From a virus: a DNA stretch of 64,000 nucleotides. Location of the stretch: positions 55,643-119,642 of IMG/VR virus record IMGVR_UViG_3300043429_000130, one strand, 5' to 3'. Within the stretch, counting starts at the first letter, position 1, and each line of letters opens with the position of its first letter. The position numbers were made by a program, and so were the translations under genes. Below the pieces are notes generated by a model. The model did not search any database and was not told the origin of the DNA. It saw only the letters and a list, made by a program, of their open reading frames with translations. This document shows, in pieces, positions 1 through 64,000 of this stretch.

Positions 1-250
1 GGCCTTCTGTAACTAAGTCTGTGTTATAATCTCCCTGGCGGGCTACTACAGCACCGGTTCTACCAAATACAGAACTAACAAGATTACCACCACTCTGTGT
101 GATAAGCTGTGCTATAGAAGCAGATGATATCCTACCTCCAGGTCCGGGTACAAGAACTTTATTCTGTGTACCGGTAGTAGCAGGTATAGAAGCTACAGAT
201 ACACCTGCAGGAAAATAAGCATTACCATAACTATCTACTTGATAAGACAT
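1..250 (-). CDS. Tail fibre-type protein, N-terminal part (cut by window edge)
   Basis: The ATG at 250-248 overlaps the stop of the upstream fibre gene by 20 bases. The 83 visible codons begin MSYQVDSYGNAYFPAG and contain SVFGRTGAVVARQGDY, a motif common in phage fibre and receptor-binding proteins. The gene continues beyond position 1, so length and C-terminus are unknown. It is the last visible member of the minus-strand fibre operon. Fibre assignment is from motif and context; receptor specificity cannot be read. Confidence 0.75.
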   Translation of the reverse strand, partial: MSYQVDSYGNAYFPAGVSVASIPATTGTQNKVLVPGPGGRISSASIAQLITQSGGNLVSSVFGRTGAVVARQGDYNTDLVTEG

Positions 251-3200
251 TATCTAATTTGTTTTGTAGTTCTTCAATCTGTTTTTGTTGCTCTTTAATA
301 GCTTCAATAAGCAAAGGTACTATCTTCTCGTACTTAACTGTTAAGAAGTTCTCTCCTGATTTAGATACACCCATGTTATTATCAAATGGAGCTAATTTAA
401 CAGCTTCAGGTAATACCTCTTGTACTTCTTGTGCAAACACACCTGCTTCTCTTGTTTCTGTATCAGGTTCCCAACCATGTTTACTACCTACATTATTCCA
501 TTGATAAGTCATACCTGTTAGCTTCATCACCTTATCAATAGCATTATCTATAACTTGAATATTATGCTTTAATCTTTTATCAGAAGCATAAGCTATAATA
601 TCATAATACCCACGGAAGTGATTATCACCGTCATTTACAGAAGCTGTAATTGTAGCCCAGTCTGAGTTATTATAAAATCTAGTTCCATTATAACCATAGT
701 AAGCACCAATCTTAATACCTGTATGGAATGCAATATGTAAATCTGGGTAAGGATGAGACCATGATCCAGTTTGTCTATATATAGCATAACTATAATCTGA
801 GAAACTATTACTAAAATACAAACCAAATGGATGATCAGTAGCAACATCATGAATATTTCTAGTATAATGTGTAATTAAACTATGTAATCTTGAAGTACTA
901 TTTGGATCTAAATAATATGATGTATCATTTCTATCATAAAATATATTAGCATGTATCTCATTTACATCATAAACTGTATTACCATTTAAATACATAGTGC
1001 CATATAACCAGTTAGTACCTGTACTATATATACCTGATGGGTGATAAGATGCTGAACCAGTTCCTGCTACATTTGATGTTCCTTGAATAGAATAAGCAGA
1101 TAAGCCTGAAAATTTAACATCTGGATTTATAGTAGTACCAATTGTACCAAAAGAAGTAACTATTGATATATTCCAACCTGTACCTTGACTTCCTGCATCT
1201 GATGCTCTAAATCCAGAAGTAAAATCTAAAACACTAACTACTGGATATGACCATCCAGTGTTTGTTTCTCCAATCCATACACAGTCTACACCATCTTGAT
1301 TACCAAATCTTACAGTATGAACAGGTGCATTACTTCCACCTATAAAGGTAGCAGAAGAATTATATCCTCCTTGATCGTATGCATAGTTACCTAATAAATA
1401 CTCAGATGTTTGATTAGTAGAATAATTATAAATTCTAACTTTCATAGTCCACATAGGATTATTACCTCTAAAAGGTAATTTAATCCTTATAGCTCCAGTA
1501 GAACCGTCAGAAGAAAATGCTGCTCCTTTAGGTGCAAATACTCTACTAACAACGTTTGGAGATGAAGAAGAGTACCCATTACTACCAAAAGAACCATCAG
1601 AATGAATATTACCTGCAATACGTAAAGATGTACCTGATGTATTAGGATCTAAATAATATCCTCTATCGTTGTTATCATAGAATATAGTACCATAAACTGC
1701 TCCACCAGATTCTAAATATGAAGAAGCATATAAATAATCAAAACTTCTTTGTGAAGTTGTTCCAGAACTAGATGCGTAGTTAACGGATTGAGATCCAATG
1801 TTACCAGCATGTATAACAGGACTTCCTGCAGATATACCGCCACTAGTACCATTTATATATAACATACCTCTGATTTTAGTATTACCAGAAGTATCAACTA
1901 TTAATCTACCATGATGAGCATCGTTGCCTGACCAAGCATCACCAATACCATAATGACCATTACCATCTTGAAGATCGCTGTATCCAATGCTAAATATACC
2001 AGGATTATAGTTAGCAATACCCATAGTCCATAATCTATATCCTCCAGCACTTAAAGTTCCACTCATTACTATATAAGCACCATGAGTAGTATTAGTACCG
2101 TTATAAGCATTCAAGTGTAATGCTGGATAGTAATCAGCATTTATTGCAATAGCTTTTCTATTATCATCAGCATATATACGTGATGAAGTATCTATACCTA
2201 CACGTAGTGATGTATATGAGCTTGCATTAGGAATCTTTAATGCACTTAAGTTTGAAACACCATTAGGGTCTACATAATATCCTGTATCATTAGAGTCGTA
2301 GAATATTGGTGCTCTCATAGAACCTGCTGCTTCCATATAAACATGAGAGTACACTCTAGCATCTTCTATAAGAAGTCTACTATTACCACCAACCATCATA
2401 TTTACACTATGGCCTGTATAACTTCCTATAAATACAGAACCTGGAGTATGCACATACATACCTGCTTCAATACCAGGTGTTCTAGCATGTAATACAAATT
2501 TAACATGAGGACCATTACTAAATCTTACTTGAGTACCCCATCCACCTGGATCTGACCAATCATCTCCACTATCTCCTACATAAAGGTTTCTTAAACGTGA
2601 ACCTCCTGCTGGATTAAGATAATATGCTGTATCATTTGAATCGTAGAAAATAGGAGCACGCATGTCATCTCTAGCCCTAATAGAACCAGAAACAGCAGCT
2701 AAAAATGTACCATTTTCCATTACAAGAAGACCATGTGTATTAAGGTTTCCTGCTACACCACCTGCATTAGGATGAGACCAAGCTAAACCATAAAGTGAAC
2801 CTGTAGTTGTACCATCAGCAGGTAACTTATATGCGTCTCCCATTGCAAATACACCTTGATATCTAGTAGATGTATACACACCTACTACAGTGTTGCCATA
2901 GTTATCATCTATATAAAAATTACCATTAGCTCCATTTGCAGTAGTAGCATTACCACTAATATTCATACTAACACCACTCATAGCAGAAGCTAAACCTTGT
3001 AATGTATAACTTCTAATATAATAATCACCACTATTAAAACCAGCTATATAACTAATACCAGTACCTCTTTCAGAACCACCACCAGATGTATAGAAATAAG
3101 AGTTTTGAATGTAACCATTAGAATCACGTTGTACTATTGTATTAGCACCACCTGTTTGATTAGGACCATAACCTCCCAACTGTGAAGAGTTTGTTGCTGT

Positions 3201-5042
3201 AGAAGCATTACCAGATAAACTTCCACTAAATGTAGGAGCACTAACCGTACCTGTCATAGTAAGATTACCTGATTGGTCCATTACAAATACTTGAGTGCCA
3301 CTAGAATTTCTTATTTGGAAGTTAGTTTGAGAAACTATATTATAACTACCTGCACCTGTAGCTCCACTTGTATTAAATGATATTACAGCAGTTGAACCCG
3401 GAAGTCTGACGTTTTCATTATAGTTTCCTCCAGGACCTTGAGCTATTAATAATCCTACTGTAACAGCGTTTGATGTAGTGCTTCCTCTACTTGTTACCGA
3501 GTTTAATGTATCTGTCTCGGTATATGATGTAATATAACCGGGCCCATTAGTAAGTTGATTTAAATTAGTAAGATTACCACTATGATATATAGTGTTACCA
3601 TCCCAATATAAAACTTGATTTGTTCTCATTTCTAAGAACGTACCTTTTACACCACTAATATGAAATGCAATACCTGTTGCAGTATTATCATAAGATTCTG
3701 TCCATAAAGCTGCTGTAGTATAGTTACCAGCTGTTTGAGATTTTCTAGTTCTTAATCCACCATAATAAGTTGTTTCGGTAGAAGTAGTAGCTCCACGAGC
3801 TGTAACATTAGCAAGAGTAGAAGTCTCAGTATAAGAACTTATGTACCCACTTGGATTACTATTATTATAGGGTGTATACCCTAAAGCTGTTGTAACATTA
3901 GAAGAAGTTATTCCTGTAATATATCCAGATGGATTGGTAGAATTATAAGGTGTATACCCTAATGCATTGGTTACTTGAGTAGATGTAATACCTGTTAAAT
4001 AGCCACCACTTGCGTGGTTACCCCACCCATATGCAGTATTCCAGTTTGCACTATTGTCAGTTATGGATGTGCCCCAGGCAGTACCTGTAGATAAAGCTAT
4101 TCCTGCACTAGGATAAACCATTGAGTTAATAGTCCAACTACGGTTGGCTGTTAAATCATAGCTAGTTCCATTGATAGTTATAGTTCTAGCTTGTGGAACT
4201 TTTGTTCCTATAGAAGTAGAAACAGTTGTGGCAAAATTAGGATCATCACCAAGAGCTGCCGCAAGTTCGTTGAGTGTATCAAGAGTTCCTGGAGCTGCGT
4301 CTACTAAATTAGAAATAGCTGTACCTACATACGTTTCTGTAGCATACCCAGTTAAAGCAGATGATGTGATATATCCAGCTCCGTTAGTAAGCTGGTTGTT
4401 GTTAGTAATAGTATTAACTACGTTTAGGTTACCTCCTACAATAGATAAACTGATCCCAGCACCTGCTGAAGCAGTTAGTACACCTGTATTAATAACGTTT
4501 AAGTTCTGATCAACTACTGAAAGACTAATACCAGATCCGGCAGACGCTGTTAGTATACCAGTATTTATTACATTAAGATTCTGATTAACAACACTAAGGC
4601 TAATACCTAATCCAGCTGAGGCTGTTAATATACCTGTGTTTACAACATTTAAGTTTTGGTTTACAACACTTAAACTAATACCGGCTCCTGAACTAGCAGT
4701 AAGTATACCAGTATTAACAATGTTAAGGTTTTGATTAACTACACTTAATGATATACCTAAACCAGCACTAGCTGTCATCACACCTGTATCAATAGACCAA
4801 GCACGGTTAGAAGAAAGATCGTAAGAAGTTCCGTTGATAGTAATAGTTCTACTAGTAGGTGCATAAGCAGTTACAGCACCACCTACAATAGATCTTACCC
4901 ATGCAGTGGTTGGAACCTTTCCGCTATTATCTTCACCAGTAGGAGCTATGCCTAAAGCAAGACTAGCCGGTAATACCACATGACCGTCTGCATCATACTG
5001 AAATACATTAAGTATATGGGAGGTCTTCCTTTGTTTGTTCAT
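231..5042 (-). CDS. Giant tail fibre with C-terminal S74 intramolecular chaperone
   Basis: A 1603-residue fibre. The C-terminus carries a peptidase S74 / intramolecular chaperone domain: SDKRLKHNIQVIDNAIDKV, then GVFAQEVQEVLPEAV, ending in a short coiled coil. In this family the domain trimerises the fibre and cleaves itself off just before the Ser-Asp of the SDKR motif. Residues 86-210 are five 25-residue tandem repeats. Four FYDxNDxxYYxDP-type modules lie along the shaft, typical of beta-rich fibre stalks. The N-terminal TTAWVR motif also occurs in the next fibre, so both may attach at a similar site. Its start is 9 bases past the stop of the preceding fibre gene. It probably binds the host surface. 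Confidence 0.9.
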   Translation of the reverse strand: MNKQRKTSHILNVFQYDADGHVVLPASLALGIAPTGEDNSGKVPTTAWVRSIVGGAVTAYAPTSRTITINGTSYDLSSNRAWSIDTGVMTASAGLGISLSVVNQNLNIVNTGILTASSGAGISLSVVNQNLNVVNTGILTASAGLGISLSVVNQNLNVINTGILTASAGSGISLSVVDQNLNVINTGVLTASAGAGISLSIVGGNLNVVNTITNNNQLTNGAGYITSSALTGYATETYVGTAISNLVDAAPGTLDTLNELAAALGDDPNFATTVSTSIGTKVPQARTITINGTSYDLTANRSWTINSMVYPSAGIALSTGTAWGTSITDNSANWNTAYGWGNHASGGYLTGITSTQVTNALGYTPYNSTNPSGYITGITSSNVTTALGYTPYNNSNPSGYISSYTETSTLANVTARGATTSTETTYYGGLRTRKSQTAGNYTTAALWTESYDNTATGIAFHISGVKGTFLEMRTNQVLYWDGNTIYHSGNLTNLNQLTNGPGYITSYTETDTLNSVTSRGSTTSNAVTVGLLIAQGPGGNYNENVRLPGSTAVISFNTSGATGAGSYNIVSQTNFQIRNSSGTQVFVMDQSGNLTMTGTVSAPTFSGSLSGNASTATNSSQLGGYGPNQTGGANTIVQRDSNGYIQNSYFYTSGGGSERGTGISYIAGFNSGDYYIRSYTLQGLASAMSGVSMNISGNATTANGANGNFYIDDNYGNTVVGVYTSTRYQGVFAMGDAYKLPADGTTTGSLYGLAWSHPNAGGVAGNLNTHGLLVMENGTFLAAVSGSIRARDDMRAPIFYDSNDTAYYLNPAGGSRLRNLYVGDSGDDWSDPGGWGTQVRFSNGPHVKFVLHARTPGIEAGMYVHTPGSVFIGSYTGHSVNMMVGGNSRLLIEDARVYSHVYMEAAGSMRAPIFYDSNDTGYYVDPNGVSNLSALKIPNASSYTSLRVGIDTSSRIYADDNRKAIAINADYYPALHLNAYNGTNTTHGAYIVMSGTLSAGGYRLWTMGIANYNPGIFSIGYSDLQDGNGHYGIGDAWSGNDAHHGRLIVDTSGNTKIRGMLYINGTSGGISAGSPVIHAGNIGSQSVNYASSSGTTSQRSFDYLYASSYLESGGAVYGTIFYDNNDRGYYLDPNTSGTSLRIAGNIHSDGSFGSNGYSSSSPNVVSRVFAPKGAAFSSDGSTGAIRIKLPFRGNNPMWTMKVRIYNYSTNQTSEYLLGNYAYDQGGYNSSATFIGGSNAPVHTVRFGNQDGVDCVWIGETNTGWSYPVVSVLDFTSGFRASDAGSQGTGWNISIVTSFGTIGTTINPDVKFSGLSAYSIQGTSNVAGTGSASYHPSGIYSTGTNWLYGTMYLNGNTVYDVNEIHANIFYDRNDTSYYLDPNSTSRLHSLITHYTRNIHDVATDHPFGLYFSNSFSDYSYAIYRQTGSWSHPYPDLHIAFHTGIKIGAYYGYNGTRFYNNSDWATITASVNDGDNHFRGYYDIIAYASDKRLKHNIQVIDNAIDKVMKLTGMTYQWNNVGSKHGWEPDTETREAGVFAQEVQEVLPEAVKLAPFDNNMGVSKSGENFLTVKYEKIVPLLIEAIKEQQKQIEELQNKLDNVLSSR
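4413..4787 (-). repeat. Five tandem 75-base coding repeats in the fibre gene
   Basis: Five consecutive units encode 25-residue repeats of the form TGxxTASxGxGISLSVVxxN followed by LNVVN or LNVIN. The units differ mostly at synonymous positions, so the protein repeat is kept while the DNA has drifted. Such repeats usually form successive turns of a fibre shaft and allow length change by recombination. Confidence 0.9.
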
Positions 5043-5051
5043 AACCTACTA

Positions 5052-8000
5052 TTATCTATTTATAAGTTGTTTTACTAAATCTTTAAGTTCTTCTATCTCA
5101 CTCTTCTGAGATTCTATTTGTGTCTGCTGCTCTTTTATAGCTTCTGTAAGTAATGCTACCATTTTGCTATAATCTATCGAATGCCTATCACTAATTCCAG
5201 CAAGTAGGTCAGGCTGTACGCTAACTACTTCAGGAACAATTTCCTTAACATCTTGCGCAATGAAACCAAGCTTAGTAGACTTATCTTCAATGTCTATTCT
5301 GTTATAATAAACACCTGTTAGCTGCAATACTTTTTCTAACGCATTCTTAACAGGGGTAATATTACTTTTAATCCTTTTGTCAGAATAAGCAGTTACGTCA
5401 CCAGACGCTGTAGCGTTACCTGAGTTGTCCACTCTAAATATCCAGTTTCTTCCAGTGTTTAAAAAACCGATTTCATTTGCGGCTGAGTTGTGAATATAAT
5501 TCCTAGTTGTGCCGCCACCTATAAAGTGTATAGACGCATCAGAGTTACCACTATGTACATAAAAATCAGAACCATTTTCTGGATATAAATGCCATCCTGT
5601 ATTAGACCAATAGATACCGTTGTTGTTGGTGTGATTTCTGAACCAACCACCGGATGTATAAACATCATTACCAGTTACACTACTTGCTGCAGTAAGACTA
5701 CCAGCCACAGTTACATACCCATTCCATATTCTAAATTGCTCTCCATTACCATACCTGAACTCCATTCTATCTGAGTATCCAAGTATAGATGTAGTAGGCA
5801 TACCTGATTCACCAGATGCACTAAAAGCAATTACAGATACTCCGTTTGGTGCATTGAACAGTCTTATATTTTCATTGTATGCATTAAAATTACCTCCATT
5901 GTTTATCCATACAGAACCATTACTTATCGTACTTCCAAAACTAGCAGCACCTGTACTAGAAAGAGTCATAGATGATGTTCTTGTTCCTCCTGTAGTAGTA
6001 TTGTAAAAAAACCAATCACCGCTAGGAGAAAATCTCATGTATGCCTGACCAAAGTTTCCATTAAATCTTCCGAAGCCACTTGGAGAACCTCCGTTATTAA
6101 TCACGTTATATCCAAAACCAGCCCAGTCCCATGTCACTCCGGGTTCAGAGCACCATTGATATAATACAACTCTTCCTGTTGCTGCTCCATTATTTGCAGC
6201 AGGTAATTCATTTTGAATATATGAAGTTCCGTGTCCTCCTGTATTTGTAAATCCATCTATTGAATAATATGCTCTACTTGCTACACTTGCACTGCCTGCA
6301 CTAGTAGCATAGTTAACAGATTGAGAACCGATGTTACCAGAATGTATTAATGTTCTTATTGTACCATTATCAAAAAAAGTACCATTAGCATAAATATAAT
6401 ATGTACCACCAACCGGTGAGCCAATATACGTTCCATAGCTTCCGTTATACCCAAAAGCATCGGTCATTGCACCATGTGAAAACATTGTACCACTACTTAA
6501 GCTAGAGTAAAATCTTGGGGCACGCATATCTCCCGCTGCAAATATTGTACTAGCCGACCAGATATATCCAGTGAAATTTGACATCATCCACTGAGCATAA
6601 GCTGATGTTGCTCCAACAAAATTAGATGTCAACACTCCATTGCCATTTACATTAGCTGCTGACATACCAAATAATTCAGCGCCAACTGTTGTATATCCAC
6701 CAAATGTGTGATTCCCAGAAGGATTATTTTTCCAATACAATCCCCAGTTAGCTGCGTTTTCTTGGAATATCCATGCATCAACTTCAGATACAGCATGCTT
6801 TAAAAGTATAGAACCACCAGGAGCAGTAAAAGTTATTCCACTAGCAGTACTAGAACCACGTGACATTACTGTTGCTAGTGTATCTGTTTCTGTATATCCT
6901 GTTATATACCCGGGGCCGTTAGTTAACTGGTTAAGATTAGTTAAGTTACTAGAATTCCAAACAGTATATTCTGTTCCGTTACTAGCGGCCCATTTTATTG
7001 ATCTACCTCTAAATACGTAATCTCCTGTATCAGTTGGTTCACCCCAATATACATTTTTACCAGATTCAAAATTATATACACCACTTACTGAACTATGTGC
7101 ACCTTTATACACAACTCTCCAGTATCCTGATGCTACATCTACTTTATATGCTGGATTAGTTATACCTGTATAATCACCACCAGCATTTGACCAAGCAGCA
7201 GCAAACACAGGAGTTCCACTCATTGTACCACCTGATAAAGGAAGAGCGTATGAATTATAATTACCGGCATGAATTATAGTATTGCCAAGTATACTAGCAC
7301 CAGTAGAAACAATTCTAAGTACTGAACTATTATTAGAACCTAAATGTAAAGGAGCATCTTGTACATTTATTATAGCAGCGTGGTTAGGTCCATGATATCC
7401 AGTAGGAGAACTTTCATTACAGTATCCAAGTAAGAGACCCCATGAACTATTATGACTAATATTCATTTGGTTATCTGTTCCACCTGTAACATTAAATATG
7501 CCACCATTTGTAGAACCACCTGTACCTATATTAGTCTTACCAGTTACAGTACCACCAGAAAGAGGTAAATAGTTACTAGGAATAAAATTTCCAGCATGCC
7601 AAACTTGGTTACCTCCTTGTTGAAGAGATCCAGTTACTACATTAACTGTTGAACCAGTAATGCGTAAAGTAGATGCTGATCCTTCAATATTTACAGTACC
7701 ATAAGTACTTGTTTGTCTGTTATAAGCTATTATATAAACTTGTCCTCCTGATGTACCTATTTCAGCTGCTAAACCTGTTGCAGCATTACCTGTATACCAA
7801 CCAGTAAAACGACCCATTCCACCTGTAGATATATCTCCACTAAAATCTCTCTGTGATACTGTTACAGCATTTCCTGAAATATTAGTTTGATCTCCTGTAT
7901 TAGTACCACTAAGATTTGCAGCTGTTAGTGAACCTGTAAAGTTAGCTGTACCATCTACAGCCATACTAAATCTTGTATCTGAATCTAAAGCTGCCCAACT

Positions 8001-9986
8001 TCTAGCTATTTTAAACTTATCACTATCTGAGTTATCAATACCCATTGACCAACCTTGCACACCTCCAATATCAAAAGAAAGTATTGGATCACCTCCAGTT
8101 GCAGAACTAGTTCTGATTGCTATAATAGCATTTGACGTAGCAGTTGTTCCTGTATTATATAAATATATAACAGGAACATTGGTACTTGCAGCAGTACTAT
8201 ACGTATCATTTGTATTAGTAATAGTAAAACCTGTATTAGTTGTACTATTTCTTAAAATAACACTTTGTAAAGTATCTGTTTCTGTATACCCAGTAATAAA
8301 TGCAGGAGCTCCAGTAATCTTAGACCAAGCCAAAGCTGTAATCCAAGAAGGATCTGAGTATGTACTAGTAGTATATACTAAACTATCTGTAATACCATAT
8401 CCTGCAATAGTAGTAGGTTTTGCAGATACGTTTGCAAAAGAAATACCTGTTATATAACCATTAGGGTTTGAAGCTAAGTAGTAAGTTGAGTTATCATAAC
8501 TCACTGTAGTACCGCTTACCTTTACAAAGCCTGTACCATTAAGTTGAGCTTGTTTTGTACCTATACTTGTTGCCACTGTAGTAGCAAAGTTAGGATCGTC
8601 TCCAAGAGCAGCCGCTAACTCATTCAATGTATCTAATGTACCAGGAGCAGCATCTACTAAATTAGAAACAGCTGTGTTTACATAAGATTGAGTAGCATAA
8701 GAATTATTTGTAAGGTAGGTTCCTACACGTGCGTCCGTGTAATATAAGTTAGTACCTTCTACAATGTTTGTAGTTGATGCAGCAACCTTAGTCCATAGAC
8801 CTGTAGATGCTACATATTTAATCATGTCTCCATCTGATGCATTCTTTACAGAAAGATCATGAAGTTCATCTAGCTCAAAACCGTTTTGTACTTTTACAAA
8901 AATCTCACCATTATTTTGTTGTACACGTGTAACAACACCAATAAATACTAGGTGAGCTGGAGCTGTAGGTTTATTTAATAAACCAAAAATAAGATTACCA
9001 TCTGTTCCTAACCATACAGGATCACCTGCATTTGCACCATTTGTATTTAATCCAGCAAGTAAACCTTCTGTTACAACAAAACCTTGACCATTTGTTGCTA
9101 AATTTTGAGCAACTAGTCCTAGTGTTTTACTAGATGTTTGTTCAGAAGCATTAGATGCTTTAGAAACAATCATATTAGTACCATCAGCAGATGATACATA
9201 AACCGCTTGACCTTTTGTTAAATCAACTCCTGCTTTTACAGTGTGTTGTACAGTACTTGTAAAATTAGGAATCCATGTAGTATTATAATCAGTACCATCC
9301 ACCTTAGCTAAGATGTCTCCAGCTATACCACCAGACGGAACTAGCCCTTGGTAGTTAGGTATATTAAATACTCCTGTAGAAGAATTATAAGTAGCTGCTC
9401 CTGATACTCCTGTAGTGGTTAAACTAACTGCGGCTCTTGCACGAGCATTTGTATAATATAAGTTTACAACTCCTTCAGGAAGTTGATCTGTAGTGGTTGA
9501 AGTTCCTTGATAAACAGGGCTAGCTACAATTACATCTATAATATCCCCAGTTGCCGCAGCTTCATTTAATGTAAATGTGCTACCGTTAGTAGCTGTACTT
9601 TGATTAGGAGATAAGTATACACCATTTAAGAATATATCAATAAGTCCTGGTGCATAACCATTTGTTACAGTGAATACGGTTTGTCCTTCTGTAACAACAA
9701 ATGTTTGTGTAGACTTAAGAGAGCTAGCACTACCACCAGTTACAGATAATACACCACTTCCTGAATCTATTGACAGACCAGTACCAACTTTAATACCTCC
9801 AAGTGTACTTGCAGAGGCAATAGGTAAGCTGTAAGGTTGAACGAAAGTTCTAACCCATGCAGTGGTTGCTAACTTAGTAGAATTGTCGTTAGCATCAGGG
9901 GTCTGACCAGTAGCAGTATTGTTAAGTGTAACTACACCATCTACTGTCAGACCAGCTTTAGCTAGTATGTCAGATAGAAATTTCAT
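5052..9986 (-). CDS. Giant tail fibre with C-terminal S74 intramolecular chaperone (second copy)
   Basis: A 1644-residue fibre with the same design as its downstream neighbour. The C-terminal S74 chaperone begins SDKRIKSNITPVKNALEKV, continues KLGFIAQDVKEIVPEVV, and ends in a coiled coil; autocleavage before the SD is expected. The N-terminus (MKFLSDILAKAGLTVDGVVT, then TTAWVRTFV) likely attaches to the virion. About residues 100-170 resemble a fibre module with YLSPNQSTATNGSTF. The segment around NLVDAAPGTLDTLNELAAAL is nearly identical in the other giant fibre, evidence of module exchange. The C-terminal chaperones differ clearly, so the two fibres should fold separately. Confidence 0.9.
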   Translation of the reverse strand: MKFLSDILAKAGLTVDGVVTLNNTATGQTPDANDNSTKLATTAWVRTFVQPYSLPIASASTLGGIKVGTGLSIDSGSGVLSVTGGSASSLKSTQTFVVTEGQTVFTVTNGYAPGLIDIFLNGVYLSPNQSTATNGSTFTLNEAAATGDIIDVIVASPVYQGTSTTTDQLPEGVVNLYYTNARARAAVSLTTTGVSGAATYNSSTGVFNIPNYQGLVPSGGIAGDILAKVDGTDYNTTWIPNFTSTVQHTVKAGVDLTKGQAVYVSSADGTNMIVSKASNASEQTSSKTLGLVAQNLATNGQGFVVTEGLLAGLNTNGANAGDPVWLGTDGNLIFGLLNKPTAPAHLVFIGVVTRVQQNNGEIFVKVQNGFELDELHDLSVKNASDGDMIKYVASTGLWTKVAASTTNIVEGTNLYYTDARVGTYLTNNSYATQSYVNTAVSNLVDAAPGTLDTLNELAAALGDDPNFATTVATSIGTKQAQLNGTGFVKVSGTTVSYDNSTYYLASNPNGYITGISFANVSAKPTTIAGYGITDSLVYTTSTYSDPSWITALAWSKITGAPAFITGYTETDTLQSVILRNSTTNTGFTITNTNDTYSTAASTNVPVIYLYNTGTTATSNAIIAIRTSSATGGDPILSFDIGGVQGWSMGIDNSDSDKFKIARSWAALDSDTRFSMAVDGTANFTGSLTAANLSGTNTGDQTNISGNAVTVSQRDFSGDISTGGMGRFTGWYTGNAATGLAAEIGTSGGQVYIIAYNRQTSTYGTVNIEGSASTLRITGSTVNVVTGSLQQGGNQVWHAGNFIPSNYLPLSGGTVTGKTNIGTGGSTNGGIFNVTGGTDNQMNISHNSSWGLLLGYCNESSPTGYHGPNHAAIINVQDAPLHLGSNNSSVLRIVSTGASILGNTIIHAGNYNSYALPLSGGTMSGTPVFAAAWSNAGGDYTGITNPAYKVDVASGYWRVVYKGAHSSVSGVYNFESGKNVYWGEPTDTGDYVFRGRSIKWAASNGTEYTVWNSSNLTNLNQLTNGPGYITGYTETDTLATVMSRGSSTASGITFTAPGGSILLKHAVSEVDAWIFQENAANWGLYWKNNPSGNHTFGGYTTVGAELFGMSAANVNGNGVLTSNFVGATSAYAQWMMSNFTGYIWSASTIFAAGDMRAPRFYSSLSSGTMFSHGAMTDAFGYNGSYGTYIGSPVGGTYYIYANGTFFDNGTIRTLIHSGNIGSQSVNYATSAGSASVASRAYYSIDGFTNTGGHGTSYIQNELPAANNGAATGRVVLYQWCSEPGVTWDWAGFGYNVINNGGSPSGFGRFNGNFGQAYMRFSPSGDWFFYNTTTGGTRTSSMTLSSTGAASFGSTISNGSVWINNGGNFNAYNENIRLFNAPNGVSVIAFSASGESGMPTTSILGYSDRMEFRYGNGEQFRIWNGYVTVAGSLTAASSVTGNDVYTSGGWFRNHTNNNGIYWSNTGWHLYPENGSDFYVHSGNSDASIHFIGGGTTRNYIHNSAANEIGFLNTGRNWIFRVDNSGNATASGDVTAYSDKRIKSNITPVKNALEKVLQLTGVYYNRIDIEDKSTKLGFIAQDVKEIVPEVVSVQPDLLAGISDRHSIDYSKMVALLTEAIKEQQTQIESQKSEIEELKDLVKQLINR

Positions 9987-9996
9987 TCAGAGTTTA

Positions 9997-11223
9997 TTAT
10001 TTCTTGATGATTACACGATATGCATTAGCAGAAGGAGCTACAGCAAAACTTACAGTTACTGTTGCAGCATCTGTAATTACTACATCTGTAATAACTTCTT
10101 CTAATGTAGTATTATCTTTAATCATGACAATTACATCAATAGTGTTTAAGCCGTGGGAAATAGCATAAGAAGTGCCAGCTCCACCAATGTTTACAGCATA
10201 ACCACCAGTTCTGTTATCTAATAAAGTCTTTAATTTAAGTGGAGTAACAATTGTAGTGTCATCTGTTCCAGCATCAGTCTCTGCTTGTGTTGCAAGTTCT
10301 GCAATACCTGTACGATATTCAGTAGCTGTACGAGCAGATAAACCAGATGGTGTTACTGCCTTTACAGTATCTGTACCAGTTTGTACTTCAATATCAGTTG
10401 CAATGTATACAAGACCTAATACTGTTGTAGTAGCTTGATCTCTATTAGTTTCTAAAACTATCCAATCTGCTTCTGTAATAGATTGAGCTCCATCATTTTT
10501 TGCTACAAAAACATCACCAATATTAACTTTAACTTGTGTAGCAGTATTTGTATTAATTAATCCGGCAGTAGTTGCATACCAGTAATCTCCTTTTTTAATA
10601 ACAGCAGGAGAAGTTACTTGAGGAAATGATGACCATAATGCTACATCCCAACCACCTTCTAAATTACCTAATCCACCAACAACAGTATCAATATAACTTT
10701 TAATTGCTGTAGAAGTAGCTAATGTAGAAGAACTAGAGTTAGCCATATCTGTGATAATAGTAACTTCTGCAGGATTAGCTGTAGCTCCGGATACGTTACC
10801 AATTACTGTTAGATTAGCAATCTGTTGTAACTTATCAAAAGTTACCGCATTAGCGTTAATTTTTACAGTGGTAACTGCAGAGTTAGCAAGTTTACCTGTA
10901 ATAATACCTAAGTCTTTTACTCTTAGACTATCATTATCAATTTCAATTGTAGCATTATCTACGTTTACATCCAACGTGATAACGTCACCGTTAGCTGATG
11001 TTGTAGCTGTTAAACCGCTACCTCCAAGAACATCTTGGATGTCACCTGACATATCAACCCATTGGGTTCCATCCCAGAAGAACATTCTTAATACTGAAGG
11101 AGTAGTGTCAAAATAGATTTGACCAACTACTGGACTTCCCGGTGCACCAGCATTGTTGTGTACCGCTACGTTGATAATCTGGTTTTTGGTGAGGTCCAGA
11201 TTGGTTAAAAACTTTTTAGACAT
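9997..11223 (-). CDS. Virion fibre/adaptor protein
   Basis: 408 residues. The N-terminus (MSKKFLTNLDLTKNQIINV, then YFDTTPSVLRMFFWDGTQW) matches a fibre head-attachment domain that recurs in the next gene upstream. The C-terminus (YAISHGLNTIDVIVMIKD ... VTVSFAVAPSANAYRVIIKK) is a short beta domain often seen at the ends of small fibre proteins. It is followed within 10 bases by the giant fibre gene. Likely a short fibre or an adaptor for the long fibres; no enzymatic motif seen. Confidence 0.7.
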   Translation of the reverse strand: MSKKFLTNLDLTKNQIINVAVHNNAGAPGSPVVGQIYFDTTPSVLRMFFWDGTQWVDMSGDIQDVLGGSGLTATTSANGDVITLDVNVDNATIEIDNDSLRVKDLGIITGKLANSAVTTVKINANAVTFDKLQQIANLTVIGNVSGATANPAEVTIITDMANSSSSTLATSTAIKSYIDTVVGGLGNLEGGWDVALWSSFPQVTSPAVIKKGDYWYATTAGLINTNTATQVKVNIGDVFVAKNDGAQSITEADWIVLETNRDQATTTVLGLVYIATDIEVQTGTDTVKAVTPSGLSARTATEYRTGIAELATQAETDAGTDDTTIVTPLKLKTLLDNRTGGYAVNIGGAGTSYAISHGLNTIDVIVMIKDNTTLEEVITDVVITDAATVTVSFAVAPSANAYRVIIKK

Positions 11224-11241
11224 GGTATATATATTTTACAA

Positions 11242-11769
11242 TTAGTTCAAAAATGCTTTCCCACTAAATGGTGCAGAAAACTTTACTGTTAATGAATTAG
11301 CGTTTATATGCTCCACTTCTCCTATAACTTCTTCATTACTAGAATCTACTATAGAAACAGATGGGTACTTATTTAAGTTGTGTGTAATGTTCCACGTGGA
11401 ACTTGACACGGTCTGATTATGAATATGAGAAAACTTATAACTATCTTGTATAGAAAGATTATCTCTATACGTAAGAGTTATAGTTCTATTTTGTGTATCA
11501 GAAGTAATATCAATTGCTACTACTGTTTTATTAAAAGCCTCCTCTATCTCAGTAATCTGTTCTTGAGATACACTCATCTGATCCCACTGATTACCATCCC
11601 AAGCATATAAAAGATGTAGTGTAGTATCATATACAACAACACCAGCATCACCAGAATTATACCCAGAAGCTAAAGCAATTCTTTCTGCTGTTGTTACAGG
11701 TTGTAACTTAGCATTAAGAATCTGATTTTTGTTAAAATCATAATCTACGTATATCTTCTGTACTGCCAT
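11242..11769 (-). CDS. Small fibre/adaptor protein
   Basis: 175 residues. The N-terminus (YVDYDFNKNQILNAKLQPVT ... LLYAWDGNQWDQMS) parallels the 408-residue neighbour. The C-terminus (STWNITHNLNKYPSVSIVDS ... SGKAFLN) is the same terminal beta module in shorter form. Its start overlaps the stop of the upstream gene by one base, so the two are probably translationally coupled. Probably a virion decoration or short fibre. Confidence 0.65.
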   Translation of the reverse strand: MAVQKIYVDYDFNKNQILNAKLQPVTTAERIALASGYNSGDAGVVVYDTTLHLLYAWDGNQWDQMSVSQEQITEIEEAFNKTVVAIDITSDTQNRTITLTYRDNLSIQDSYKFSHIHNQTVSSSTWNITHNLNKYPSVSIVDSSNEEVIGEVEHINANSLTVKFSAPFSGKAFLN

Positions 11770-12386
11770 TATGATAAGTATGCTCTACCAGCTACGGCTT
11801 GGTTAAATGTAATTGTAACAGTATTATTATCTACATACTGAATAACACCTTGAATATCTACACCTGATAAGTCTTCAGTAGTAATATTAGGTTTAAGTCC
11901 CATACCATGCACAATATTCCATACAGTGGCAGGTGTTTGTTGTGTAAACTCAAATGAGCTATTCTGATTAAAGTTAATAGCTGGGTTTAAGTTAATTCTT
12001 GTTACACAACCACCACTATTTACCTCAATAATATTTTTAGTACCATCACCGTAAGTGTAACCAAAACCTACTTGTTGTGGTGCATCAGCAGATGAAGACT
12101 TATAATAACCAGGACCCCACACATCACTACTTCTATCATATTGTACAGAAGTATCATTTCTATAACTAACTGGTAACCAAGTGGTATAGTTAATATTACT
12201 TTGACACAAAGCTCCTTCATCCTCAATAGCTTGCCAGTCTACAATCTGTTTTCTCATATCAATAAGATCATCATTTAAGTCTGGTCTGCATGAGTTAATA
12301 CCATAACGCATCTGTCTGTACACTCTATTAAGAGAGTCAGCAAACTCTTTATAGTACTTTTCTTTTTTAGGAAGGAGGGTTCTCAT
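11769..12386 (-). CDS. Virion protein with fibre-type C-terminal module
   Basis: 205 residues. The N-terminal half is helical and charged (KEKYYKEFADSLNRVYRQMR). The C-terminal 55 residues (ATVWNIVHGMGLKPNITTED ... GRAYLS) match the terminal module of the next two genes. It overlaps the zinc-ribbon ORF upstream by 20 bases. The architecture suggests a helical anchor joined to a shared beta domain. Function is inferred from position in the fibre block. Confidence 0.6.
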   Translation of the reverse strand: MRTLLPKKEKYYKEFADSLNRVYRQMRYGINSCRPDLNDDLIDMRKQIVDWQAIEDEGALCQSNINYTTWLPVSYRNDTSVQYDRSSDVWGPGYYKSSSADAPQQVGFGYTYGDGTKNIIEVNSGGCVTRINLNPAINFNQNSSFEFTQQTPATVWNIVHGMGLKPNITTEDLSGVDIQGVIQYVDNNTVTITFNQAVAGRAYLS

Positions 12387-12549
12387 TTTGAGTTTCTGTT
12401 TTAGTATTTAAAGCAGCCATTAAAGCTTGTGCATTAATCTGAATCTCATAAGATGAAATACAGTTAGCACATACTCTTGTTCCGTTAGATGCTATTCTGT
12501 CTTGGCATCCACAAGTAATAGTAGTTCCGCAATTTGTACAAGTTCTCAT
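12367..12549 (-). CDS. Small zinc-ribbon protein
   Basis: 60 residues with cysteines spaced CTNCGTTITCGCQDR ... CANC, consistent with one bound zinc. The start lies behind an AAAAACCAACATAT leader, of the AAACCAA type found before other genes of this phage. It overlaps the next gene by 20 bases. Role unknown. Confidence 0.6.
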   Translation of the reverse strand: MRTCTNCGTTITCGCQDRIASNGTRVCANCISSYEIQINAQALMAALNTKTETQNENPPS

Positions 12550-12577
12550 ATATGTTGGTTTTTATGAAATCTTTATT

Positions 12578-13123
12578 CTAAGCACACTCTGAAGCGTACT
12601 TGTTTAGCTTCTTCTGAGCATACATCAATAGTTCCATACCAGCAGATGGTTCATGACAATACTCAACTTTAGCTTTAGCTGCGTCAATAAAACTTTTAAT
12701 AAGACGTAGCTCTTCTAGTTTATCTTTAACATCAGCATCTGGTTCACAGGCTGACATTTCTAGATCACAAAGTAAGTTAAAATATTTATTAGTTGTTTGT
12801 GTTGTGCGTAAATGATTATATTCTACGAACACATTTGTATTAGGACTAACAGAATAGTTAATCACATAAATACCATCAGGTAAAGGCTGAGAGGCTTCTG
12901 TACAAGAAGTACGTTGTAAACCTAAACTACATGCGTTTAGAACGATGTTAAAGTTAGGTAACACCTCAATACCTACAGGTAGATTAAACCCGGGAGAAGT
13001 AATTCTTAATGCTCCACAGTCTACAGGCAGACCATCTGCGTAGATACTAGTGTCAAAAAGACGTAAAACCTTGATATTGTTGGTATCAGGCAGCTCTAAA
13101 CTTAGCTGGTGTTTGCTTGCCAT
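12578..13123 (-). CDS. Unknown virion-block protein
   Basis: 181 residues, not recognised. The N-terminal two thirds look beta-rich and contain five cysteines. The C-terminal third is helical (DVKDKLEELRLIKSFIDAAK). It starts downstream of the terminator closing the abundant structural gene, so it probably has its own promoter in the short spacer. Its place between structural and fibre genes suggests a minor virion or assembly role. Confidence 0.55.
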   Translation of the reverse strand: MASKHQLSLELPDTNNIKVLRLFDTSIYADGLPVDCGALRITSPGFNLPVGIEVLPNFNIVLNACSLGLQRTSCTEASQPLPDGIYVINYSVSPNTNVFVEYNHLRTTQTTNKYFNLLCDLEMSACEPDADVKDKLEELRLIKSFIDAAKAKVEYCHEPSAGMELLMYAQKKLNKYASECA

Positions 13124-13201
13124 AATAATAAACTTTAAATATTTATATAGATTGGAGAATACAAGTTCTCAATAATAATATACTAATTTTTTGGGACATG
13201 T

Positions 13202-13240
13202 CCAAAAAACAAAAAGGGAGGGACGTGTGTCCTCTCCCTT
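13202..13240 (-). terminator. Rho-independent terminator after the 448-residue structural gene
   Basis: On the minus strand a GC-rich stem (AAGGGAG-AGGAC, with one bulged base, loop ACAC) is followed by TTTTTGTTTTTTGG. It closes the transcript of the structural gene starting at 14,611. A second small palindrome, GGACATGTCC, overlaps the T tract. Confidence 0.8.
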
Positions 13241-13264
13241 AGTGTTTAGATATTCTTAATATCC

Positions 13265-14611
13265 TTATACAGTCTCTAAAGATACTGCGTTACCAGCCGC
13301 ACTTGCACTTGCTGCAATGAAGTTAGTAATTGAGTCAGTGTTAGTACCAGCAGGTACGTGAACCACGATCAAATACTGATCATTATCAAAAGTACTAGTA
13401 GGGTTGTTAAAACGTGGAACGTTGTGTAAGATCAATACTTGATCATACAAACCGCTACGGTTAACAGTTGCCAAAGCTGGATCAGCTTCAATCTCACGCA
13501 TACGTAAGCTATCTACACGAGAGCTATCAGGATATGCATGCTGTAAGTAACGACCATCTAAGATCAACTCACGTAATACAGTTTCACCAACACCAGATGC
13601 TTGCTTAGGAGCTTTTGTTTCTGATACAGTGATACATTCTACTTTACAAGGCTCACCAGACTCGTCTACTACAGAAGCGTAGATAAACAAAGGCTCAAGA
13701 TCATACTTGTCAGTAGGAGTGAACGTACAGTTACCAAAAGTTGTGTCTACATAAGCAGCAACAATATCCAAGTGAGAGTTTACAGATCCCAAGCTAGAAG
13801 TAGCAGGAGTGTAACCAGCAGTAGTTTGTGCAGTAAATACTGCAGCATTACCGTTTGTAGAGCTAACTGCAGCAACAGAAAGAACTACGTTTGCATTACC
13901 AGAAGACGCTGAGTCAGCAGCACCAACACTTACAACAATGCTATTAGGAGCTAAAGAAGCATGAACTACTTTTTCACCAACTTGGAAAAGAGCAGCATCA
14001 GCGTTTGCTACAGCAATAGTTGCAGAACCTGAAGTAGGATCAATAGCTACAGAAGCTGTAGTTTCTAACCATACTTTAGCTTGAACGAAATCTTTCAACA
14101 AAGGAGCTTCGTTGATCTGATCAGCCCATTTCAAAAGAGCCACAGTGTGATCAATTGCAGCATTGTTTACATCACAGCATCCTGTGTAAGCATCCAATGT
14201 TTTGTACAACTGGTGGTTCAAGAAACGGAGAGCAGGAGAACCTTTAACATCAAGACGTAGACGGATAGTGCTGTCACAAGCAAGACCTGCACAAGCATTA
14301 GCTTCTACTTTGATAATTTGGTTCTGAGCTACATCAGAAGTCACCTTGATAAGGCGGCTGATGTACTTAGGGTTGATAGCTTTAGACTTCTTAGACTCTT
14401 TGTAACCACCGTGAACGGGGCCAATTTTGTCTGAAGCAAAACGACTACCTTCAGCTAAGATAAATGGAGCAGCTTGTGCAGAAACTACTTGGAAAGTCTT
14501 GGCATCAAAGAAACCAATCTGTCCAGCAGTCAAAGCAGCAGTTGATCCTGAGCTAGCAAGAGTTGTGCTAGCAGGCAAGAATGACTTGCGGAATGCATTA
14601 GGAAAATACAT
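13265..14611 (-). CDS. Abundant virion structural protein (tail or capsid accessory)
   Basis: 448 residues. The coding sequence is less AT-rich than its neighbours and uses many C-ending codons, as expected for a highly expressed gene. It has its own terminator and a 5' leader almost the same as that of the major capsid gene (12 identical bases, TTTAAAGGGTTA on the plus strand). The middle (about 180-290) is Ala/Ser/Val-rich and low in complexity, perhaps an inserted Ig-like domain. No sheath, tube or capsid motif is certain. Position after the connectors suggests a major tail protein. Confidence 0.6.
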   Translation of the reverse strand: MYFPNAFRKSFLPASTTLASSGSTAALTAGQIGFFDAKTFQVVSAQAAPFILAEGSRFASDKIGPVHGGYKESKKSKAINPKYISRLIKVTSDVAQNQIIKVEANACAGLACDSTIRLRLDVKGSPALRFLNHQLYKTLDAYTGCCDVNNAAIDHTVALLKWADQINEAPLLKDFVQAKVWLETTASVAIDPTSGSATIAVANADAALFQVGEKVVHASLAPNSIVVSVGAADSASSGNANVVLSVAAVSSTNGNAAVFTAQTTAGYTPATSSLGSVNSHLDIVAAYVDTTFGNCTFTPTDKYDLEPLFIYASVVDESGEPCKVECITVSETKAPKQASGVGETVLRELILDGRYLQHAYPDSSRVDSLRMREIEADPALATVNRSGLYDQVLILHNVPRFNNPTSTFDNDQYLIVVHVPAGTNTDSITNFIAASASAAGNAVSLETV

Positions 14612-14654
14612 AGGGCTTTAATTTAAAGGGTTATAAATAAATAAAAAACAAATT

Positions 14655-15068
14655 TTAACTTAAAAACATTAACTTATACTTGGTTGCAGAGATTAAACTT
14701 TTCACCTCATCTAGTTGGTTTGTTACTTCTGAGAAAGGCATAATCTTTTGTAACTCAACAACTTCTGTATATAGTTCTTTCATGTGAGAGATTGCTTCCT
14801 GTACAGATCCGCACTTATACGGTGTTACTGTTGGAAAGTCTAGAAGCTTCTCACGAGCTCCTTGATACTGTTCTGCAACAGCATCTACTAAATCTGGCAT
14901 TCCATCATAAAACTCATTAAGAGCTTTATGTACTGAAAAAGAACCAGGTCCAGTAATCTTTAAATGCAACTGGTGCATACTTGTTGTAAGAGCTTGAGCA
15001 TGAGCCAACATTGCTGCTGTTTCCATGCAAGGTCCCATAGGTCCAGGTCTTTGTAACTTCTGTATCAT
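14655..15068 (-). CDS. Unknown head-tail region protein
   Basis: 137 residues, largely helical. It overlaps the upstream gene by one base (start/stop coupling). The N-terminus (QRPGPMGPCMETAAMLAHAQ) and the small size fit a head completion or connector protein. No recognised motif. Confidence 0.55.
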   Translation of the reverse strand: MIQKLQRPGPMGPCMETAAMLAHAQALTTSMHQLHLKITGPGSFSVHKALNEFYDGMPDLVDAVAEQYQGAREKLLDFPTVTPYKCGSVQEAISHMKELYTEVVELQKIMPFSEVTNQLDEVKSLISATKYKLMFLS

Positions 15069-15772
15069 TAACTATTTCTTTGTGCGTTTTGTACTTCTCT
15101 CTGATACTGGTTCATAGACTCTATATCACCTGCTAAAATAGCAGCAGCTTCGTCTACTAAAATCTCACAAATGTCATCCTTTAACTCACACTCTACATTA
15201 GTTGTATACGTTTGTCCTGTAGAAATGTTACTACAACCTAAGATTTGAATATCTTTTGGCTTTCTATAGTATACAAGCTTAGTATCATGTACAGTAAATA
15301 AACCGTTTGTATAGATTCTAATCTTATCTCCAAATATTGTACAGAAAGTTTCAGCCCATTCAAAAGAAGGTGACTTAAAACTATCTGCTAATAAAATGTC
15401 AACGTTAGCTTCTTCAGCTTGGTATACAGTAGACAAAACTCTTTTTGGGCAGCAGTCATTCTTTATATTAGCACTAACTCTTACAAAATGTAAATAGTTA
15501 GCTGGAATAGCAACTGTTTCAAAAAACTTTGGCTTCTCATCACCTCTTAAGTCAACCTCATTTAGTAATATCTGAAGATCATCAACAACTGTTACACTCT
15601 GTTCTGAAGACTCTTTAAGAGCATTTAACCCATGAAGACGTCTACGTACCCATTCAAGTTGAGCCTTATTAAAAGCCTCTTGGATCATCCAACACTCAAT
15701 GTTGTCATAATCAAAAGAGCCAAGCTTATTAAGCCTCTGCTTTATCTTTATCTGTAACAGGTTGTTGTTCAT
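15068..15772 (-). CDS. Putative head-tail connector/adaptor
   Basis: 234 residues. The helical N-terminus (DNIECWMIQEAFNKAQLEWV) and the C-terminal ILVDEAAAILAGDIESMNQY segment resemble adaptor proteins that bind under the portal in tailed phages. The order scaffold, capsid, this gene, abundant tail-type protein supports the call. Evidence is fold-like pattern and synteny only. Confidence 0.5.
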   Translation of the reverse strand: MNNNLLQIKIKQRLNKLGSFDYDNIECWMIQEAFNKAQLEWVRRRLHGLNALKESSEQSVTVVDDLQILLNEVDLRGDEKPKFFETVAIPANYLHFVRVSANIKNDCCPKRVLSTVYQAEEANVDILLADSFKSPSFEWAETFCTIFGDKIRIYTNGLFTVHDTKLVYYRKPKDIQILGCSNISTGQTYTTNVECELKDDICEILVDEAAAILAGDIESMNQYQREVQNAQRNS

Positions 15773-15783
15773 ATTTTATAAAG

Positions 15784-15818
15784 ACCTGGGTGCTGTTCTT
15801 AAGGGAAGCAACCCAGGT
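15784..15818 (-). terminator. Intergenic hairpin, possible attenuator
   Basis: A perfect 8-bp stem ACCTGGGT/ACCCAGGT with a 19-base loop lies between the 338-residue gene and the connector gene. On the minus strand it is followed by CTTTATAAAAT, so a full T tract is missing. It may reduce rather than stop read-through. Confidence 0.5.
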
Positions 15819-15825
15819 ACTGTTT

Positions 15826-16842
15826 TTACTGGTTCCAGTACTTCTCTACCTTCTTTGTTAAATCTACCAAGATCTCTTCATTCAAAGGGTTCTTTAAGTA
15901 TTCTACACAATCACTAGGAGTACGTCCTAACATTGTTGTAGTTTCCATGTGGTAGATAAACCCGTCAGCCTTAGTTGCAATAAACTTATAATATGTACAG
16001 TCTTTTACAATAGCTCTAATCTTTAATGTTTCCATATCAAGAGTAGCAACATCTAAGAATCTCTGAGCGGTTTTACGCTTATCTTTCTCTACAAGATCAC
16101 CGTTAATATACTTATCCATGTTGTCATAGACAATATCATTTGGTGTAGACTTCTTATACTGAGCACTGTTAGGGTCTAACACTTTTGCTACGTATAGAAG
16201 CTTGTTCTGGTTCTTGTCAAATAACTTCTGAAGTTCAGCTAACGCCTTATTACGCATCTTCTTAACTTCTGTTTGTACTGATGCAGTTTCTTCTAGCTTA
16301 TCTAAATAAAACTTAGGAGGAACTGGCATTCTGCGTGCTTCTTCTAAGCTCTTAGCTACGATTGAGAAACCTCCTGCTTCAATAGCATACAATCTAATTA
16401 GATCATATGGATCTTTATCAGGTTCTAAATACGTTGGCTCGTTACCACATCTAATCTTGATCTTGTCCCAGAAAGCTGAATTATCAGGTTTCATCAACTT
16501 AATCTTATTCCAGAAGTTTTCATCTGTTGGATCTACTACGTTAGCTGCTAGTTCTTTTTCCAACTGTGCAACCACTGCTCTGATCTGCTTAACTTTAGCT
16601 TCTTGATCTTCTGCAGGTAGTCCTTTAACGTCTGGAGAAAACTCATTTAATCCAGTGATGTATCTTACGATACCGTTAATCTCTAGACAAGCTAATTGTT
16701 CCTCGTGGAACGCTCCGTCAAAAAGACTTAATCCGTACTTCTGTAGTCCCATATTATCTACCATTGGATCAAAGAATGGTCTAATAGCAATAGTGGACTT
16801 CTTGTTCTGTGGATACTTCTCCACGATGGTTACTCCGCTCAT
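15826..16842 (-). CDS. Unknown virion-block protein downstream of the capsid gene
   Basis: 338 residues, charged and mostly helical in the middle (EAKVKQIRAVVAQLEKELAA). No family recognised. Its ATG follows a double AAACCAAAC leader, unlike the capsid gene upstream, from which it is separated by a structured spacer. Its position directly after the capsid gene suggests a virion or maturation role. Confidence 0.55.
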   Translation of the reverse strand: MSGVTIVEKYPQNKKSTIAIRPFFDPMVDNMGLQKYGLSLFDGAFHEEQLACLEINGIVRYITGLNEFSPDVKGLPAEDQEAKVKQIRAVVAQLEKELAANVVDPTDENFWNKIKLMKPDNSAFWDKIKIRCGNEPTYLEPDKDPYDLIRLYAIEAGGFSIVAKSLEEARRMPVPPKFYLDKLEETASVQTEVKKMRNKALAELQKLFDKNQNKLLYVAKVLDPNSAQYKKSTPNDIVYDNMDKYINGDLVEKDKRKTAQRFLDVATLDMETLKIRAIVKDCTYYKFIATKADGFIYHMETTTMLGRTPSDCVEYLKNPLNEEILVDLTKKVEKYWNQ

Positions 16843-16901
16843 GTTTGGTTTGTTTGGTTTTTACTATAACTGGTCACAATATATGACCTTTTATATTTAG
16901 A

Positions 16902-17024
16902 ACCTATTGAGAGTTGCAAGCTCCCCATGTGATCATCATGGTATGCGTACAATAGGTGGCCTGCAGAGACTATCTACAGGGTGGCACTGTTGTACCTTTT
17001 GGCAGGGGATTTTAACCCCCTGCC
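16902..17024 (-). ncRNA. Structured spacer downstream of the major capsid gene
   Basis: Four helices fit in about 120 bases. ACCTATTG (16902-16909) pairs with CAATAGGT (16950-16957), enclosing CCATG/CATGG (16925-16941). CCTGTAG/CTGCAGG pairs with a U-G wobble only on the minus strand (16960-16980). GGCAGGGG pairs with CCCCTGCC (17001-17024) next to the capsid stop. The last may be the capsid terminator, though its T tract is poor on the minus strand. The rest could protect the transcript end or be a small RNA. Confidence 0.5.
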
Positions 17025-17038
17025 TCAGATACTATTTT

Positions 17039-18658
17039 TTAGAATGATCCTCCAGTAACTGGGTTTCTCATAACAATCTTCAACACCTTGGTTGGGTCTT
17101 TAACCCAGATAGCTGGCATTGTTTGTGTCATGAATACACGGTAACCGTTGAACTGTCCAGAAGACTGGAAGCCTTGAGTACGACCCATGTAGTCCATTGT
17201 ACCGTTTTGGTAGAACCACTTCAATTGATTATCCCAAGATAACTTCAACAAGAAGATGTTGTCGTTAGTATTCTCAGTAATATCAAAGATAATGAAATTA
17301 TAAGAAGATAGAGGGAAACCATCAATGATTGGGTTCTCAATATCATTAGTGTGGATGTTATCAAACGCTGGGTTCAATACAAACTTAACGTTAGCCAAGA
17401 ACGGAATAACGTATTGAGTGTATGCAAAACCAAAGTTTAGATCCATACCTTTACCAGTGATAGCTCCTACTTCTGATGCATTGATTACCAAGCCAGAGTT
17501 AATAGCTTCACGCTTAATAGCCTCGTTAACAAGCTTCATACCACCAAGTCCAGTTTGTACAACCAACTCACGCTTAGGATCTGGACCTTGGAACTCAACT
17601 TTACCATTAAAGAAGTTGAAGATCTCAGACTTAAACAAGTCTAGGTTGAATGAACCTTTGTTGTAAATACGCTTGTAAGAGTTATCAAGCTGCTTCCAAA
17701 GACCTACAGATAGACGGATATCATCTGGACCATCTTGCTTAACTTTACCACCTTGACCCCACATTAAGTAAGTTTCAATGTCGTTAGCAATCTTAGTCAA
17801 ATGAGCTGCTTCCATAGAAGTTAAGAATGTACGAGTAAGCTGTCCTGATTCGTAAGCTTTCTTTACATAATCTTTACCCATTTTAGAAGCCATTGTCTCT
17901 AAAGAAGAAACAGAAGGATCAACATTCTTGTCAAAGTTTCTCCACATTTCAATAACTGGAACTGTACCGTCAGCTTTCATACCACCTTTCATCATTAAGT
18001 CAGCTCTAGAGCTTACAGAATAATGAACGTGAGCTTCAGCACCACCTACATAGTTGTAGAATTCACGGAATCCAGCGTTGATGTTACCAATGTCAGAGAA
18101 TCTTTCACCGTACTCACCACGAGCAGAACCTTTACGGAACACCTTAGTACCAACTTTCAAGTACTTGTTATCCAAATACTTAGCATTGTCGTTGTTTACT
18201 AACTGTACAGTGTAGATGAAACCGTCACCAGCTGGGATAATATCGTCAGCAGTGATGTACATTTCAACACCATTGTACTTGTCATAAGTGATGATATCAC
18301 CATGACCAAAAGAACGCTTATTAATTTTAATCTTGAAGGTCTGACCATCAATACCTTTAGTGGCATTAGCTGATTCAATATCTTCTGTAATGTATGGAAG
18401 ATCCTGCGTTACTGGAATCTGCCACTTGTACTCACCACGTGCGTTATCTACAGAGATAACGTTCTTACCGCCAAAGCTAGACATCTGGTACAAAGGCATT
18501 TCTACTTTTTGTGCCATAGCCCATAAATCCACAGGACCTAAATCAGTAGGTTCTGCTGACTTCAGCAAGTTTGAAAGGTGGTAGCTGTCTACGTGCGAGC
18601 TAGTCTGATAGCTGGTATCTCGTAGAAATATACCATTGTTCAAAACTGGAGTTGCCAT
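17039..18658 (-). CDS. Major capsid protein
   Basis: 539 residues, encoded after scaffold and portal as in most tailed phages. The gene is less AT-rich than its surroundings and rich in C-ending codons, as expected for the most abundant virion protein. A dedicated leader shared with the 448-residue structural gene precedes it. The start (MATPVLNNGIFLRDTSYQTS) and terminal region (FQSSGQFNGYRVFMTQTMPA) show no enzymatic motifs. An HK97 fold is expected from context rather than seen. Confidence 0.8.
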   Translation of the reverse strand: MATPVLNNGIFLRDTSYQTSSHVDSYHLSNLLKSAEPTDLGPVDLWAMAQKVEMPLYQMSSFGGKNVISVDNARGEYKWQIPVTQDLPYITEDIESANATKGIDGQTFKIKINKRSFGHGDIITYDKYNGVEMYITADDIIPAGDGFIYTVQLVNNDNAKYLDNKYLKVGTKVFRKGSARGEYGERFSDIGNINAGFREFYNYVGGAEAHVHYSVSSRADLMMKGGMKADGTVPVIEMWRNFDKNVDPSVSSLETMASKMGKDYVKKAYESGQLTRTFLTSMEAAHLTKIANDIETYLMWGQGGKVKQDGPDDIRLSVGLWKQLDNSYKRIYNKGSFNLDLFKSEIFNFFNGKVEFQGPDPKRELVVQTGLGGMKLVNEAIKREAINSGLVINASEVGAITGKGMDLNFGFAYTQYVIPFLANVKFVLNPAFDNIHTNDIENPIIDGFPLSSYNFIIFDITENTNDNIFLLKLSWDNQLKWFYQNGTMDYMGRTQGFQSSGQFNGYRVFMTQTMPAIWVKDPTKVLKIVMRNPVTGGSF

Positions 18659-18705
18659 AAGGCTTTTAAATTTAAAGGGTTAATAATAAAATAAGTTAAT
18701 GTAAA

Positions 18706-19983
18706 TTAGCGTTTAAATATGTTTGTAGGTCTAGCAATTTTTCTAGATCTACTTTCATCTTCTTCCTGATAAGTAGAAACATTCTTACGAGCTTGTTCAG
18801 TTTTTAACTGTCTCACTGTTTGTTCTACTGCTTGGTTCTTCCCTTGCTTTACAAGGTTCTGACGGTATTCTTCAGGATTAGATAGTAACCAGAGTGCTTC
18901 AGCAATCAGTGGATAATTTGGCTCTACAAACTGATACTTCTCTAAAAGATGACCTAACTGGTTAGTTGGTCTTCCACTAATAGAAGGATAGTTTGGTTGA
19001 ACTAGTCCACTATATAACTGAGCTTGAGTCTTTTTATCCAACTTAAGTCCGTTGATCTCTGCTGGTCTAAGGGCTTCAAATACATTTTTCATGTAAGCAT
19101 CTGCCGCTTGTTCCTGTTGCATCTTTCTACTTTCTTGTTCAGCAAGTTGAGCTTGTACATACTCTTCTTGCATCTGATCCAACTTAGGCTTGAACTGCTT
19201 GGCTTTTTTCTCTAGTACTCCTAGATCTTTCCAAGTAGTAAGTTCTTCTTCAATCTCCTCTTCTGAACCAAAACCGGTAGCTTGTAAATAACTTTTTACA
19301 ATACCTTCTTGGTCATACTCATTAGTAGGATCAAGTTGACGAACTTGTTCAACTTGAGCTAGAGCTTGGAAAAGACCTTTTAAGTCTTGTCCTCCATCTG
19401 CTACGTACTTAGCTGCATATTGCAACTCTTCTGGTAATGATTCAAAGAACTCTTGAGGAGTCTTAGCAGCAACTTCTTGTTTTAAGTTATCAATGTTGGC
19501 TTGCCATAGCTCCTCAACATCTTTCTCTCCAAGACTACCTAAGTAATCTTCTAAAGACTGCTTGTTCTCATCATAGTCATCAAAGGCAAACATTTCCTTT
19601 GACTCAATACGTTTTTTAAGAAACTCAACTAAGCCAGACTTTTCTGTCTTAGGTCTTCCACCTTTAGATTTACCAGATTGATCATCATCATCATTATCTT
19701 GGTTATCATCCACAAGGTTATCAATAAAGTCTTTAGCTGCTGCTGGATCAATCTTCTTATCATCAGCTGGATCTTTATCATCCGTATCATCACTATCATC
19801 TTCATCATCTAAAAAGCTTGTGTCAAACTTTCCTTGACTAAAGATGTTTGGTTTTTGATCTTTCTTATCATCAGTTCCTGTAGGAGTTACAATGCTATCT
19901 GCACCTGGTGCTCCTAACCAACTATCAATATCAAGATCTACTTGTTGTACAGAAGTCTGCACACTGGTTTGATTATCAGTCAT
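18706..19983 (-). CDS. Capsid scaffolding protein
   Basis: 425 residues, very acidic at residues 50-105 (runs of Asp) and then helical, with Gln/Lys/Glu-rich segments (LDQMQEEYVQAQLAEQESRK) and a basic C-terminus (SRSRKIARPTNIFKR). This composition and its place between portal and capsid genes are typical of prohead core proteins, whose basic tail binds the shell. The leader has the ACCAAAC motif 9 bases before ATG. No protease motif seen. Confidence 0.75.
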   Translation of the reverse strand: MTDNQTSVQTSVQQVDLDIDSWLGAPGADSIVTPTGTDDKKDQKPNIFSQGKFDTSFLDDEDDSDDTDDKDPADDKKIDPAAAKDFIDNLVDDNQDNDDDDQSGKSKGGRPKTEKSGLVEFLKKRIESKEMFAFDDYDENKQSLEDYLGSLGEKDVEELWQANIDNLKQEVAAKTPQEFFESLPEELQYAAKYVADGGQDLKGLFQALAQVEQVRQLDPTNEYDQEGIVKSYLQATGFGSEEEIEEELTTWKDLGVLEKKAKQFKPKLDQMQEEYVQAQLAEQESRKMQQEQAADAYMKNVFEALRPAEINGLKLDKKTQAQLYSGLVQPNYPSISGRPTNQLGHLLEKYQFVEPNYPLIAEALWLLSNPEEYRQNLVKQGKNQAVEQTVRQLKTEQARKNVSTYQEEDESRSRKIARPTNIFKR

Positions 19984-20058
19984 TTTTTGTTTGGTTTTAT
20001 GTGTATCTCTACATAATTAATATACAACTTAAATCTTAAAAATTTACTTTTACCGTAA

Positions 20059-20096
20059 AAATATCATCTAAGGTGCGGATAATAGAGCTATAATTA
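20059..20096 (-). promoter_or_regulatory. Repeated element upstream of the scaffold gene (copy 1)
   Basis: The plus strand reads AAATATCATCTAA, three bases, then GCGGATAATAGAGCTATAAT. A closely similar arrangement occurs at 31,243-31,291, and the 17-base CGGATAATAGAGCTATA part recurs inverted at 39,267-39,283. All copies are intergenic. On the minus strand this copy lies upstream of the scaffold gene, so it may be a late promoter or regulator site. Confidence 0.4.
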
Positions 20097-22847
20097 TTTC
20101 TTCTTTTTTCCAGCAGATCCACCTACATCATACTTGTTCTTATTTTCCCTAGCAATCTGTAGTTGTTTATCCGCTATTTCTTTCTGAGTCTGTATTTTTT
20201 CACGTTCAATCTGAAGTTTCTGACCACCTTGTTCTTTTCTTGTTAGCTCAGACTCACGCTTCAAGTTTATTTGATCTTGATAACGTTGTTCACTTCTAAT
20301 ACCTTCTAATGCATCTTGGTAGTCAGACATCTGATTTTGGTTAATATCTACACCTGCACCATATCCAGCTGCTCTAATTTCAGCTACAGTAAGCTGAGTT
20401 TGTCTATCTAGATCAGCTTGCTCAGCTCTAAACTGAAGATCCATTTGTTTCTGACGTTCTTGAGACTCAATCATCTGCTGCTGCATTTCTTGTTGCTGCT
20501 GCATTTCTGACTGCTTAGCTTCTTGAGTTTTCTTTTCAGCATCTTTAAGAACACCTGTTAACTCTGCAATAGACTCAGACTTAATAACATTACCAAGGTC
20601 ATAAATAGATGCACCAGTAGTATTATTACTTAGAGCAAGTTGTTTAAGCTGCTCCATAACAGAACGAGAGTTGGTCTTTGTAGTACAGAAAATATTTAGA
20701 TCTCTCATTAACAACTCGGTACCGTTCATCTCAAAATTAACCTTTTCATCTTTACCTGTGATATACTGAAGACGTACACTTGGTTTTTTAGAATGATAGT
20801 ATTGAGCCAAGTCTGTACGCATTTGGTGTACACGTGGCATCAAGTTATCAGAATGCTGAATAAAATACTGCTCTGTTTGGGCATAAGAAGCATTCATAGC
20901 TTGTTCTATACCAGTAGCAGTTTGTTGTTGAGCAATCTGCTGACCCATCCGTTGTGGATTAAGACCAATAGTTTCAAAAGCTTGATTCTTAAAGTAACTA
21001 GCTAAGTTAACACGAGAAAGCAAACGGTTAGTTTGTTCTAAGTTTAACACTTGATAATGCTGGAAGTTAAGAGCATTCTCTGTATTAGTAATAGAAGTAT
21101 CCAATGGTAACATCTGGAAGTTCTTCATAGCCACATAGGCTTTGGCCAGATTATTTTTACCCCAGTCTTCTCCCATAGAGTGACGTGGTAAAGAGTTCTG
21201 GTCCAGCATAATAACCGTACCTAGCTCATCCACAAGGATGTCAGCTATTTGGTTATTTACAATGTTGTAACCTATCTGGTATGGCTTCATAAGATCTACC
21301 AATGAAATACTGCGGGTGTTTCTATCACCAAATACAGAACCTTCCACTGGAAGCTTACATCCATAAAGAGTTGCGTCTCCTTTAAACTGGAATGGAATAC
21401 GTCCTGGTTTACCACCATTAAGACCTAAGTAAATAGGATTAATGCCTCCAGGGTTATTCATTCCCCAGAATGCAGGTCTATTAGGGCCAATCTTAATACC
21501 ACCCCAGGTTTCGTTAATCCAGATCCAGTCAATATGTTCACCAAAGATTAAATTATCTTTAGACTTTTGTTTGTATATAGAAGTGTTGTATAAAGGCTTA
21601 TCAGTGATCTTGTAGTTTTCACCAATAATATCTTGAATAACTTCTCCTTCTTCAGTAATCTTAGTCAAGTGACCAATCTTACGTTGAGACTTCCAATAGA
21701 TCTGAGATACACGTAGTAAGTGTGACTTACCAAAATCTACAGTATCTTCTGAGTCAGCTAAAATCCACTCTACAATATCTCCTGTACCAAACTTAGTATC
21801 GTATAGAGAAGCATATTGTCTGTACCCCAATGATGGCATTTCTGTATTCCAATCATGGGATTTAGTAGGATCATAGTAAGTACCATCATTTTGGTATCCT
21901 TGTACAGCATATCCGGCTGAACGTACAGGATAGATGGCTTCTAAAGACTCTAATTGATCTTGAGTCATCATCCAACCATACTTGTCAATAACGTCTGATA
22001 CAGACATCATATCCATCTTACCTACCCAGTTACCCTGAGAAATGTAACGTACGTCTGGAGATTTATGGTAGAATGTAAGCAATGGATTCCATAGCTCTAC
22101 ATCATAATCATCTTCATTCATTTTAAAATGCCAAAACTCACGGTCAGTAATAAGCATGTCTCTAAAACCACGCTCTTCTAACTCTTGCATTTTAAATCTT
22201 TCTTCATCTACTGACATCTGGTGGCTAGCCCACTCTTCAATCATAGATCTATAATCTTTACGGAAAAATCCTTCAATCTCTGGAAGTTGTTGTAGATTTT
22301 CTGGGGCTAGAGCTTTCTGCATTTCTTCAGATTCTAGCTCAATACCCATGTTCATCATCTCAATCATCATCTTCCTCTCAGCATCCTCTAATAAGACTTT
22401 CTCTATCATAGAACGCTTTTCTTCCATCATTTCATTATATGAAATGTCATCAACGGCTTTAAACATAATGCGTGAGCTTCTTTTAGAAAACTCATTACAC
22501 AATACGTTAATTACGTTAGGAATAATAGGATAGAACTTAAGCTCTAATGCAGACTCATCTTCTTTTGTTAGAGTGTCAATAAGATCTGCCATCTCATTAT
22601 CTTCTTCTACAATGTAGTCAGCCTTATCAATAATACCCTTAGCTAGCTTGTAGTTCTTCATGAGTCTACGAGCATTACGTCTAAGTTGTTTCATACCTTG
22701 GAACTCTAGCCAATCTAGATTCCATGCTCTCCATTCCTCGTCCTTTTCCTTTTCAGGTAAAAACTGGATAGGTTGCGTAAGCGTACCCATCTTATTATAG
22801 TCAGCCTTTTTACCAGATTTAAGATCTAGAGCATTGTATATCTGCAT
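20094..22847 (-). CDS. Portal protein
   Basis: 917 residues, the large gene between terminase and scaffold. The N-terminal half holds a portal-type body. The C-terminal 170 residues are a long Gln/Glu/Lys coiled coil ending KENKNKYD-like and then GKKKK, a tail seen in portal proteins of large Bacteroidota phages. The portal forms the dodecameric ring for DNA entry and binds the terminase. It ends just before the scaffold gene. The call rests on size, order and C-terminal pattern. Confidence 0.8.
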   Translation of the reverse strand: MQIYNALDLKSGKKADYNKMGTLTQPIQFLPEKEKDEEWRAWNLDWLEFQGMKQLRRNARRLMKNYKLAKGIIDKADYIVEEDNEMADLIDTLTKEDESALELKFYPIIPNVINVLCNEFSKRSSRIMFKAVDDISYNEMMEEKRSMIEKVLLEDAERKMMIEMMNMGIELESEEMQKALAPENLQQLPEIEGFFRKDYRSMIEEWASHQMSVDEERFKMQELEERGFRDMLITDREFWHFKMNEDDYDVELWNPLLTFYHKSPDVRYISQGNWVGKMDMMSVSDVIDKYGWMMTQDQLESLEAIYPVRSAGYAVQGYQNDGTYYDPTKSHDWNTEMPSLGYRQYASLYDTKFGTGDIVEWILADSEDTVDFGKSHLLRVSQIYWKSQRKIGHLTKITEEGEVIQDIIGENYKITDKPLYNTSIYKQKSKDNLIFGEHIDWIWINETWGGIKIGPNRPAFWGMNNPGGINPIYLGLNGGKPGRIPFQFKGDATLYGCKLPVEGSVFGDRNTRSISLVDLMKPYQIGYNIVNNQIADILVDELGTVIMLDQNSLPRHSMGEDWGKNNLAKAYVAMKNFQMLPLDTSITNTENALNFQHYQVLNLEQTNRLLSRVNLASYFKNQAFETIGLNPQRMGQQIAQQQTATGIEQAMNASYAQTEQYFIQHSDNLMPRVHQMRTDLAQYYHSKKPSVRLQYITGKDEKVNFEMNGTELLMRDLNIFCTTKTNSRSVMEQLKQLALSNNTTGASIYDLGNVIKSESIAELTGVLKDAEKKTQEAKQSEMQQQQEMQQQMIESQERQKQMDLQFRAEQADLDRQTQLTVAEIRAAGYGAGVDINQNQMSDYQDALEGIRSEQRYQDQINLKRESELTRKEQGGQKLQIEREKIQTQKEIADKQLQIARENKNKYDVGGSAGKKKK

Positions 22848-22852
22848 GATAT

Positions 22853-23146
22853 TTAATTATTTAAGTCTGCTGAACTATCAGCAATTGTATTAGTAAACGT
22901 TACATTAGATCCTGTTAAAGGCATAGTGGTACCACTTAAATATGTTGGATAAGTAACTGTGTATGGAGTAGTTCTCCAAGTACTTGTACCAGTTTGAGGA
23001 ACATACTTGGGTTCTTGTACAACATCCTCTTCTATAGCGTCTTCTTCTTTTAAAAGAAGTAAAGCTTCCTCAAGTGTGAGAGAGCTTTCCTTGATCAATC
23101 TAGAAAGAATAGTTACCTTTTGAGCATGAAGTTCTTGATTTTCCAT
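22853..23146 (-). CDS. Unknown protein between terminase and portal
   Basis: 97 residues. The N-terminal half is an acidic helix (RLIKESSLTLEEALLLLKEE); the C-terminal half is Thr/Pro-rich and probably disordered. It lies 2 bases after the terminase stop and 5 bases before the portal start. Such linkers in packaging operons can be terminase partners, but no small-terminase HTH is visible. Confidence 0.6.
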   Translation of the reverse strand: MENQELHAQKVTILSRLIKESSLTLEEALLLLKEEDAIEEDVVQEPKYVPQTGTSTWRTTPYTVTYPTYLSGTTMPLTGSNVTFTNTIADSSADLNN

Positions 23147-23148
23147 AT

Positions 23149-25341
23149 CTATTTCATATTTTTAAAGGGGTTACGGTGTCCTTTAGAACCGAGTGTACTA
23201 CCTTTAGAGCCACCGATATGTCTAAAGGGGCTCCAATTTAATTTACTAAATTTCTGGGAGTTATCCAAGTTTTCTTTTGTAACTTCTACACGTTTAGTCA
23301 GTCCTCTGTTACTTTGTTGGACCTTTGCAAAGGCTATAAGGGCACAAAATGCTACTAACCTATCCACGTTTAGTCCATCTCTGTAAGCTTGCATTTCACG
23401 TAGAAGCATAATATCTGGTATACGTTCTGCTCCGTATATTGTTTTTACAATGTCTCCGTTCTCTTTAGTCTCATGATCAAGCTCTTCTTTTAAGAATTCA
23501 ATCCCATAAGACAACACTGTACCCTTGAATAGTGTACCCACGTTCTTCCATCCATATTCTTGGAATACGTTACGGTTGGCACCAATGTCTTTTAAGAACA
23601 AGATCATATCTTTTGGTACAAGATATCTCTGCTTTTTCTTGCTTATCATATACTGAATGAATAAAGCTACGTTATTTTCTACAACGGTCCAAGCATTATA
23701 CCATTCTATAAGAAGCTCTAGACGTTCATGGGTTTTGTTAAGATCATCAAAACGTCCACACCATGATGCTACAATCATGTCACGTTCTATCTCGTTTTTA
23801 ACCCTACCGTTACCGTCATCTTTAATAACCTCCACTGGATTCTTATATACGTATATAGAACATAGTGATTCAGATGTAGTGGTCTTTCCTTCTCCAACAG
23901 GGTCCACAGAAGCATAGTACATCCCAAATGGTGGATCTTTATGAGGTCTTTCGTAGATACAGATCACTCCCTCTTTGTCTTCAGTCTTTTTAGATATAGG
24001 AAACTCCATGATAGGAATCTTTCTAGATGGTTTGTCTACTATCTTACCCTCAGCATTTCTAGAAAGCTCTAAGTATTCTACAGAATATTCTTTATCCTGA
24101 ATACGTTGCATCTGTTTAGCAACCAAGTGTGGAGGGAACACACTCACTTTACGGGTAGCAAAAGCTTCTTCAATACAACGTGGTTGCTGAGATACAGTAA
24201 GTTGATAAGCTGCCGGGTCTAAATCCCTTTTCATCTTCTCAAATTCTTTCTCTAGAGCCTCTAAAGCTTCCTCCACCTTAGAGTTGCCCCACTGATCAAT
24301 ATAAGGGGGCATAGACCACTGTTCTGGAATAAATAGACCAGTTATACCAATTGTTCCGTCCTTGTCTACAAGGCTACTTTCTACCCCATAGAAGCCATTC
24401 TCTTCTGGGTGTAGGATATATTCCTTCATTGGCTCACACTGATCTAGATCACCGACTGATCCAGCTGCAATAAACTGACCAGTGATCATGTGACCAGACT
24501 TAAGTGCTGGCTTCATAAATCCATACGTGTCATCCATCTTAGGTGCGATACCTGCTTCCTCATGAAAGAAGTATGTTACAGGTCCACCGACACCATGTGT
24601 AGGGTCTTTTTCAAAGGAGTATAGGTTGATCGTGGATTTCAAACCTTTATACGTGTCACGACCACCTATCCTCACCTTAATCTGTTGCTGCCATGCCCCA
24701 ACCTTGTCAGGCTCAGCTGGACGATACCAGGCTGTGTGTTCATTTAAGAAGTTCTTATATTCATTAAGAAACTTCCATGAGCCTTTCTCGTTTATATAAT
24801 CTTTTAAAGAAGCCCCTATCTTTAATACAGCTCCTTCTTCAAACCAATATTGGTTGATAAGCTTAGCCATATGGAAATAAGAAGAGGCTATCTGACGCTT
24901 CTTTAGAATAATAGCGTGTTTCCAGTGTAGTTCAGCTAAATGCTCATATAGAGCCATGTGATATTGTGCATCCCTCACCTTAGCAAAGTCAAACCTTTTC
25001 TCTTCTTTGTCATAAATAGGTAAGAAGTTCAACCACATATAGTAGTCTCTGCTTATATACCACTTTTCATCACCGTCTTTTACAATGATTCCATTACGGC
25101 ATTTTGCTTTTTGGTCATTCCAGTAGGCAATAAAGTCTTTTGTCTTTACAGGAGCTGCACAATAATATCCTTGTTTTTGAAACTTACGACCTTCTTCATT
25201 AAAGATCTTACTAGTTTCATTAAAGTTATACTTACCAGGCTCTTTAAAAATAAACAACAAGAAGTCTCTAAACTCTTCTCTTGTATAGAAGGTGGTTACG
25301 TCCCATTGACCATTCTCGTATGTAGGTATTTCTCTAAACAT
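23149..25341 (-). CDS. terL: Terminase large subunit
   Basis: 730 residues. An N-terminal ATPase and C-terminal nuclease are inferred. The Walker B with catalytic acid is YFFHEE (about 257-262). The expected P-loop region reads KKRQIASSY (148-155) and lacks the usual GK(S/T). The RNase H-like nuclease begins at YYASVDPVGEG (Asp480); later acidic positions include VVENNVALF and RIPDIMLLREMQAYRDGLN. It cuts and pumps genome DNA through the portal. The start overlaps the stop of the upstream small gene by one base. Confidence 0.85.
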   Translation of the reverse strand: MFREIPTYENGQWDVTTFYTREEFRDFLLFIFKEPGKYNFNETSKIFNEEGRKFQKQGYYCAAPVKTKDFIAYWNDQKAKCRNGIIVKDGDEKWYISRDYYMWLNFLPIYDKEEKRFDFAKVRDAQYHMALYEHLAELHWKHAIILKKRQIASSYFHMAKLINQYWFEEGAVLKIGASLKDYINEKGSWKFLNEYKNFLNEHTAWYRPAEPDKVGAWQQQIKVRIGGRDTYKGLKSTINLYSFEKDPTHGVGGPVTYFFHEEAGIAPKMDDTYGFMKPALKSGHMITGQFIAAGSVGDLDQCEPMKEYILHPEENGFYGVESSLVDKDGTIGITGLFIPEQWSMPPYIDQWGNSKVEEALEALEKEFEKMKRDLDPAAYQLTVSQQPRCIEEAFATRKVSVFPPHLVAKQMQRIQDKEYSVEYLELSRNAEGKIVDKPSRKIPIMEFPISKKTEDKEGVICIYERPHKDPPFGMYYASVDPVGEGKTTTSESLCSIYVYKNPVEVIKDDGNGRVKNEIERDMIVASWCGRFDDLNKTHERLELLIEWYNAWTVVENNVALFIQYMISKKKQRYLVPKDMILFLKDIGANRNVFQEYGWKNVGTLFKGTVLSYGIEFLKEELDHETKENGDIVKTIYGAERIPDIMLLREMQAYRDGLNVDRLVAFCALIAFAKVQQSNRGLTKRVEVTKENLDNSQKFSKLNWSPFRHIGGSKGSTLGSKGHRNPFKNMK

Positions 25342-25631
25342 TATTTGTTACCATCTACACTGGTTATCTTATTAATATGCTCAAGATTACCTTTACCTCT
25401 ATGTAGTAAATACAACAGTGTATTTATGTCTTTACTACGCAGAATACCTTTCATTTCATAGTTACTCCAGTAACCAGTGTACAAATGTCTAGGAATAGCA
25501 TTCCATAAACTAGTGTAAGGGTTAAAATGAAAAACCCAGTCTTGCATAAACTCATACTTCACATCTGATTGTTCCTCCACTGGAGAAAACTCCTTGATGT
25601 TTTCATAATCTGTGTAAACTTCTTGTTTCAT
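25341..25631 (-). CDS. Small protein preceding the terminase gene
   Basis: 96 residues, starting MKQEVYTDYENIKEFSPVEE. A longer frame is open to 25,823, but its first part crosses the tRNA-like element, and the ATG at 25,631 has an A/T-rich leader (TAAATAAAAATATT) typical of this phage. It is coupled to the terminase gene by a one-base overlap. No motif recognised; a packaging accessory role is possible. Confidence 0.6.
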   Translation of the reverse strand: MKQEVYTDYENIKEFSPVEEQSDVKYEFMQDWVFHFNPYTSLWNAIPRHLYTGYWSNYEMKGILRSKDINTLLYLLHRGKGNLEHINKITSVDGNK

Positions 25632-25764
25632 AATATTTTTATTTAATAATTTAGGAAAGCAGAAGATGGGTGCGTGGACATCTGCTTTTACAACTGGCAT
25701 TTCTAACCGATCACGTACGGCCCTTTCTACAGTTAAAAGTACGTTATTCCAGTCAACCTTTTGC

Positions 25765-25933
25765 TGTAGAGGGTGGACTCGAACCACCAAGGTGAGATTC
25801 AATTGATAACACAACGCTTGCAAGCTGGTGGTCTACCCCATATTATCAATCTATTTCTGCATCACCGCCCACGAGACAGGTGGGTACGTTTGCCAAGGCC
25901 ATAACTGAGACAGCCAAATTTCGTCACTCTACA
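25765..25933 (-). tRNA. tRNA-like element with a long insert (identity unassigned)
   Basis: On the minus strand the 3' part has a perfect T arm: GGTGG TTCGAGT CCACC (25,788-25,772), followed by CTCTACA (25,771-25,765). The exact complement TGTAGAG lies 5' at 25,933-25,927, followed by TGACGAAATTTGGC, like the D region of class II tRNAs. CAGTT can pair with AATTG as an anticodon-stem remnant. Between them are about 80 extra bases with CCCAC/GTGGG and ATTGATAA/TTATCAAT helices. This could be an intron-bearing tRNA, a tRNA mimic or a decayed tRNA. No CCA is encoded. Confidence 0.4.
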
Positions 25934-25939
25934 ATTTTA

Positions 25940-26608
25940 CTACTTGTTATACTCATATTCTAGTATCTTACCAACAATATCACTACGATGGTTTTCTTTT
26001 AGTTTGATCCACTTAATCTCACTAATCTTTTTAGATAGTTCAATAGCATAAGTCAAACCTGTAACACTATGTTTAGTGTCTTGTTGTTCATTATCACCGT
26101 TAATAATAATCTTACCTGTTTTACCAAGTCTAGTTAGAATAGCCAGCATCTCAGTTTTAGTGAGGTTTTGTGCTTCTTCTACAACTAAGATATCATCTAT
26201 AGTTTTACCACGGATAAACTGTACAGGATAAGCAATGATCTTCTCATCTTTTACCATAGACTGAATCTTCACTTTGTCTGCACACTTTACTAGATTCTCC
26301 TGAAAAGCTTCTAGATAAGGATTAAACTTCTCATCTAGAGATCCTGGGAGGAATCCTAAAGAGCTACCTACCTCTATAGTGGCACGTGTTACAAATATTT
26401 GGTCACACTGCTTCTTATTTAGGAAATCTAGTGCACTTAATGCACATACTAAAGATTTACCACTACCAGCTCTACCTGTAACTATTACAATCTGGTTTTC
26501 AATAATTAAACGTCTAGCTTCTCTCTGTTCATCATTAAGAGTTACATGATATTTAATTTCTTGTTTACGTTCTCTGTTTGGCTCTCTCATGTTTTTACTA
26601 TTGGTCAT
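25940..26608 (-). CDS. phoH: PhoH-like ATPase
   Basis: 222 residues. Walker A is GRAGSGKS (45-52); Walker B is ILVVEEAQN (about 141-149); the segment TGKIIINGDNEQQD and the ENHRSDIV end match the PhoH family, a single RecA-like domain related to superfamily 1 helicases. PhoH is common in phages; its role is unclear, with RNA-related functions suggested for bacterial homologues. Overlaps the upstream gene by 11 bases. Confidence 0.85.
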   Translation of the reverse strand: MTNSKNMREPNRERKQEIKYHVTLNDEQREARRLIIENQIVIVTGRAGSGKSLVCALSALDFLNKKQCDQIFVTRATIEVGSSLGFLPGSLDEKFNPYLEAFQENLVKCADKVKIQSMVKDEKIIAYPVQFIRGKTIDDILVVEEAQNLTKTEMLAILTRLGKTGKIIINGDNEQQDTKHSVTGLTYAIELSKKISEIKWIKLKENHRSDIVGKILEYEYNK

Positions 26609-27110
26609 ACGCTAAGTTTTGTCCTCCTCTAACTTGAGACTGTTGTTCTTCCATTAAGTCTCTGTACACTCCCTTAAAACTTTGTCTAACAGAGTCAAAT
26701 CTTTCTGCAATTCTAAGGATGGCTGTAGCAGATCCGTCTCTGCCAGATGTCACTTTTTCTGTAGCCATAAAGCCGGCCATGTTATCTAGTGCAATCTTAA
26801 TACCCTGGTATGCTCTATATGTAGGAGTTTCGTACATTTTCTTACACATACGTAATCCATTTATTACAAGATCATCTTCTGTAGAAAAATCACCGTCCAC
26901 TTCTGCTAGAATGATATCTTCTTTATCTGTTTCAGGAACATCAAAGAAAGGATTTAAATCTGGGTTAGGACATGTCATGTAGAATAAGTAAGAATACACC
27001 TTAGTAGATTCATCACCATACTCATCCATAATATCTTTTAAAAACTTTAAGGTGTAACAGTGTTCACTAGGAACCACCTTACCATTAGCTATATCAAATA
27101 ATCTTACCAT
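26598..27110 (-). CDS. Conserved-looking phage protein of unknown function
   Basis: 170 residues, well-mixed composition without low complexity. Acidic N-terminal half, helical C-terminal half (SATAILRIAERFDSVRQSFK). Overlaps the stop of the upstream gene by one base and PhoH by 11 bases, so it belongs to the same operon. No motif recognised. Confidence 0.6.
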   Translation of the reverse strand: MVRLFDIANGKVVPSEHCYTLKFLKDIMDEYGDESTKVYSYLFYMTCPNPDLNPFFDVPETDKEDIILAEVDGDFSTEDDLVINGLRMCKKMYETPTYRAYQGIKIALDNMAGFMATEKVTSGRDGSATAILRIAERFDSVRQSFKGVYRDLMEEQQSQVRGGQNLAYDQ

Positions 27111-27628
27111 TAATTCCAGTGTTTATTATATCTTTCAAAATAGAAAGTTAAATCTTGTTTACTATCATCGTAGTATTCTCCTACAACGTCACTCTTAAAC
27201 TTACTACCTACATTTTCATACAAGGTAGTAGTAATTATATTACCAACCACTTTCTTTTTTAACAAATTAGTAAGCCATGTATATGTGCCTCCACGAATTA
27301 CGCCTGCTTCTACTAAAACATAGTTAGTATAAAATGTATCAGTAAACTGAAAATGGAAATGTAAATCCATAGTAGCTCTATCAACATATTTGTTTATAGT
27401 CTCATCAGGATAGGATACATGTATAGGTAGGATATCACACATTTCTCCATCTGCACTTAGATGATGAGCTACATGCATAGCCACTGTAGCAGAATAGTCT
27501 GGACTCACCATAATAACAAGTGTGTTCTTAGGTGTTAAGTCTGGATATTTTTCCACTATCTTTTTACACAACTCAGGAATTAGTTTCCTTTCCTTTAAAG
27601 GACTAACTAACAAGGTTTTTCTTGGCAT
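27110..27628 (-). CDS. Unknown alpha/beta protein, weakly phosphoribosyltransferase-like
   Basis: 172 residues with alternating beta strands and helices (KNTLVIMVSPDYSATVAMHV). The segment YVLVEAGVIRGGTYTWL is reminiscent of the PRPP-binding loop (hydrophobics, acidic, TGGT) of type I phosphoribosyltransferases, but the two adjacent acids are not conserved. It may be a non-catalytic relative or an unrelated Rossmann-like protein. Overlaps a short basic gene by 26 bases. Confidence 0.5.
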   Translation of the reverse strand: MPRKTLLVSPLKERKLIPELCKKIVEKYPDLTPKNTLVIMVSPDYSATVAMHVAHHLSADGEMCDILPIHVSYPDETINKYVDRATMDLHFHFQFTDTFYTNYVLVEAGVIRGGTYTWLTNLLKKKVVGNIITTTLYENVGSKFKSDVVGEYYDDSKQDLTFYFERYNKHWN

Positions 27629-27785
27629 TCTTTGTCATTTTACGTCTGTTTCTTTTCTTCTTATTCTGCTCTTTAAGAAGCTCTAGTAAAAGCTGCATTC
27701 TTCTAGCTTGACTTTTATTAAACTCATCTATGATTGCATCAAACATGGGATCTGTAATCCAATTACCGTTCCTTAATTTATACAT
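27603..27785 (-). CDS. Short basic protein
   Basis: 60 residues with a strongly basic C-terminal half (EQNKKKRNRRKMTKNAKKN). It is linked by a one-base overlap to the nuclease gene upstream and overlaps the next gene by 26 bases. Possibly nucleic-acid binding. Confidence 0.5.
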   Translation of the reverse strand: MYKLRNGNWITDPMFDAIIDEFNKSQARRMQLLLELLKEQNKKKRNRRKMTKNAKKNLVS

Positions 27786-28624
27786 TAGTGTTTAGCTTTT
27801 AGTTTATCTCTGTTATCTTCTAACCAATGTAGTAAGTTAATAACCTCAGCTTTTAAATATGGAAGATCATACTGTACAATATCCTTCACTATAGGATCAC
27901 CATTTGTATCAAGAGCGGTGATTGGGTTACCAAACTTATCTGTACCCACTGTCTCAAATACAATGTGGTGAATAGTAAGTACTCCGGGCTTAAGTCTTGG
28001 ATTGTGCTTAAGAATAATATACATGTACAAGCTAAGCTGTAATGCATAGTGGTTTACGTTACAATCATCTAAATGATTAACAGGAAAGTTCATTTTGGTA
28101 GTTATACCTTCCCAGTTAGTAAAGCCTTCTGTCTTGATTTCTTTGTTAGTCTTATAGTCTGTAATATGTACTTCTCCATTAATCACTTCTACTAAATCTG
28201 ACTGACCACATAAGCCAGCACTCTTTAGGTAAACCATGTGCTCAGGATATACACCATCTGTGAGCTTCTGGTTTGGAGAAAATTTAGTACCCTCAATCTC
28301 AATTGGTTTAAAAATAGGAACAGTACTACCATGTCGTTCCATTGTTTCTAGTGAACATATATCTGATTCTCTGCAGTTGTGATACCATGTACCTAATGTT
28401 GTTGCTCTAAGAGCCTCATTAGCCCATGCTTGTTTAATTTCTTCTGGCGTCATGCCGTACCATTTAGACTTCTTAGACTTAGACGTCTTTTCAGCAATCT
28501 TATCTGCGTCAAATGGTTGTTTAAAGTTACCAATAAAACTTGTAACTGATATCCATTTAGTTATATCCTCTGGATTAATACTTGTGTAACTGTGATCGTG
28601 TGGGGTGAATCTCAAAATGCTCAT
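27785..28624 (-). CDS. PD-(D/E)XK superfamily nuclease
   Basis: 279 residues. The core SDLVEVINGEVHITDYKTNK fits the catalytic pattern Asp, then Asp-x-Lys (ITDYKTNK), of Cas4/RecB-type nucleases, followed by QLSLYMYIIL, the helix motif with Gln found in this superfamily. The N-terminus (VTSFIGNFKQPFDADKIAEK) is typical of phage members. Likely a DNA exonuclease for recombination or host DNA breakdown. No Cas4 cysteines. Confidence 0.8.
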   Translation of the reverse strand: MSILRFTPHDHSYTSINPEDITKWISVTSFIGNFKQPFDADKIAEKTSKSKKSKWYGMTPEEIKQAWANEALRATTLGTWYHNCRESDICSLETMERHGSTVPIFKPIEIEGTKFSPNQKLTDGVYPEHMVYLKSAGLCGQSDLVEVINGEVHITDYKTNKEIKTEGFTNWEGITTKMNFPVNHLDDCNVNHYALQLSLYMYIILKHNPRLKPGVLTIHHIVFETVGTDKFGNPITALDTNGDPIVKDIVQYDLPYLKAEVINLLHWLEDNRDKLKAKH

Positions 28625-28634
28625 ATGTTTATGT

Positions 28635-28964
28635 TTATATTCCTAATTTCTGATTAATCATGTCCTCTTCTTCCTGACTCACTTCAGCTTTCCAGTGTCC
28701 CTTTGGACAATCTGAAGATAGGGATCTAGTTTTGAACCCTAGTGAACAACCGCAACCTCCTACTAAATGATTGCAACATGGGCCAGTGCCGGCCACCATG
28801 CATCCTGTGTCTTCTTCTGTATATGTATCACATGTTTTACAAATATGCATTCTCTGTTGTGCAATTTGCTCTACATCCTCTCTCTTAAAGATAGAATTAG
28901 TCACTCCCTCCAGTATCTGACCCTTGGCTTTCCATATCTTTATTATGTTCTCTTTTAGATTCAT
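28635..28964 (-). CDS. Cysteine-rich zinc-binding protein
   Basis: 109 residues with cysteines in CKTCDTYTEEDTGCMVAGTG followed by PCC and GGCGC, then DCPKGHW, suggesting two bound metals. The start has an ACCAAAAGTA leader. It overlaps the end of the HU-like gene by 68 bases. Role unknown; proteins like this are frequent in Bacteroidota phages by recollection. Confidence 0.6.
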   Translation of the reverse strand: MNLKENIIKIWKAKGQILEGVTNSIFKREDVEQIAQQRMHICKTCDTYTEEDTGCMVAGTGPCCNHLVGGCGCSLGFKTRSLSSDCPKGHWKAEVSQEEEDMINQKLGI

Positions 28965-29328
28965 TACTTTTGGTTTTATGAAGCTTAATAAAATCTTTTC
29001 TTTGTTTCTCTTCTTCCATCAGAGCTTTAATAGCTTTTAGATCAAAAAGAGATTCATCTGTTCTAAATCTAGTGACAATTTCTTGTAAGCCTTTCTGTCT
29101 AAAGTTTTCTTTAAACGTCTCAAGCTTTTCTATCTTGTCATCTAGCTTCCAATGTTTGATTGTAAAATCTCCTAAATTGGTTACATGTATACGAGCGTGT
29201 TTTAAACTAGACAAACTCTTTCTTATTTCCTGCCAGTAAAACGATGTCACATCTGACACCATTTGCTGAGAAACTCCTAGCTGTTCAGCTACTATAGGAA
29301 TAAGATCTTTAGATTTTCTAGGCTTCAA
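28897..29328 (-). CDS. HU/IHF-like DNA-bending protein
   Basis: 143 residues. The first 90 residues follow the HU/IHF pattern: SKDLIPIVAEQLGVSQQMVS, WQEIRKSLSSLKHARIHVTN, then LGDFTIK at the start of the arm. The C-terminal 50 residues are an extra charged helix. The family bends DNA in packaging, replication or recombination. It is next to packaging genes, a setting known in crAss-like phages. Confidence 0.7.
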   Translation of the reverse strand: MKPRKSKDLIPIVAEQLGVSQQMVSDVTSFYWQEIRKSLSSLKHARIHVTNLGDFTIKHWKLDDKIEKLETFKENFRQKGLQEIVTRFRTDESLFDLKAIKALMEEEKQRKDFIKLHKTKSNESKREHNKDMESQGSDTGGSD

Positions 29329-29680
29329 CGCTTAAAAATTTATAGTCTAACAGAATATTCCCGTGTGCATGTAGCTTAAGAGTGGGCTCAATAAATATCT
29401 TTTTCTTATTCTTTCCTTCCTTCTTAATAAGCCCTTTCTTTTCAGCTTTAGTTAGACAGTTACGTACAGACTGTGTGCTAGAGAATATCTTCTTGTCGTG
29501 TGCTTTGTTACAAAAATGTGTAAGTTCTTGAGCTCCCTCTATAGCCAGAAGTGTGAGGCAGTTTAGATCTGCCTCACTCACTGGTATATCAAAGAGGTAG
29601 CAATGTGTGAGTATCTGATACTTGACAATCTGCCAAGTGGTCATCCTCACTCTTTTATCCACCTGATTAACTAATGCCAT
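29318..29680 (-). CDS. Putative winged-helix protein
   Basis: 120 residues. STQSVRNCLTKAEKKGLIKK looks like a recognition helix plus turn, followed by a basic wing (EGKNKKKIFI). An N-terminal helical domain precedes it. It overlaps the HU-like gene by 11 bases. A DNA-binding regulator or small terminase-like role is possible but not shown. Confidence 0.5.
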   Translation of the reverse strand: MALVNQVDKRVRMTTWQIVKYQILTHCYLFDIPVSEADLNCLTLLAIEGAQELTHFCNKAHDKKIFSSTQSVRNCLTKAEKKGLIKKEGKNKKKIFIEPTLKLHAHGNILLDYKFLSVEA

Positions 29681-29686
29681 GTTGAT

Positions 29687-30037
29687 TTATTTTTCTTTCT
29701 TTAATGATCTCTGCTTTTCTACAGGAGGCATTTCAGGAATAATCACTTCATCCCCCACTTTAATACCTTCTTCAGCAAGCTCTGGATTATTATCCATGTC
29801 TTCCTGTGTAATTGTGTGAGGTGTGCCCTGTGGCTTAGCCCCTCCCTGTTGTGTCATTTGAGCAATGAACGCTAAAGCCTTAAGTTCTTCTGCTCTAGAC
29901 ATAGCTAAACCTGTGTTTAACTCCTGTAGCTCTAGCTGAACTTTCTTTACATCAATCTGCTCGTTAATAAAAGCAATGATCTCTTCTTTTGTAGGAACCT
30001 TTTGTTCTTCTACTGTTTGGTTTTCTGTAGTACTCAT
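29687..30037 (-). CDS. Unknown acidic helical protein
   Basis: 116 residues, helical N-terminal two thirds and a Pro-rich, charged C-terminus (PPVEKQRSLKKEK). AAACCAAAAG leader. No family recognised. Confidence 0.5.
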   Translation of the reverse strand: MSTTENQTVEEQKVPTKEEIIAFINEQIDVKKVQLELQELNTGLAMSRAEELKALAFIAQMTQQGGAKPQGTPHTITQEDMDNNPELAEEGIKVGDEVIIPEMPPVEKQRSLKKEK

Positions 30038-30057
30038 CTTTTGGTTTGTTTAAATTG

Positions 30058-30360
30058 TTAAAAGTCTAAATCACTATCATCACCCCCTTCCTCTTCTATA
30101 GAGGATGAGAAGTTAAATTCTGTAAATATTGGTAGGAATTCTAAATACGGGGTGTCAATAATGTAATTATCCCCATGCTCTGTAAAAACCGTGGTGCAGT
30201 TGTAAACAAAAGAATCTTCTTCATTAGAGGTGAGCTTAATAGCCACCACTACACCTAGATGGAAAGCAAACGGCATCCATTGCCCCTTGTCTTCTATACC
30301 CATCATCTCCACTTTATCTATATCTATACTGTGGCAGTGGATGTTGCAACTGTGTATCAT
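30058..30360 (-). CDS. Unknown protein, first gene of the minus-strand late block
   Basis: 100 residues, beta-rich with an acidic tail (EEEGGDDSDLDF). It begins behind an ACCAAACAACAA leader and faces the divergent plus-strand block. A TAAATTTG motif lies about 50 bases upstream on the minus strand. Not recognised. Confidence 0.5.
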   Translation of the reverse strand: MIHSCNIHCHSIDIDKVEMMGIEDKGQWMPFAFHLGVVVAIKLTSNEEDSFVYNCTTVFTEHGDNYIIDTPYLEFLPIFTEFNFSSSIEEEGGDDSDLDF

Positions 30361-30407
30361 TTGTTGTTTGGTTTATATTATAATATACTTAATAAGTTTA
30401 AACTTAA

Positions 30408-30415
30408 CAAATTTA
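30408..30415 (-). promoter_or_regulatory. Candidate -7 promoter element (minus)
   Basis: TAAATTTG on the minus strand matches the Bacteroidota -7 consensus TAnnTTTG and points toward the gene starting at 30,360. The matching -33 TTG is not clear. Confidence 0.4.
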
Positions 30416-30557
30416 ATAATAGATTCCAAACTTACCATAATAATTTTTCAACATTTGTGTATAACCCCCACCTCTTAGTGTACATATATAGACCCCCCCC
30501 CTTGATAACATCCGTAGTAGAGGTTGTGAGTACCCGCCCAACCAAGCTACCCCACCA

Positions 30558-30565
30558 TAAATTTG
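30558..30565 (+). promoter_or_regulatory. Candidate -7 promoter element (plus)
   Basis: TAAATTTG matches TAnnTTTG and would start transcription near 30,571, inside the first hairpin GGGGG-AATA-CCCCC ahead of the hairpin-rich gene. No clear -33 TTG at standard spacing. Confidence 0.4.
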
Positions 30566-30567
30566 AC

Positions 30568-30908
30568 GGGGGAATACCCCCTCGTTTAACAAGTTAAACT
30601 TAAATTTATGGCAGCAACATCATTGCATCTGCTTGCAAAGCAAGCCTTGACCGAAGGTTCAGAGAACCTTACGTTCAACATTTCTACCGTGGAAACTAAG
30701 GCGTTCCCACGTACGAAAAACGTGGCCTTCAGAGCCACGACAGACCAAGGTACTGTCGTGACCTTCTGGGCCAGTAACATGGACTCTGTGGTAGAGTCCA
30801 TTGATGACGACGGAAACTTCCGTGTCATCCCCGGCACCCGCAGAGCGGATGACGGCAGCCTTTGGGATGACTCCCAAAGAAAAGGAATCTGGGATTAACC
30901 CAGATTTC
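30568..30908 (+). repeat. Serial perfect-hairpin array covering a gene
   Basis: At least nine hairpins follow one another: GGGGG/CCCCC (30568-30581), GTTTAAC/GTTAAAC (30584-30599), GCTTGC/GCAAGC (30631-30645), AAGGTTC/GAACCTT (30654-30670), CGTGGAAAC/GTTCCCACG with one mismatch (30688-30711), CGTGGC/GCCACG (30721-30739), CACGACAG/CTGTCGTG (30736-30760), ATGGACTCT/AGAGTCCAT (30779-30801), an 11-bp stem with one bulge (30803-30829), CTTTGGGA/TCCCAAAG (30860-30879) and GGAATCTGGG/CCCAGATTTC (30884-30908). Some arms can also pair with the next one. Confidence 0.85.
30608..30898 (+). CDS. Unknown 96-residue protein encoded in a hairpin chain
   Basis: First gene of the plus-strand block. The sequence is much less AT-rich than its neighbours and reads with varied third positions. 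The protein (MAATSLHLLAKQALTEGSEN ... SLWDDSQRKGIWD) has a mixed hydrophilic composition with repeated Asp-Asp pairs; no family recognised. The ATG follows TAAATTT, the usual A/T leader. Almost the whole message folds into consecutive stems, and the stop codon lies in the loop of a terminator. High early expression with a protected message is one reading; a structured RNA that also carries an open frame is another. Confidence 0.65.
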   Translation: MAATSLHLLAKQALTEGSENLTFNISTVETKAFPRTKNVAFRATTDQGTVVTFWASNMDSVVESIDDDGNFRVIPGTRRADDGSLWDDSQRKGIWD

Positions 30909-30915
30909 TTTTTTC
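30884..30915 (+). terminator. Terminator overlapping the stop of the hairpin gene
   Basis: Stem GGAATCTGGG/CCCAGATTTC (one G-U pair), loop ATTAA holding the TAA stop, then a run of T. Confidence 0.8.
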
Positions 30916-30931
30916 TGTTCAGTCATACCAC

Positions 30932-30983
30932 AACTCGGTACTACGTCTTATATAGTTTTTCTGTTAGGATGCAGTACTGAGTT
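30932..30983 (+). promoter_or_regulatory. Long imperfect hairpin
   Basis: AACTCGGTACTACGTC (30932-30947) pairs with GATGCAGTACTGAGTT (30968-30983), 16 positions with two G-U pairs and one A-C mismatch, loop 20. The G-U pairs work only on the plus strand, so a plus-strand RNA is likely selected. It may be a leader or processing site for the next small gene. Confidence 0.5.
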
Positions 30984-31018
30984 TGTCCTATTTATCCACC
31001 ATCCTTAACTTATGTCTT

Positions 31019-31171
31019 ATGATTAGATCTAAGAACCTTATGTTTGCTACCTGGGAAGTATTCCGTAACTGGTATGCATACATGAAACTACGCTTTGTTA
31101 ACCTAAAGCTTAGACTAGCCAAGCTAGCACCTGGATATACATCCAAAGTTTTTGTTGTCATTACGTATTAA
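31019..31171 (+). CDS. Small basic protein
   Basis: 50 residues from the ATG at 31,019 (MIRSKNLMFATWEVFRNWYA); an ATG at 31,013 ends after four codons. Aromatic and Lys/Arg-rich, possibly amphipathic helical. Not recognised. Confidence 0.4.
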   Translation: MIRSKNLMFATWEVFRNWYAYMKLRFVNLKLRLAKLAPGYTSKVFVVITY

Positions 31172-31205
31172 ACAACATTTATACACGTTAACGTATGACA
31201 CTGTG

Positions 31206-31236
31206 AGTGGTAGTTAACCTCTACCACTTACTTTTA
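31206..31236 (+). terminator. Hairpin terminator
   Basis: AGTGGTAG/CTACCACT, loop TTAACCT, followed by TACTTTTATCC, downstream of the small basic gene. Confidence 0.6.
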
Positions 31237-31242
31237 TCCTTT

Positions 31243-31291
31243 AAATAGCATCTAAACCACCCTTTTGGAGCGGATAAGATAGCTATAAATA
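31243..31291 (+). promoter_or_regulatory. Repeated element upstream of the membrane protein gene (copy 2)
   Basis: AAATAGCATCTAA, a 14-base spacer, then GCGGATAAGATAGCTATAAA, matching the arrangement at 20,059-20,096 in both parts. Here the plus-strand gene at 31,331 follows within 40 bases. Confidence 0.4.
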
Positions 31292-31330
31292 CACTAATCC
31301 ATTCACTCACCCTCTTAATAATTAGATATT

Positions 31331-31549
31331 ATGAAATCTATTATGTTATTAGTTATCTACTTTGTCTCATACATATTCTTCTTCCTCTTACTCTCCACTG
31401 TAGGTATGTTCTTTACTTCCTATATAGAGACTATTACATCTGACGGCTGGTTCATAGCTTACAGCATGTTCCTTGGTTGGTGGTTAGCCATCTTCCCAGC
31501 CCGTGAGTACTACATCATGAATGAAGAGTATTTTGAAAGAGTATTTTAA
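31331..31549 (+). CDS. Small two-helix membrane protein
   Basis: 72 residues. Hydrophobic segments at about 4-30 and 38-55 (WFIAYSMFLGWWLAIF), charged C-terminus. It could act in membrane takeover or superinfection exclusion; nothing more specific is visible. Confidence 0.55.
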   Translation: MKSIMLLVIYFVSYIFFFLLLSTVGMFFTSYIETITSDGWFIAYSMFLGWWLAIFPAREYYIMNEEYFERVF

Positions 31550-31553
31550 GACA

Positions 31554-31629
31554 GCTCATATTTGACCCCATTAACATAGATATTATATAGTATACTCTAT
31601 ACTGTGTTAAGGAGAGCTCAAATATGAGC
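31554..31629 (+). repeat. 12-bp inverted repeat between small genes
   Basis: GCTCATATTTGA (31554-31565) and TCAAATATGAGC (31618-31629) are perfect complements around 52 bases that include ATAGTATACTCTAT. No T tract follows. Possibly an RNA processing hairpin or protein-binding site between two early genes. Confidence 0.6.
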
Positions 31630-31649
31630 CCACTAAAAGTTTTATTCCT

Positions 31650-31826
31650 ATGGAAAACATGAGATTTTTCCCCCTCAAAGTAGTTATGCCAGATGGTCAA
31701 GTGTACACACAATCTGTGTATGCTTGTACCAGATGGCATGCTATAGAGAGATTATACTCTAGAATGTCAGAGTATCAGCCCAATCGTGCTATGTACAAGC
31801 TGGCACGCAAGACTAAAAACGCATAG
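31650..31826 (+). CDS. Small unknown protein
   Basis: 58 residues, MENMRFFPLKVVMPDGQVYT ... YKLARKTKNA. Reads like a compact beta-hairpin plus helix protein with a basic tail. Starts 20 bases after the inverted repeat. Confidence 0.5.
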   Translation: MENMRFFPLKVVMPDGQVYTQSVYACTRWHAIERLYSRMSEYQPNRAMYKLARKTKNA

Positions 31827-31922
31827 TTTAACGATAGGAGTTTATCTGGTCTACTTCATTGATCAGAGGCTTTGTAGGTAGAGGCTCAAAACCTACATAT
31901 TTTCTATTTCTTATATACGTCC

Positions 31923-32057
31923 ATGAAAAAGCTCCACAAACTCAGCCTAATAGAGACAGTGTTCTTTATTATAGGTTTATCATTACTTATCACTGGCCTA
32001 ATAGTATGGTGGTCACGCTTCCTAGAAGTGCACAAATTCCTACTAATGACAGTTTAA
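31923..32057 (+). CDS. Small single-span membrane protein
   Basis: 44 residues with one transmembrane segment (ETVFFIIGLSLLITGLIVWW) and a basic N-terminus. The longer frame across this stretch in another phase reads as a shadow. A TGTAGGT/ACCTACA hairpin lies at 31,869-31,894 just upstream. Confidence 0.5.
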   Translation: MKKLHKLSLIETVFFIIGLSLLITGLIVWWSRFLEVHKFLLMTV

Positions 32058-32146
32058 CTTAATATGGATGGTTAGTGAATCCCTGGAGATCATATCAAAG
32101 GGGAAACTAACTTCCTAAATCATTTACTAATTCTTAATCTAACTAT

Positions 32147-32518
32147 ATGGTAAAGAAATTTTATCAAGAAGAAAACGGACGATGGTACATAGATCTACCA
32201 GAGTACATAGAATCAGGAGTTGGCACCAAAGCCAATCTTGAAATGGTGGCAGGTGCAGATACATTCTTATCTACACTAGCAAAAGGTGAAAGAACAATCA
32301 CTATTGAGTTTACAGATGAACACTTTGATGGTCATGATGTACAGCTTATTAGATCATCAAATTATGGTTATACATCTGAACTAATAGATGAAGCAGAACT
32401 TGACGCAGGTGCATGGTATACAGTGAAAGACAACAATCATGATTTATGGTTATGTCCTGTTGTACTATATCTGTTCAATAACACCTACCCAGAAAACATA
32501 TTTATTAAAATTCATTAA
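32147..32518 (+). CDS. Unknown soluble protein
   Basis: 123 residues, acidic, mixed alpha/beta, starting MVKKFYQEENGRWYIDLPEY. Resembles small phage and plasmid proteins of unknown function. Preceded by a GTTAGT/ACTAAC hairpin (32,070-32,111). Confidence 0.6.
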   Translation: MVKKFYQEENGRWYIDLPEYIESGVGTKANLEMVAGADTFLSTLAKGERTITIEFTDEHFDGHDVQLIRSSNYGYTSELIDEAELDAGAWYTVKDNNHDLWLCPVVLYLFNNTYPENIFIKIH

Positions 32519-32528
32519 ATCAAGTACA

Positions 32529-32660
32529 TTGAAAAAGTTATTAATCCTTAGCATTATCACTATGCTAGGAACAAGTTGTGTAGTTTACAACCCTTACAAA
32601 CCACATCCACCAAAACAATATAGATGTGTGGTAGGTAAGACAAACTACTGGATTAAGTAA
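32529..32660 (+). CDS. Small lipoprotein (TTG start)
   Basis: 43 residues from TTG at 32,529: KKLLILSIITMLGTSCVVYN, a basic N-terminus, hydrophobic core and a cysteine after GTS, close to a lipobox. The remainder is Pro/Lys-rich. No in-frame ATG lies near; an ATG at 32,439 would add a poor 30-residue leader inside the previous gene. Probably anchored in the envelope. Confidence 0.5.
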   Translation: MKKLLILSIITMLGTSCVVYNPYKPHPPKQYRCVVGKTNYWIK

Positions 32661-32683
32661 TTAACCTCCTAAATTCATTACAA

Positions 32684-33172
32684 ATGAAAGTATTCAGTTT
32701 AACTGCCTTTGGGCATAAGAGAAGTATAACTGTTAAGGTAGATAGATACCTTAACAACCGTATTGCATTACAATTAAATGATGCAATAGATGGACAACCG
32801 TATGCTGTGGCTACGGTCAATATGCCAGAAGTATTACTGGCTGATAACGAAGTGCTTATTAAAGACTACTCAGAGAATGAGGGTATGATGGACTTCTTAA
32901 CAAAGTATAACATTGTTACACCTACACAGAATGGTATACAATCTGGCTTTGTGTGGTTACCTGTAGCTATTGTTAACGATGAATCTGTATGGGGTGAAGT
33001 ACCTAATCCATATTCTCTTAACGAAGAGCCAGAATATAACCAGTTAGATCCGGCACCTGATGAGATTAACACCACTACAGGTAAATCTATGTGGATCATC
33101 AAAGACTATCGTATATGGGCAGATAGTTATAAACAAGCCCTTGAGTTATTACCTTTAATAGAACAAGCATGA
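32684..33172 (+). CDS. DUF4313-like protein
   Basis: 162 residues. The run YLNNRIALQLNDAIDGQPYA ... VLIKDYSENEGMMDFL resembles, from memory, the DUF4313 family found on Bacteroidota plasmids and phages, function unknown. The stop overlaps the start of the next gene (ATGA). Confidence 0.6.
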   Translation: MKVFSLTAFGHKRSITVKVDRYLNNRIALQLNDAIDGQPYAVATVNMPEVLLADNEVLIKDYSENEGMMDFLTKYNIVTPTQNGIQSGFVWLPVAIVNDESVWGEVPNPYSLNEEPEYNQLDPAPDEINTTTGKSMWIIKDYRIWADSYKQALELLPLIEQA

Positions 33173-33399
33173 CCAGAATAAATAAAATTACGGTGGCTAT
33201 TGTTGGTATTATACTACTATGCATAGCCATAACTTATTACAATGCTCTTAAGCATTACAAATTACAACAGGTAACTTATGATCTACCTGAAGAGTTTAAT
33301 CCTCAGACCATATCACATGATAGATCTGATGCAACTCAGATGATGGTGGTGTATGATACACTTACCAATACTTACATTTTTGAGTTCATGGATAAATAA
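33169..33399 (+). CDS. Membrane-anchored small protein
   Basis: 76 residues with one N-terminal transmembrane helix (ITVAIVGIILLCIAITYY) and a soluble C-terminal part outside or inside the membrane. Coupled to the gene upstream by ATGA overlap. Confidence 0.55.
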   Translation: MTRINKITVAIVGIILLCIAITYYNALKHYKLQQVTYDLPEEFNPQTISHDRSDATQMMVVYDTLTNTYIFEFMDK

Positions 33400-33401
33400 T
33401 T

Positions 33402-33665
33402 AAAGACGGTGAAGCTAGCATGAGCTAGTAGGGCACGCTCATGCTCAAATCTGGAAAACAGGACTGATCAACCATGAGCTACTACAGATGATATGGCTGT
33501 CGTGAGGGGGGCTTATGAAAAGGACTGCTGCTTTGATTAACTTCATGTTAGTCAGTATGTCTCAGTAGTAAATAAAACACTGACACTAACAGCATAGCTG
33601 CTTAGCATTAAGGAACACCAACCACAATCAGTACGTTAAGCTGATTATTTTCTAAATTAATTCTT
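33402..33665 (+). ncRNA. Structured non-coding block
   Basis: No convincing gene in about 280 bases. Helices: AGCATGAGC/GCTCATGCT (33417-33445, 9 bp), GTTAG-TCAGT with ACTGA-CTAAC (33547-33590, 10 bp with a 2-base bulge) and AATCAG/CTGATT (33626-33646) followed by ATTTTC, terminator-like. The segment is less AT-rich than its flanks. A small RNA or long regulated leader of the next gene. Confidence 0.5.
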
Positions 33666-33681
33666 TACATACATACTAATC

Positions 33682-34089
33682 ATGTCACAGAAAAAACTAA
33701 CACCCACAATTGCTAAAGCATTAGCAGAACAAGTTCGTGAAGAACTTAAAAAGAATGCCTCTGCTCATGCAGAGAAGATTAAACAAGATATTAAAGCTTC
33801 TAAGGATTACAAACAGCTTTGTAAGTATGACCAGCAGATGTCAGAAATTAGAACTAAAATAGATGAACTAAGACATGCTATACAGGATAAACATTCTGGC
33901 ATGCTGGCTGACGTATCTATCTATTCTTATAGAGCAGGAGAACAAAGTATTACTATCAGAGAAACTGCTATGGTTTCTGTAGAAGGTATTAAGAACATGA
34001 TCTTGTTAGATGATTACTTCTCTAACAGTAGTGATACTCCAGAAGAACTAGTACAACGTATTGTACAGAAGATTATTAAAACTAAGTAA
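33682..34089 (+). CDS. Unknown helical protein
   Basis: 135 residues with a long N-terminal coiled-coil region (VREELKKNASAHAEKIKQDI ... RTKIDELRHAIQD) and a short C-terminal domain. Not recognised. Confidence 0.55.
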   Translation: MSQKKLTPTIAKALAEQVREELKKNASAHAEKIKQDIKASKDYKQLCKYDQQMSEIRTKIDELRHAIQDKHSGMLADVSIYSYRAGEQSITIRETAMVSVEGIKNMILLDDYFSNSSDTPEELVQRIVQKIIKTK

Positions 34090-34123
34090 AAAGATTATTT
34101 ATTAATTCCTAAAAACAAATAAG

Positions 34124-34495
34124 ATGGTTAATCAACAAAAGCCACAGAAATTCTTCGTTAATGAAGAAATCAGTAAGTTAATGCCATATATTAATGGCAG
34201 TCTTAAGTTTGACTACAATGTAGCTAAAACATTGGCTACAGAGTTGTCTAGAACTACAAACTCTGTTTATCAGTATGTTCGTAAGCAGAAGAAAAATTAC
34301 AAGAACATGGGTAGAGTTACTAGAAAGTACACTAAAAGAGTTAAAGCAGACTCAACTAAGTCAGTTGATAAATCTGTAGTTAACAACCAAGGTGTGCTTA
34401 AACATGGTGAGTTTATCATCCCAATCAACTCTTTTGAACTACGTAGTGACAAAGGAGTAACAAGCTTAGTTCTTAAGTTTGAAAAGTCTATTTAA
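34124..34495 (+). CDS. Putative DNA-binding protein
   Basis: 123 residues. KTLATELSRTTNSVYQYVRK reads as a helix-turn-helix, followed by a very basic linker (RVTRKYTKRVKADSTK) and a small beta domain. Its own terminator follows. A transcription regulator is plausible. Confidence 0.5.
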   Translation: MVNQQKPQKFFVNEEISKLMPYINGSLKFDYNVAKTLATELSRTTNSVYQYVRKQKKNYKNMGRVTRKYTKRVKADSTKSVDKSVVNNQGVLKHGEFIIPINSFELRSDKGVTSLVLKFEKSI

Positions 34496-34502
34496 TTCAC
34501 AC

Positions 34503-34532
34503 AAGAGGGACTGTAACAGGTCCCTCTTTTAT
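34503..34532 (+). terminator. Rho-independent terminator
   Basis: AAGAGGGAC/GTCCCTCTT, loop TGTAACAG, then TTAT. Confidence 0.8.
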
Positions 34533-34542
34533 AATTAGTGTT

Positions 34543-35124
34543 ATGATACTAAAAAACAGAGAGTTTGATCACACTCAAGACCATTTTCATGAAGCTATGC
34601 AGATTCCTAGTTATATAAGAACTAGATGTCGTGAACGTATATTCTTTTCAGCTTTTTCTAATGCTTTACAAAGAATAGAACTATTTGAGGATGAAGATGA
34701 CGCCCCTAAAGAAATGTCTACTGTAACAGGAGACTTGCAACGTACTCTTAGTATGATTACTGATGATTTAGAGTACGAATACACATTACTTACTTTCTAT
34801 GGTCATCAAAAGATGGCTATGGAAGCATTTGGTAGGTATAAGTATTTAAATTCTAAGGATCAATCTAAAGAAGATAAGCTTAAACTAAGTATTATCAATC
34901 TTATTCAAGAGCTTAAGGATAGAGACGATGATGATGATGACAAGAAAGAAGAAGAGGATGAGATTGATAACATCACTGTTAATACTATTATTAAAAGAAT
35001 ATCTATTGTTAAAGACTCACACTATAACTTTGATGTATACTTAAAACAGCTTACTCAAAAGCTAAGTAGCCGTCCAGATGGTGATTTTAACGTAGATGAC
35101 TTTCTAAAAAATATCTTTGATTAG
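34543..35124 (+). CDS. Unknown acidic protein
   Basis: 193 residues, helical, with an Asp/Glu run at about 127-141 (DRDDDDDDKKEEEDE). The first half (YIRTRCRERIFFSAFSNALQ) looks folded. Lies between two terminators, so it is probably its own transcript. Not recognised. Confidence 0.55.
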   Translation: MILKNREFDHTQDHFHEAMQIPSYIRTRCRERIFFSAFSNALQRIELFEDEDDAPKEMSTVTGDLQRTLSMITDDLEYEYTLLTFYGHQKMAMEAFGRYKYLNSKDQSKEDKLKLSIINLIQELKDRDDDDDDKKEEEDEIDNITVNTIIKRISIVKDSHYNFDVYLKQLTQKLSSRPDGDFNVDDFLKNIFD

Positions 35125-35147
35125 GATTTAGGGTTAGTGAGTAAGGT

Positions 35148-35182
35148 GTAGATGGGAGTCTTTGACTCCCTCTACATTTTTT
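35148..35182 (+). terminator. Rho-independent terminator
   Basis: GTAGATGGGAGTC and GACTCCCTCTAC pair with one bulged T, loop TTT, followed by ATTTTTT. Confidence 0.85.
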
Positions 35183-35208
35183 ACATATCTAATACAATCA
35201 CATAGTAC

Positions 35209-35496
35209 ATGAAAAGCATAAATCCACGTTTAATAAAAGGCTTTGGTCAAGTCTCTAACGAAGTTATGAGAGACCCAGAACTATCCTTAAAAGACAAAGG
35301 CTTGTATGCATATTTATGTACATTTGCTGGTAGTCAAACTAATGAGTTAACTGTTAGTGTCTACCGTATGGCAGATGAATGTGGTACAAGTCCGTCAACT
35401 ATAAAGAGAAGTATAGAAACTCTTCAGTCTAAAGGAATAATAGATAGATTGTTTATGGGTAAAGGAAAGACCCGTAAGACTATCATCTTAAAATAA
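35209..35496 (+). CDS. Winged-helix DNA-binding protein (HTH_36-like)
   Basis: 95 residues. LSLKDKGLYAYLCTFAGSQT then VYRMADECGTSPSTIKRSIE and LQSKGIID is the winged-helix layout of replication initiator N-termini and related regulators (HTH_36 type). Short length suggests a stand-alone regulator. It lies directly before the large structured block. Confidence 0.7.
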   Translation: MKSINPRLIKGFGQVSNEVMRDPELSLKDKGLYAYLCTFAGSQTNELTVSVYRMADECGTSPSTIKRSIETLQSKGIIDRLFMGKGKTRKTIILK

Positions 35497-35499
35497 CAT

Positions 35500-36195
35500 C
35501 CTCCCAGCACTAATATCACATAGGTGGTAGCCTGCGAAACTATGCACCTGTTGGATGCTAGTGGGAGGGCCCTCTTAAAGGCAAGTGGGACACGTGCACA
35601 TATATTAGGTGTATATACACGCTAGTATATGATTAAGTCCTGTCCCCACGCCAGTCATTGTGCAAGCCTGATCAACAGAGCTAGTAAAGAGCGTACATGG
35701 TAGCGAAAGGTTGAGCTGAGTATGGTAAGGAATTTTCTCCTGCACTGTAGAAATACAGACTATACTAAGTGCTCCCCAAGTGACGTATTCTTGCTGAAAT
35801 GCACTATCCTGTGATAGTCTTGCACAAACCCATTAAGAGTTATGTGATAATATCATATGCAAGCAGCATCCTGCTAAGGTGTGTTTAGCTGTACGGTGTT
35901 ATGCATAACTCTTGTAACGCATTAGCTGATTATAGCAGCCTCAAGTGAGTCTAAAGCCCTCGGCCAGCATTGAACTGTTATAGTAGCTATTTATTAAAAG
36001 GTCTGATCTCAGGAGCTAAGTAGCGTATTAAATATAATTACCTAGGACAAGTATCCGCAAACAGTTCGTGTATAGTTAGTAGTACGACATGATGATAGAG
36101 CTCCGTCAAACGAACAGTATATCAACTTAGTAGCCTGATCAGGACAATGGTAGATCCGTAAGAACTATGGAACCCTGAGATAGACCTTTTTAAAT
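35500..36195 (+). ncRNA. Large structured non-coding RNA candidate
   Basis: About 700 bases with no credible gene, less AT-rich than both flanks. Helices: CCTCCCA/TGGGAGG (35500-35568), GTGGGAC/GTCC-CCAC (35585-35649), AGACTAT/ATAGTCT (35757-35820) enclosing AGTGC/GCACT and CAAG/CTTG, AAGAGTTATG/CATAACTCTT (35835-35913) enclosing AGCAG/CTGCT, GAACTGTT/AACAGTTC (35972-36067) enclosing GCTATTTA/TAAGTAGC with a U-G pair that works only on the plus strand, and TCAGG/CCTGA near the end, before CCTTTTT. Size, multi-branch layout and phage setting recall GOLLD and ROOL RNAs; identity is unproven. Confidence 0.65.
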
Positions 36196-36204
36196 TTTAA
36201 TATT

Positions 36205-36636
36205 ATGACTATAGAAGAACTAATTAACAAGTATCCTAAAATATTTGAAGACTATGAGGGTAATCCAGGTAGAGTAAACTGGTATGGCTTACCTAAAGGT
36301 TGGATATCTATAATAGATAAACTTTGCGGATGTATGCAAAGCTATATAGATAATCATGTTACTTATTCAAAAGATGGTGAATATAGACCACAACAAGTGA
36401 CTTGTTCTCAAATGAAAGAGAAGTTTGGTGGTCTACGCTTTTATACAAATGGTCATGATAATGTCATAGAAGGTATGATTAGCATGGCAGAATACATTTG
36501 TGACAATACCTGTCAGCAATGTAGGTCAGAACAAGATCTTGGTGTTACATCAGGTTGGATAACTGTATTATGCAGAACCTGTGTAATAGAACATGGTGAT
36601 AGAGCAATGAATGCTTGGACACCTCTAACTAAATAA
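36205..36636 (+). CDS. Phage zinc-ribbon protein (EKFGGLRFY type)
   Basis: 143 residues. MKEKFGGLRFYTNGHDNVIE is a recurring phage motif I recall from uncharacterised proteins, followed by CDNTCQQC and CRTC, a four-cysteine metal site. Function unknown. Confidence 0.6.
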   Translation: MTIEELINKYPKIFEDYEGNPGRVNWYGLPKGWISIIDKLCGCMQSYIDNHVTYSKDGEYRPQQVTCSQMKEKFGGLRFYTNGHDNVIEGMISMAEYICDNTCQQCRSEQDLGVTSGWITVLCRTCVIEHGDRAMNAWTPLTK

Positions 36637-36637
36637 A

Positions 36638-36916
36638 ATGGCAGACAAACAATTATTGTTATTATGCAGCTGTTATAGTTGTGAACATCAAATGATAATA
36701 CATTTAGATGAAGGTGGAGATTTATACCCTCCAGAAGCATATGTACATGTACATTTAATTAGACGGTCCTTTTGGTACCGTGTGAAGTATGGTATAAAAT
36801 ATATATTTGGATTTAAATCTAGATACGGTGCATGGGATGAATTTATATTAGATAAAACTCATGCAGACTCACTTAGAGAAATAGCTAAACACTTAGATGA
36901 TGAAACAGTATACTAA
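36638..36916 (+). CDS. Small conserved phage protein
   Basis: 92 residues. Starts with CSCYSCEHQMIIHLDEGG and has VKYGIKYIFGFKSRYGAWDE, a pattern known from phage hypothetical proteins. Begins 1 base after the previous stop; overlaps the next gene by 20 bases. Confidence 0.6.
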   Translation: MADKQLLLLCSCYSCEHQMIIHLDEGGDLYPPEAYVHVHLIRRSFWYRVKYGIKYIFGFKSRYGAWDEFILDKTHADSLREIAKHLDDETVY

Positions 36917-37469
36917 ACTAGTTATACCTAAAGAAACAGCTTGGGAGCATAAAACCTATAAAAGTAGATTCTTAAGAATCATACACTGGCGTATAAAAAA
37001 CTTCTTTCAAGGTATATGGAATGTTATAAGATGGGCACCCACTATTTATAAAGACAAAGATTGGGATGACTATTACATTACTAAAATGCTTCAGAAGAAG
37101 ATTGAGCATCAACGTGCTTATTTAGTAAAAGCTAATAGACATGTACATGTAGACAGAGATAATTTCTGGATGACTGTTGTTCTTAATCTAATAGAACGTA
37201 AGCATGCTGATTATTATGACATGGAACGCTATGACTATATAGTTCTTAATGATGAAGATATACTTGGAGATCCATTATCTGAAACTCTTGATAAGTATAT
37301 TGTAAAATATCCAGGAGCTAAACGAGCAGCTTTAAAAAAGTATAATGAAAATTCACGTTTAGATGATAAAGAAACTATATCTCTGTATATGGGGCATATA
37401 CGTCAAGAAAAATGTGACAATCTAATTTATGAAATTCTTAAAAGACATTCTGCCGAGTGGTGGGACTAA
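36897..37469 (+). CDS. Conserved phage protein of unknown function
   Basis: 190 residues. A basic, aromatic N-terminus (RIIHWRIKNFFQGIWNVIRW) precedes WDDYYITKMLQKKIEHQRAY, which recurs in phage proteins by recollection. ATG at 36,897 or 36,900. No enzyme motif. Confidence 0.55.
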   Translation: MMKQYTKLVIPKETAWEHKTYKSRFLRIIHWRIKNFFQGIWNVIRWAPTIYKDKDWDDYYITKMLQKKIEHQRAYLVKANRHVHVDRDNFWMTVVLNLIERKHADYYDMERYDYIVLNDEDILGDPLSETLDKYIVKYPGAKRAALKKYNENSRLDDKETISLYMGHIRQEKCDNLIYEILKRHSAEWWD

Positions 37470-37481
37470 ATAACAACACAC

Positions 37482-38537
37482 ATGAATAACGTCTGGACAC
37501 AATCAGCCAACAACTTTGCTTTAAAAGAGATTAGTCAACAGGTACCTTTATTACCTGTAGGTATATACAAATACCAGTTAGACCAGTTTGAGAATCCATA
37601 TCTTACACAGATTACAGATAAGTTTCACTTTCCATATAAGATATATGGTATAGAACGTGCTTTTATAGACCGTGTAAAACGCTCATGGCAAGAAACTACT
37701 GGAAACTTTGGTGTATTACTTAATGGTGTTAAGGGTACAGGTAAGACTGTTACTGCAGAAATGATCTGTAATGAGATGAACCTACCAGTTATCATCATTC
37801 CTTTTCACCATAAATCTATAGTATCCTTCTTAAACGAGATACAACAAGACGTTATTGTCTTTATAGATGAGTTTGAGAAAATCTATGATGGATATAACAA
37901 CTCATTACTTCCTATCATGGATGGTGCATTAAAGACTAAGCATAGACTTATGTTCTTGCTTACTACTAATGAACTACGTATTGAGCGTAACTTATTACAG
38001 CGTCCAAGCCGTATTAGATATGTAAAGACATTTGATGATATGACTCTTAATGTAATTATGCAAGTAGTAGATGATACTCTTCTTCATCCAGAATTACGTG
38101 AGTGTACAATCAAAATGATTTCTGAGCTACCTATTATTACTATGGACTTAGTTAAGTCTATTGTACAAGAAGTAAACATCCATCATGAAGATCCACAAAT
38201 CTTTAAACCAATCTTTAATGTACATGCAGATAGAGATGACCTCTACAATGTTTACAAATTGACAGATAATGGTACAAAAGAAGAAGTGGATACTTTTACA
38301 ACCATTGAGCCAAGATGGATTACAGCTCAAGGATCTGTTGGTAATGACTTCTATATAGGACATTCTTATAAAGGTAGGATTGTATCTGTTATATCTGAAA
38401 GTCAATTAGTTGTAAAAGAATATACCACTGAGAAATCAGCTGATGGCACTAGTTTAGAAGAATTTGAAGAGGATATAATTTATTTCTTAGAGAAGACTAA
38501 CAAAACTCATAGATCATTTAACTCTTATGCATTCTAA
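37482..38537 (+). CDS. AAA+ ATPase
   Basis: 351 residues. Walker A GVKGTGKT (82-89), Walker B VIVFIDEFEK (about 124-133), sensor-1-like FLLTTNEL, and an arginine-containing QRPSRIRY. The C-terminal 120 residues are a beta-rich extension (SYKGRIVSVISESQLVVKEY) unusual for a simple AAA+. It probably remodels a protein or DNA complex; target unknown. Confidence 0.75.
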   Translation: MNNVWTQSANNFALKEISQQVPLLPVGIYKYQLDQFENPYLTQITDKFHFPYKIYGIERAFIDRVKRSWQETTGNFGVLLNGVKGTGKTVTAEMICNEMNLPVIIIPFHHKSIVSFLNEIQQDVIVFIDEFEKIYDGYNNSLLPIMDGALKTKHRLMFLLTTNELRIERNLLQRPSRIRYVKTFDDMTLNVIMQVVDDTLLHPELRECTIKMISELPIITMDLVKSIVQEVNIHHEDPQIFKPIFNVHADRDDLYNVYKLTDNGTKEEVDTFTTIEPRWITAQGSVGNDFYIGHSYKGRIVSVISESQLVVKEYTTEKSADGTSLEEFEEDIIYFLEKTNKTHRSFNSYAF

Positions 38538-38539
38538 TT

Positions 38540-38800
38540 ATGACAGATCAACAGTTTATAGAAATTAAGAATGAGTATCTTCAGAACATGAAAGAAATGT
38601 TGTTAGAGACTGGTAATATACAACCAACTGTAACAATCATAGCTGATCATTTAGAAGAGAATAAGCCCGCTATTGTACATATACCTCTTCCTGAAAAGAT
38701 AGCAAACTCAGACAGCGGCAAACAGATGTTTGTAGATAAAATGATACCTGAGATAGCTGTGAAAGTAAAGGAAAGATTTAGTATAAAAGCAGTGGCTTAG
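38540..38800 (+). CDS. Small unknown protein
   Basis: 86 residues, helical N-terminus and VTIIADHLEENKPAIVHIPL. Starts 2 bases after the ATPase stop, so likely cotranscribed and perhaps a partner. Confidence 0.5.
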   Translation: MTDQQFIEIKNEYLQNMKEMLLETGNIQPTVTIIADHLEENKPAIVHIPLPEKIANSDSGKQMFVDKMIPEIAVKVKERFSIKAVA

Positions 38801-38815
38801 GCCTCAGAAGCTTGG

Positions 38816-39076
38816 ATGCGTGAGTCTCCAGCAGATGACTTTGACCCAAAAGTAGATGACTACAAGAAAATACCTATTAAAAAAGAAATTCTAATATTAA
38901 CCATAGATACAGGAGCTAAAATAGAAAGCTATGTGTATGAAATAATTAGATTGTCTGTCTCTCCTACAGGAGACTTGGTAGAAGATATAGAACTTGTAGA
39001 TATGCCTGAGTTAAGTAATCAGTTTGCTGAAAATGGAGGCAGATTTGGTAACTTATATAAAAAGTTTACAGCTTAA
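38816..39076 (+). CDS. Small unknown protein
   Basis: 86 residues with MRESPADDFDPKVDDYKKIP at the start and a beta-rich centre. No family recognised. Confidence 0.45.
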   Translation: MRESPADDFDPKVDDYKKIPIKKEILILTIDTGAKIESYVYEIIRLSVSPTGDLVEDIELVDMPELSNQFAENGGRFGNLYKKFTA

Positions 39077-39090
39077 ATAAATTTATAATT

Positions 39091-39261
39091 ATGATTGAAT
39101 GGCTTAAAAGCTTATTTACAAGCTATAAGAAAGTAAAAGAGCTTGAGAAAGAAGTAGAAGTACTTAATGAAAAGATATCTGAGAAACAAGATATTATCAA
39201 TAAGACCAATGCTTATTGGAAGAAAAAGTTCTATAACCAGAACAAAAAGGTTAAAGAGTAA
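39091..39261 (+). CDS. Small coiled-coil protein
   Basis: 56 residues, MIEWLKSLFTSYKKVKELEK then EVEVLNEKISEKQDI, a clear heptad pattern, basic C-terminus. The leader TAAATTTATAATT fits this phage. Confidence 0.5.
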   Translation: MIEWLKSLFTSYKKVKELEKEVEVLNEKISEKQDIINKTNAYWKKKFYNQNKKVKE

Positions 39262-39266
39262 CACCT

Positions 39267-39283
39267 TATAGCTCTATTATCCG
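39267..39283 (+). promoter_or_regulatory. Repeated 17-base element (copy 3)
   Basis: TATAGCTCTATTATCCG is the exact complement of CGGATAATAGAGCTATA at 20,076-20,092 and lies 72 bases before the gene at 39,355. Orientation relative to the following gene matches that at the scaffold gene. Confidence 0.35.
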
Positions 39284-39354
39284 TAGTTTATCTATATAGT
39301 AGTTGTATGTATTATTATTATACTTAGTTTTATGATAGTTAAACTATCCATGAA

Positions 39355-39618
39355 ATGCTCTATCAACTACCTAACGGAAGGGTAATAGAAATAAGTACCG
39401 AGCAGTATTTTGAAATGACTGATGAAGAGCTTGAGTATCTCATAGCTTATAATTATGGTGACACATTAGAAGATCCATGGTTTGGCTCCGTTATACAAAA
39501 GAAATCTTCAGCTGTTTATGAAGAAGAAACTCCTGATGTACTACCTGACTTGACTAATATATCAAATGAAGATAAGATTAGTTATACAGATATAGACTAT
39601 CAACCTGAAGAAGAATAA
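39355..39618 (+). CDS. Conserved small phage protein
   Basis: 87 residues. MLYQLPNGRVIEISTEQYFE followed by MTDEELEYLIAYNYGD is a pattern I recall from Bacteroidota phages. Acidic tail. A GATAGT/ACTATC hairpin sits just upstream. Confidence 0.6.
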   Translation: MLYQLPNGRVIEISTEQYFEMTDEELEYLIAYNYGDTLEDPWFGSVIQKKSSAVYEEETPDVLPDLTNISNEDKISYTDIDYQPEEE

Positions 39619-39642
39619 TTAATTCCTATGTTAAACTTGTAT

Positions 39643-39671
39643 GCCTCTAGAGAAATCTAGGGGCTTTTTTA
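39643..39671 (+). terminator. Rho-independent terminator
   Basis: GCCTCTAGA pairs with TCTAGGGGC (one mismatch), followed by TTTTTT. Confidence 0.8.
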
Positions 39672-39693
39672 TTTATTTTAAAACAATGTTCGT

Positions 39694-40197
39694 ATGAAAC
39701 AAAGTAAAGTTAGAGTTACCGCAGATACAAATGGTAACGTAATTGGGGTATCCCAAAACAACCCAGAGTACGGATACGTACGTGTTGAGCAATCAGTTAC
39801 ACAAATCAGTGAAGCTGGTTGGTTAAAGCCAGTAAAACGCTCAGCATTAATTAAGGGTAAAGTAGAAGACTTAGCACAAGCTGGGTTTGTAGAAGGCTAT
39901 GAGCTTTCAGGTAAAATTATTGTAAAAGAATCTCTTACACCGTTCAATCCTGAGAATCCTGATAAGGATCTTAAGATTGCAGGTCAAACAGGTGTAGTAT
40001 GTAGAATAGATGATCAACCTATCTATCGTCAAACATTCTTTACTTCTAATCAAGATGCATATGATGAGCTTATTACTCATGATAACAGTATTGAGATTAA
40101 AGAAGTACAAGTTGCACAAAAACAAATTAGTTCTCTTAAAAACAGTGCTCTTGCGGACTTAGGACGTAAGATCTTAGCTGAAGAGACTACTTTATAA
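39694..40197 (+). CDS. Conserved phage protein of unknown function
   Basis: 167 residues. NGNVIGVSQNNPEYGYVRVE and KIAGQTGVVCRIDDQPIYRQ suggest a compact beta protein. Bounded by terminators, so a separate and probably well-expressed transcript; codons are less AT-rich than in neighbours. Possibly nucleic-acid binding; not proven. Confidence 0.6.
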   Translation: MKQSKVRVTADTNGNVIGVSQNNPEYGYVRVEQSVTQISEAGWLKPVKRSALIKGKVEDLAQAGFVEGYELSGKIIVKESLTPFNPENPDKDLKIAGQTGVVCRIDDQPIYRQTFFTSNQDAYDELITHDNSIEIKEVQVAQKQISSLKNSALADLGRKILAEETTL

Positions 40198-40205
40198 TTG
40201 TAATA

Positions 40206-40235
40206 AGAGGGCTCAGAAATGAGCTCTCTTTTTTA
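40206..40235 (+). terminator. Rho-independent terminator
   Basis: AGAGGGCTCA/TGAGCTCTCT with one mismatch, GAAA loop, then a run of T. Confidence 0.85.
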
Positions 40236-40271
40236 TACCAATCCATTAATGTCCTAACAATCTACATCCAC

Positions 40272-40793
40272 ATGCACAACCCAAACAAAACAGTGTCAGC
40301 TAACTCTAAAGGCATAGTAGTGTCTTTTGGAGATGTGAACAAGCACAGATTCATAAAGTATGAGTCTACAGCTGTTCAACAAATTCAACTTTATGGTACA
40401 GTTAAGTATCAGAAGATTGAACACCCGGGATTTACACCTATACAAGAACAGCTATATGCTGAAGCCTTGTATGGTTTAAACTTCTACACTGCACAGGAGC
40501 TTAAAGCTATGCCTGCAGAAAAGAAGAGAAGTGTAATTGTTCTCTACACAAGAGTACAAAAACTACTTAACAGATGGAAGCAAGAAATCATATGCAAACA
40601 AGTAGATAGTCTACTATTAGCTATGTTTCCTAACTCTCCTATAGTAAAATTTCTTTCTGAAAATGAATACTATGACAAAGATCTTGAATGTCCTATGTCC
40701 CTTAGAGACCTTGGCATAACAAGTGAAACTGCTATAGCAGAAAGACTAGTACAAGCTAAATTATTACCTTACAATTTTTTCAAACTAACTTAA
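40272..40793 (+). CDS. Unknown helical protein
   Basis: 173 residues. An N-terminal beta part (KGIVVSFGDVNKHRFIKYES) and a helical C-terminal part (KKRSVIVLYTRVQKLLNRWK). Follows a terminator, so it starts a new operon with the next genes. Not recognised. Confidence 0.55.
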   Translation: MHNPNKTVSANSKGIVVSFGDVNKHRFIKYESTAVQQIQLYGTVKYQKIEHPGFTPIQEQLYAEALYGLNFYTAQELKAMPAEKKRSVIVLYTRVQKLLNRWKQEIICKQVDSLLLAMFPNSPIVKFLSENEYYDKDLECPMSLRDLGITSETAIAERLVQAKLLPYNFFKLT

Positions 40794-40800
40794 TTAAAAG

Positions 40801-41037
40801 ATGCAATATACATTTGTTATTAATGGAACATCACAACTAGTTCTTATTCCAGAGAATGATCTAGATAGAATGATGTTAGAAAGAACCCTTGAAGCTGGTG
40901 CTACAATAGAGGTGGAAAAAATATCACAACCTGTGAGTATTTTAGGTAAGCCAGTTATGGATAGTTATGTATTAAAGCGTAAATTACATTCTACTCAAAC
41001 AGCTTTAAATACTAAAAATGATCCAACCGAAGCTTAA
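40801..41037 (+). CDS. Small unknown protein
   Basis: 78 residues, beta-rich (YTFVINGTSQLVLIPENDLD). Overlaps the HNH-like gene by 20 bases in a different frame. Confidence 0.5.
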   Translation: MQYTFVINGTSQLVLIPENDLDRMMLERTLEAGATIEVEKISQPVSILGKPVMDSYVLKRKLHSTQTALNTKNDPTEA

Positions 41038-41401
41038 ACAGTGTGCTGGTTGTAACCAGATGAAACACATATGGAAGTCTCAAGGAAAAGATAAATACTG
41101 CAAGGAATGCTGGTATAGTATTGAGAAACCTAAGTCTATAGCTCCTGTATCTAAAAAGATGCGGGAGACTATAGATCAGTATTCTAAAATACGTACTGCA
41201 TACCTTGTAGTTAACTCTTCTTGTAAAGCAAGACTTCAAGGATGTACTAGTGCAGCTACAGAAGTACATCATAAAGCAGGTAGAGGTGAAAACCATCTAC
41301 GCATTGCTACATGGTTACCTGTATGTAGAAACTGCCACACATGGATAGAGCTTCATCCTAATGAAGCTAAAGAACTTGGATTATCTGAAAACAGATTGTA
41401 A
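41018..41401 (+). CDS. HNH-like zinc protein
   Basis: 127 residues. N-terminal zinc ribbon CAGCNQMKHIW ... CKECW, then a CTSAATEVHHKAGRGENHLR segment and VCRNCHTWIELHPNEAKELG. The HH, CxxC and C-terminal H/N positions match a compact HNH nuclease of the NinG-like or phage HNH type. It could nick DNA in recombination or be a homing-type enzyme. Confidence 0.65.
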   Translation: MIQPKLKQCAGCNQMKHIWKSQGKDKYCKECWYSIEKPKSIAPVSKKMRETIDQYSKIRTAYLVVNSSCKARLQGCTSAATEVHHKAGRGENHLRIATWLPVCRNCHTWIELHPNEAKELGLSENRL

Positions 41402-41526
41402 TGAAAAATAATCAAAAACGTAAAGACCAAGTTAATGCTGGAGCTTATGATGGTAGATACCGCACTAAAGTTGTGGTAGATAAAAAAAAGAAAGCTAAGC
41501 GTAACTGGGCTCGTAAAAACAAATAA
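41401..41526 (+). CDS. Very basic small protein
   Basis: 41 residues, MKNNQKRKDQVNAGAYDGRY ... RNWARKNK, one third Lys/Arg. Its start overlaps the HNH stop by one base. Possibly RNA or DNA binding. Confidence 0.5.
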   Translation: MKNNQKRKDQVNAGAYDGRYRTKVVVDKKKKAKRNWARKNK

Positions 41527-41529
41527 CCT

Positions 41530-41988
41530 ATGAAAAAAGAATTTATCCCTTATGAACAAGCATTGGAACTTAAAGAATTAGGTTTTGGTGAAGATACAGT
41601 AGCTATTTATGATCAATCTAAAGAGTTAGAAAATACTTTATTTAGTACTGGGTTTGAATTAAAAGCACCACTATACCAACAAGCATTTAGATGGCTTAGA
41701 AATCAGTACATCACAAAAAGGTCTATTAATGAAAGAGGAGATTATATTGAAGGAAATTTCTTTATGTTACCATTAATTTTCCCTAATGGATATGAAATTA
41801 AACTACTAAAGCCATCAACTTCTTATACAATAGTAGGTGGTAGAGAAATACCATTTTACGCAAAACCAGAAGCTGTGTATAAAGAAACTACTGAATCATA
41901 TGAAAGTGCAGAACTTGCTTGTCTTAAAAAATTAATTGAAATAGTTAAAGGTAAAGAGGTAGCTATCTGCTGCCATACTAATAGCTAA
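41530..41988 (+). CDS. Phage family protein, paralogue of 42795-43193
   Basis: 152 residues. YEQALELKELGFGEDTVAIY, APLYQQAFRWLRNQY and a C-terminal EAxLACLKKLIEI-like helix are shared with the second copy. This type recurs on Bacteroidota phages and prophages by recollection; function unknown. Leader AAATAACCTATG, repeated at 42,002. Confidence 0.6.
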   Translation: MKKEFIPYEQALELKELGFGEDTVAIYDQSKELENTLFSTGFELKAPLYQQAFRWLRNQYITKRSINERGDYIEGNFFMLPLIFPNGYEIKLLKPSTSYTIVGGREIPFYAKPEAVYKETTESYESAELACLKKLIEIVKGKEVAICCHTNS

Positions 41989-42001
41989 AAACAAATAACC
42001 T

Positions 42002-42205
42002 ATGAAAAGATTAATTGTCTTATTAGTATTATTTACAAGCTGTAGTGTAACTACTCCCTCTGAAGATATGGAAAGTCTTCAAAAGAAATATGATGTAGTA
42101 TATCGTATATCTAATCATGAATACATAGTTATTGACTCTCTAGGTACATATGATATAAGAGTAGAAGATGACGGTACACCTTATTCCAAAGTTAAAATTA
42201 AATAA
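42002..42205 (+). CDS. Small lipoprotein
   Basis: 67 residues: MKRLIVLLVLFTSCSVTTPS, a basic start, hydrophobic core, and Cys after FTS, a standard Bacteroidota lipobox. The soluble part is small and acidic. Likely an outer- or inner-envelope lipoprotein, perhaps for exclusion. Confidence 0.65.
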   Translation: MKRLIVLLVLFTSCSVTTPSEDMESLQKKYDVVYRISNHEYIVIDSLGTYDIRVEDDGTPYSKVKIK

Positions 42206-42208
42206 TCT

Positions 42209-42394
42209 ATGAAAGAGTATATGATCATAAGTGGTATAATAACACTTATTCTTGCAATTCATAGAGCTATTAAAACCTCTGCTAGTATAAGTATACTTGA
42301 TCTTATGGGTTTAATTTTTGGTAGTTTGATAATTGGTTGGTGTATACTTCCTATACTTGTGATAGTTTTATTAGATGAAATTAAAATCAGATAA
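42209..42394 (+). CDS. Small two-helix membrane protein
   Basis: 61 residues with two hydrophobic segments (MIISGIITLILAIHRA and LMGLIFGSLIIGWCILPILV). Adjacent to the lipoprotein gene with 3 bases between. Confidence 0.55.
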   Translation: MKEYMIISGIITLILAIHRAIKTSASISILDLMGLIFGSLIIGWCILPILVIVLLDEIKIR

Positions 42395-42397
42395 CTT

Positions 42398-42805
42398 ATG
42401 GAAGAAGATAAATTATTAGACTATTTTTATCCGGATAAACTCTTAGATGAGGATGGCTATCCTACTACAGAAGCTCTTTTATATATTAGAAACTGGGGCA
42501 CTGAAACAGTAGATGGTGACTATAGATTTGGTAAATGGTTTACTACTCCTGAAATGTATCCATTAATAGATTACATAAAGTCAATCTATACATATGATGA
42601 TGCTATTAGAGAAGAAGATGGATTATTAGAAATTCACACTTTTGGTTGGTCTGGAAACGAAGAAATTATTTATGAGCTTAAGAAAACTAGCTTATGGATG
42701 TTTAAATTTGTAGCACAACAAACGGGTGGACACTATTACTTCTGTCTTGATAGTGATAGTGAATATACATGGTCTGTAGAAAAAGTCAAAAGATATGAGC
42801 AGTAA
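42398..42805 (+). CDS. Unknown acidic protein
   Basis: 135 residues. DEDGYPTTEALLYIRNWGTE and GGHYYFCLDSDSEYTWSVEK are the most regular parts. Overlaps the next start by 11 bases. No family known to me. Confidence 0.5.
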   Translation: MEEDKLLDYFYPDKLLDEDGYPTTEALLYIRNWGTETVDGDYRFGKWFTTPEMYPLIDYIKSIYTYDDAIREEDGLLEIHTFGWSGNEEIIYELKKTSLWMFKFVAQQTGGHYYFCLDSDSEYTWSVEKVKRYEQ

Positions 42806-43193
42806 TACAAAAGAACCAGAAAAGGATATTATATCTTTCGATCAAGCACTAGAACTATGTAGCCTTGGGTTTGATGAACCTACATTCTGTATGTATGAAA
42901 TAGAAAATAGACAGCTATGCCTGTGTTATTTAGATGAAGAAGGTTTATACATGCCTGATAAAGACTTACATGCTCCTACTAAAAGCCAAGTATTTAGATG
43001 GTTTAGAGAGAAGTATGATTTAGTATCTTGGGTATCACTTGGCTCTCAAAATAGTAGAGAGTATATTTTTGGTATTTTAACAGACTCCACTTTTATTGGT
43101 AGTTGGAATACTAACTTTTCTACCTACGAAGAAGCAGAGAATGCGTGTATAGATAAACTTATTTCAATCTGTAAACAACAAGATAATGACTGA
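42795..43193 (+). CDS. Paralogue of the protein at 41530-41988
   Basis: 132 residues. SFDQALELCSLGFDEPTFCM, KSQVFRWFREKYDL and YEEAENACIDKLISI match the earlier copy in order and spacing. The middle differs. Tandem duplication followed by divergence is likely. Confidence 0.6.
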   Translation: MSSNTKEPEKDIISFDQALELCSLGFDEPTFCMYEIENRQLCLCYLDEEGLYMPDKDLHAPTKSQVFRWFREKYDLVSWVSLGSQNSREYIFGILTDSTFIGSWNTNFSTYEEAENACIDKLISICKQQDND

Positions 43194-43389
43194 AGATGAA
43201 GTATATAGTGCTATAGAAAACACTATCATAAAATGGGTTATTGATGGTACTAAAACAGCAGGTTCTTTAACAAGAGAGATTATGCCAATCGTAAAAAAGT
43301 ATAAACCAACTCCTTACCAGGAACATCGTAAGCTTAAAGATGAGTGGGGTAATACCGACTGGAGAGACACAGGTGAAATGGGAGGCTAA
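43186..43389 (+). CDS. Small unknown protein
   Basis: 67 residues, helical start (DEVYSAIENTIIKWVIDGTK). Overlaps the preceding stop by 8 bases. Confidence 0.5.
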   Translation: MTEDEVYSAIENTIIKWVIDGTKTAGSLTREIMPIVKKYKPTPYQEHRKLKDEWGNTDWRDTGEMGG

Positions 43390-43400
43390 ATAACAAGAAG

Positions 43401-43610
43401 ATGGCAGAACTAAGTAAACAAGATGTAGTTAATGACCAATACTATATTTCTACTACAGCTTCTCTTAGTGGGGAAGGTAAGTATCTAAGTACAGTGTTTG
43501 GCTACCACAATAAGAAAATTATGTGGTCAAAGGTGTATAAACAAGTATACTATGCTACTGTAAAAGAAGCAGAAGAAGGTCATAAAGAGCTTAAAAAACA
43601 ATATTCGTAA
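43401..43610 (+). CDS. Small unknown protein
   Basis: 69 residues, beta-rich (YYISTTASLSGEGKYLSTVF). Stop and next start overlap by one base. Confidence 0.5.
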   Translation: MAELSKQDVVNDQYYISTTASLSGEGKYLSTVFGYHNKKIMWSKVYKQVYYATVKEAEEGHKELKKQYS

Positions 43611-43855
43611 TGGAAAAAGTAAACAGAAGAAGTCTATCAGGTATTTATATCTTCCACAAGTTTGATGAAGATGAACGTAGAGAACCAACAACTTTTGAAG
43701 ACTGTCCTGAAGAAAAGCAAGATGAGTGGTTAAACTCATTAGATCCAGAAGCTGTAAAACACTTAGCTAAAGAATTAGGTAATGTTTTACGTAAGATTGG
43801 TGATCAATTTGATATCATGCAGGGTGAAGAGCCTGAAGATGACGAAGTAAATTAA
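43610..43855 (+). CDS. Small acidic protein
   Basis: 81 residues. FDEDERREPTTFEDCPEEKQ then DEWLNSLDPEAVKHLAKELG, ending acidic. Known only as a type from phages; function unclear. Confidence 0.55.
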   Translation: MEKVNRRSLSGIYIFHKFDEDERREPTTFEDCPEEKQDEWLNSLDPEAVKHLAKELGNVLRKIGDQFDIMQGEEPEDDEVN

Positions 43856-43860
43856 ATATT

Positions 43861-44142
43861 ATGGATAATAACTGGCAAGAAACAAGGGACAAGTACAGAG
43901 CTGCTGCAGTCCACTTTGCAAACAGATACAATACAGAAGTATCTGAACACATTATAGATGTAATGATATCTGTAATGATGACTAGAGATAATGTTTTACA
44001 AGGCGGTAGCTTTGTACAAGCAGTAGTAGCTAACAATCTAAGAGACTCTATCAGTAAAGCTGATGCAGAATGCAGTAAACAGCTTAGAATTATTACATTA
44101 TGCAGTAATTTTTGTTACGCAGAATATGAATTAGATGAGTAA
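43861..44142 (+). CDS. Small unknown protein
   Basis: 93 residues, helical, MDNNWQETRDKYRAAAVHFA and DRRT-free middle. It overlaps the helicase start by 8 bases, so translation is probably coupled. Confidence 0.5.
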   Translation: MDNNWQETRDKYRAAAVHFANRYNTEVSEHIIDVMISVMMTRDNVLQGGSFVQAVVANNLRDSISKADAECSKQLRIITLCSNFCYAEYELDE

Positions 44143-45259
44143 AAGAGATGAAATCCAACAAGAAGCTCTTGATATGGCCATAGCTAACAAACGTTGTGGC
44201 TTGGGCATATCAATGGGTGTTGGTAAAACCTTAATAGGTTTACGTTATATAGATTACTATCAAAAAGCTAATATGAAGAAGCTTAGAGTGTTAATTGTAG
44301 CACCCAAGGTTTCTATATTTGATAGCTGGGATAGTGACGCAGCTAAGTTTGGTATATCACTAGACAATGCTGAATATACAACCTATCTGTCTTTACATAA
44401 AAAGAATCCAGGTCATTATGATATAGTGGTCTTAGACGAATGTCATAGTCTTCTTATATCTCACACTGTGTTTCTAGCACAGTTTACTGGTAGAATACTG
44501 GGCCTAACTGGTACTCCACCTAGACATTTTCAGTCTGAAAAAGGTAAGATGGTACATCAGTTTTGTCCTATCCTTTACAAGTATATTACTGATGATGCAG
44601 TGAGTGATGATATTCTAAATGATTATAGAATTATAGTACACACTATGCCTATATCTAATATTAATAGTTTACCTGTTAATATGAAAGATGGTAAGCAATT
44701 TTATACATCAGAACGTAAAAGTTATGACTACTGGACTAAAAGAATAGCAGGTGCACAATCTAAAAAACAGGAGCAAATAGCTTCAGTTATGAGAATGCGG
44801 GTGCTAATGGATTTTAGAACCAAGGAAACATATGTAAAGAAGCTTCTTGGTGATATAGAAGATAAATGTATTATCTTTTGTAATACACAAGATCAAGCAG
44901 ATAGGATATGTAAGAACTCTTATCACTCTAATAATGAAGAGTCAGAGCAAAATCTACAAGATTTTAAAAAAGGTAAGATATCAGAACTATCATGTGTACT
45001 ACAACTAAACGAGGGTATTAATATTCCTGAGCTTAGAGCTGGTATTATCATGCATGCATATGGTAACGAGCGTAAGTCTTCTCAAAGACTAGGACGTTTA
45101 TTACGTCTTAATCCTACAGAAACTGCTTATGTACACATACTTTGTTATAAAGACACTGTAGATGAGAGATGGGTAGCTGAAGCTCTTAGAGATTTAGACC
45201 CAAGAAAAATTAAGTATTTTGATGTAAACATATCTTCCTATGAATCATCAGCCCTTTAA
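44135..45259 (+). CDS. Superfamily 2 DNA/RNA helicase
   Basis: 374 residues. Motif I GISMGVGKT (24-32), motif II DECH, motif III GLTGTPP, and motif VI SSQRLGRLLRL are all present, so both RecA-like domains are complete. No accessory domain. The compact form resembles UvsW/phage resolvase-type helicases that migrate branches or reset replication. Overlaps the next gene by 20 bases. Confidence 0.85.
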   Translation: MSKRDEIQQEALDMAIANKRCGLGISMGVGKTLIGLRYIDYYQKANMKKLRVLIVAPKVSIFDSWDSDAAKFGISLDNAEYTTYLSLHKKNPGHYDIVVLDECHSLLISHTVFLAQFTGRILGLTGTPPRHFQSEKGKMVHQFCPILYKYITDDAVSDDILNDYRIIVHTMPISNINSLPVNMKDGKQFYTSERKSYDYWTKRIAGAQSKKQEQIASVMRMRVLMDFRTKETYVKKLLGDIEDKCIIFCNTQDQADRICKNSYHSNNEESEQNLQDFKKGKISELSCVLQLNEGINIPELRAGIIMHAYGNERKSSQRLGRLLRLNPTETAYVHILCYKDTVDERWVAEALRDLDPRKIKYFDVNISSYESSAL

Positions 45260-45638
45260 TGGTAAGTTTATAAAGAGGAACGGCAGGCTAGAGTTTTCTA
45301 GCTTGGCTGTTTCTAAACAACATGAACTCTTTGTATCAGAAGTTCCAGATGGAACTATTGTAGAGTTTTTTTTTGAGGTACAACAAGATGATGGTACACT
45401 ACCTCAATTAGCTAAGCTACATGCAATGATAAGAGAATTAGCATTACATGTAGGAGAGCCGTTTGATAACATGAAGTTATTAGTAAAAGATAAAGCAGGA
45501 TTATGCTTGGCTAGGGAAGTTAGTGGCAAAGAGTATTTCTTAGCCAAAAGCTTTGGTGAATGTTCTAGAGAAGAACTATCACTAGCTATACAAGCAGCAA
45601 TAGATATTGGTATTAGTGTTAACTGTCCAATTGGCTAA
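45240..45638 (+). CDS. NinB-like recombination protein (tentative)
   Basis: 132 residues. PQLAKLHAMIRELALHVGEP, VKDKAGLCLAREVSGKEYFL and SFGECSREELSLAIQAAIDI follow the layout of phage NinB/Orf-type recombination mediators. Cotranscribed with the helicase. The assignment is by remembered pattern. Confidence 0.45.
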   Translation: MNHQPFNGKFIKRNGRLEFSSLAVSKQHELFVSEVPDGTIVEFFFEVQQDDGTLPQLAKLHAMIRELALHVGEPFDNMKLLVKDKAGLCLAREVSGKEYFLAKSFGECSREELSLAIQAAIDIGISVNCPIG

Positions 45639-45897
45639 TGTCAGCATCATAAGTAAAACCTTGCTCTTCAGCTTGAGTTTCAATCTCATTCATTAGAAGC
45701 ATCATAGTAGACAGATGTTCCATCCAGTCTAGTGTAAGTTCTTCTTTTGCTACAGCTAACCTCTGAAACTCAGCAAGTTCTTCATCTGTACGTTCATTAA
45801 CCATATGAACTACAATAGCTTGTATTTTCTGTATAAAACCAGAGCCGAAGGCTACTTGTATAGATGCATCCTTCTTAATCATCTTAATATTTGACAT
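45619..45897 (-). CDS. Lone minus-strand gene, unknown function
   Basis: 92 residues, MSNIKMIKKDASIQVAFGSG then FIQKIQAIVVHMVNERTDEE and an acidic helix. Its end runs 20 bases into the convergent gene upstream on the plus strand. It is the only minus-strand gene in this plus-strand block. Leader AAACAAACCTAAT resembles other minus-strand genes. Confidence 0.6.
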   Translation of the reverse strand: MSNIKMIKKDASIQVAFGSGFIQKIQAIVVHMVNERTDEELAEFQRLAVAKEELTLDWMEHLSTMMLLMNEIETQAEEQGFTYDADISQLDS

Positions 45898-45934
45898 AAT
45901 ATTAGGTTTGTTTTACACAAATTTATAAAAGTTT

Positions 45935-46651
45935 ATGACACAAACAGTAAATCTAGAAGAAATAAAGTGTAAGCTTATAGAAAAGCTCACTCCTTCAGGA
46001 TGGGCCACAAAACTACGTGGCTTTATTCAATCTAGTGACTTTGACAAGATACTAGAAGCTCTTTATTTACAAAGAGAAGCAGGTAAAAGGTTCACACCTC
46101 CACTAAAACATGTCTTTAAAGCATTTGAAGAGTGTCCAGAAAAAGATGTTAAAGTGGTTATTATAGGACAAGACCCCTATCCTAGCATGAATGTAGCTGA
46201 TGGTATAGCATTTAGCTGTAGTAATACAGGTAAACCGCAACCAAGCTTGAGATATATCTTTGAAGAGATAGAACGTACTGTATATCAAGAGTGGCCTACA
46301 TATCAAGATCCAGACTTAAAACGCTGGGCTAACCAAGGTGTACTCTTAATTAACACAGCTCTTACTTGTGAAATAGATAAAGTAGGTAGTCATTACGATA
46401 TATGGAATGACTTTATAATGTATTTACTAGATATGTTAAACTTGACTAACTCAGGTATAATATTTATCCTATTGGGAGCCAAGGCTCAAGAATTAGAGAC
46501 TGTACTTGGACAAAACCATTACGTTCTTAAAGCATCACACCCTGCTTCTGCAGTATATACTGGTCATAAGTGGGACTGTAAAGATGTATTTAATAAAGCT
46601 AATGAGATTATTGTAGCAAACAACGGGCCTCAGTATAAAATTAATTGGTAA
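45935..46651 (+). CDS. ung: Uracil-DNA glycosylase, family 1
   Basis: 238 residues. Water-activating motif GQDPYP (78-83) and the FSCSN pocket are canonical. The leucine-loop motif reads HPASAVYTG instead of HPSPLS. A GVLLINTALTCE stretch matches the family. It removes uracil from DNA, which protects phages that make or meet dUTP. crAss-like phages also carry it. Confidence 0.9.
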   Translation: MTQTVNLEEIKCKLIEKLTPSGWATKLRGFIQSSDFDKILEALYLQREAGKRFTPPLKHVFKAFEECPEKDVKVVIIGQDPYPSMNVADGIAFSCSNTGKPQPSLRYIFEEIERTVYQEWPTYQDPDLKRWANQGVLLINTALTCEIDKVGSHYDIWNDFIMYLLDMLNLTNSGIIFILLGAKAQELETVLGQNHYVLKASHPASAVYTGHKWDCKDVFNKANEIIVANNGPQYKINW

Positions 46652-46670
46652 CCTTTAAAATCTAACAAAG

Positions 46671-47084
46671 ATGGCAGTAAACAAAGTGGAGATCTATGTA
46701 TCTCAAATTTTAGAAGACTTAGACAATGGTCTAACATGGTTGAAAAGAGATGATCTAGGATATGGATCTATTCAAGAAAAGTATAATGCTAAAGATCAGC
46801 AGATTGCTATGATCCGTAAACATCCTGTATTAAAAGATGCAGAAACTACTGTAACAGTATTTACTGTAATTGATGACACTAAACAAGACTATAATGGAGG
46901 AACAACCACCGTATCCGCTACAGACACCATACATGAGGAGTCTTTGGTCAGCGTACCTGTCACTGAAGGAGAGCACAACGGACCAGTTTCTGATGTCAGC
47001 TTACAAAGTATCAGTAGTGGATCTACTACAAAAAGAAACGATGAAGTTACAGCAGACGACCTCTCAGCCTTCGCAAACTTATAA
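46671..47084 (+). CDS. Unknown protein before the MoxR gene
   Basis: 137 residues. The first 60 look folded (VEIYVSQILEDLDNGLTWLK); the rest is Thr/Ser/Val-rich and probably disordered. Starts 19 bases after the glycosylase gene. Confidence 0.5.
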   Translation: MAVNKVEIYVSQILEDLDNGLTWLKRDDLGYGSIQEKYNAKDQQIAMIRKHPVLKDAETTVTVFTVIDDTKQDYNGGTTTVSATDTIHEESLVSVPVTEGEHNGPVSDVSLQSISSGSTTKRNDEVTADDLSAFANL

Positions 47085-47118
47085 AGATCTCACTAGGAGA
47101 ATTAATGGTGGATATCAC

Positions 47119-48384
47119 ATGTCCGCACAAACAGTTACTGACTCAGGTGGTAAAATGACTTGGGTTGATACAACAATTGATAAAACAGTAGAACAAAAAT
47201 TCAAAATTAACAGAAACATGTCTAAAGTAAAATCTATTACTAAAAGAACCACGCAAGAAGTGCGTCAGATTGAAACCTCTCTAATTAATAAAGAGGAAGT
47301 ATTTAAAATGCTAGCTTTGGCTGAAGCAACAGGACTACCATGTCTATTAATCGGTCAGCCAGGTGTAGCAAAGACTAAAACTGTAGTTGATTATGCTAAG
47401 GCTTGGTTAAACAAAGATGGTAAGATGACAGCAAAAGACTTTGCTGAGAAGATCTACATCTTAGAAACTGATGAAGGAACTAAAGCATCAGAAATCAAGG
47501 GTATGCCTGACTTAGGCAAGTTGTTTACAGATAATGAGTACTCTCTTAGCACACCTATTGCTGATGCAGAGATTGTAATCATCAACGAGGTAGATAAAGC
47601 TAGCTCAGCTATCCGTAATGCCATGTTAGGTGTAATGAACGAGAAGTTCTTGTTCAATGGTAAGCACAAGATTCCATGTAAGTGGAAACTGTTTGTAGCT
47701 ACATGTAATGAAATCCCTAAAGAAGAGAAAGGTTCTCCATTCTGGGACCGTTTTATGTTAAAACATACAGTTAACCGTGTATCTGCAGGTGAGATGGTTA
47801 AATACTACAACAAAGGTGGCCGTGATTACCGTGAGAAGTTTAACATCGGTATCCCTAATAAGATGGAAATCAACGAGGTAGAAATTCCAGCAACTAAGCT
47901 AGAAAAATATCTAGAAGTTGGTTACCAGCATAGCTCTGACCGTACACTTACTTTCGTACCTACACTTTCTAAAGCTGTATCTTATATCTGGGATATCTCA
48001 GTAGATAAGGCTCTTGTAAAAACAGCTCAGATCATGATTGATCAAACTGCAGGTTCTGAATTACAGAATAAACTAATGTCACCAGAGGTTAAAGCAGTAA
48101 TGAGTAAGGTGGAGATGCTACACAGCTATCAAACCAATGCTCAGTTAGAGTTGGCTATTGCAGAGATTGAAGGATTGATCAATACATATGCGGGTAGAGG
48201 TATTATGGATGCAGGTCAAGTTGGAGAGATTGAGCTTTCTATGCAGTATATCTTACAGAATCATCCAGCACGTGTTGATAATGTAGACAACAATGAATTA
48301 GAAGCTATGATGTCTGAGATGGAATCTGGTCCAATGGAAATGGAGCATGCTTCTATGCCAGTTGATGCTAGCAACCCTTTCTAG
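47119..48384 (+). CDS. MoxR-type AAA+ ATPase
   Basis: 421 residues from ATG at 47,119. Walker A GQPGVAKT (79-86), Walker B IVIINEVDKA, sensor 1 FVATCNEIP and WDRF as the arginine-finger region are typical of MoxR. MoxR proteins act with VWA proteins as chaperones that load or activate targets; the VWA gene follows 136 bases later. An upstream ATG at 46,870 or 47,041 would overlap the previous gene. The last codons are C CCT TTC TAG. Confidence 0.8.
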   Translation: MSAQTVTDSGGKMTWVDTTIDKTVEQKFKINRNMSKVKSITKRTTQEVRQIETSLINKEEVFKMLALAEATGLPCLLIGQPGVAKTKTVVDYAKAWLNKDGKMTAKDFAEKIYILETDEGTKASEIKGMPDLGKLFTDNEYSLSTPIADAEIVIINEVDKASSAIRNAMLGVMNEKFLFNGKHKIPCKWKLFVATCNEIPKEEKGSPFWDRFMLKHTVNRVSAGEMVKYYNKGGRDYREKFNIGIPNKMEINEVEIPATKLEKYLEVGYQHSSDRTLTFVPTLSKAVSYIWDISVDKALVKTAQIMIDQTAGSELQNKLMSPEVKAVMSKVEMLHSYQTNAQLELAIAEIEGLINTYAGRGIMDAGQVGEIELSMQYILQNHPARVDNVDNNELEAMMSEMESGPMEMEHASMPVDASNPF

Positions 48385-48497
48385 AACAGGGTTATAGACA
48401 CTTAACAGAAAATTTCTACTGGAAAAGTGGTGAGATCTATTTCTTAAACGATGAAGGTGAGATGCATCTATTAGTAGGTGCATCTCTATCTTCATAA
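48372..48497 (+). other. Possible -1 frameshift extension of the MoxR gene
   Basis: The MoxR frame ends with the heptamer C CCT TTC (48375-48381), fitting X XXY YYZ, directly before TAG. In the -1 frame 38 codons stay open from CTA at 48,381 to TAA at 48,497 and encode protein-like sequence (YRHLTENFYWKSGEIYFLND). This frame has no start codon before a late ATG. No strong downstream stem was found. A remnant gene is the alternative. Confidence 0.4.
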
Positions 48498-48520
48498 CTA
48501 TAACCCATAACTTTGTAAAC

Positions 48521-50023
48521 ATGGCTAGTCCTAAACAATATAAGAATGTATACACCATTCTTGAGAAAGTAAAAAAAGGTGAGATACAGTCTTACTATAA
48601 TGACGATGATGATGGATTGTTTGGTAAGATTAACTTTTATAAGAAAGCTGATCTTATTAAGCCATACATGCATTACATAGATGAGCGTAAAGTAGATACT
48701 GTAGTAGATACTTATATGCAAAACCAAGATGCAATAGCAGATGCATACCGTAAGCTATCCTCTAGTACTAAGATCAACCCTGATCAAAAGCCAGACTATG
48801 ATACTTTTACAAAGAAAGTACAAGAGAACTATAGAAAGTTTCCTAAGCACATGTCTAAAGACATTCATAAGCTTTTCTATCATAAGATGGAAAACTTAGA
48901 ATTTGAAGACCGTGAAGATACTAACTACACTAAGTTCAAAATGCTTGAGAGAGCTAACAACCCTGTTGCTAAGATTATGACTGAAGGTAGTAACCTTAAG
49001 TCTACGATCTTTGCTAGAAATATTATGGCATATTTTGCTGTAAGATCTGCTATGATGGAGTATATAGATCCAGATACACAACAGCAGTTCATGAGTGGCA
49101 TGAATGGTGAAGGTGACCCTGATGATCTAGATCAAGCAATGGATAAGATGTTTAATGATAAACAATCTAAGAACATGCTTGACCAAGCTCTTAAAGATGC
49201 AACAGATACTTGTAAAGGTCTTGATGAATCTGTAGACAAAGAAACCCAGGAAAAAATGTTTGATAACGTTAATAAAGACGGAGGAAGACAAGCTGGTAAC
49301 CTTAGTCCAGATTATATCAGAAAGGTTGTACAGGAACTATCTAAGCTTAGTATGTCTTTAGGTAGTCTTAAAGATAAGATTAAGAAGCTTATGGATAAAT
49401 CTGCTTCTTATTTTAGTGCTAAGAAAGAGACTGTATATGAAGACTTGTTTAACTCTGATAATCTAGGTGGTCTTAATGACTATATTGAGCTACATCCTAA
49501 ACTACGTAAAATCTTTGCAGAAGATATACTAGTCAAAGATGAAAAGTCAATTGGTAAGGTAGATATCTACATAGATATTTCAGGATCAATGTCTGATAAC
49601 TGTGGCGTTAAAGATGCTCATGGAAATAGAATTAGTAAGCTAGACTTCTGTAAAGCATTTACAGTTAAGCTTAGTGAGATGGGTATGCTAAATGAGGTTT
49701 ACTTATTTAATAACTCTGTTACTAAATTCAAGAACGATCCTATTTCTTTAGCTATGCTTGATACATCAGGTGGTACTACCACTGATAATGCTATTAGAAG
49801 CATTGAAAAAAACGGTGTTAACGCAATAGTTATTACAGATGCAGAAGATACTTGTAGAGAATACTCAGATAAAGCATTCTTTATAGGTGTTAAAGGATCT
49901 AGATTTAGTCACTTTAAAGATGATATTATCAAACAGTACTCAGATAGCAATCAAGTGGTTGTATTTGATGGTACAAAAGTGTACAATGTAGATCGTAAAG
50001 GTAACACTATAGGTTTATCTTAG
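48521..50023 (+). CDS. VWA-domain protein, MoxR partner
   Basis: 500 residues. MIDAS motif DISGSMS begins at residue 352; TSGGTTTD and ITDAED supply the other metal ligands. The N-terminal 330 residues are helical and acidic. VWA proteins pair with MoxR ATPases in cobalt- or magnesium-chelatase-like machines. Converges with the secreted gene on the other strand with a 17-base overlap. Confidence 0.8.
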   Translation: MASPKQYKNVYTILEKVKKGEIQSYYNDDDDGLFGKINFYKKADLIKPYMHYIDERKVDTVVDTYMQNQDAIADAYRKLSSSTKINPDQKPDYDTFTKKVQENYRKFPKHMSKDIHKLFYHKMENLEFEDREDTNYTKFKMLERANNPVAKIMTEGSNLKSTIFARNIMAYFAVRSAMMEYIDPDTQQQFMSGMNGEGDPDDLDQAMDKMFNDKQSKNMLDQALKDATDTCKGLDESVDKETQEKMFDNVNKDGGRQAGNLSPDYIRKVVQELSKLSMSLGSLKDKIKKLMDKSASYFSAKKETVYEDLFNSDNLGGLNDYIELHPKLRKIFAEDILVKDEKSIGKVDIYIDISGSMSDNCGVKDAHGNRISKLDFCKAFTVKLSEMGMLNEVYLFNNSVTKFKNDPISLAMLDTSGGTTTDNAIRSIEKNGVNAIVITDAEDTCREYSDKAFFIGVKGSRFSHFKDDIIKQYSDSNQVVVFDGTKVYNVDRKGNTIGLS

Positions 50024-51356
50024 AACCTATAACACCAAAAAATAACATAGGGATATCAGGACTAGAACTTATGCTAGTCTTGAGCCCTATGTTTAATTTA
50101 AATCTTTTAGTAAAAGAGTAATCAATCCCCATCCCGGAAAGTATACTGACATCAGTAGATTCAGTAAATGTCCCATCTTTAGTAAGATATACAAGGGGAC
50201 TACCAGAAAAATATATATCTGGTGATAAAGTTAATCTACGAGTAAGAGTAAAAGGCTTTGTGTAGAAGAGAAGAATAGAACTAGTGACACTCATTTGTTT
50301 CATAGGGTCACTAGAAGGAGTAGGTAAGTAATCTGCTCCAGCAAAAGAAACAGTCAGGTTAGCTCCTGTCACACCCCACTTACCCATAGGATAAATGTAT
50401 GCGTAGGTACCAAAACCAAACACTGTACCAAAAGCATAGGCTGCAGTGAAACCAAAGTTAGATATACCTTGAAGCTTACCTGCATCAAAATGCATAGCTG
50501 TATATCTACCACTAAGAGCAAACTGTTGAAAGTTGCTCCACACCATGCCGGTTAGTCCCCAGGAAGATTGCCCAGTCATAGAAGACTGAGATATCCCACC
50601 GGTCATAATAATACTGAAACTATTATCTAGACTTTGCCCACCAGTAAAGTCAGAGTTAAATAATATAGGATTTACTTTAGCAGGGCCTTTAGCTGCACTC
50701 TTAGATTTAGATCCACCCCCACTTGATTTAGATTCTGATTTAGACTCAGACTTAGATTCTGAGCTACTACTAGATGATTCTGAACTACTAGATTCAGAAC
50801 TTGAAGAACTTTCCCCACTGCTAGAGCTGCTGCTACTAGATTCTGAGCTCGATCCTTGAGAATTGCTTGAACTACTAGCAGAGCTACTAGCTGAGGAAGA
50901 AGCTGAACTTGCTGCAGAAGAACTTGCAGATGATGCTGCACTACTAGAAGCAGAAGAAGCCGCAGAACTAGCGGCTTGAGATGCTGCACTGGAGGCAGCT
51001 GAAGCAGCGGCAGTAGAAGCAGCTGCTGATGCGGCAGCACTTACAGCAGCAGAAACAGCACCGGCTGTAATCTGAGTGCTAGTTGCTGAAGCTTGAGCCA
51101 CAGAACAAGGAGATAGCTTTCTATAGTCTTCATATACTTGATTAAGCCACGTGTTAAACGCACCACTCCTAACGTCAGCTGCAGTAAAGACTTTAGACTT
51201 ATTATAAAAAACGATAACAGTACTACCAGTAATAGGGATAACAAACGTAGAAACAGTCTTTGTACAAGGATCAACAAATGTCTGAACCAAAGTTTGAGAA
51301 TAGCCATACAATGGTAGTATTACTACAACAATAAGAGTGATAATATACTTTTTCAT
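50007..51356 (-). CDS. Secreted Ser/Ala-rich protein with beta-barrel-like C-terminus
   Basis: 449 residues. Signal peptide MKKYIITLIVVVILPLYGYS. About residues 100-215 are Ser/Ala/Lys low-complexity repeats. The C-terminal 200 residues alternate hydrophobic and polar residues (FGFGTYAYIYPMGKWGVTGA) and end SKINL, like outer-membrane barrels. Probably reaches the cell surface. Follows the CsgG-like gene with one base of overlap. Confidence 0.6.
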   Translation of the reverse strand: MKKYIITLIVVVILPLYGYSQTLVQTFVDPCTKTVSTFVIPITGSTVIVFYNKSKVFTAADVRSGAFNTWLNQVYEDYRKLSPCSVAQASATSTQITAGAVSAAVSAAASAAASTAAASAASSAASQAASSAASSASSSAASSASSSAASSASSSASSSASSSSNSQGSSSESSSSSSSSGESSSSSESSSSESSSSSSESKSESKSESKSSGGGSKSKSAAKGPAKVNPILFNSDFTGGQSLDNSFSIIMTGGISQSSMTGQSSWGLTGMVWSNFQQFALSGRYTAMHFDAGKLQGISNFGFTAAYAFGTVFGFGTYAYIYPMGKWGVTGANLTVSFAGADYLPTPSSDPMKQMSVTSSILLFYTKPFTLTRRLTLSPDIYFSGSPLVYLTKDGTFTESTDVSILSGMGIDYSFTKRFKLNIGLKTSISSSPDIPMLFFGVIGSKINL

Positions 51357-52087
51357 TACTTGTCAAAGATTCCCTTTTTAACCATACGGTCCAGGATTCT
51401 TGCACAAGCAATGTCTAGAGCTTTTTTAGTAGCAATAGAGATAGAAGATTGATTAAACTTTACAGGATCTAAACTAGCATCTGACAAACCAGATGTTTCT
51501 TTAGTAGTCTTAGCTTCACCTAAGCCAGAACCAGATATAACTGTACCAGTCTCAGCGTTTGTAAATCTAACCTGAAGACCAATACGTGTTACTAGTAGCT
51601 GCTTGGTATCACCTTTGATATATACTGACTCATCCTCTGATATAGAGTAGTCATAACATTCAATGGTAACAAAGTATTCAGCTAGATTAATTTTCCCCCT
51701 GCCGTCTAATTTGTTTTCTGATATACCTGCTTGAGAAGCCTGAAACTGCTTAACCATACGGTTCTTAATCTCAGTTTTGTCTTCTGTAAACTTAAATCTG
51801 TTTAGGTTTTCTAAGTATTCCATAGAAATGTTAGCTACACCTAAACCTACACGCTTTTCTTTAAGCTCAGGAAATAACTCATACATTTCTTCAGAGATTC
51901 CAGCCTTTAAGATCTGGATAGGAATCTGCTTACCTTCATAATCTAGGAACTGACTGATGTCAATAGCCTTTTCAAAATCTGCTTTATAATTCTCAGTAGT
52001 AGTCTTAGCTACCTGAGAAAAACCAGCATGCCCCACCAGGAGCATGCCGGAAAAAAACATAAACCAAACAAAATATTTCTTTCTCAT
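51356..52087 (-). CDS. CsgG-like periplasmic/outer-membrane protein
   Basis: 243 residues. Signal sequence (VWFMFFSGMLLVGHAGFSQ). The core KINLAEYFVTIECYDYSISE, LLVTRIGLQVRFTNAETGTV and IATKKALDIACARILDRM follow the CsgG/HfaB layout. No lipobox cysteine is visible. CsgG forms an outer-membrane secretion channel; some marine phages are known to carry relatives. It may secrete its neighbour or alter the surface. Confidence 0.55.
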   Translation of the reverse strand: MRKKYFVWFMFFSGMLLVGHAGFSQVAKTTTENYKADFEKAIDISQFLDYEGKQIPIQILKAGISEEMYELFPELKEKRVGLGVANISMEYLENLNRFKFTEDKTEIKNRMVKQFQASQAGISENKLDGRGKINLAEYFVTIECYDYSISEDESVYIKGDTKQLLVTRIGLQVRFTNAETGTVISGSGLGEAKTTKETSGLSDASLDPVKFNQSSISIATKKALDIACARILDRMVKKGIFDK

Positions 52088-52305
52088 GTCTTCAGTTTAT
52101 TAGAGTATTTGGATAGACCCCAGTACAAAAGCCAAAATACCCCTGATAAGCAATAGAATATGATATCTGTAGCCCAAAAGCTCCCAGTGACGTTTAAGAG
52201 CGTCTTGAATAAAAGATCGTAGCCTAGTGGTAAAAAAAACATGGCTAGCATTAGACTTATATCTTTCAGAGAGTTTACTCTCCGTAGTGTGGTTCTTTTG
52301 TTCAT
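52084..52305 (-). CDS. Small two-helix membrane protein
   Basis: 73 residues with two transmembrane segments (ISLMLAMFFLPLGYDLLF and IIFYCLSGVFWLLYWGLS) and basic N-terminus. ATGA coupling with the CsgG-like gene. A second frame over the same bases is judged a shadow. Confidence 0.55.
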   Translation of the reverse strand: MNKRTTLRRVNSLKDISLMLAMFFLPLGYDLLFKTLLNVTGSFWATDIIFYCLSGVFWLLYWGLSKYSNKLKT

Positions 52306-52329
52306 CAGAGTCCATGGGAGTTAATTAAG

Positions 52330-52962
52330 TTAAACAATATCTTTTATTTTGCCACACTTAAGACATTCTTCATCTCCGTCTCCATCAGCGTCACCCCAAA
52401 CGTGCTCACACTGACGGTGTGCAAAATACTCATCAATCTTACCATCACCATCAAAGTCTAGACCGTCCATTACACCGTCTCCATCTTCATCAATTTCTAC
52501 ACCTTTTTTAGCTGGTGTAGCAACTGGAGCTTCAGACTTTACTTCTTCTTCTTTAACCTCTTCTTTAGAAGCTTGTGATTGAGCATTAGCTCTATCAGCT
52601 GCAGCTAAGAAAGCAGGGTCCACAAGAGGAGTAGATGGCTTGTTAGAGTCTTTCATATCATTAGTATGTGATAATGAAACTCCGTCTTCTTCATCCATTT
52701 TCTGTACTAACATTTTATCCTTGTCAGTATCAGAGAACCAGTAATCAATAATCTTACCATAAGAGCCAATGAAAGCTCCTAGTAATAATAACAATAGTTC
52801 TTTCCATTCACCTTGGATTGCTGTACCGTAAGTAATAGCGGTAAAGATACCTGCTATAATAAGCATAAAAGATCCAAGTACTAACGCTGTAATAAACCAG
52901 CGTCTCATCATCATTGAGCTAAGTAGTTCTTTAAAACCACTAGGTTGTGTGTTGTTTTCCAT
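52330..52962 (-). CDS. Membrane protein with calcium-binding-like loops
   Basis: 210 residues. Two transmembrane segments (WFITALVLGSFMLIIAGIFT and LLLLLLGAFIGSYG). After a disordered Glu/Lys linker, DEDGDGVMDGLDFDGDGKID and DADGDGDEE repeat DxDxDG, an EF-hand or dockerin-type calcium loop, and CEHVW...CLKCG may bind zinc. The membrane part is holin-like in layout; the calcium part is odd for a holin. Confidence 0.5.
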   Translation of the reverse strand: MENNTQPSGFKELLSSMMMRRWFITALVLGSFMLIIAGIFTAITYGTAIQGEWKELLLLLLGAFIGSYGKIIDYWFSDTDKDKMLVQKMDEEDGVSLSHTNDMKDSNKPSTPLVDPAFLAAADRANAQSQASKEEVKEEEVKSEAPVATPAKKGVEIDEDGDGVMDGLDFDGDGKIDEYFAHRQCEHVWGDADGDGDEECLKCGKIKDIV

Positions 52963-52981
52963 ATAAACGTTTATTAATTAA

Positions 52982-53302
52982 TTACCACTTTGGTGCTTCT
53001 TCCTTAAACTCATCACCTTCTTTCTTTTTAACTTTAGCAGCAGGTTGAGCTGGCTGAGCTGCAGGTTTTTCTACAACTCTTTCAATTACTTTAGTTCCAC
53101 CACCAGCTTGTTGAGCTTGTTGGTTAGAGTTAGTAATGTTAATTACAGGGGCTGGAGCTGCAACAGGAGCTGCTTCTTTATCTCCACCACCTAATAGTGT
53201 AGTTAACCATACACCACCGGCTGTAACAACAGTACCTAATACACCTACGATAGTCTTCTTAAGACTTGACCAGGTTCCTTCTTCTTGTGTTTCTTCTGAC
53301 AT
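52982..53302 (-). CDS. Single-span membrane protein
   Basis: 106 residues. One transmembrane helix (IVGVLGTVVTAGGVWLTTLL) followed by an Ala/Pro/Lys-rich tail. Acidic N-terminus. Could be a holin or spanin partner. Confidence 0.5.
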   Translation of the reverse strand: MSEETQEEGTWSSLKKTIVGVLGTVVTAGGVWLTTLLGGGDKEAAPVAAPAPVINITNSNQQAQQAGGGTKVIERVVEKPAAQPAQPAAKVKKKEGDEFKEEAPKW

Positions 53303-53308
53303 GATATT

Positions 53309-53686
53309 CTATTTTATAATTATTGGATGTTTAACTTCTTTACCGTTTATGTCTATAAAGATAAGATCATAATCTTGCTTAGCCAGCTGTTTAAGATCAA
53401 ATACTTTTTTAGTTACTTCTTCTGTAGCTGTAAAGCCTTCTTTCTTAACTGGCTCTTCTTTACCAAATGGTACAATTAATACAGAATACTTAGCTCCAAC
53501 TGTAGTAGCAAACTCAGCTGTAATAATATTGCCACTTTGTGTAATAGACTTAATACTTGTAGATGTAGACTGTACGCCTAGATTAATAGGAGTAGGCTCT
53601 TCTAATTCTACCTTAGTACAAGAATAAATTACAAAAATTAATATAAACAATAAGTATATACCTAGTATTTTATTAGTCTCTTTCAT
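53309..53686 (-). CDS. Lipoprotein
   Basis: 125 residues. GIYLLFILIFVIYSCTKVEL has a cysteine after IYS, a Bacteroidota-type lipobox. The soluble part is a beta-rich domain (YSVLIVPFGKEEPVKKEGFT). It starts 2 bases after the cohesin-like gene stop. Confidence 0.6.
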   Translation of the reverse strand: MKETNKILGIYLLFILIFVIYSCTKVELEEPTPINLGVQSTSTSIKSITQSGNIITAEFATTVGAKYSVLIVPFGKEEPVKKEGFTATEEVTKKVFDLKQLAKQDYDLIFIDINGKEVKHPIIIK

Positions 53687-53687
53687 T

Positions 53688-55820
53688 TTAGAAGTTATTA
53701 TAACCTGTTAATTTAATTTGAGTAGAGTTAAGATTAATACCTAACTGATTTCCTTTTATATCTGCAGCATCCATAAGAGGTGATACCTTTACAGATGTAA
53801 CAATATCAACACCTTGACCTATTGTACTAAATTTAAGTTTAAATGGTACACTAGTTCCTTTGATAGCCTCTGAGTTGTTTTTATCTAGAGCACCAAACTT
53901 AACACGACCATCTTTAGAGCTTGCAAATACATACCAAGTGTTTGGTACAGTAGCTAATAGCTCTTCAAACTTAATCTTAGCTGGATCAAATGTAAATTCA
54001 AATTGTAATCCAGTGACAGATGCACCTTTTGTATCTATACTAACTGGAATTTCTACAGTGTTAGATGTAACAGTTAAATTATTTAAGTTTACATCAATAA
54101 CATTTAAACTTCCAGGTGTAGTAATTGAAGTACCTGTACTATTAGATTGAACAGCCATAGTTCTAAAAGCAGTGTTGGTAGCCAAGCTATTAACTGCATT
54201 AGTCTGTACTGAAGTGTTTCCTCCACTCATAGCAACTACTTGAGAAGAATGAGATCTATTTACATCACCCCATAAAAGATACTTAAGATCTAAAACAGCA
54301 TTAGTACCAAGTGTGCCTGTTTTAAATAAAGTACGAGGCATAGTAATAGTCTTCCAGTTTGACTTAGTAATAGAGCCCCAAGAATTATTTACAGATGTAT
54401 TCATCTCAAACTCTGCTCTAAAGCCATAATCAGATCCCTGCATATTTCTTATAGAAGAGATATATGTACTAGAACCGTCAGTAACTTTTGTTAGAGAAGA
54501 TGGTAGTCTGTATATAGCCCATGTTCCATCATTACTTACAAACTCAACAGGGCCAGTGTAAACGTCAAACAATTGTACAGATTTAATCTGATCAGCTGTA
54601 ACACCACTAGGAAACTCTCTTGCATCAATATGTAACTTACTTATACCATTAGAGTATCCGTTTACAGTAACGTAAGCCCATTCTACTTGACCTGCAATAG
54701 TTGTAGCATTAGCTGCATTCCATGTAGGAAGACTCATCCATCCACCACTACCTGATGTATAACCATTAGGAAGCATCATTAAAGTATCTATACCAGCTAC
54801 TTGTGCTAATAATTGTGGTAGATCACCACCATCAATAGACTTATTACGGTTAATATCTGCAGCAAATAATGATTGTCCAGTATTTAAACTTTGACCATTA
54901 GATCCATCCAGTCCCATAGATGTAAATTCACCTTGAGCTGAAGTAAAATCTGAGATAGTAATAGCGTTGTTATAAATATTATATAACTGATCCATATCAT
55001 GCATTACACTAACATCATATACAGTATTAGCATTTAACTGAGATTGATTAATATCAACCTCTCCTGTAGATGTAATAGGAAATAATACACCCTGGTTAGT
55101 AAGAGTATCTCTAAATGAAACTCTTAAATTAGATAGATTAAATAAGTTAGAGTTAATATCTACTTTAGCTGACACATACTTACCAAAGTTTTGGTTCATC
55201 AAAACAGAAGTAGATAATGGAGCTTCCATTATTGTATTGTCCCATGTACCATCTGCTTTCCAACCTGCTACAAAGTTTAATTTAATAGGATTAAACGTAT
55301 ATGCTGTAGAAGCAGCTTTAAGTCTAAATCTTATTCTAATAAAATCACTATAACCACTATATGGCATAGGTGAATTAGTAGCCCAAGATAGTGTTGTTCT
55401 TAAAATAGCATTAGGTCCACCAACTCCATTAAATGTATAACTAGCATATTGATAGTTAGTAGTACCATTAGCTGTGTTATTAGCAGCAGATCCTGATGTA
55501 ACTGAATTCCAGGTATAGTTAGGATAGTTATTCCAAGATAACTGTATTGTAGAGTTTTGAGGAAGAATACCACCGTTTCCCCCTGTCCCGGTATGGTTAA
55601 CTGAAACTAACTCAAAGTTTACCTGATCATACATAATATCAAATAACAACTGACGTGTAGTGTTGTTATTCATACCATTACCATAGATGATATAGTCAAA
55701 AGTGTCTCCTCGGTTAAGAGAAGACCCTCCTACAAACGTAGAAGCTTTAAACTTTTGCTGAGCAGAAACCTGTACAGCAAAAGCCAATAAAACCGTAACA
55801 AAAAGTAATACTTTTTTCAT
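53688..55820 (-). CDS. Large secreted protein with cohesin- and dockerin-like parts
   Basis: 710 residues. Signal peptide ends VSAQ (about 20). ADINRNKSIDGGDLPQLLAQ near residue 320 has dockerin calcium spacing; WGDVNRSHSS later may be a degenerate second half. The C-terminus (EIPVSIDTKGASVTGLQFEF, then FDPAKIKFEELL) reads as a cohesin fold. Such pairs join secreted proteins outside the cell. Why a phage carries it is unknown; the protein may coat the host or the virion. Confidence 0.6.
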   Translation of the reverse strand: MKKVLLFVTVLLAFAVQVSAQQKFKASTFVGGSSLNRGDTFDYIIYGNGMNNNTTRQLLFDIMYDQVNFELVSVNHTGTGGNGGILPQNSTIQLSWNNYPNYTWNSVTSGSAANNTANGTTNYQYASYTFNGVGGPNAILRTTLSWATNSPMPYSGYSDFIRIRFRLKAASTAYTFNPIKLNFVAGWKADGTWDNTIMEAPLSTSVLMNQNFGKYVSAKVDINSNLFNLSNLRVSFRDTLTNQGVLFPITSTGEVDINQSQLNANTVYDVSVMHDMDQLYNIYNNAITISDFTSAQGEFTSMGLDGSNGQSLNTGQSLFAADINRNKSIDGGDLPQLLAQVAGIDTLMMLPNGYTSGSGGWMSLPTWNAANATTIAGQVEWAYVTVNGYSNGISKLHIDAREFPSGVTADQIKSVQLFDVYTGPVEFVSNDGTWAIYRLPSSLTKVTDGSSTYISSIRNMQGSDYGFRAEFEMNTSVNNSWGSITKSNWKTITMPRTLFKTGTLGTNAVLDLKYLLWGDVNRSHSSQVVAMSGGNTSVQTNAVNSLATNTAFRTMAVQSNSTGTSITTPGSLNVIDVNLNNLTVTSNTVEIPVSIDTKGASVTGLQFEFTFDPAKIKFEELLATVPNTWYVFASSKDGRVKFGALDKNNSEAIKGTSVPFKLKFSTIGQGVDIVTSVKVSPLMDAADIKGNQLGINLNSTQIKLTGYNNF

Positions 55821-56464
55821 TATAATAGTTTATTTACTAATGAAACAGAAGCTTTTTTCAAAGCAGAACTTAAGTTTTGTTGGTTAAATTTACCCCCTTC
55901 ATCTACAAGAACAGCTGACATAGATATTTCATCAGCAGACTCTTCTACAATAATTTTCTTTTCAAGCTTTCCCTCTTTATATAAAAGACCACGTAGTCTA
56001 ATGACGACTGACTCTTTATTATTATGTAGTACGGAAAAACTAGATTGCGTCTTTAATACATCTAAATAGATTATCTCTACAGATAACTTAAGATTAGCAT
56101 TCTTGTCTAACTCATACTCTTTCTCTTGAAGTGCTTCTTCTAGTACATTCTTTACACCAAATTCTAAGTTACGGTTACCAGCAAGAGAACCTACTACCAC
56201 TTTATTAGTAACAGCAGATATATCTATCTTCTTAGGTTGTTCATACCAGATATTACCTGGATCATTTTTGAACGTACCGTCAAACTTCCAACTGAACCAG
56301 TTAGAAATTGCTAAAGTCTTATCTTCTTGCCCAGAAAAGTGCAAGTAGATCATGTAAACCTGAATGCTTAATGCAAAAGCTATCCATAGACATACTATAC
56401 CTATAAATATCTTAGCAATAAAGTCCCCAAGTTTGCTTGTGTAGTTAAGTAAAACAGCCCTCAT
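55820..56464 (-). CDS. Membrane-anchored periplasmic protein
   Basis: 214 residues. One transmembrane helix (IFIGIVCLWIAFALSIQVYM) and a periplasmic alpha/beta domain (NLKLSVEIIYLDVLKTQSSF), somewhat like CsgG or LpoB folds. Overlaps the secreted gene by one base, so it may act with it. Confidence 0.5.
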   Translation of the reverse strand: MRAVLLNYTSKLGDFIAKIFIGIVCLWIAFALSIQVYMIYLHFSGQEDKTLAISNWFSWKFDGTFKNDPGNIWYEQPKKIDISAVTNKVVVGSLAGNRNLEFGVKNVLEEALQEKEYELDKNANLKLSVEIIYLDVLKTQSSFSVLHNNKESVVIRLRGLLYKEGKLEKKIIVEESADEISMSAVLVDEGGKFNQQNLSSALKKASVSLVNKLL

Positions 56465-56494
56465 ACTTTCTTCTTTTGTGAGAGCTAAGAGTTA

Positions 56495-56620
56495 TTACCT
56501 CCCTTGCCCTCTGTATTTTTTAACATGTTTCTGTTTTGGTCCACTAGTCTTACTGTGACGACCAAGTCTTCTTTTACCGAAGCTGATTTTCTTAGCTTCA
56601 GATCCTTTAGCTTTTGCCAT
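56495..56620 (-). CDS. Small basic protein (KISFGKRR / KKYRGQGR type)
   Basis: 41 residues, MAKAKGSEAKKISFGKRRLG ... KKYRGQGR. I recall closely similar small basic proteins from other Bacteroidota phages. Probably nucleic-acid binding. Leader AAAAACCAATAACT. Confidence 0.6.
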   Translation of the reverse strand: MAKAKGSEAKKISFGKRRLGRHSKTSGPKQKHVKKYRGQGR

Positions 56621-56632
56621 AGTTATTGGTTT

Positions 56633-57232
56633 TTATGCAAGTAATGCGTGATACTCTTTAAAATGCTTGATACGATCAGCTAAACCAATAGTACCACCGT
56701 TTACACGCTTAGTAATTTTGGTTACTACTTCATTACTAGAGCCAGTATCAGCAATAAGATTAAGTCCGTTCTTTTTCCAGAACCAAGCTGCAGACGCTAA
56801 TGCATGTTTAGTAGATACTAAATCAGGATTAGCAAGGATATCATCAGGTACAGCAGCATCAAAAGCAGTATAGTTTTGCTTACCCGTCAATTGGATATAG
56901 CCTCTTCCACGGAACTTGAACCCCTCTCCAGATGCTTCAGGACCATTACCCATACGTCCACCGTATACACGGTTAGCAATCTTTTCTGGTTTACGAGCGT
57001 AAGCGTCAGCTAGTGCTTGTGTAGGAAAGTATTTCTTAAAAATACCCATAAGACCCTTAGCTGAATAGTTAAGGTTTTCCTGAGTAAGTCTGAATCCACC
57101 TGATTCATGTCCACACTGAGCTAAGAAGTGAGCCAGTCTCAATGGTGTATTAACACCAAAGCTTTCCATTACGCCAGGAATTTGTGCAATCACAGTATCC
57201 GGAACGTGTCCTTTTAGTTTGTCTAAGTTCAT
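56633..57232 (-). CDS. GH19 endolysin (chitinase-fold lysozyme)
   Basis: 199 residues. AHFLAQCGHESGGF carries the catalytic Glu, followed by YFPTQALADAYARKPEKIAN and FKFRGRGYIQLTGKQNY, the GH19 signature. It cleaves peptidoglycan to release virions. No signal peptide, so a holin is needed; candidates sit upstream in the same operon. Confidence 0.9.
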   Translation of the reverse strand: MNLDKLKGHVPDTVIAQIPGVMESFGVNTPLRLAHFLAQCGHESGGFRLTQENLNYSAKGLMGIFKKYFPTQALADAYARKPEKIANRVYGGRMGNGPEASGEGFKFRGRGYIQLTGKQNYTAFDAAVPDDILANPDLVSTKHALASAAWFWKKNGLNLIADTGSSNEVVTKITKRVNGGTIGLADRIKHFKEYHALLA

Positions 57233-57247
57233 ATCTATAATTGTTTA

Positions 57248-57379
57248 CTACTTCTTCTTCTTAGCAGCAGCTTTAGGAGCTACTTTCTTAACTTCTTTCA
57301 CTACCTGAGCAGCAACTACAGCCTTCTGTACCTTGCTACCAAATAAGAACTTCTTTACTAATTCAATAATCTTTTTCAT
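57248..57379 (-). CDS. Small basic amphipathic protein
   Basis: 43 residues, MKKIIELVKKFLFGSKVQKA ... KKVAPKAAAKKKK. A lysine-rich helix in the lysis operon; could disturb the membrane like small holins or bind nucleic acid. Confidence 0.5.
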   Translation of the reverse strand: MKKIIELVKKFLFGSKVQKAVVAAQVVKEVKKVAPKAAAKKKK

Positions 57380-57380
57380 A

Positions 57381-58007
57381 CTATTTATTTTTTTTACCGA
57401 TCTTCCAGTAAGTCTGGAAACCATAAGAAATGTTACCGTTTATATCAGATCCGGCTTTAAGTCCGTATATCTTATCTTTTTTAGTCTTTAGAATAAGTCC
57501 TGCTTCTGCAGAATGCAATCCTAAAGTTTGGGTTGTATTTATACCACCTCCTACATACAATTGTGTTTTAGCAGGAGCTTGATTAGTGACAGTTACTGTC
57601 TTAGTAACAAATGGAATCTTGTAATCATACTTCCAAGATCTACCAGTTATCTTGTTTTCCCTGATACTGTCAGTTACAACAACATAACCAAGTGTATCAA
57701 GCTTTACACTGTCAACGTATATAGCTAATGCAGTGTACATCTTAACAAGATTATCAAACTGTACCTTTAGAGCAGCATAATTAGTATCAGCTAAGTACTC
57801 TGTCTTACCTTCTATAAACAAACTATCATGAATAATCTGAGCCGGTAACGGTTTTGAGTATATTAAACTATCCTTTTTGAACCAGGTAGTATCGTGTACA
57901 ATAGTAGTATCAGATGTAGAACGGTCTCCACCGCCCACACAACCTTTATTCTGTAAAAGAACAAAGACTACTAGTACACCTATAATAAAGATGTATATCT
58001 TATTCAT
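57381..58007 (-). CDS. Membrane-anchored periplasmic protein, spanin-like
   Basis: 208 residues from ATG at 58,007; an open start at 58,049 would lie within the previous gene. One transmembrane helix (IYIFIIGVLVVFVLLQ) and a periplasmic region ending in a beta part (YVGGGINTTQTLGLHSAEAG). Position between holin-like and endolysin genes suits an inner spanin or a lysis regulator. No coiled coil is clear. Confidence 0.5.
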   Translation of the reverse strand: MNKIYIFIIGVLVVFVLLQNKGCVGGGDRSTSDTTIVHDTTWFKKDSLIYSKPLPAQIIHDSLFIEGKTEYLADTNYAALKVQFDNLVKMYTALAIYVDSVKLDTLGYVVVTDSIRENKITGRSWKYDYKIPFVTKTVTVTNQAPAKTQLYVGGGINTTQTLGLHSAEAGLILKTKKDKIYGLKAGSDINGNISYGFQTYWKIGKKNK

Positions 58008-58242
58008 CGGTTTTCTTTTTAAGTGAGAACTTATCCCCTGTATCACCAATTAAAGCTGCAATACAGATGTACATTACAGCATCTACTAAAGCATCAGAGG
58101 GTTTAATGTCCCCATGGGTAAAACTATTAGCTGTAAGAGTGATACATAGAAACAATGCACACATAAAACCTACCACTGGTTTAATAGAGGTAGATCCACG
58201 CTCATCTTTAAAAAGATCTAAGACCCATTGTTTAAAAGTCAT
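58000..58242 (-). CDS. Holin-like membrane protein
   Basis: 80 residues with two membrane segments (VVGFMCALFLCITLTANSF and DAVMYICIAALIGDTG), short N-terminus (WVLDLFKDERGSTS) and basic tail. Four genes before the endolysin in operon order. Overlaps both neighbours by 8-11 bases. Confidence 0.6.
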   Translation of the reverse strand: MTFKQWVLDLFKDERGSTSIKPVVGFMCALFLCITLTANSFTHGDIKPSDALVDAVMYICIAALIGDTGDKFSLKKKTDE

Positions 58243-58528
58243 ACTTAATTGTTTTTAGTTTCATAGCTTTGTCATCAGGTAATACAGCTACAACTTCTTG
58301 ATACTCAGGTACTTCTGGAATTGGAGCTATTGGAGCTGATGCAGCTTTAAACATTTGACGTTCTAAGTTATCAATCCTGGTCTTGTCAATATTAGACTGA
58401 GCCATTAGTAACTTTACGTCAGCTTTTATTTCGTTTACATCATTCCAAATGAGTAAACTAACAAGAGATACTAAGGATGGAAATATCCAAACCTTAAAAG
58501 CTGCTATAGACGGATTCTCTCTAGTCAT
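58232..58528 (-). CDS. Single-span protein with coiled coil
   Basis: 98 residues. One transmembrane helix (VWIFPSLVSLVSLLIW), then an EIKADVKLLMAQSNIDKTRI coiled coil and a Pro-rich tail. The layout matches inner spanins or holin partners in Bacteroidota phages. Confidence 0.5.
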   Translation of the reverse strand: MTRENPSIAAFKVWIFPSLVSLVSLLIWNDVNEIKADVKLLMAQSNIDKTRIDNLERQMFKAASAPIAPIPEVPEYQEVVAVLPDDKAMKLKTIKYDF

Positions 58529-58536
58529 TTAGAATT

Positions 58537-58812
58537 CTATTTTAAAAGTTTAAACTCATAAACAGAACCTGCGGGCTTCTTCAGACTGATAGTCAATGTG
58601 TTAGGTACAATATTTCCTTTAGAATCTTTACGTACAAAGTAACGTAAGCCTGAAGGTTGAGCTACCACTGATTGACCAACACCTGGAGCTACGTCTGCTG
58701 CAGGAATAACAATAGTATCAACTGGAGTTTTAGCTGTACTAGCAACAGACATCATAGTACCCGGAATTGGGAACCCTAGAGCGTCTTTTTGGGCATAAAA
58801 TTTTTTAGCCAT
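58537..58812 (-). CDS. Unknown small protein at the head of the lysis operon
   Basis: 91 residues, MAKKFYAQKDALGFPIPGTM. Beta-rich, no membrane segment. The first gene of this minus-strand block, facing the divergent replication genes. May be a minor virion protein rather than a lysis one. Confidence 0.5.
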   Translation of the reverse strand: MAKKFYAQKDALGFPIPGTMMSVASTAKTPVDTIVIPAADVAPGVGQSVVAQPSGLRYFVRKDSKGNIVPNTLTISLKKPAGSVYEFKLLK

Positions 58813-58899
58813 TGTGTAAAGTATTTATATATAAATATTTAAAGTGTAGATTTTCTATAATCCCTACATTATAATATACAAAATATCCAGGAATTAACC

Positions 58900-58907
58900 T
58901 AGATTTG
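58900..58907 (+). promoter_or_regulatory. Candidate -7 promoter element for the replication block
   Basis: TAGATTTG matches TAnnTTTG, about 22 bases before the ATG at 58,929. No clear -33 TTG. Confidence 0.45.
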
Positions 58908-58928
58908 TGCATAAAACTAGAATAACGT

Positions 58929-59426
58929 ATGGAAACCACAGCTTACGCCAACAAGCTTGAAAAAAAGCTTATCACAGAGTTTAAAGACCTGTTCTATGAA
59001 AAAATGGGGTACTATCCTATTATTGTCAGCAGTTCTAAAGTCCATGGGGATACTTCTATTCCCATCATGAGTCTTCATAGTCTGAAGAAAATGTTTGATC
59101 CTTTCTTACCTAAGAGATTTAATGAGGTGATACCTTTAGAGTCTAAGCTTAGAGAAAGAAACATTGTAGAGTTACGATCTATTTTCTGCCACATGGCTAG
59201 GTCTATGAAGTATAACTTAACTTCTATAGGTGAAATGCTAGGAAACAGAGACCACACTACCATCATTCACAACGTTAATGCATTTGCTGACTTAGTAGAA
59301 ACTAATGAAGCATTTCGTCTAAAGTATTTTACTATCCTTAAACATATCAGAGAACAGCATGAGTCACCAATTATGGACAACACTAATCAAGTACAACGTC
59401 AGCCCCAATCAGATTTACTTTCTTGA
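58929..59426 (+). CDS. DnaA domain IV-like replication initiator
   Basis: 165 residues. IFCHMARSMKYNLTSIGEML then GNRDHTTIIHNVNAF is the DnaA C-terminal DnaA-box-binding motif (GxRDHTTxxHA in bacteria). No AAA+ domain is present, so it binds origins but does not hydrolyse ATP. It probably marks the phage origin and heads the replication operon. Confidence 0.75.
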   Translation: METTAYANKLEKKLITEFKDLFYEKMGYYPIIVSSSKVHGDTSIPIMSLHSLKKMFDPFLPKRFNEVIPLESKLRERNIVELRSIFCHMARSMKYNLTSIGEMLGNRDHTTIIHNVNAFADLVETNEAFRLKYFTILKHIREQHESPIMDNTNQVQRQPQSDLLS

Positions 59427-59967
59427 CTGCTGCAGAAACAGAATTAAGCCTACTGGTATAATAAACCAAGAAGCTGAAGGACATATCTGTAGAGCTAAAG
59501 GATTTATAAATGATGAGGGACAACTAACAGACAAAGCAGTATTAATTTTAGATGAGTTTCAAACCTTTCTCCTCAAAAGTAAAAAAAAGGTTACTAGTGA
59601 AGTGCTGGGAGACCAGTTCCTTGATAAGATAAAGTACTATAGAGAGTTATTTCCTAAAGGTACACTGCCATCAGGAGCTGTATCTAAGCAAAGTGTAGCA
59701 CAACTTAAAGATAAGTTTATCAAGTTCTTTCAAACTTATCCTGAATATGAATGGCCCATAGTTCATTTAGCTACAGAGTATTACATCTTTGAAAAAGAGA
59801 AAGTAAACTTTGAGTTTATGAAAAATAGTGGCTACTTTATAGATAAGTTTGGTGTATCTGAACTAGCAAACTACTGTGATCTGTTACTAGAAAGTCCAGA
59901 AATTCTAGAACCAGCTATGGAACAGTATAAAAAACAAAATAGTAAGTGGTTTCAGGAAAACCGTTAG
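59359..59967 (+). CDS. Unknown replication-block protein
   Basis: 202 residues. The ATG at 59,359 lies 68 bases inside the preceding gene; the early segment NVSPNQIYFLDCCRNRIKP reads as real protein. Helical, charged. No family recognised; possibly a helicase loader or initiator accessory. Confidence 0.5.
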   Translation: MSHQLWTTLIKYNVSPNQIYFLDCCRNRIKPTGIINQEAEGHICRAKGFINDEGQLTDKAVLILDEFQTFLLKSKKKVTSEVLGDQFLDKIKYYRELFPKGTLPSGAVSKQSVAQLKDKFIKFFQTYPEYEWPIVHLATEYYIFEKEKVNFEFMKNSGYFIDKFGVSELANYCDLLLESPEILEPAMEQYKKQNSKWFQENR

Positions 59968-60025
59968 AAAAATTTTGTTTTTTCCCTAATTAGTCATATA
60001 TTTGAATTACATTAAACAATTTAAC

Positions 60026-60250
60026 ATGAGTAACACAACCCACAATTCTGAGGACTTAAAAGATTTCTTTAAGACACTCCCCGTAGTAGACGAGTCAAGA
60101 CCTGATCTACGTATTATAAACCTTGAGATACTAGAGACTGTAGTCAGAAATGCTGAACACAGAGCCTCATTAAACGCCAGTATGAAAAGTTTAGCACAAG
60201 CTAAAGACATCGTACAAGAAGTGTTTGGTAAATCATTAGTTAGTTTATAA
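60026..60250 (+). CDS. Small acidic helical protein
   Basis: 74 residues from ATG at 60,026. DLRIINLEILETVVRNAEHR is amphipathic. Directly before the helicase gene, so perhaps a helicase partner. Confidence 0.5.
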   Translation: MSNTTHNSEDLKDFFKTLPVVDESRPDLRIINLEILETVVRNAEHRASLNASMKSLAQAKDIVQEVFGKSLVSL

Positions 60251-60261
60251 TACAATCTTAC

Positions 60262-61314
60262 ATGGATCAAAAAATAGAGAGAGCCTATGGTGCTATTACG
60301 CACGCTGAAGGTTTACGTAAAGGTCTAAAATACATTAATGATAGACGTAAAGGACGTATTAAGTCCTTAAAAACACCTTGGGATGCTATTAACAATGCAA
60401 CCATTGGTGGTATAGAGTGGGGCAGCCTAGTTACAATAGGTGCACGCCCCGCTGCAGGTAAGACTATGTTCATTAGTCATATCCTGAGAGAGTCTAAAAG
60501 ACTTAATCCAGATCAGGATTTTTCTATCCTAGAGTTTCAATTTGAGATGGGTGACGAGTCCTATGCTGCAAGAGAGTTTGCGGCACAGGTTGCTATGGAC
60601 TATAACGTAGTGTTATCTTCTAAAAGAGAGCTTGATGACTTTGCATACCAACAGATGGAAAACTATCTCAAAGATGCAGAAGAGTTAGAAAAGCTTGGCG
60701 TACAGAGGATACGTATTAAGAAGCCTCTTACTTCTGCTGATATGAAGAAAGCTATCCATCACTATTTTAATGAGCTAGGTGGTAAACCTATGATTGTAAC
60801 TATTGACCATAGCTGGCTTGTAAAAAAAGCAGCAGATGAGAGAGAGAAATTACAGACTCTTTACAATATAGCAGATATGCTTATAGATGTAAAGCGTGAC
60901 CTACCCGTTATTGTTATTATCCTTACACAGCTTAACCGTACCATGGAAGATGTATCACGCAGAACTCCAGGTACAATTGCTAACTATCCTAGTTCATCAG
61001 ATATCTTTGGTGGTGATGCTCTTATGCAAGGCTCAGACTTAGTCTTTGCTATAAGTAGACCATTTACACTAAACATAGAAGACTACGGGCCAGAGCATTA
61101 TCAAGCTAGTAAAGAAAATGTATTCTTACATTTATTAAAACTACGTAATGGTGCTACAGATGATAATATCATTTTCTTACAAACAGATTTTAAAAGACAA
61201 CGTATGATTGAGTCTCCTCCTCCACCTACAGTTCAGCAACAACCGCAGACATGGACACCAAGGGGACCTAGAAATGCACAAAGACCTTCGGCTGATGTTG
61301 GCCAAGAATTATAA
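60262..61314 (+). CDS. DnaB-type replicative helicase (C-terminal domain form)
   Basis: 350 residues. Walker A IGARPAAGKT (59-68), Walker B IVTIDHSWLV, and the H3/H4 region ILTQLNRTMEDVSRR match the RecA-like motor of DnaB. The N-terminal collar is short, as in many phages. It unwinds DNA at the fork with the primase. The C-terminus is Pro/Gln-rich. Confidence 0.85.
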   Translation: MDQKIERAYGAITHAEGLRKGLKYINDRRKGRIKSLKTPWDAINNATIGGIEWGSLVTIGARPAAGKTMFISHILRESKRLNPDQDFSILEFQFEMGDESYAAREFAAQVAMDYNVVLSSKRELDDFAYQQMENYLKDAEELEKLGVQRIRIKKPLTSADMKKAIHHYFNELGGKPMIVTIDHSWLVKKAADEREKLQTLYNIADMLIDVKRDLPVIVIILTQLNRTMEDVSRRTPGTIANYPSSSDIFGGDALMQGSDLVFAISRPFTLNIEDYGPEHYQASKENVFLHLLKLRNGATDDNIIFLQTDFKRQRMIESPPPPTVQQQPQTWTPRGPRNAQRPSADVGQEL

Positions 61315-61330
61315 AACAAAAACACACAGT

Positions 61331-61906
61331 ATGACAAGTAACACACCACAAGTAACAGATGTTAAAGAGCTTAAAAAACTTAAGCTAGAAGCTATCAGAG
61401 ATTTCCATCAAGATTTAATTGATGACTTAGAAATCCCACGTACAGACTTTAACATGAAGATGCCGTTCTATGACAAGCATGGTAGAATGGTAGTAGGTAT
61501 TTTCTCTTCTGAGTTTAGAAAAGAAAAAGGTTTCTTCTTTGAGCTAATCACTCGTGATCTTGCACCTGCAGATGCAGAACGTAAAGTTTACAGAGTACCA
61601 TTTAGCACAGCATTTGAAGAAGAGTATGAGCTTAATGAAAAAGGATCTTACCTAGTTCCTTTAGAAGAACTAAGAGTAGTTAATCCTACATCAGTAGCTA
61701 TCAAGAAAACAGCTAGGTTTGGTGATCAAGAAGAACAGTTACCTTCTTCTCTACCTAAGACGCCTATGCAAGCTTACAAAGCACCAGCTACCATGGAAGA
61801 TGCTCCTTACAGTGAGATGACTATTAGAGACTACTACGCTATCCAAACAGGTAAGCCAGTAAGTTCTAAGACATGGTTAAATGAGTTAATTAAATCTACA
61901 AAATAA
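61331..61906 (+). CDS. Unknown replication-block protein
   Basis: 191 residues from ATG at 61,331; an earlier ATG at 61,208 lies inside the helicase gene. Helix then beta (MPFYDKHGRMVVGIFSSEFR). No family recognised. Between helicase and Sak4-like ATPase, so it probably works on DNA. Confidence 0.55.
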   Translation: MTSNTPQVTDVKELKKLKLEAIRDFHQDLIDDLEIPRTDFNMKMPFYDKHGRMVVGIFSSEFRKEKGFFFELITRDLAPADAERKVYRVPFSTAFEEEYELNEKGSYLVPLEELRVVNPTSVAIKKTARFGDQEEQLPSSLPKTPMQAYKAPATMEDAPYSEMTIRDYYAIQTGKPVSSKTWLNELIKSTK

Positions 61907-61909
61907 CAT

Positions 61910-62593
61910 ATGGCACAGGGAATCCTAATTATTGCAGAGTCTGGTTCAGGTAAGTCTACTAGTATAGAAAACCTAGATCCAGCAGAGACGTTCATTATTA
62001 ACGTAGCTAACAAAGCTTTACCTTTTAAAGGGTGGAGAAAGAAGTATGTACAGTGGAGTAAAGATAACCCAAAAGGTAATCTATATTCAGCTAGTTCATC
62101 ACAACAGATAGAAGCATGCATGAAGTATGTTTCAGAGAAGCGTCCTGATATTAAGAACTTAGTTATTGATGACTTCCAGTATATGAGTTCTTTTGAGTTC
62201 TTTGAGAGAGTAGACGAGAAGGGTTACGAAAAGTTTACCCAGATCGGTGCTAACCTGGCACGTATTGCACGTATGCCTAAAGACTTAAGAGAAGATTTAA
62301 TGGTATTTATCCTTACACATGCTGAAGAATCTACAGACATGGAGGGTAAGAAAAAGTTTAAAGCTAAGACCATTGGTAAAATGGTTGACGAAAAGCTTAC
62401 ATTAGAAGGATTATTTTCTATAGTTTTGTTTGGCAAAGTTAAGAAAGACAAAGATGGTGTTATCAGATACGTATTTGAAACAGCCAACAACGGTGAGAAC
62501 ACATGTAAAGCACCAAGAGGTATGTTTGACGAGTTTGAAATTATCAATGACTTAGCTATTGTTAGACAGAGCATTATAGATTACGAAAACTAG
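61910..62593 (+). CDS. Sak4-like RecA-fold ATPase
   Basis: 227 residues. Walker A ESGSGKST (10-17), Walker B LVIDDFQYM, and VFILTHAEES like RecA-family motif 3. Such short RecA-like ATPases act in phage recombination by promoting strand annealing with an ssDNA-binding protein; the gene after it is a candidate for that. Confidence 0.75.
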   Translation: MAQGILIIAESGSGKSTSIENLDPAETFIINVANKALPFKGWRKKYVQWSKDNPKGNLYSASSSQQIEACMKYVSEKRPDIKNLVIDDFQYMSSFEFFERVDEKGYEKFTQIGANLARIARMPKDLREDLMVFILTHAEESTDMEGKKKFKAKTIGKMVDEKLTLEGLFSIVLFGKVKKDKDGVIRYVFETANNGENTCKAPRGMFDEFEIINDLAIVRQSIIDYEN

Positions 62594-62631
62594 TACTCAA
62601 TTTTTCATTCACATAAATAAATAACAGACGT

Positions 62632-63243
62632 ATGTTTAGTACAAAAGGACAAGAAGTAAAACAAGGTGGAGGTACAGCTAAATCTCTACAAGCAGGAGTA
62701 GTTTATGCACACATTCACAGTGGGCAAGTTAGAACATCTAACAAAGGTGATAAGAAAACCTTAGAGTTAGTATTAGAAGGCCCAGCATCTGAGGGCTTTG
62801 AAGGTTGGGCTATTGATAAAAATAACCCAGACGGACCTAAGTATACAGGACAATCTAGTCGTGTATCTGCAACTATCTGGACTGACCAGTTCAATGATAG
62901 TAACGTATCTAAAAATGAGATCATGTACAAGCTTGCAGTTATTGCATCAGAACTTGGCTTAAGAGATCAGATTGATAATATTTCTGCATCTAGTCTTGAA
63001 GACTGGGTTGAGAAAGCTGTATACATCTTGAAAGGACACAACTTACATTGGTTCTTGAAAGGTACAGAAGAAGAGTACAACGGTAAGACTATTATTAAGT
63101 TGTCTTTACCTAAGTACAAGTTTGTTTCTGCAGAAGAAGCTAAGCTTGAAAAGTTTGATAAGAACAACCAGTATCACTATAAGGCTTTACAAAATAAGCC
63201 AGTAGCTAGCTTTGAGCCAGTGAATAGTGATTTTGATATGTAA
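62632..63243 (+). CDS. Putative ssDNA-binding protein
   Basis: 203 residues. Beta-rich first half (VVYAHIHSGQVRTSNKGDKK), Thr/Ser-rich loops and a short acidic C-terminus ending SDFDM, as in SSB proteins that recruit partners. No OB signature is certain. Next to Sak4-like ATPase and primase. Confidence 0.55.
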   Translation: MFSTKGQEVKQGGGTAKSLQAGVVYAHIHSGQVRTSNKGDKKTLELVLEGPASEGFEGWAIDKNNPDGPKYTGQSSRVSATIWTDQFNDSNVSKNEIMYKLAVIASELGLRDQIDNISASSLEDWVEKAVYILKGHNLHWFLKGTEEEYNGKTIIKLSLPKYKFVSAEEAKLEKFDKNNQYHYKALQNKPVASFEPVNSDFDM

Positions 63244-63262
63244 TTAGCTGCCCAGAAGATCA

Positions 63263-63290
63263 GGGGGAGAGGTATTGCTCCCCCTTCTTC
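63263..63290 (+). terminator. Rho-independent terminator
   Basis: GGGGGAG/CTCCCCC, loop AGGTATTG, followed by TTCTTC. Confidence 0.75.
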
Positions 63291-63305
63291 ATTTAACTCT
63301 AGATC

Positions 63306-64000
63306 ATGTTTAAGATAAAAAATATGGTGCATGACATCAAGGATGTCCCAGCATCATGGATATTTGAACACTTCTGTAAGCTTGGTGAAAAGCTTAGCGG
63401 GCATGATATAAAGATTAAAAGCTTATTTAATTCTAAAGAACGTACACCTAGTATGTGTATATACTACGATCCTACTAAGGATACGTATAAGTATAAAGAC
63501 TTTAGCTCTGGTAAAGGAGGTTCTGCAATTGATCTAGTAAAAGATATTACAGGACTTAACTATCATAAAGCTTGTACTTTAGTAGTAGAGAATTATAATG
63601 ACTTTGTCCTCCACAATAACGGAGGATATGATGTACAAAAATTTAAACAAGCGTCTAAATATAAAGTTAGTCAGTTTGTTTTCAGGTCCTGGACCACACA
63701 AGACCAGTATTTTTGGACCCAGTTTAATATTGGATCTAAATTACTAAACGAGCATAATGTAAGACCGTTAGATAGTTACACTATGCATAAGGATTGTGAT
63801 GATGGTCCCATTGATCTAACCATTAAAGGTAACTACTTATACGGTTACTTTAAAGATGATGGTACACTGTACAAAATCTATCAGCCCAAAACTCTAGACA
63901 AGAAGTTTATTAAAGTTCAGGATTATATTCAAGGTTTTGAACAGATTAAGAAAGCTCCTTATCTAGTGATCACCTCTTCTCTAAAAGATGTAATGGCTCT
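63306..64000 (+). CDS. DNA primase, DnaG-type (cut by window edge)
   Basis: 231 codons visible from ATG at 63,306. SLFNSKERTPSMCIYYDPTK and YKYKDFSSGKGGSAIDLVKD match the primase N-terminal region, with no zinc cysteines. APYLVITSSLKDVMAL starts the TOPRIM domain (usually TEGxxDxL). It synthesises primers for the helicase gene product. The remainder lies outside the window. Confidence 0.8.
   Translation, partial: MFKIKNMVHDIKDVPASWIFEHFCKLGEKLSGHDIKIKSLFNSKERTPSMCIYYDPTKDTYKYKDFSSGKGGSAIDLVKDITGLNYHKACTLVVENYNDFVLHNNGGYDVQKFKQASKYKVSQFVFRSWTTQDQYFWTQFNIGSKLLNEHNVRPLDSYTMHKDCDDGPIDLTIKGNYLYGYFKDDGTLYKIYQPKTLDKKFIKVQDYIQGFEQIKKAPYLVITSSLKDVMA

What the first reader, a model, noticed from the sequence alone, without database searches (positions are those of the whole stretch)
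30568..30915. A gene made of consecutive perfect hairpins
From 30,568 to 30,908 nearly every stretch belongs to a perfect or near-perfect hairpin with 5-11 bp stems and short loops, yet an intact 96-codon frame runs through it. Seven or more stems of at least 7 bp are visible; fewer than one is expected by chance in this length. Arms repeat in alternating order (CGTGG/CCACG four times; GATGAC/GTCATC), allowing switching structures. The GC level differs sharply from the region. It is the first gene after the divergent control region. Possible roles: very stable early message, RNA decoy or protein-binding array, or single-stranded DNA hairpins at an origin.
Basis: seen in the sequence. Interest (0 to 1): 0.85.

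Follow-up and report, generated by a model that had tools for sequence, protein, structure and literature searches.

The report
Phage gene written in chained hairpins
A small protein gene at the start of the rightward (probably early) genes of an uncultured freshwater-type phage is at the same time a chain of a dozen short, perfectly matched hairpins, and all ten relatives compared keep both the protein and the chain, which makes it an unusual doubly constrained gene whose purpose can now be tested.

Summary
Window 30568-30915 folds at -145 kcal/mol, z -9 against dinucleotide shuffles, and is the strongest structure outlier of the 64 kb on both strands. It is a real gene: 10 homologues (40-67% aa identity, indels in whole codons, dN/dS 0.07-0.46). 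Every homologue keeps the chain. No synonymous-codon permutation of any member (0 of 200 each) reaches the native fold. Covariation is strong: 62 two-sided compensatory cells against 21 expected, none of 500 shuffles. Unrelated or unrecognisably diverged small genes at the same position in sister phages are mostly unstructured. The chain therefore belongs to the gene, not to the locus, which argues against an origin or a packaging site.

One result cuts against a plain stable-mRNA story. The stems are local and almost purely Watson-Crick, with about 4% G-U against about 10% in shuffles. G-T is no better tolerated than A-C, and the antisense strand folds as well or better. Simulated sense-RNA selection gives the opposite pattern. 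I favour a self-folding early transcript whose arms are kept perfect by strong selection and/or template-switch repair. DNA-level function and non-functional palindrome upkeep remain open. It most resembles the coding palindromes of nematomorph mitochondria. Host, transcription start and protein function are unknown.

The parts
30512..30529 (+). TATRNTAGAGGNTGTGA-like block, conserved upstream of the first rightward gene across the clade whatever the gene is; candidate early promoter core
   Evidence: direct comparison of 21 loci; function inferred
30535..30572 (+). leader hairpin candidate CCCGCC...GGCGGG (here GACGGG), exclusive with the next hairpin
   Evidence: sequence comparison; inferred
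30555..30611 (+). long-range inverted repeat CCATAAATTT / AAATTTATGG that embraces two hairpins and the start codon; one pair covaries (A-T, G-C, T-A)
   Evidence: helix 1, 93% of cells paired; also contains TAAATTTG, a match to the Bacteroidota -7 box (recalled consensus)
30568..30581 (+). hairpin GGGGG-aata-CCCCC
   Evidence: replaced by TGACGGGG/CCCCGTCA and GGATG/CATCC in homologues
30584..30599 (+). hairpin GTTTAA-caag-TTAAAC
30608..30898 (+). 96-aa ORF (P0001), protein of unknown function, no family hit
   Evidence: coding shown
30614..30626 (+). hairpin GCAA-catca-TTGC
   Evidence: covaries to CAATT/AATTG in L167 (helix 2)
30631..30645 (+). hairpin GCTTGC-aaa-GCAAGC
   Evidence: helix 3
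30654..30670 (+). hairpin AAGGTTC-aga-GAACCTT
   Evidence: GGTCAAC/GTTGACC, AGTCAAGAT/ATCTTGACT in homologues (helix 4)
30688..30711 (+). hairpin CGTGGAAAC-taaggc-GTTCCCACG
   Evidence: helix 5
30721..30739 (+). hairpin CGTGGC-cttcaga-GCCACG, competes with the next
   Evidence: sequence
30736..30760 (+). hairpin CACGACAG-accaaggta-CTGTCGTG
   Evidence: helix 7
30779..30801 (+). hairpin ATGGACTCT-gtggt-AGAGTCCAT
30803..30829 (+). hairpin GATGAC(GACGGA-aact-TCCGT)GTCATC
   Evidence: helix 10 (96% of cells paired)
30831..30855 (+). hairpin CCGGCACCCGC-aga-GCGGATGACGG (imperfect)
30860..30879 (+). hairpin CTTTGGG-atgact-CCCAAAG
30886..30914 (+). terminator-like hairpin AATCTGGG-attaa-CCCAGATT plus T run; the stop codon lies in its loop

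Best explanation
It is a short early gene of a Bacteroidota-type tailed phage in which the protein sequence and a chain of about 12 local hairpins are maintained together. Most likely the transcript, from its leader to the terminator at the stop codon, folds as it is made into a continuous row of hairpins. That would shield a message needed at the start of infection from single-strand-specific ribonucleases, antisense RNA or RNA-guided attack, and perhaps tune its translation. The arms are kept perfectly Watson-Crick by strong selection, probably helped by template-switch correction between arms. Shown: the hairpins, their conservation with compensatory changes, the coding frame, and the link to the gene rather than to the position. 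Inferred: transcription, early timing, stability and the shielding role.
For: Structure beyond codon and composition controls in all 11 members. Covariation 0.222 against 0.097 +/- 0.010 shuffled, 26 two-sided pairs, slid structures 0.09 or less. Watson-Crick cells 574 against 514 +/- 6 when synonymous codons are swapped among homologues. 71-94% of MFE pairs span 35 nt or less, against 52-60% in synonymous shuffles. The chain runs from the leader to the terminator. Alternative first genes at the same place mostly lack it.
Against: Selection on a sense RNA should favour G-U over A-C. In close homologue pairs single departures are 28 G-T and 26 A-C, and in strand-neutral hairpins of the CDS 4 G-T and 21 A-C. 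The antisense strand is on average 7.5 kcal/mol more stable, whereas random peptides evolved for sense stability give -17.4. The protein has no known relative, both AlphaFold models were poor, and there is no expression evidence.
Confidence: 0.42

Rival explanations
1. Self-perpetuating palindromes: once short inverted repeats existed in this gene, template switching between the arms during replication kept restoring perfect Watson-Crick matching, as proposed for coding palindromes of nematomorph mitochondria; no function of the hairpins is needed.
For: Local, Watson-Crick-only and strand-symmetric pairing is what such repair produces. Two-sided changes (62 cells) far outnumber one-sided ones among cells that still pair. 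Mechanism described in PMC8794818, PMC3820800 and PMC6649704.
Against: All 11 members keep the chain at corresponding places down to 54% nucleotide identity. Other first genes at the same position are mostly not affected. The leader hairpins are replaced by different but equally good ones.
Confidence: 0.25
2. DNA-level function: the inverted repeats act as cruciforms or single-stranded DNA hairpins in the phage DNA, for instance as sites for a structure-specific phage enzyme.
For: Strand symmetry and equal treatment of G-T and A-C. A further inverted repeat joins the leader to the start codon (helix 1). Cumulative GC skew turns near 31-32 kb.
Against: Sister phages with the same control region and other first genes mostly lack it. 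No shared sequence motif seen in arms or loops (by eye). The GC skew turn follows gene orientation.
Confidence: 0.18
3. Antisense RNA: the functional folded molecule is transcribed from the minus strand and the sense gene merely overlaps it.
For: Antisense folds more stably in most members (9 of 11 by CDS MFE). A-C (G-U on the other strand) exceeds G-T in the hairpins, 21 to 4.
Against: The terminator T run and the conserved leader point rightward. The excess comes from related sequences, and close pairs show 28 G-T to 26 A-C.
Confidence: 0.06
4. Chance or composition: a GC-rich gene that happens to fold well.
For: GC 52% in a 36% genome. CDS pieces of this and other phages show a mild average excess of structure.
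Against: Synonymous permutation keeps codon usage and GC and never reaches the native fold in any of 11 members; covariation.
Confidence: 0.01

Closest known systems
Coding palindromes in mitochondrial genes of Nematomorpha (PMC6649704)
   Same: Perfect inverted repeats embedded in functional protein genes, arms kept matched, few imperfect repeats.
   Different: There the repeats are up to 284 bp, scattered and gained or lost between species; here about 12 short stems fill one small phage gene and stay in corresponding places across homologues.
Template-switch maintained RNA hairpins (PMC8794818)
   Same: Watson-Crick-only correction and double substitutions in stems.
   Different: Described for RNA genes; here a protein-coding gene, and the mechanism is only inferred.
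Structured coding regions of RNA phages such as MS2 (from memory)
   Same: A dense fold overlapping codons.
   Different: Those are RNA genomes and tolerate G-U; this is a dsDNA phage gene with few G-U pairs.
Phage mRNA protection, such as T4 Dmd against RNA decay (T4 annotation)
   Same: Protecting phage messages from decay is the proposed purpose.
   Different: Dmd is a protein acting in trans; here the protection would be in cis and is untested.

Membership tests
Coding palindromes (Nematomorpha type) | Inverted repeats inside a translated, conserved frame | tested here: met
   10 homologues, codon-sized indels, dN/dS 0.07-0.46; hairpins in the CDS. Translation itself not tested.
Coding palindromes (Nematomorpha type) | Perfect Watson-Crick arms without excess of wobble pairs | tested here: met
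   910 Watson-Crick, 22 A-C, 6 G-T, 23 other in strand-neutral hairpins; G-U 2-7% of MFE pairs against about 10% in shuffles
Coding palindromes (Nematomorpha type) | Long repeats, scattered, dynamic between species | tested here: not met
   Stems of 4-19 nt, in corresponding positions across homologues
Conserved structured RNA overlapping a coding region | Covariation beyond shuffled and slid controls | tested here: met
Conserved structured RNA overlapping a coding region | G-U tolerated over A-C on the functional strand | tested here: not met
Known Rfam RNA family | Match above the curated cut-off | tested here: not met
   Only chance-level hits below cut-off
Replication origin or packaging site | Element kept at the locus in related phages | tested here: not met
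   Alternative first genes at the same locus mostly unstructured
Array of sites for one sequence-specific binding protein | Shared motif in loops or arms | tested here: inconclusive
   No common loop or arm sequence seen by eye among the listed hairpins; no formal motif search was made

The most novel reading that the evidence does not exclude
A phage has evolved a hairpin-armoured gene: a whole early transcription unit rewritten under dual constraint into Watson-Crick hairpins so that its message, or its DNA, resists a host attack on single-stranded nucleic acid, with the perfect pairing maintained by arm-to-arm template switching.
Probability: 0.25. Interest if true: 0.85.

Novelty: new variant of a known kind. 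Interest (0 to 1): 0.62.

Why it matters
Few genes are this tightly bound by two codes at once. The family gives natural variants in which to ask whether a DNA phage can armour a message, whether template switching maintains hairpins in coding DNA, and why wobble pairs are avoided. Sister phages with unstructured genes at the same position are ready-made controls.

Tried and rejected
Named phages: no DNA or protein relatives of the gene. Pfam, PHROGs, PDB and Rfam: no credible hit. GTDB genome scan with the alignment: none, so no host or prophage. AlphaFold twice: pLDDT 52 and 46, so no fold search was run. Profile comparison with the other first-gene families: no detectable relation. Canonical Bacteroidota promoter TTTG-N16-21-TAnnTTTG: no excess in the window. 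The leader pattern CAANCNRCCCCACCATAA marks only this family among the relatives; its other hits look like chance. A genome-wide excess of structure as the cause: the mean CDS z in the window is similar to that of a crAss-like phage and only somewhat above T4 and a Flavobacterium phage.

Full report
What is there. The window is the last 64 kb of a 119,642-base virus record. Its terminase is a distant relative (about 25%) of those of crAss-like and Flavobacterium phages, so the host is probably a member of the Bacteroidota. Hundreds of IMG/VR contigs carry close terminase and exonuclease relatives. Leftward structural genes and rightward genes diverge at about 30.4 kb. The finding is the first rightward gene, a 96-codon ORF at 30608-30898.

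The segment 30568-30915 folds at -145.2 kcal/mol against -94.9 +/- 5.5 for dinucleotide shuffles. In a scan of the whole window in 200-base pieces it is the extreme of both strands. Over 199 pieces of coding sequence it ranks first when both strands are counted; the next is an HNH-like gene at 41018-41401 (HNH by inspection of the sequence).

Homologues. The protein has no named relative, but relatives lie upstream of the exonuclease in other contigs. Eleven distinct full members, including this one, were compared. Indels are whole codons and dN/dS is 0.07-0.46 in close pairs, so the frame is under protein selection. All eleven have the chain: sense z -4.6 to -8.7, antisense z -5.2 to -10.9, with 0 of 200 permutations reaching the native value in any case. 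On an alignment made without structure, a local hairpin structure of 71 pairs has 83.6% paired cells against 74.9 +/- 0.7, 26 pairs with two-sided change against 15 +/- 2.5, 62 two-sided cells against 20.7 +/- 3.8, and covariation 0.222 against 0.097 +/- 0.010. None of 500 shuffles reaches any of these four, and structures slid by 1-3 columns give 0.09 or less. That structure was derived from the same alignment, so it leans towards it; relatedness is not fully removed by these controls. Swapping synonymous codons among homologues with the same residue lowers Watson-Crick cells from 574 to 514 +/- 6, at most 532 in 1000 trials.

The chain goes with the gene. In sister phages the corresponding control region is followed by other small first genes of at least two families. 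Profile comparison finds no relation to this one, and most fold little better than permuted codons (sense z about 0 to -2.6). The exceptions are milder than this gene or confined to one strand: L117 -4.5/-3.5, L152 -6.0/-2.0, L154 -4.0/-2.2. A locus-bound role such as an origin or packaging site, or a purely regional mutation bias, is therefore unlikely.

The anomaly. In the MFE only 2-7% of pairs are G-U, against about 10% in synonymous shuffles, and 71-94% of pairs are local against 52-60%. In strand-neutral hairpins of transcript and flanks there are 910 Watson-Crick, 22 A-C, 6 G-T and 23 other positions; this detection favours Watson-Crick by design, so only the A-C to G-T comparison is informative. 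In close pairs single departures are 28 G-T to 26 A-C (my sum over the six closest pairs, each counted from both sides). The antisense CDS is on average 7.5 kcal/mol more stable than the sense. As a yardstick I evolved random artificial peptides, not the phage gene: selection on sense stability gives a sense-minus-antisense gap of -17.4, on antisense +17.8, on both +1.3. The natural family (+7.5 +/- 7.8) resembles both-strand selection more than sense selection. Hence the selected or maintained object looks like short perfect inverted repeats, not merely a stable sense RNA.

Interpretation. Three accounts fit. First, a self-folding early message in which perfect local stems matter and wobble pairs are purged. 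Second, template-switch upkeep of palindromes without function, the explanation offered for coding palindromes in nematomorph mitochondria (PMC6649704); the same mutation process is argued to create and repair RNA stems in evolution (PMC8794818), and highly transcribed DNA is prone to such events in yeast (PMC3820800). Third, a DNA-level role. Persistence in all members and absence from alternative genes favour function over pure mutation; strand symmetry favours repair or DNA. I commit to the first with help from the second, at 0.42. A shield against RNA-targeting defence is conceivable, since Flavobacterium columnare carries the RNA-targeting type VI-B CRISPR system (PMC8092290, seen as a search hit only), but nothing here tests it.

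Leader. The loci compared largely keep TATRNTAGAGGNTGTGA followed by an 80-nt leader with pairing of its own. If transcription starts there, the repeat CCATAAATTT/AAATTTATGG would cover the start codon (mean unpaired probability just upstream of the ATG about 0.22, against 0.79 if transcription starts at the GGGGG hairpin). This could be a translational switch; it is untested.

Noticed in passing
window 30512-30607 and loci L083, L087, L117, L127, L129, L142, L144, L146, L154, L150, L152, L153: A conserved block TATRNTAGAGGNTGTGA after C tracts, followed by a structured leader, precedes the first rightward gene whatever that gene is: a candidate clade-wide early promoter plus regulatory leader RNA.
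   Followed up: partly
window 41018-41401 (+): 127-aa HNH-like gene, the second most hairpin-rich coding sequence of the window (z -6.6 sense, -4.9 antisense).
   Followed up: partly
L083, reverse strand, 3349-3685 bases upstream of the exonuclease start: An unrelated 111-aa gene (MEQLIQEIQSLEERL...) with strong coding structure on both strands (z -8.6 and -5.6).
   Followed up: no
window 30933-30982: Inverted repeat ACTCGGTACT / AGTACTGAGT about 30 bases apart, downstream of the terminator; homologues show ACTTAGTACT / AGTACTAAGT.
   Followed up: no
window 31557-31640: Extended inverted repeat around CAGCTCATATTTGACCCC / GAGCTCAAATATGAGCCC, also present in L083 and L087.
   Followed up: no
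L205 10653-18776 (-): 2707-aa protein and neighbouring giant proteins of the same phage without recognisable family apart from one weak hit (phrog_1017, 1.7e-07); position recalls the giant proteins of crAss-like phages.
   Followed up: partly
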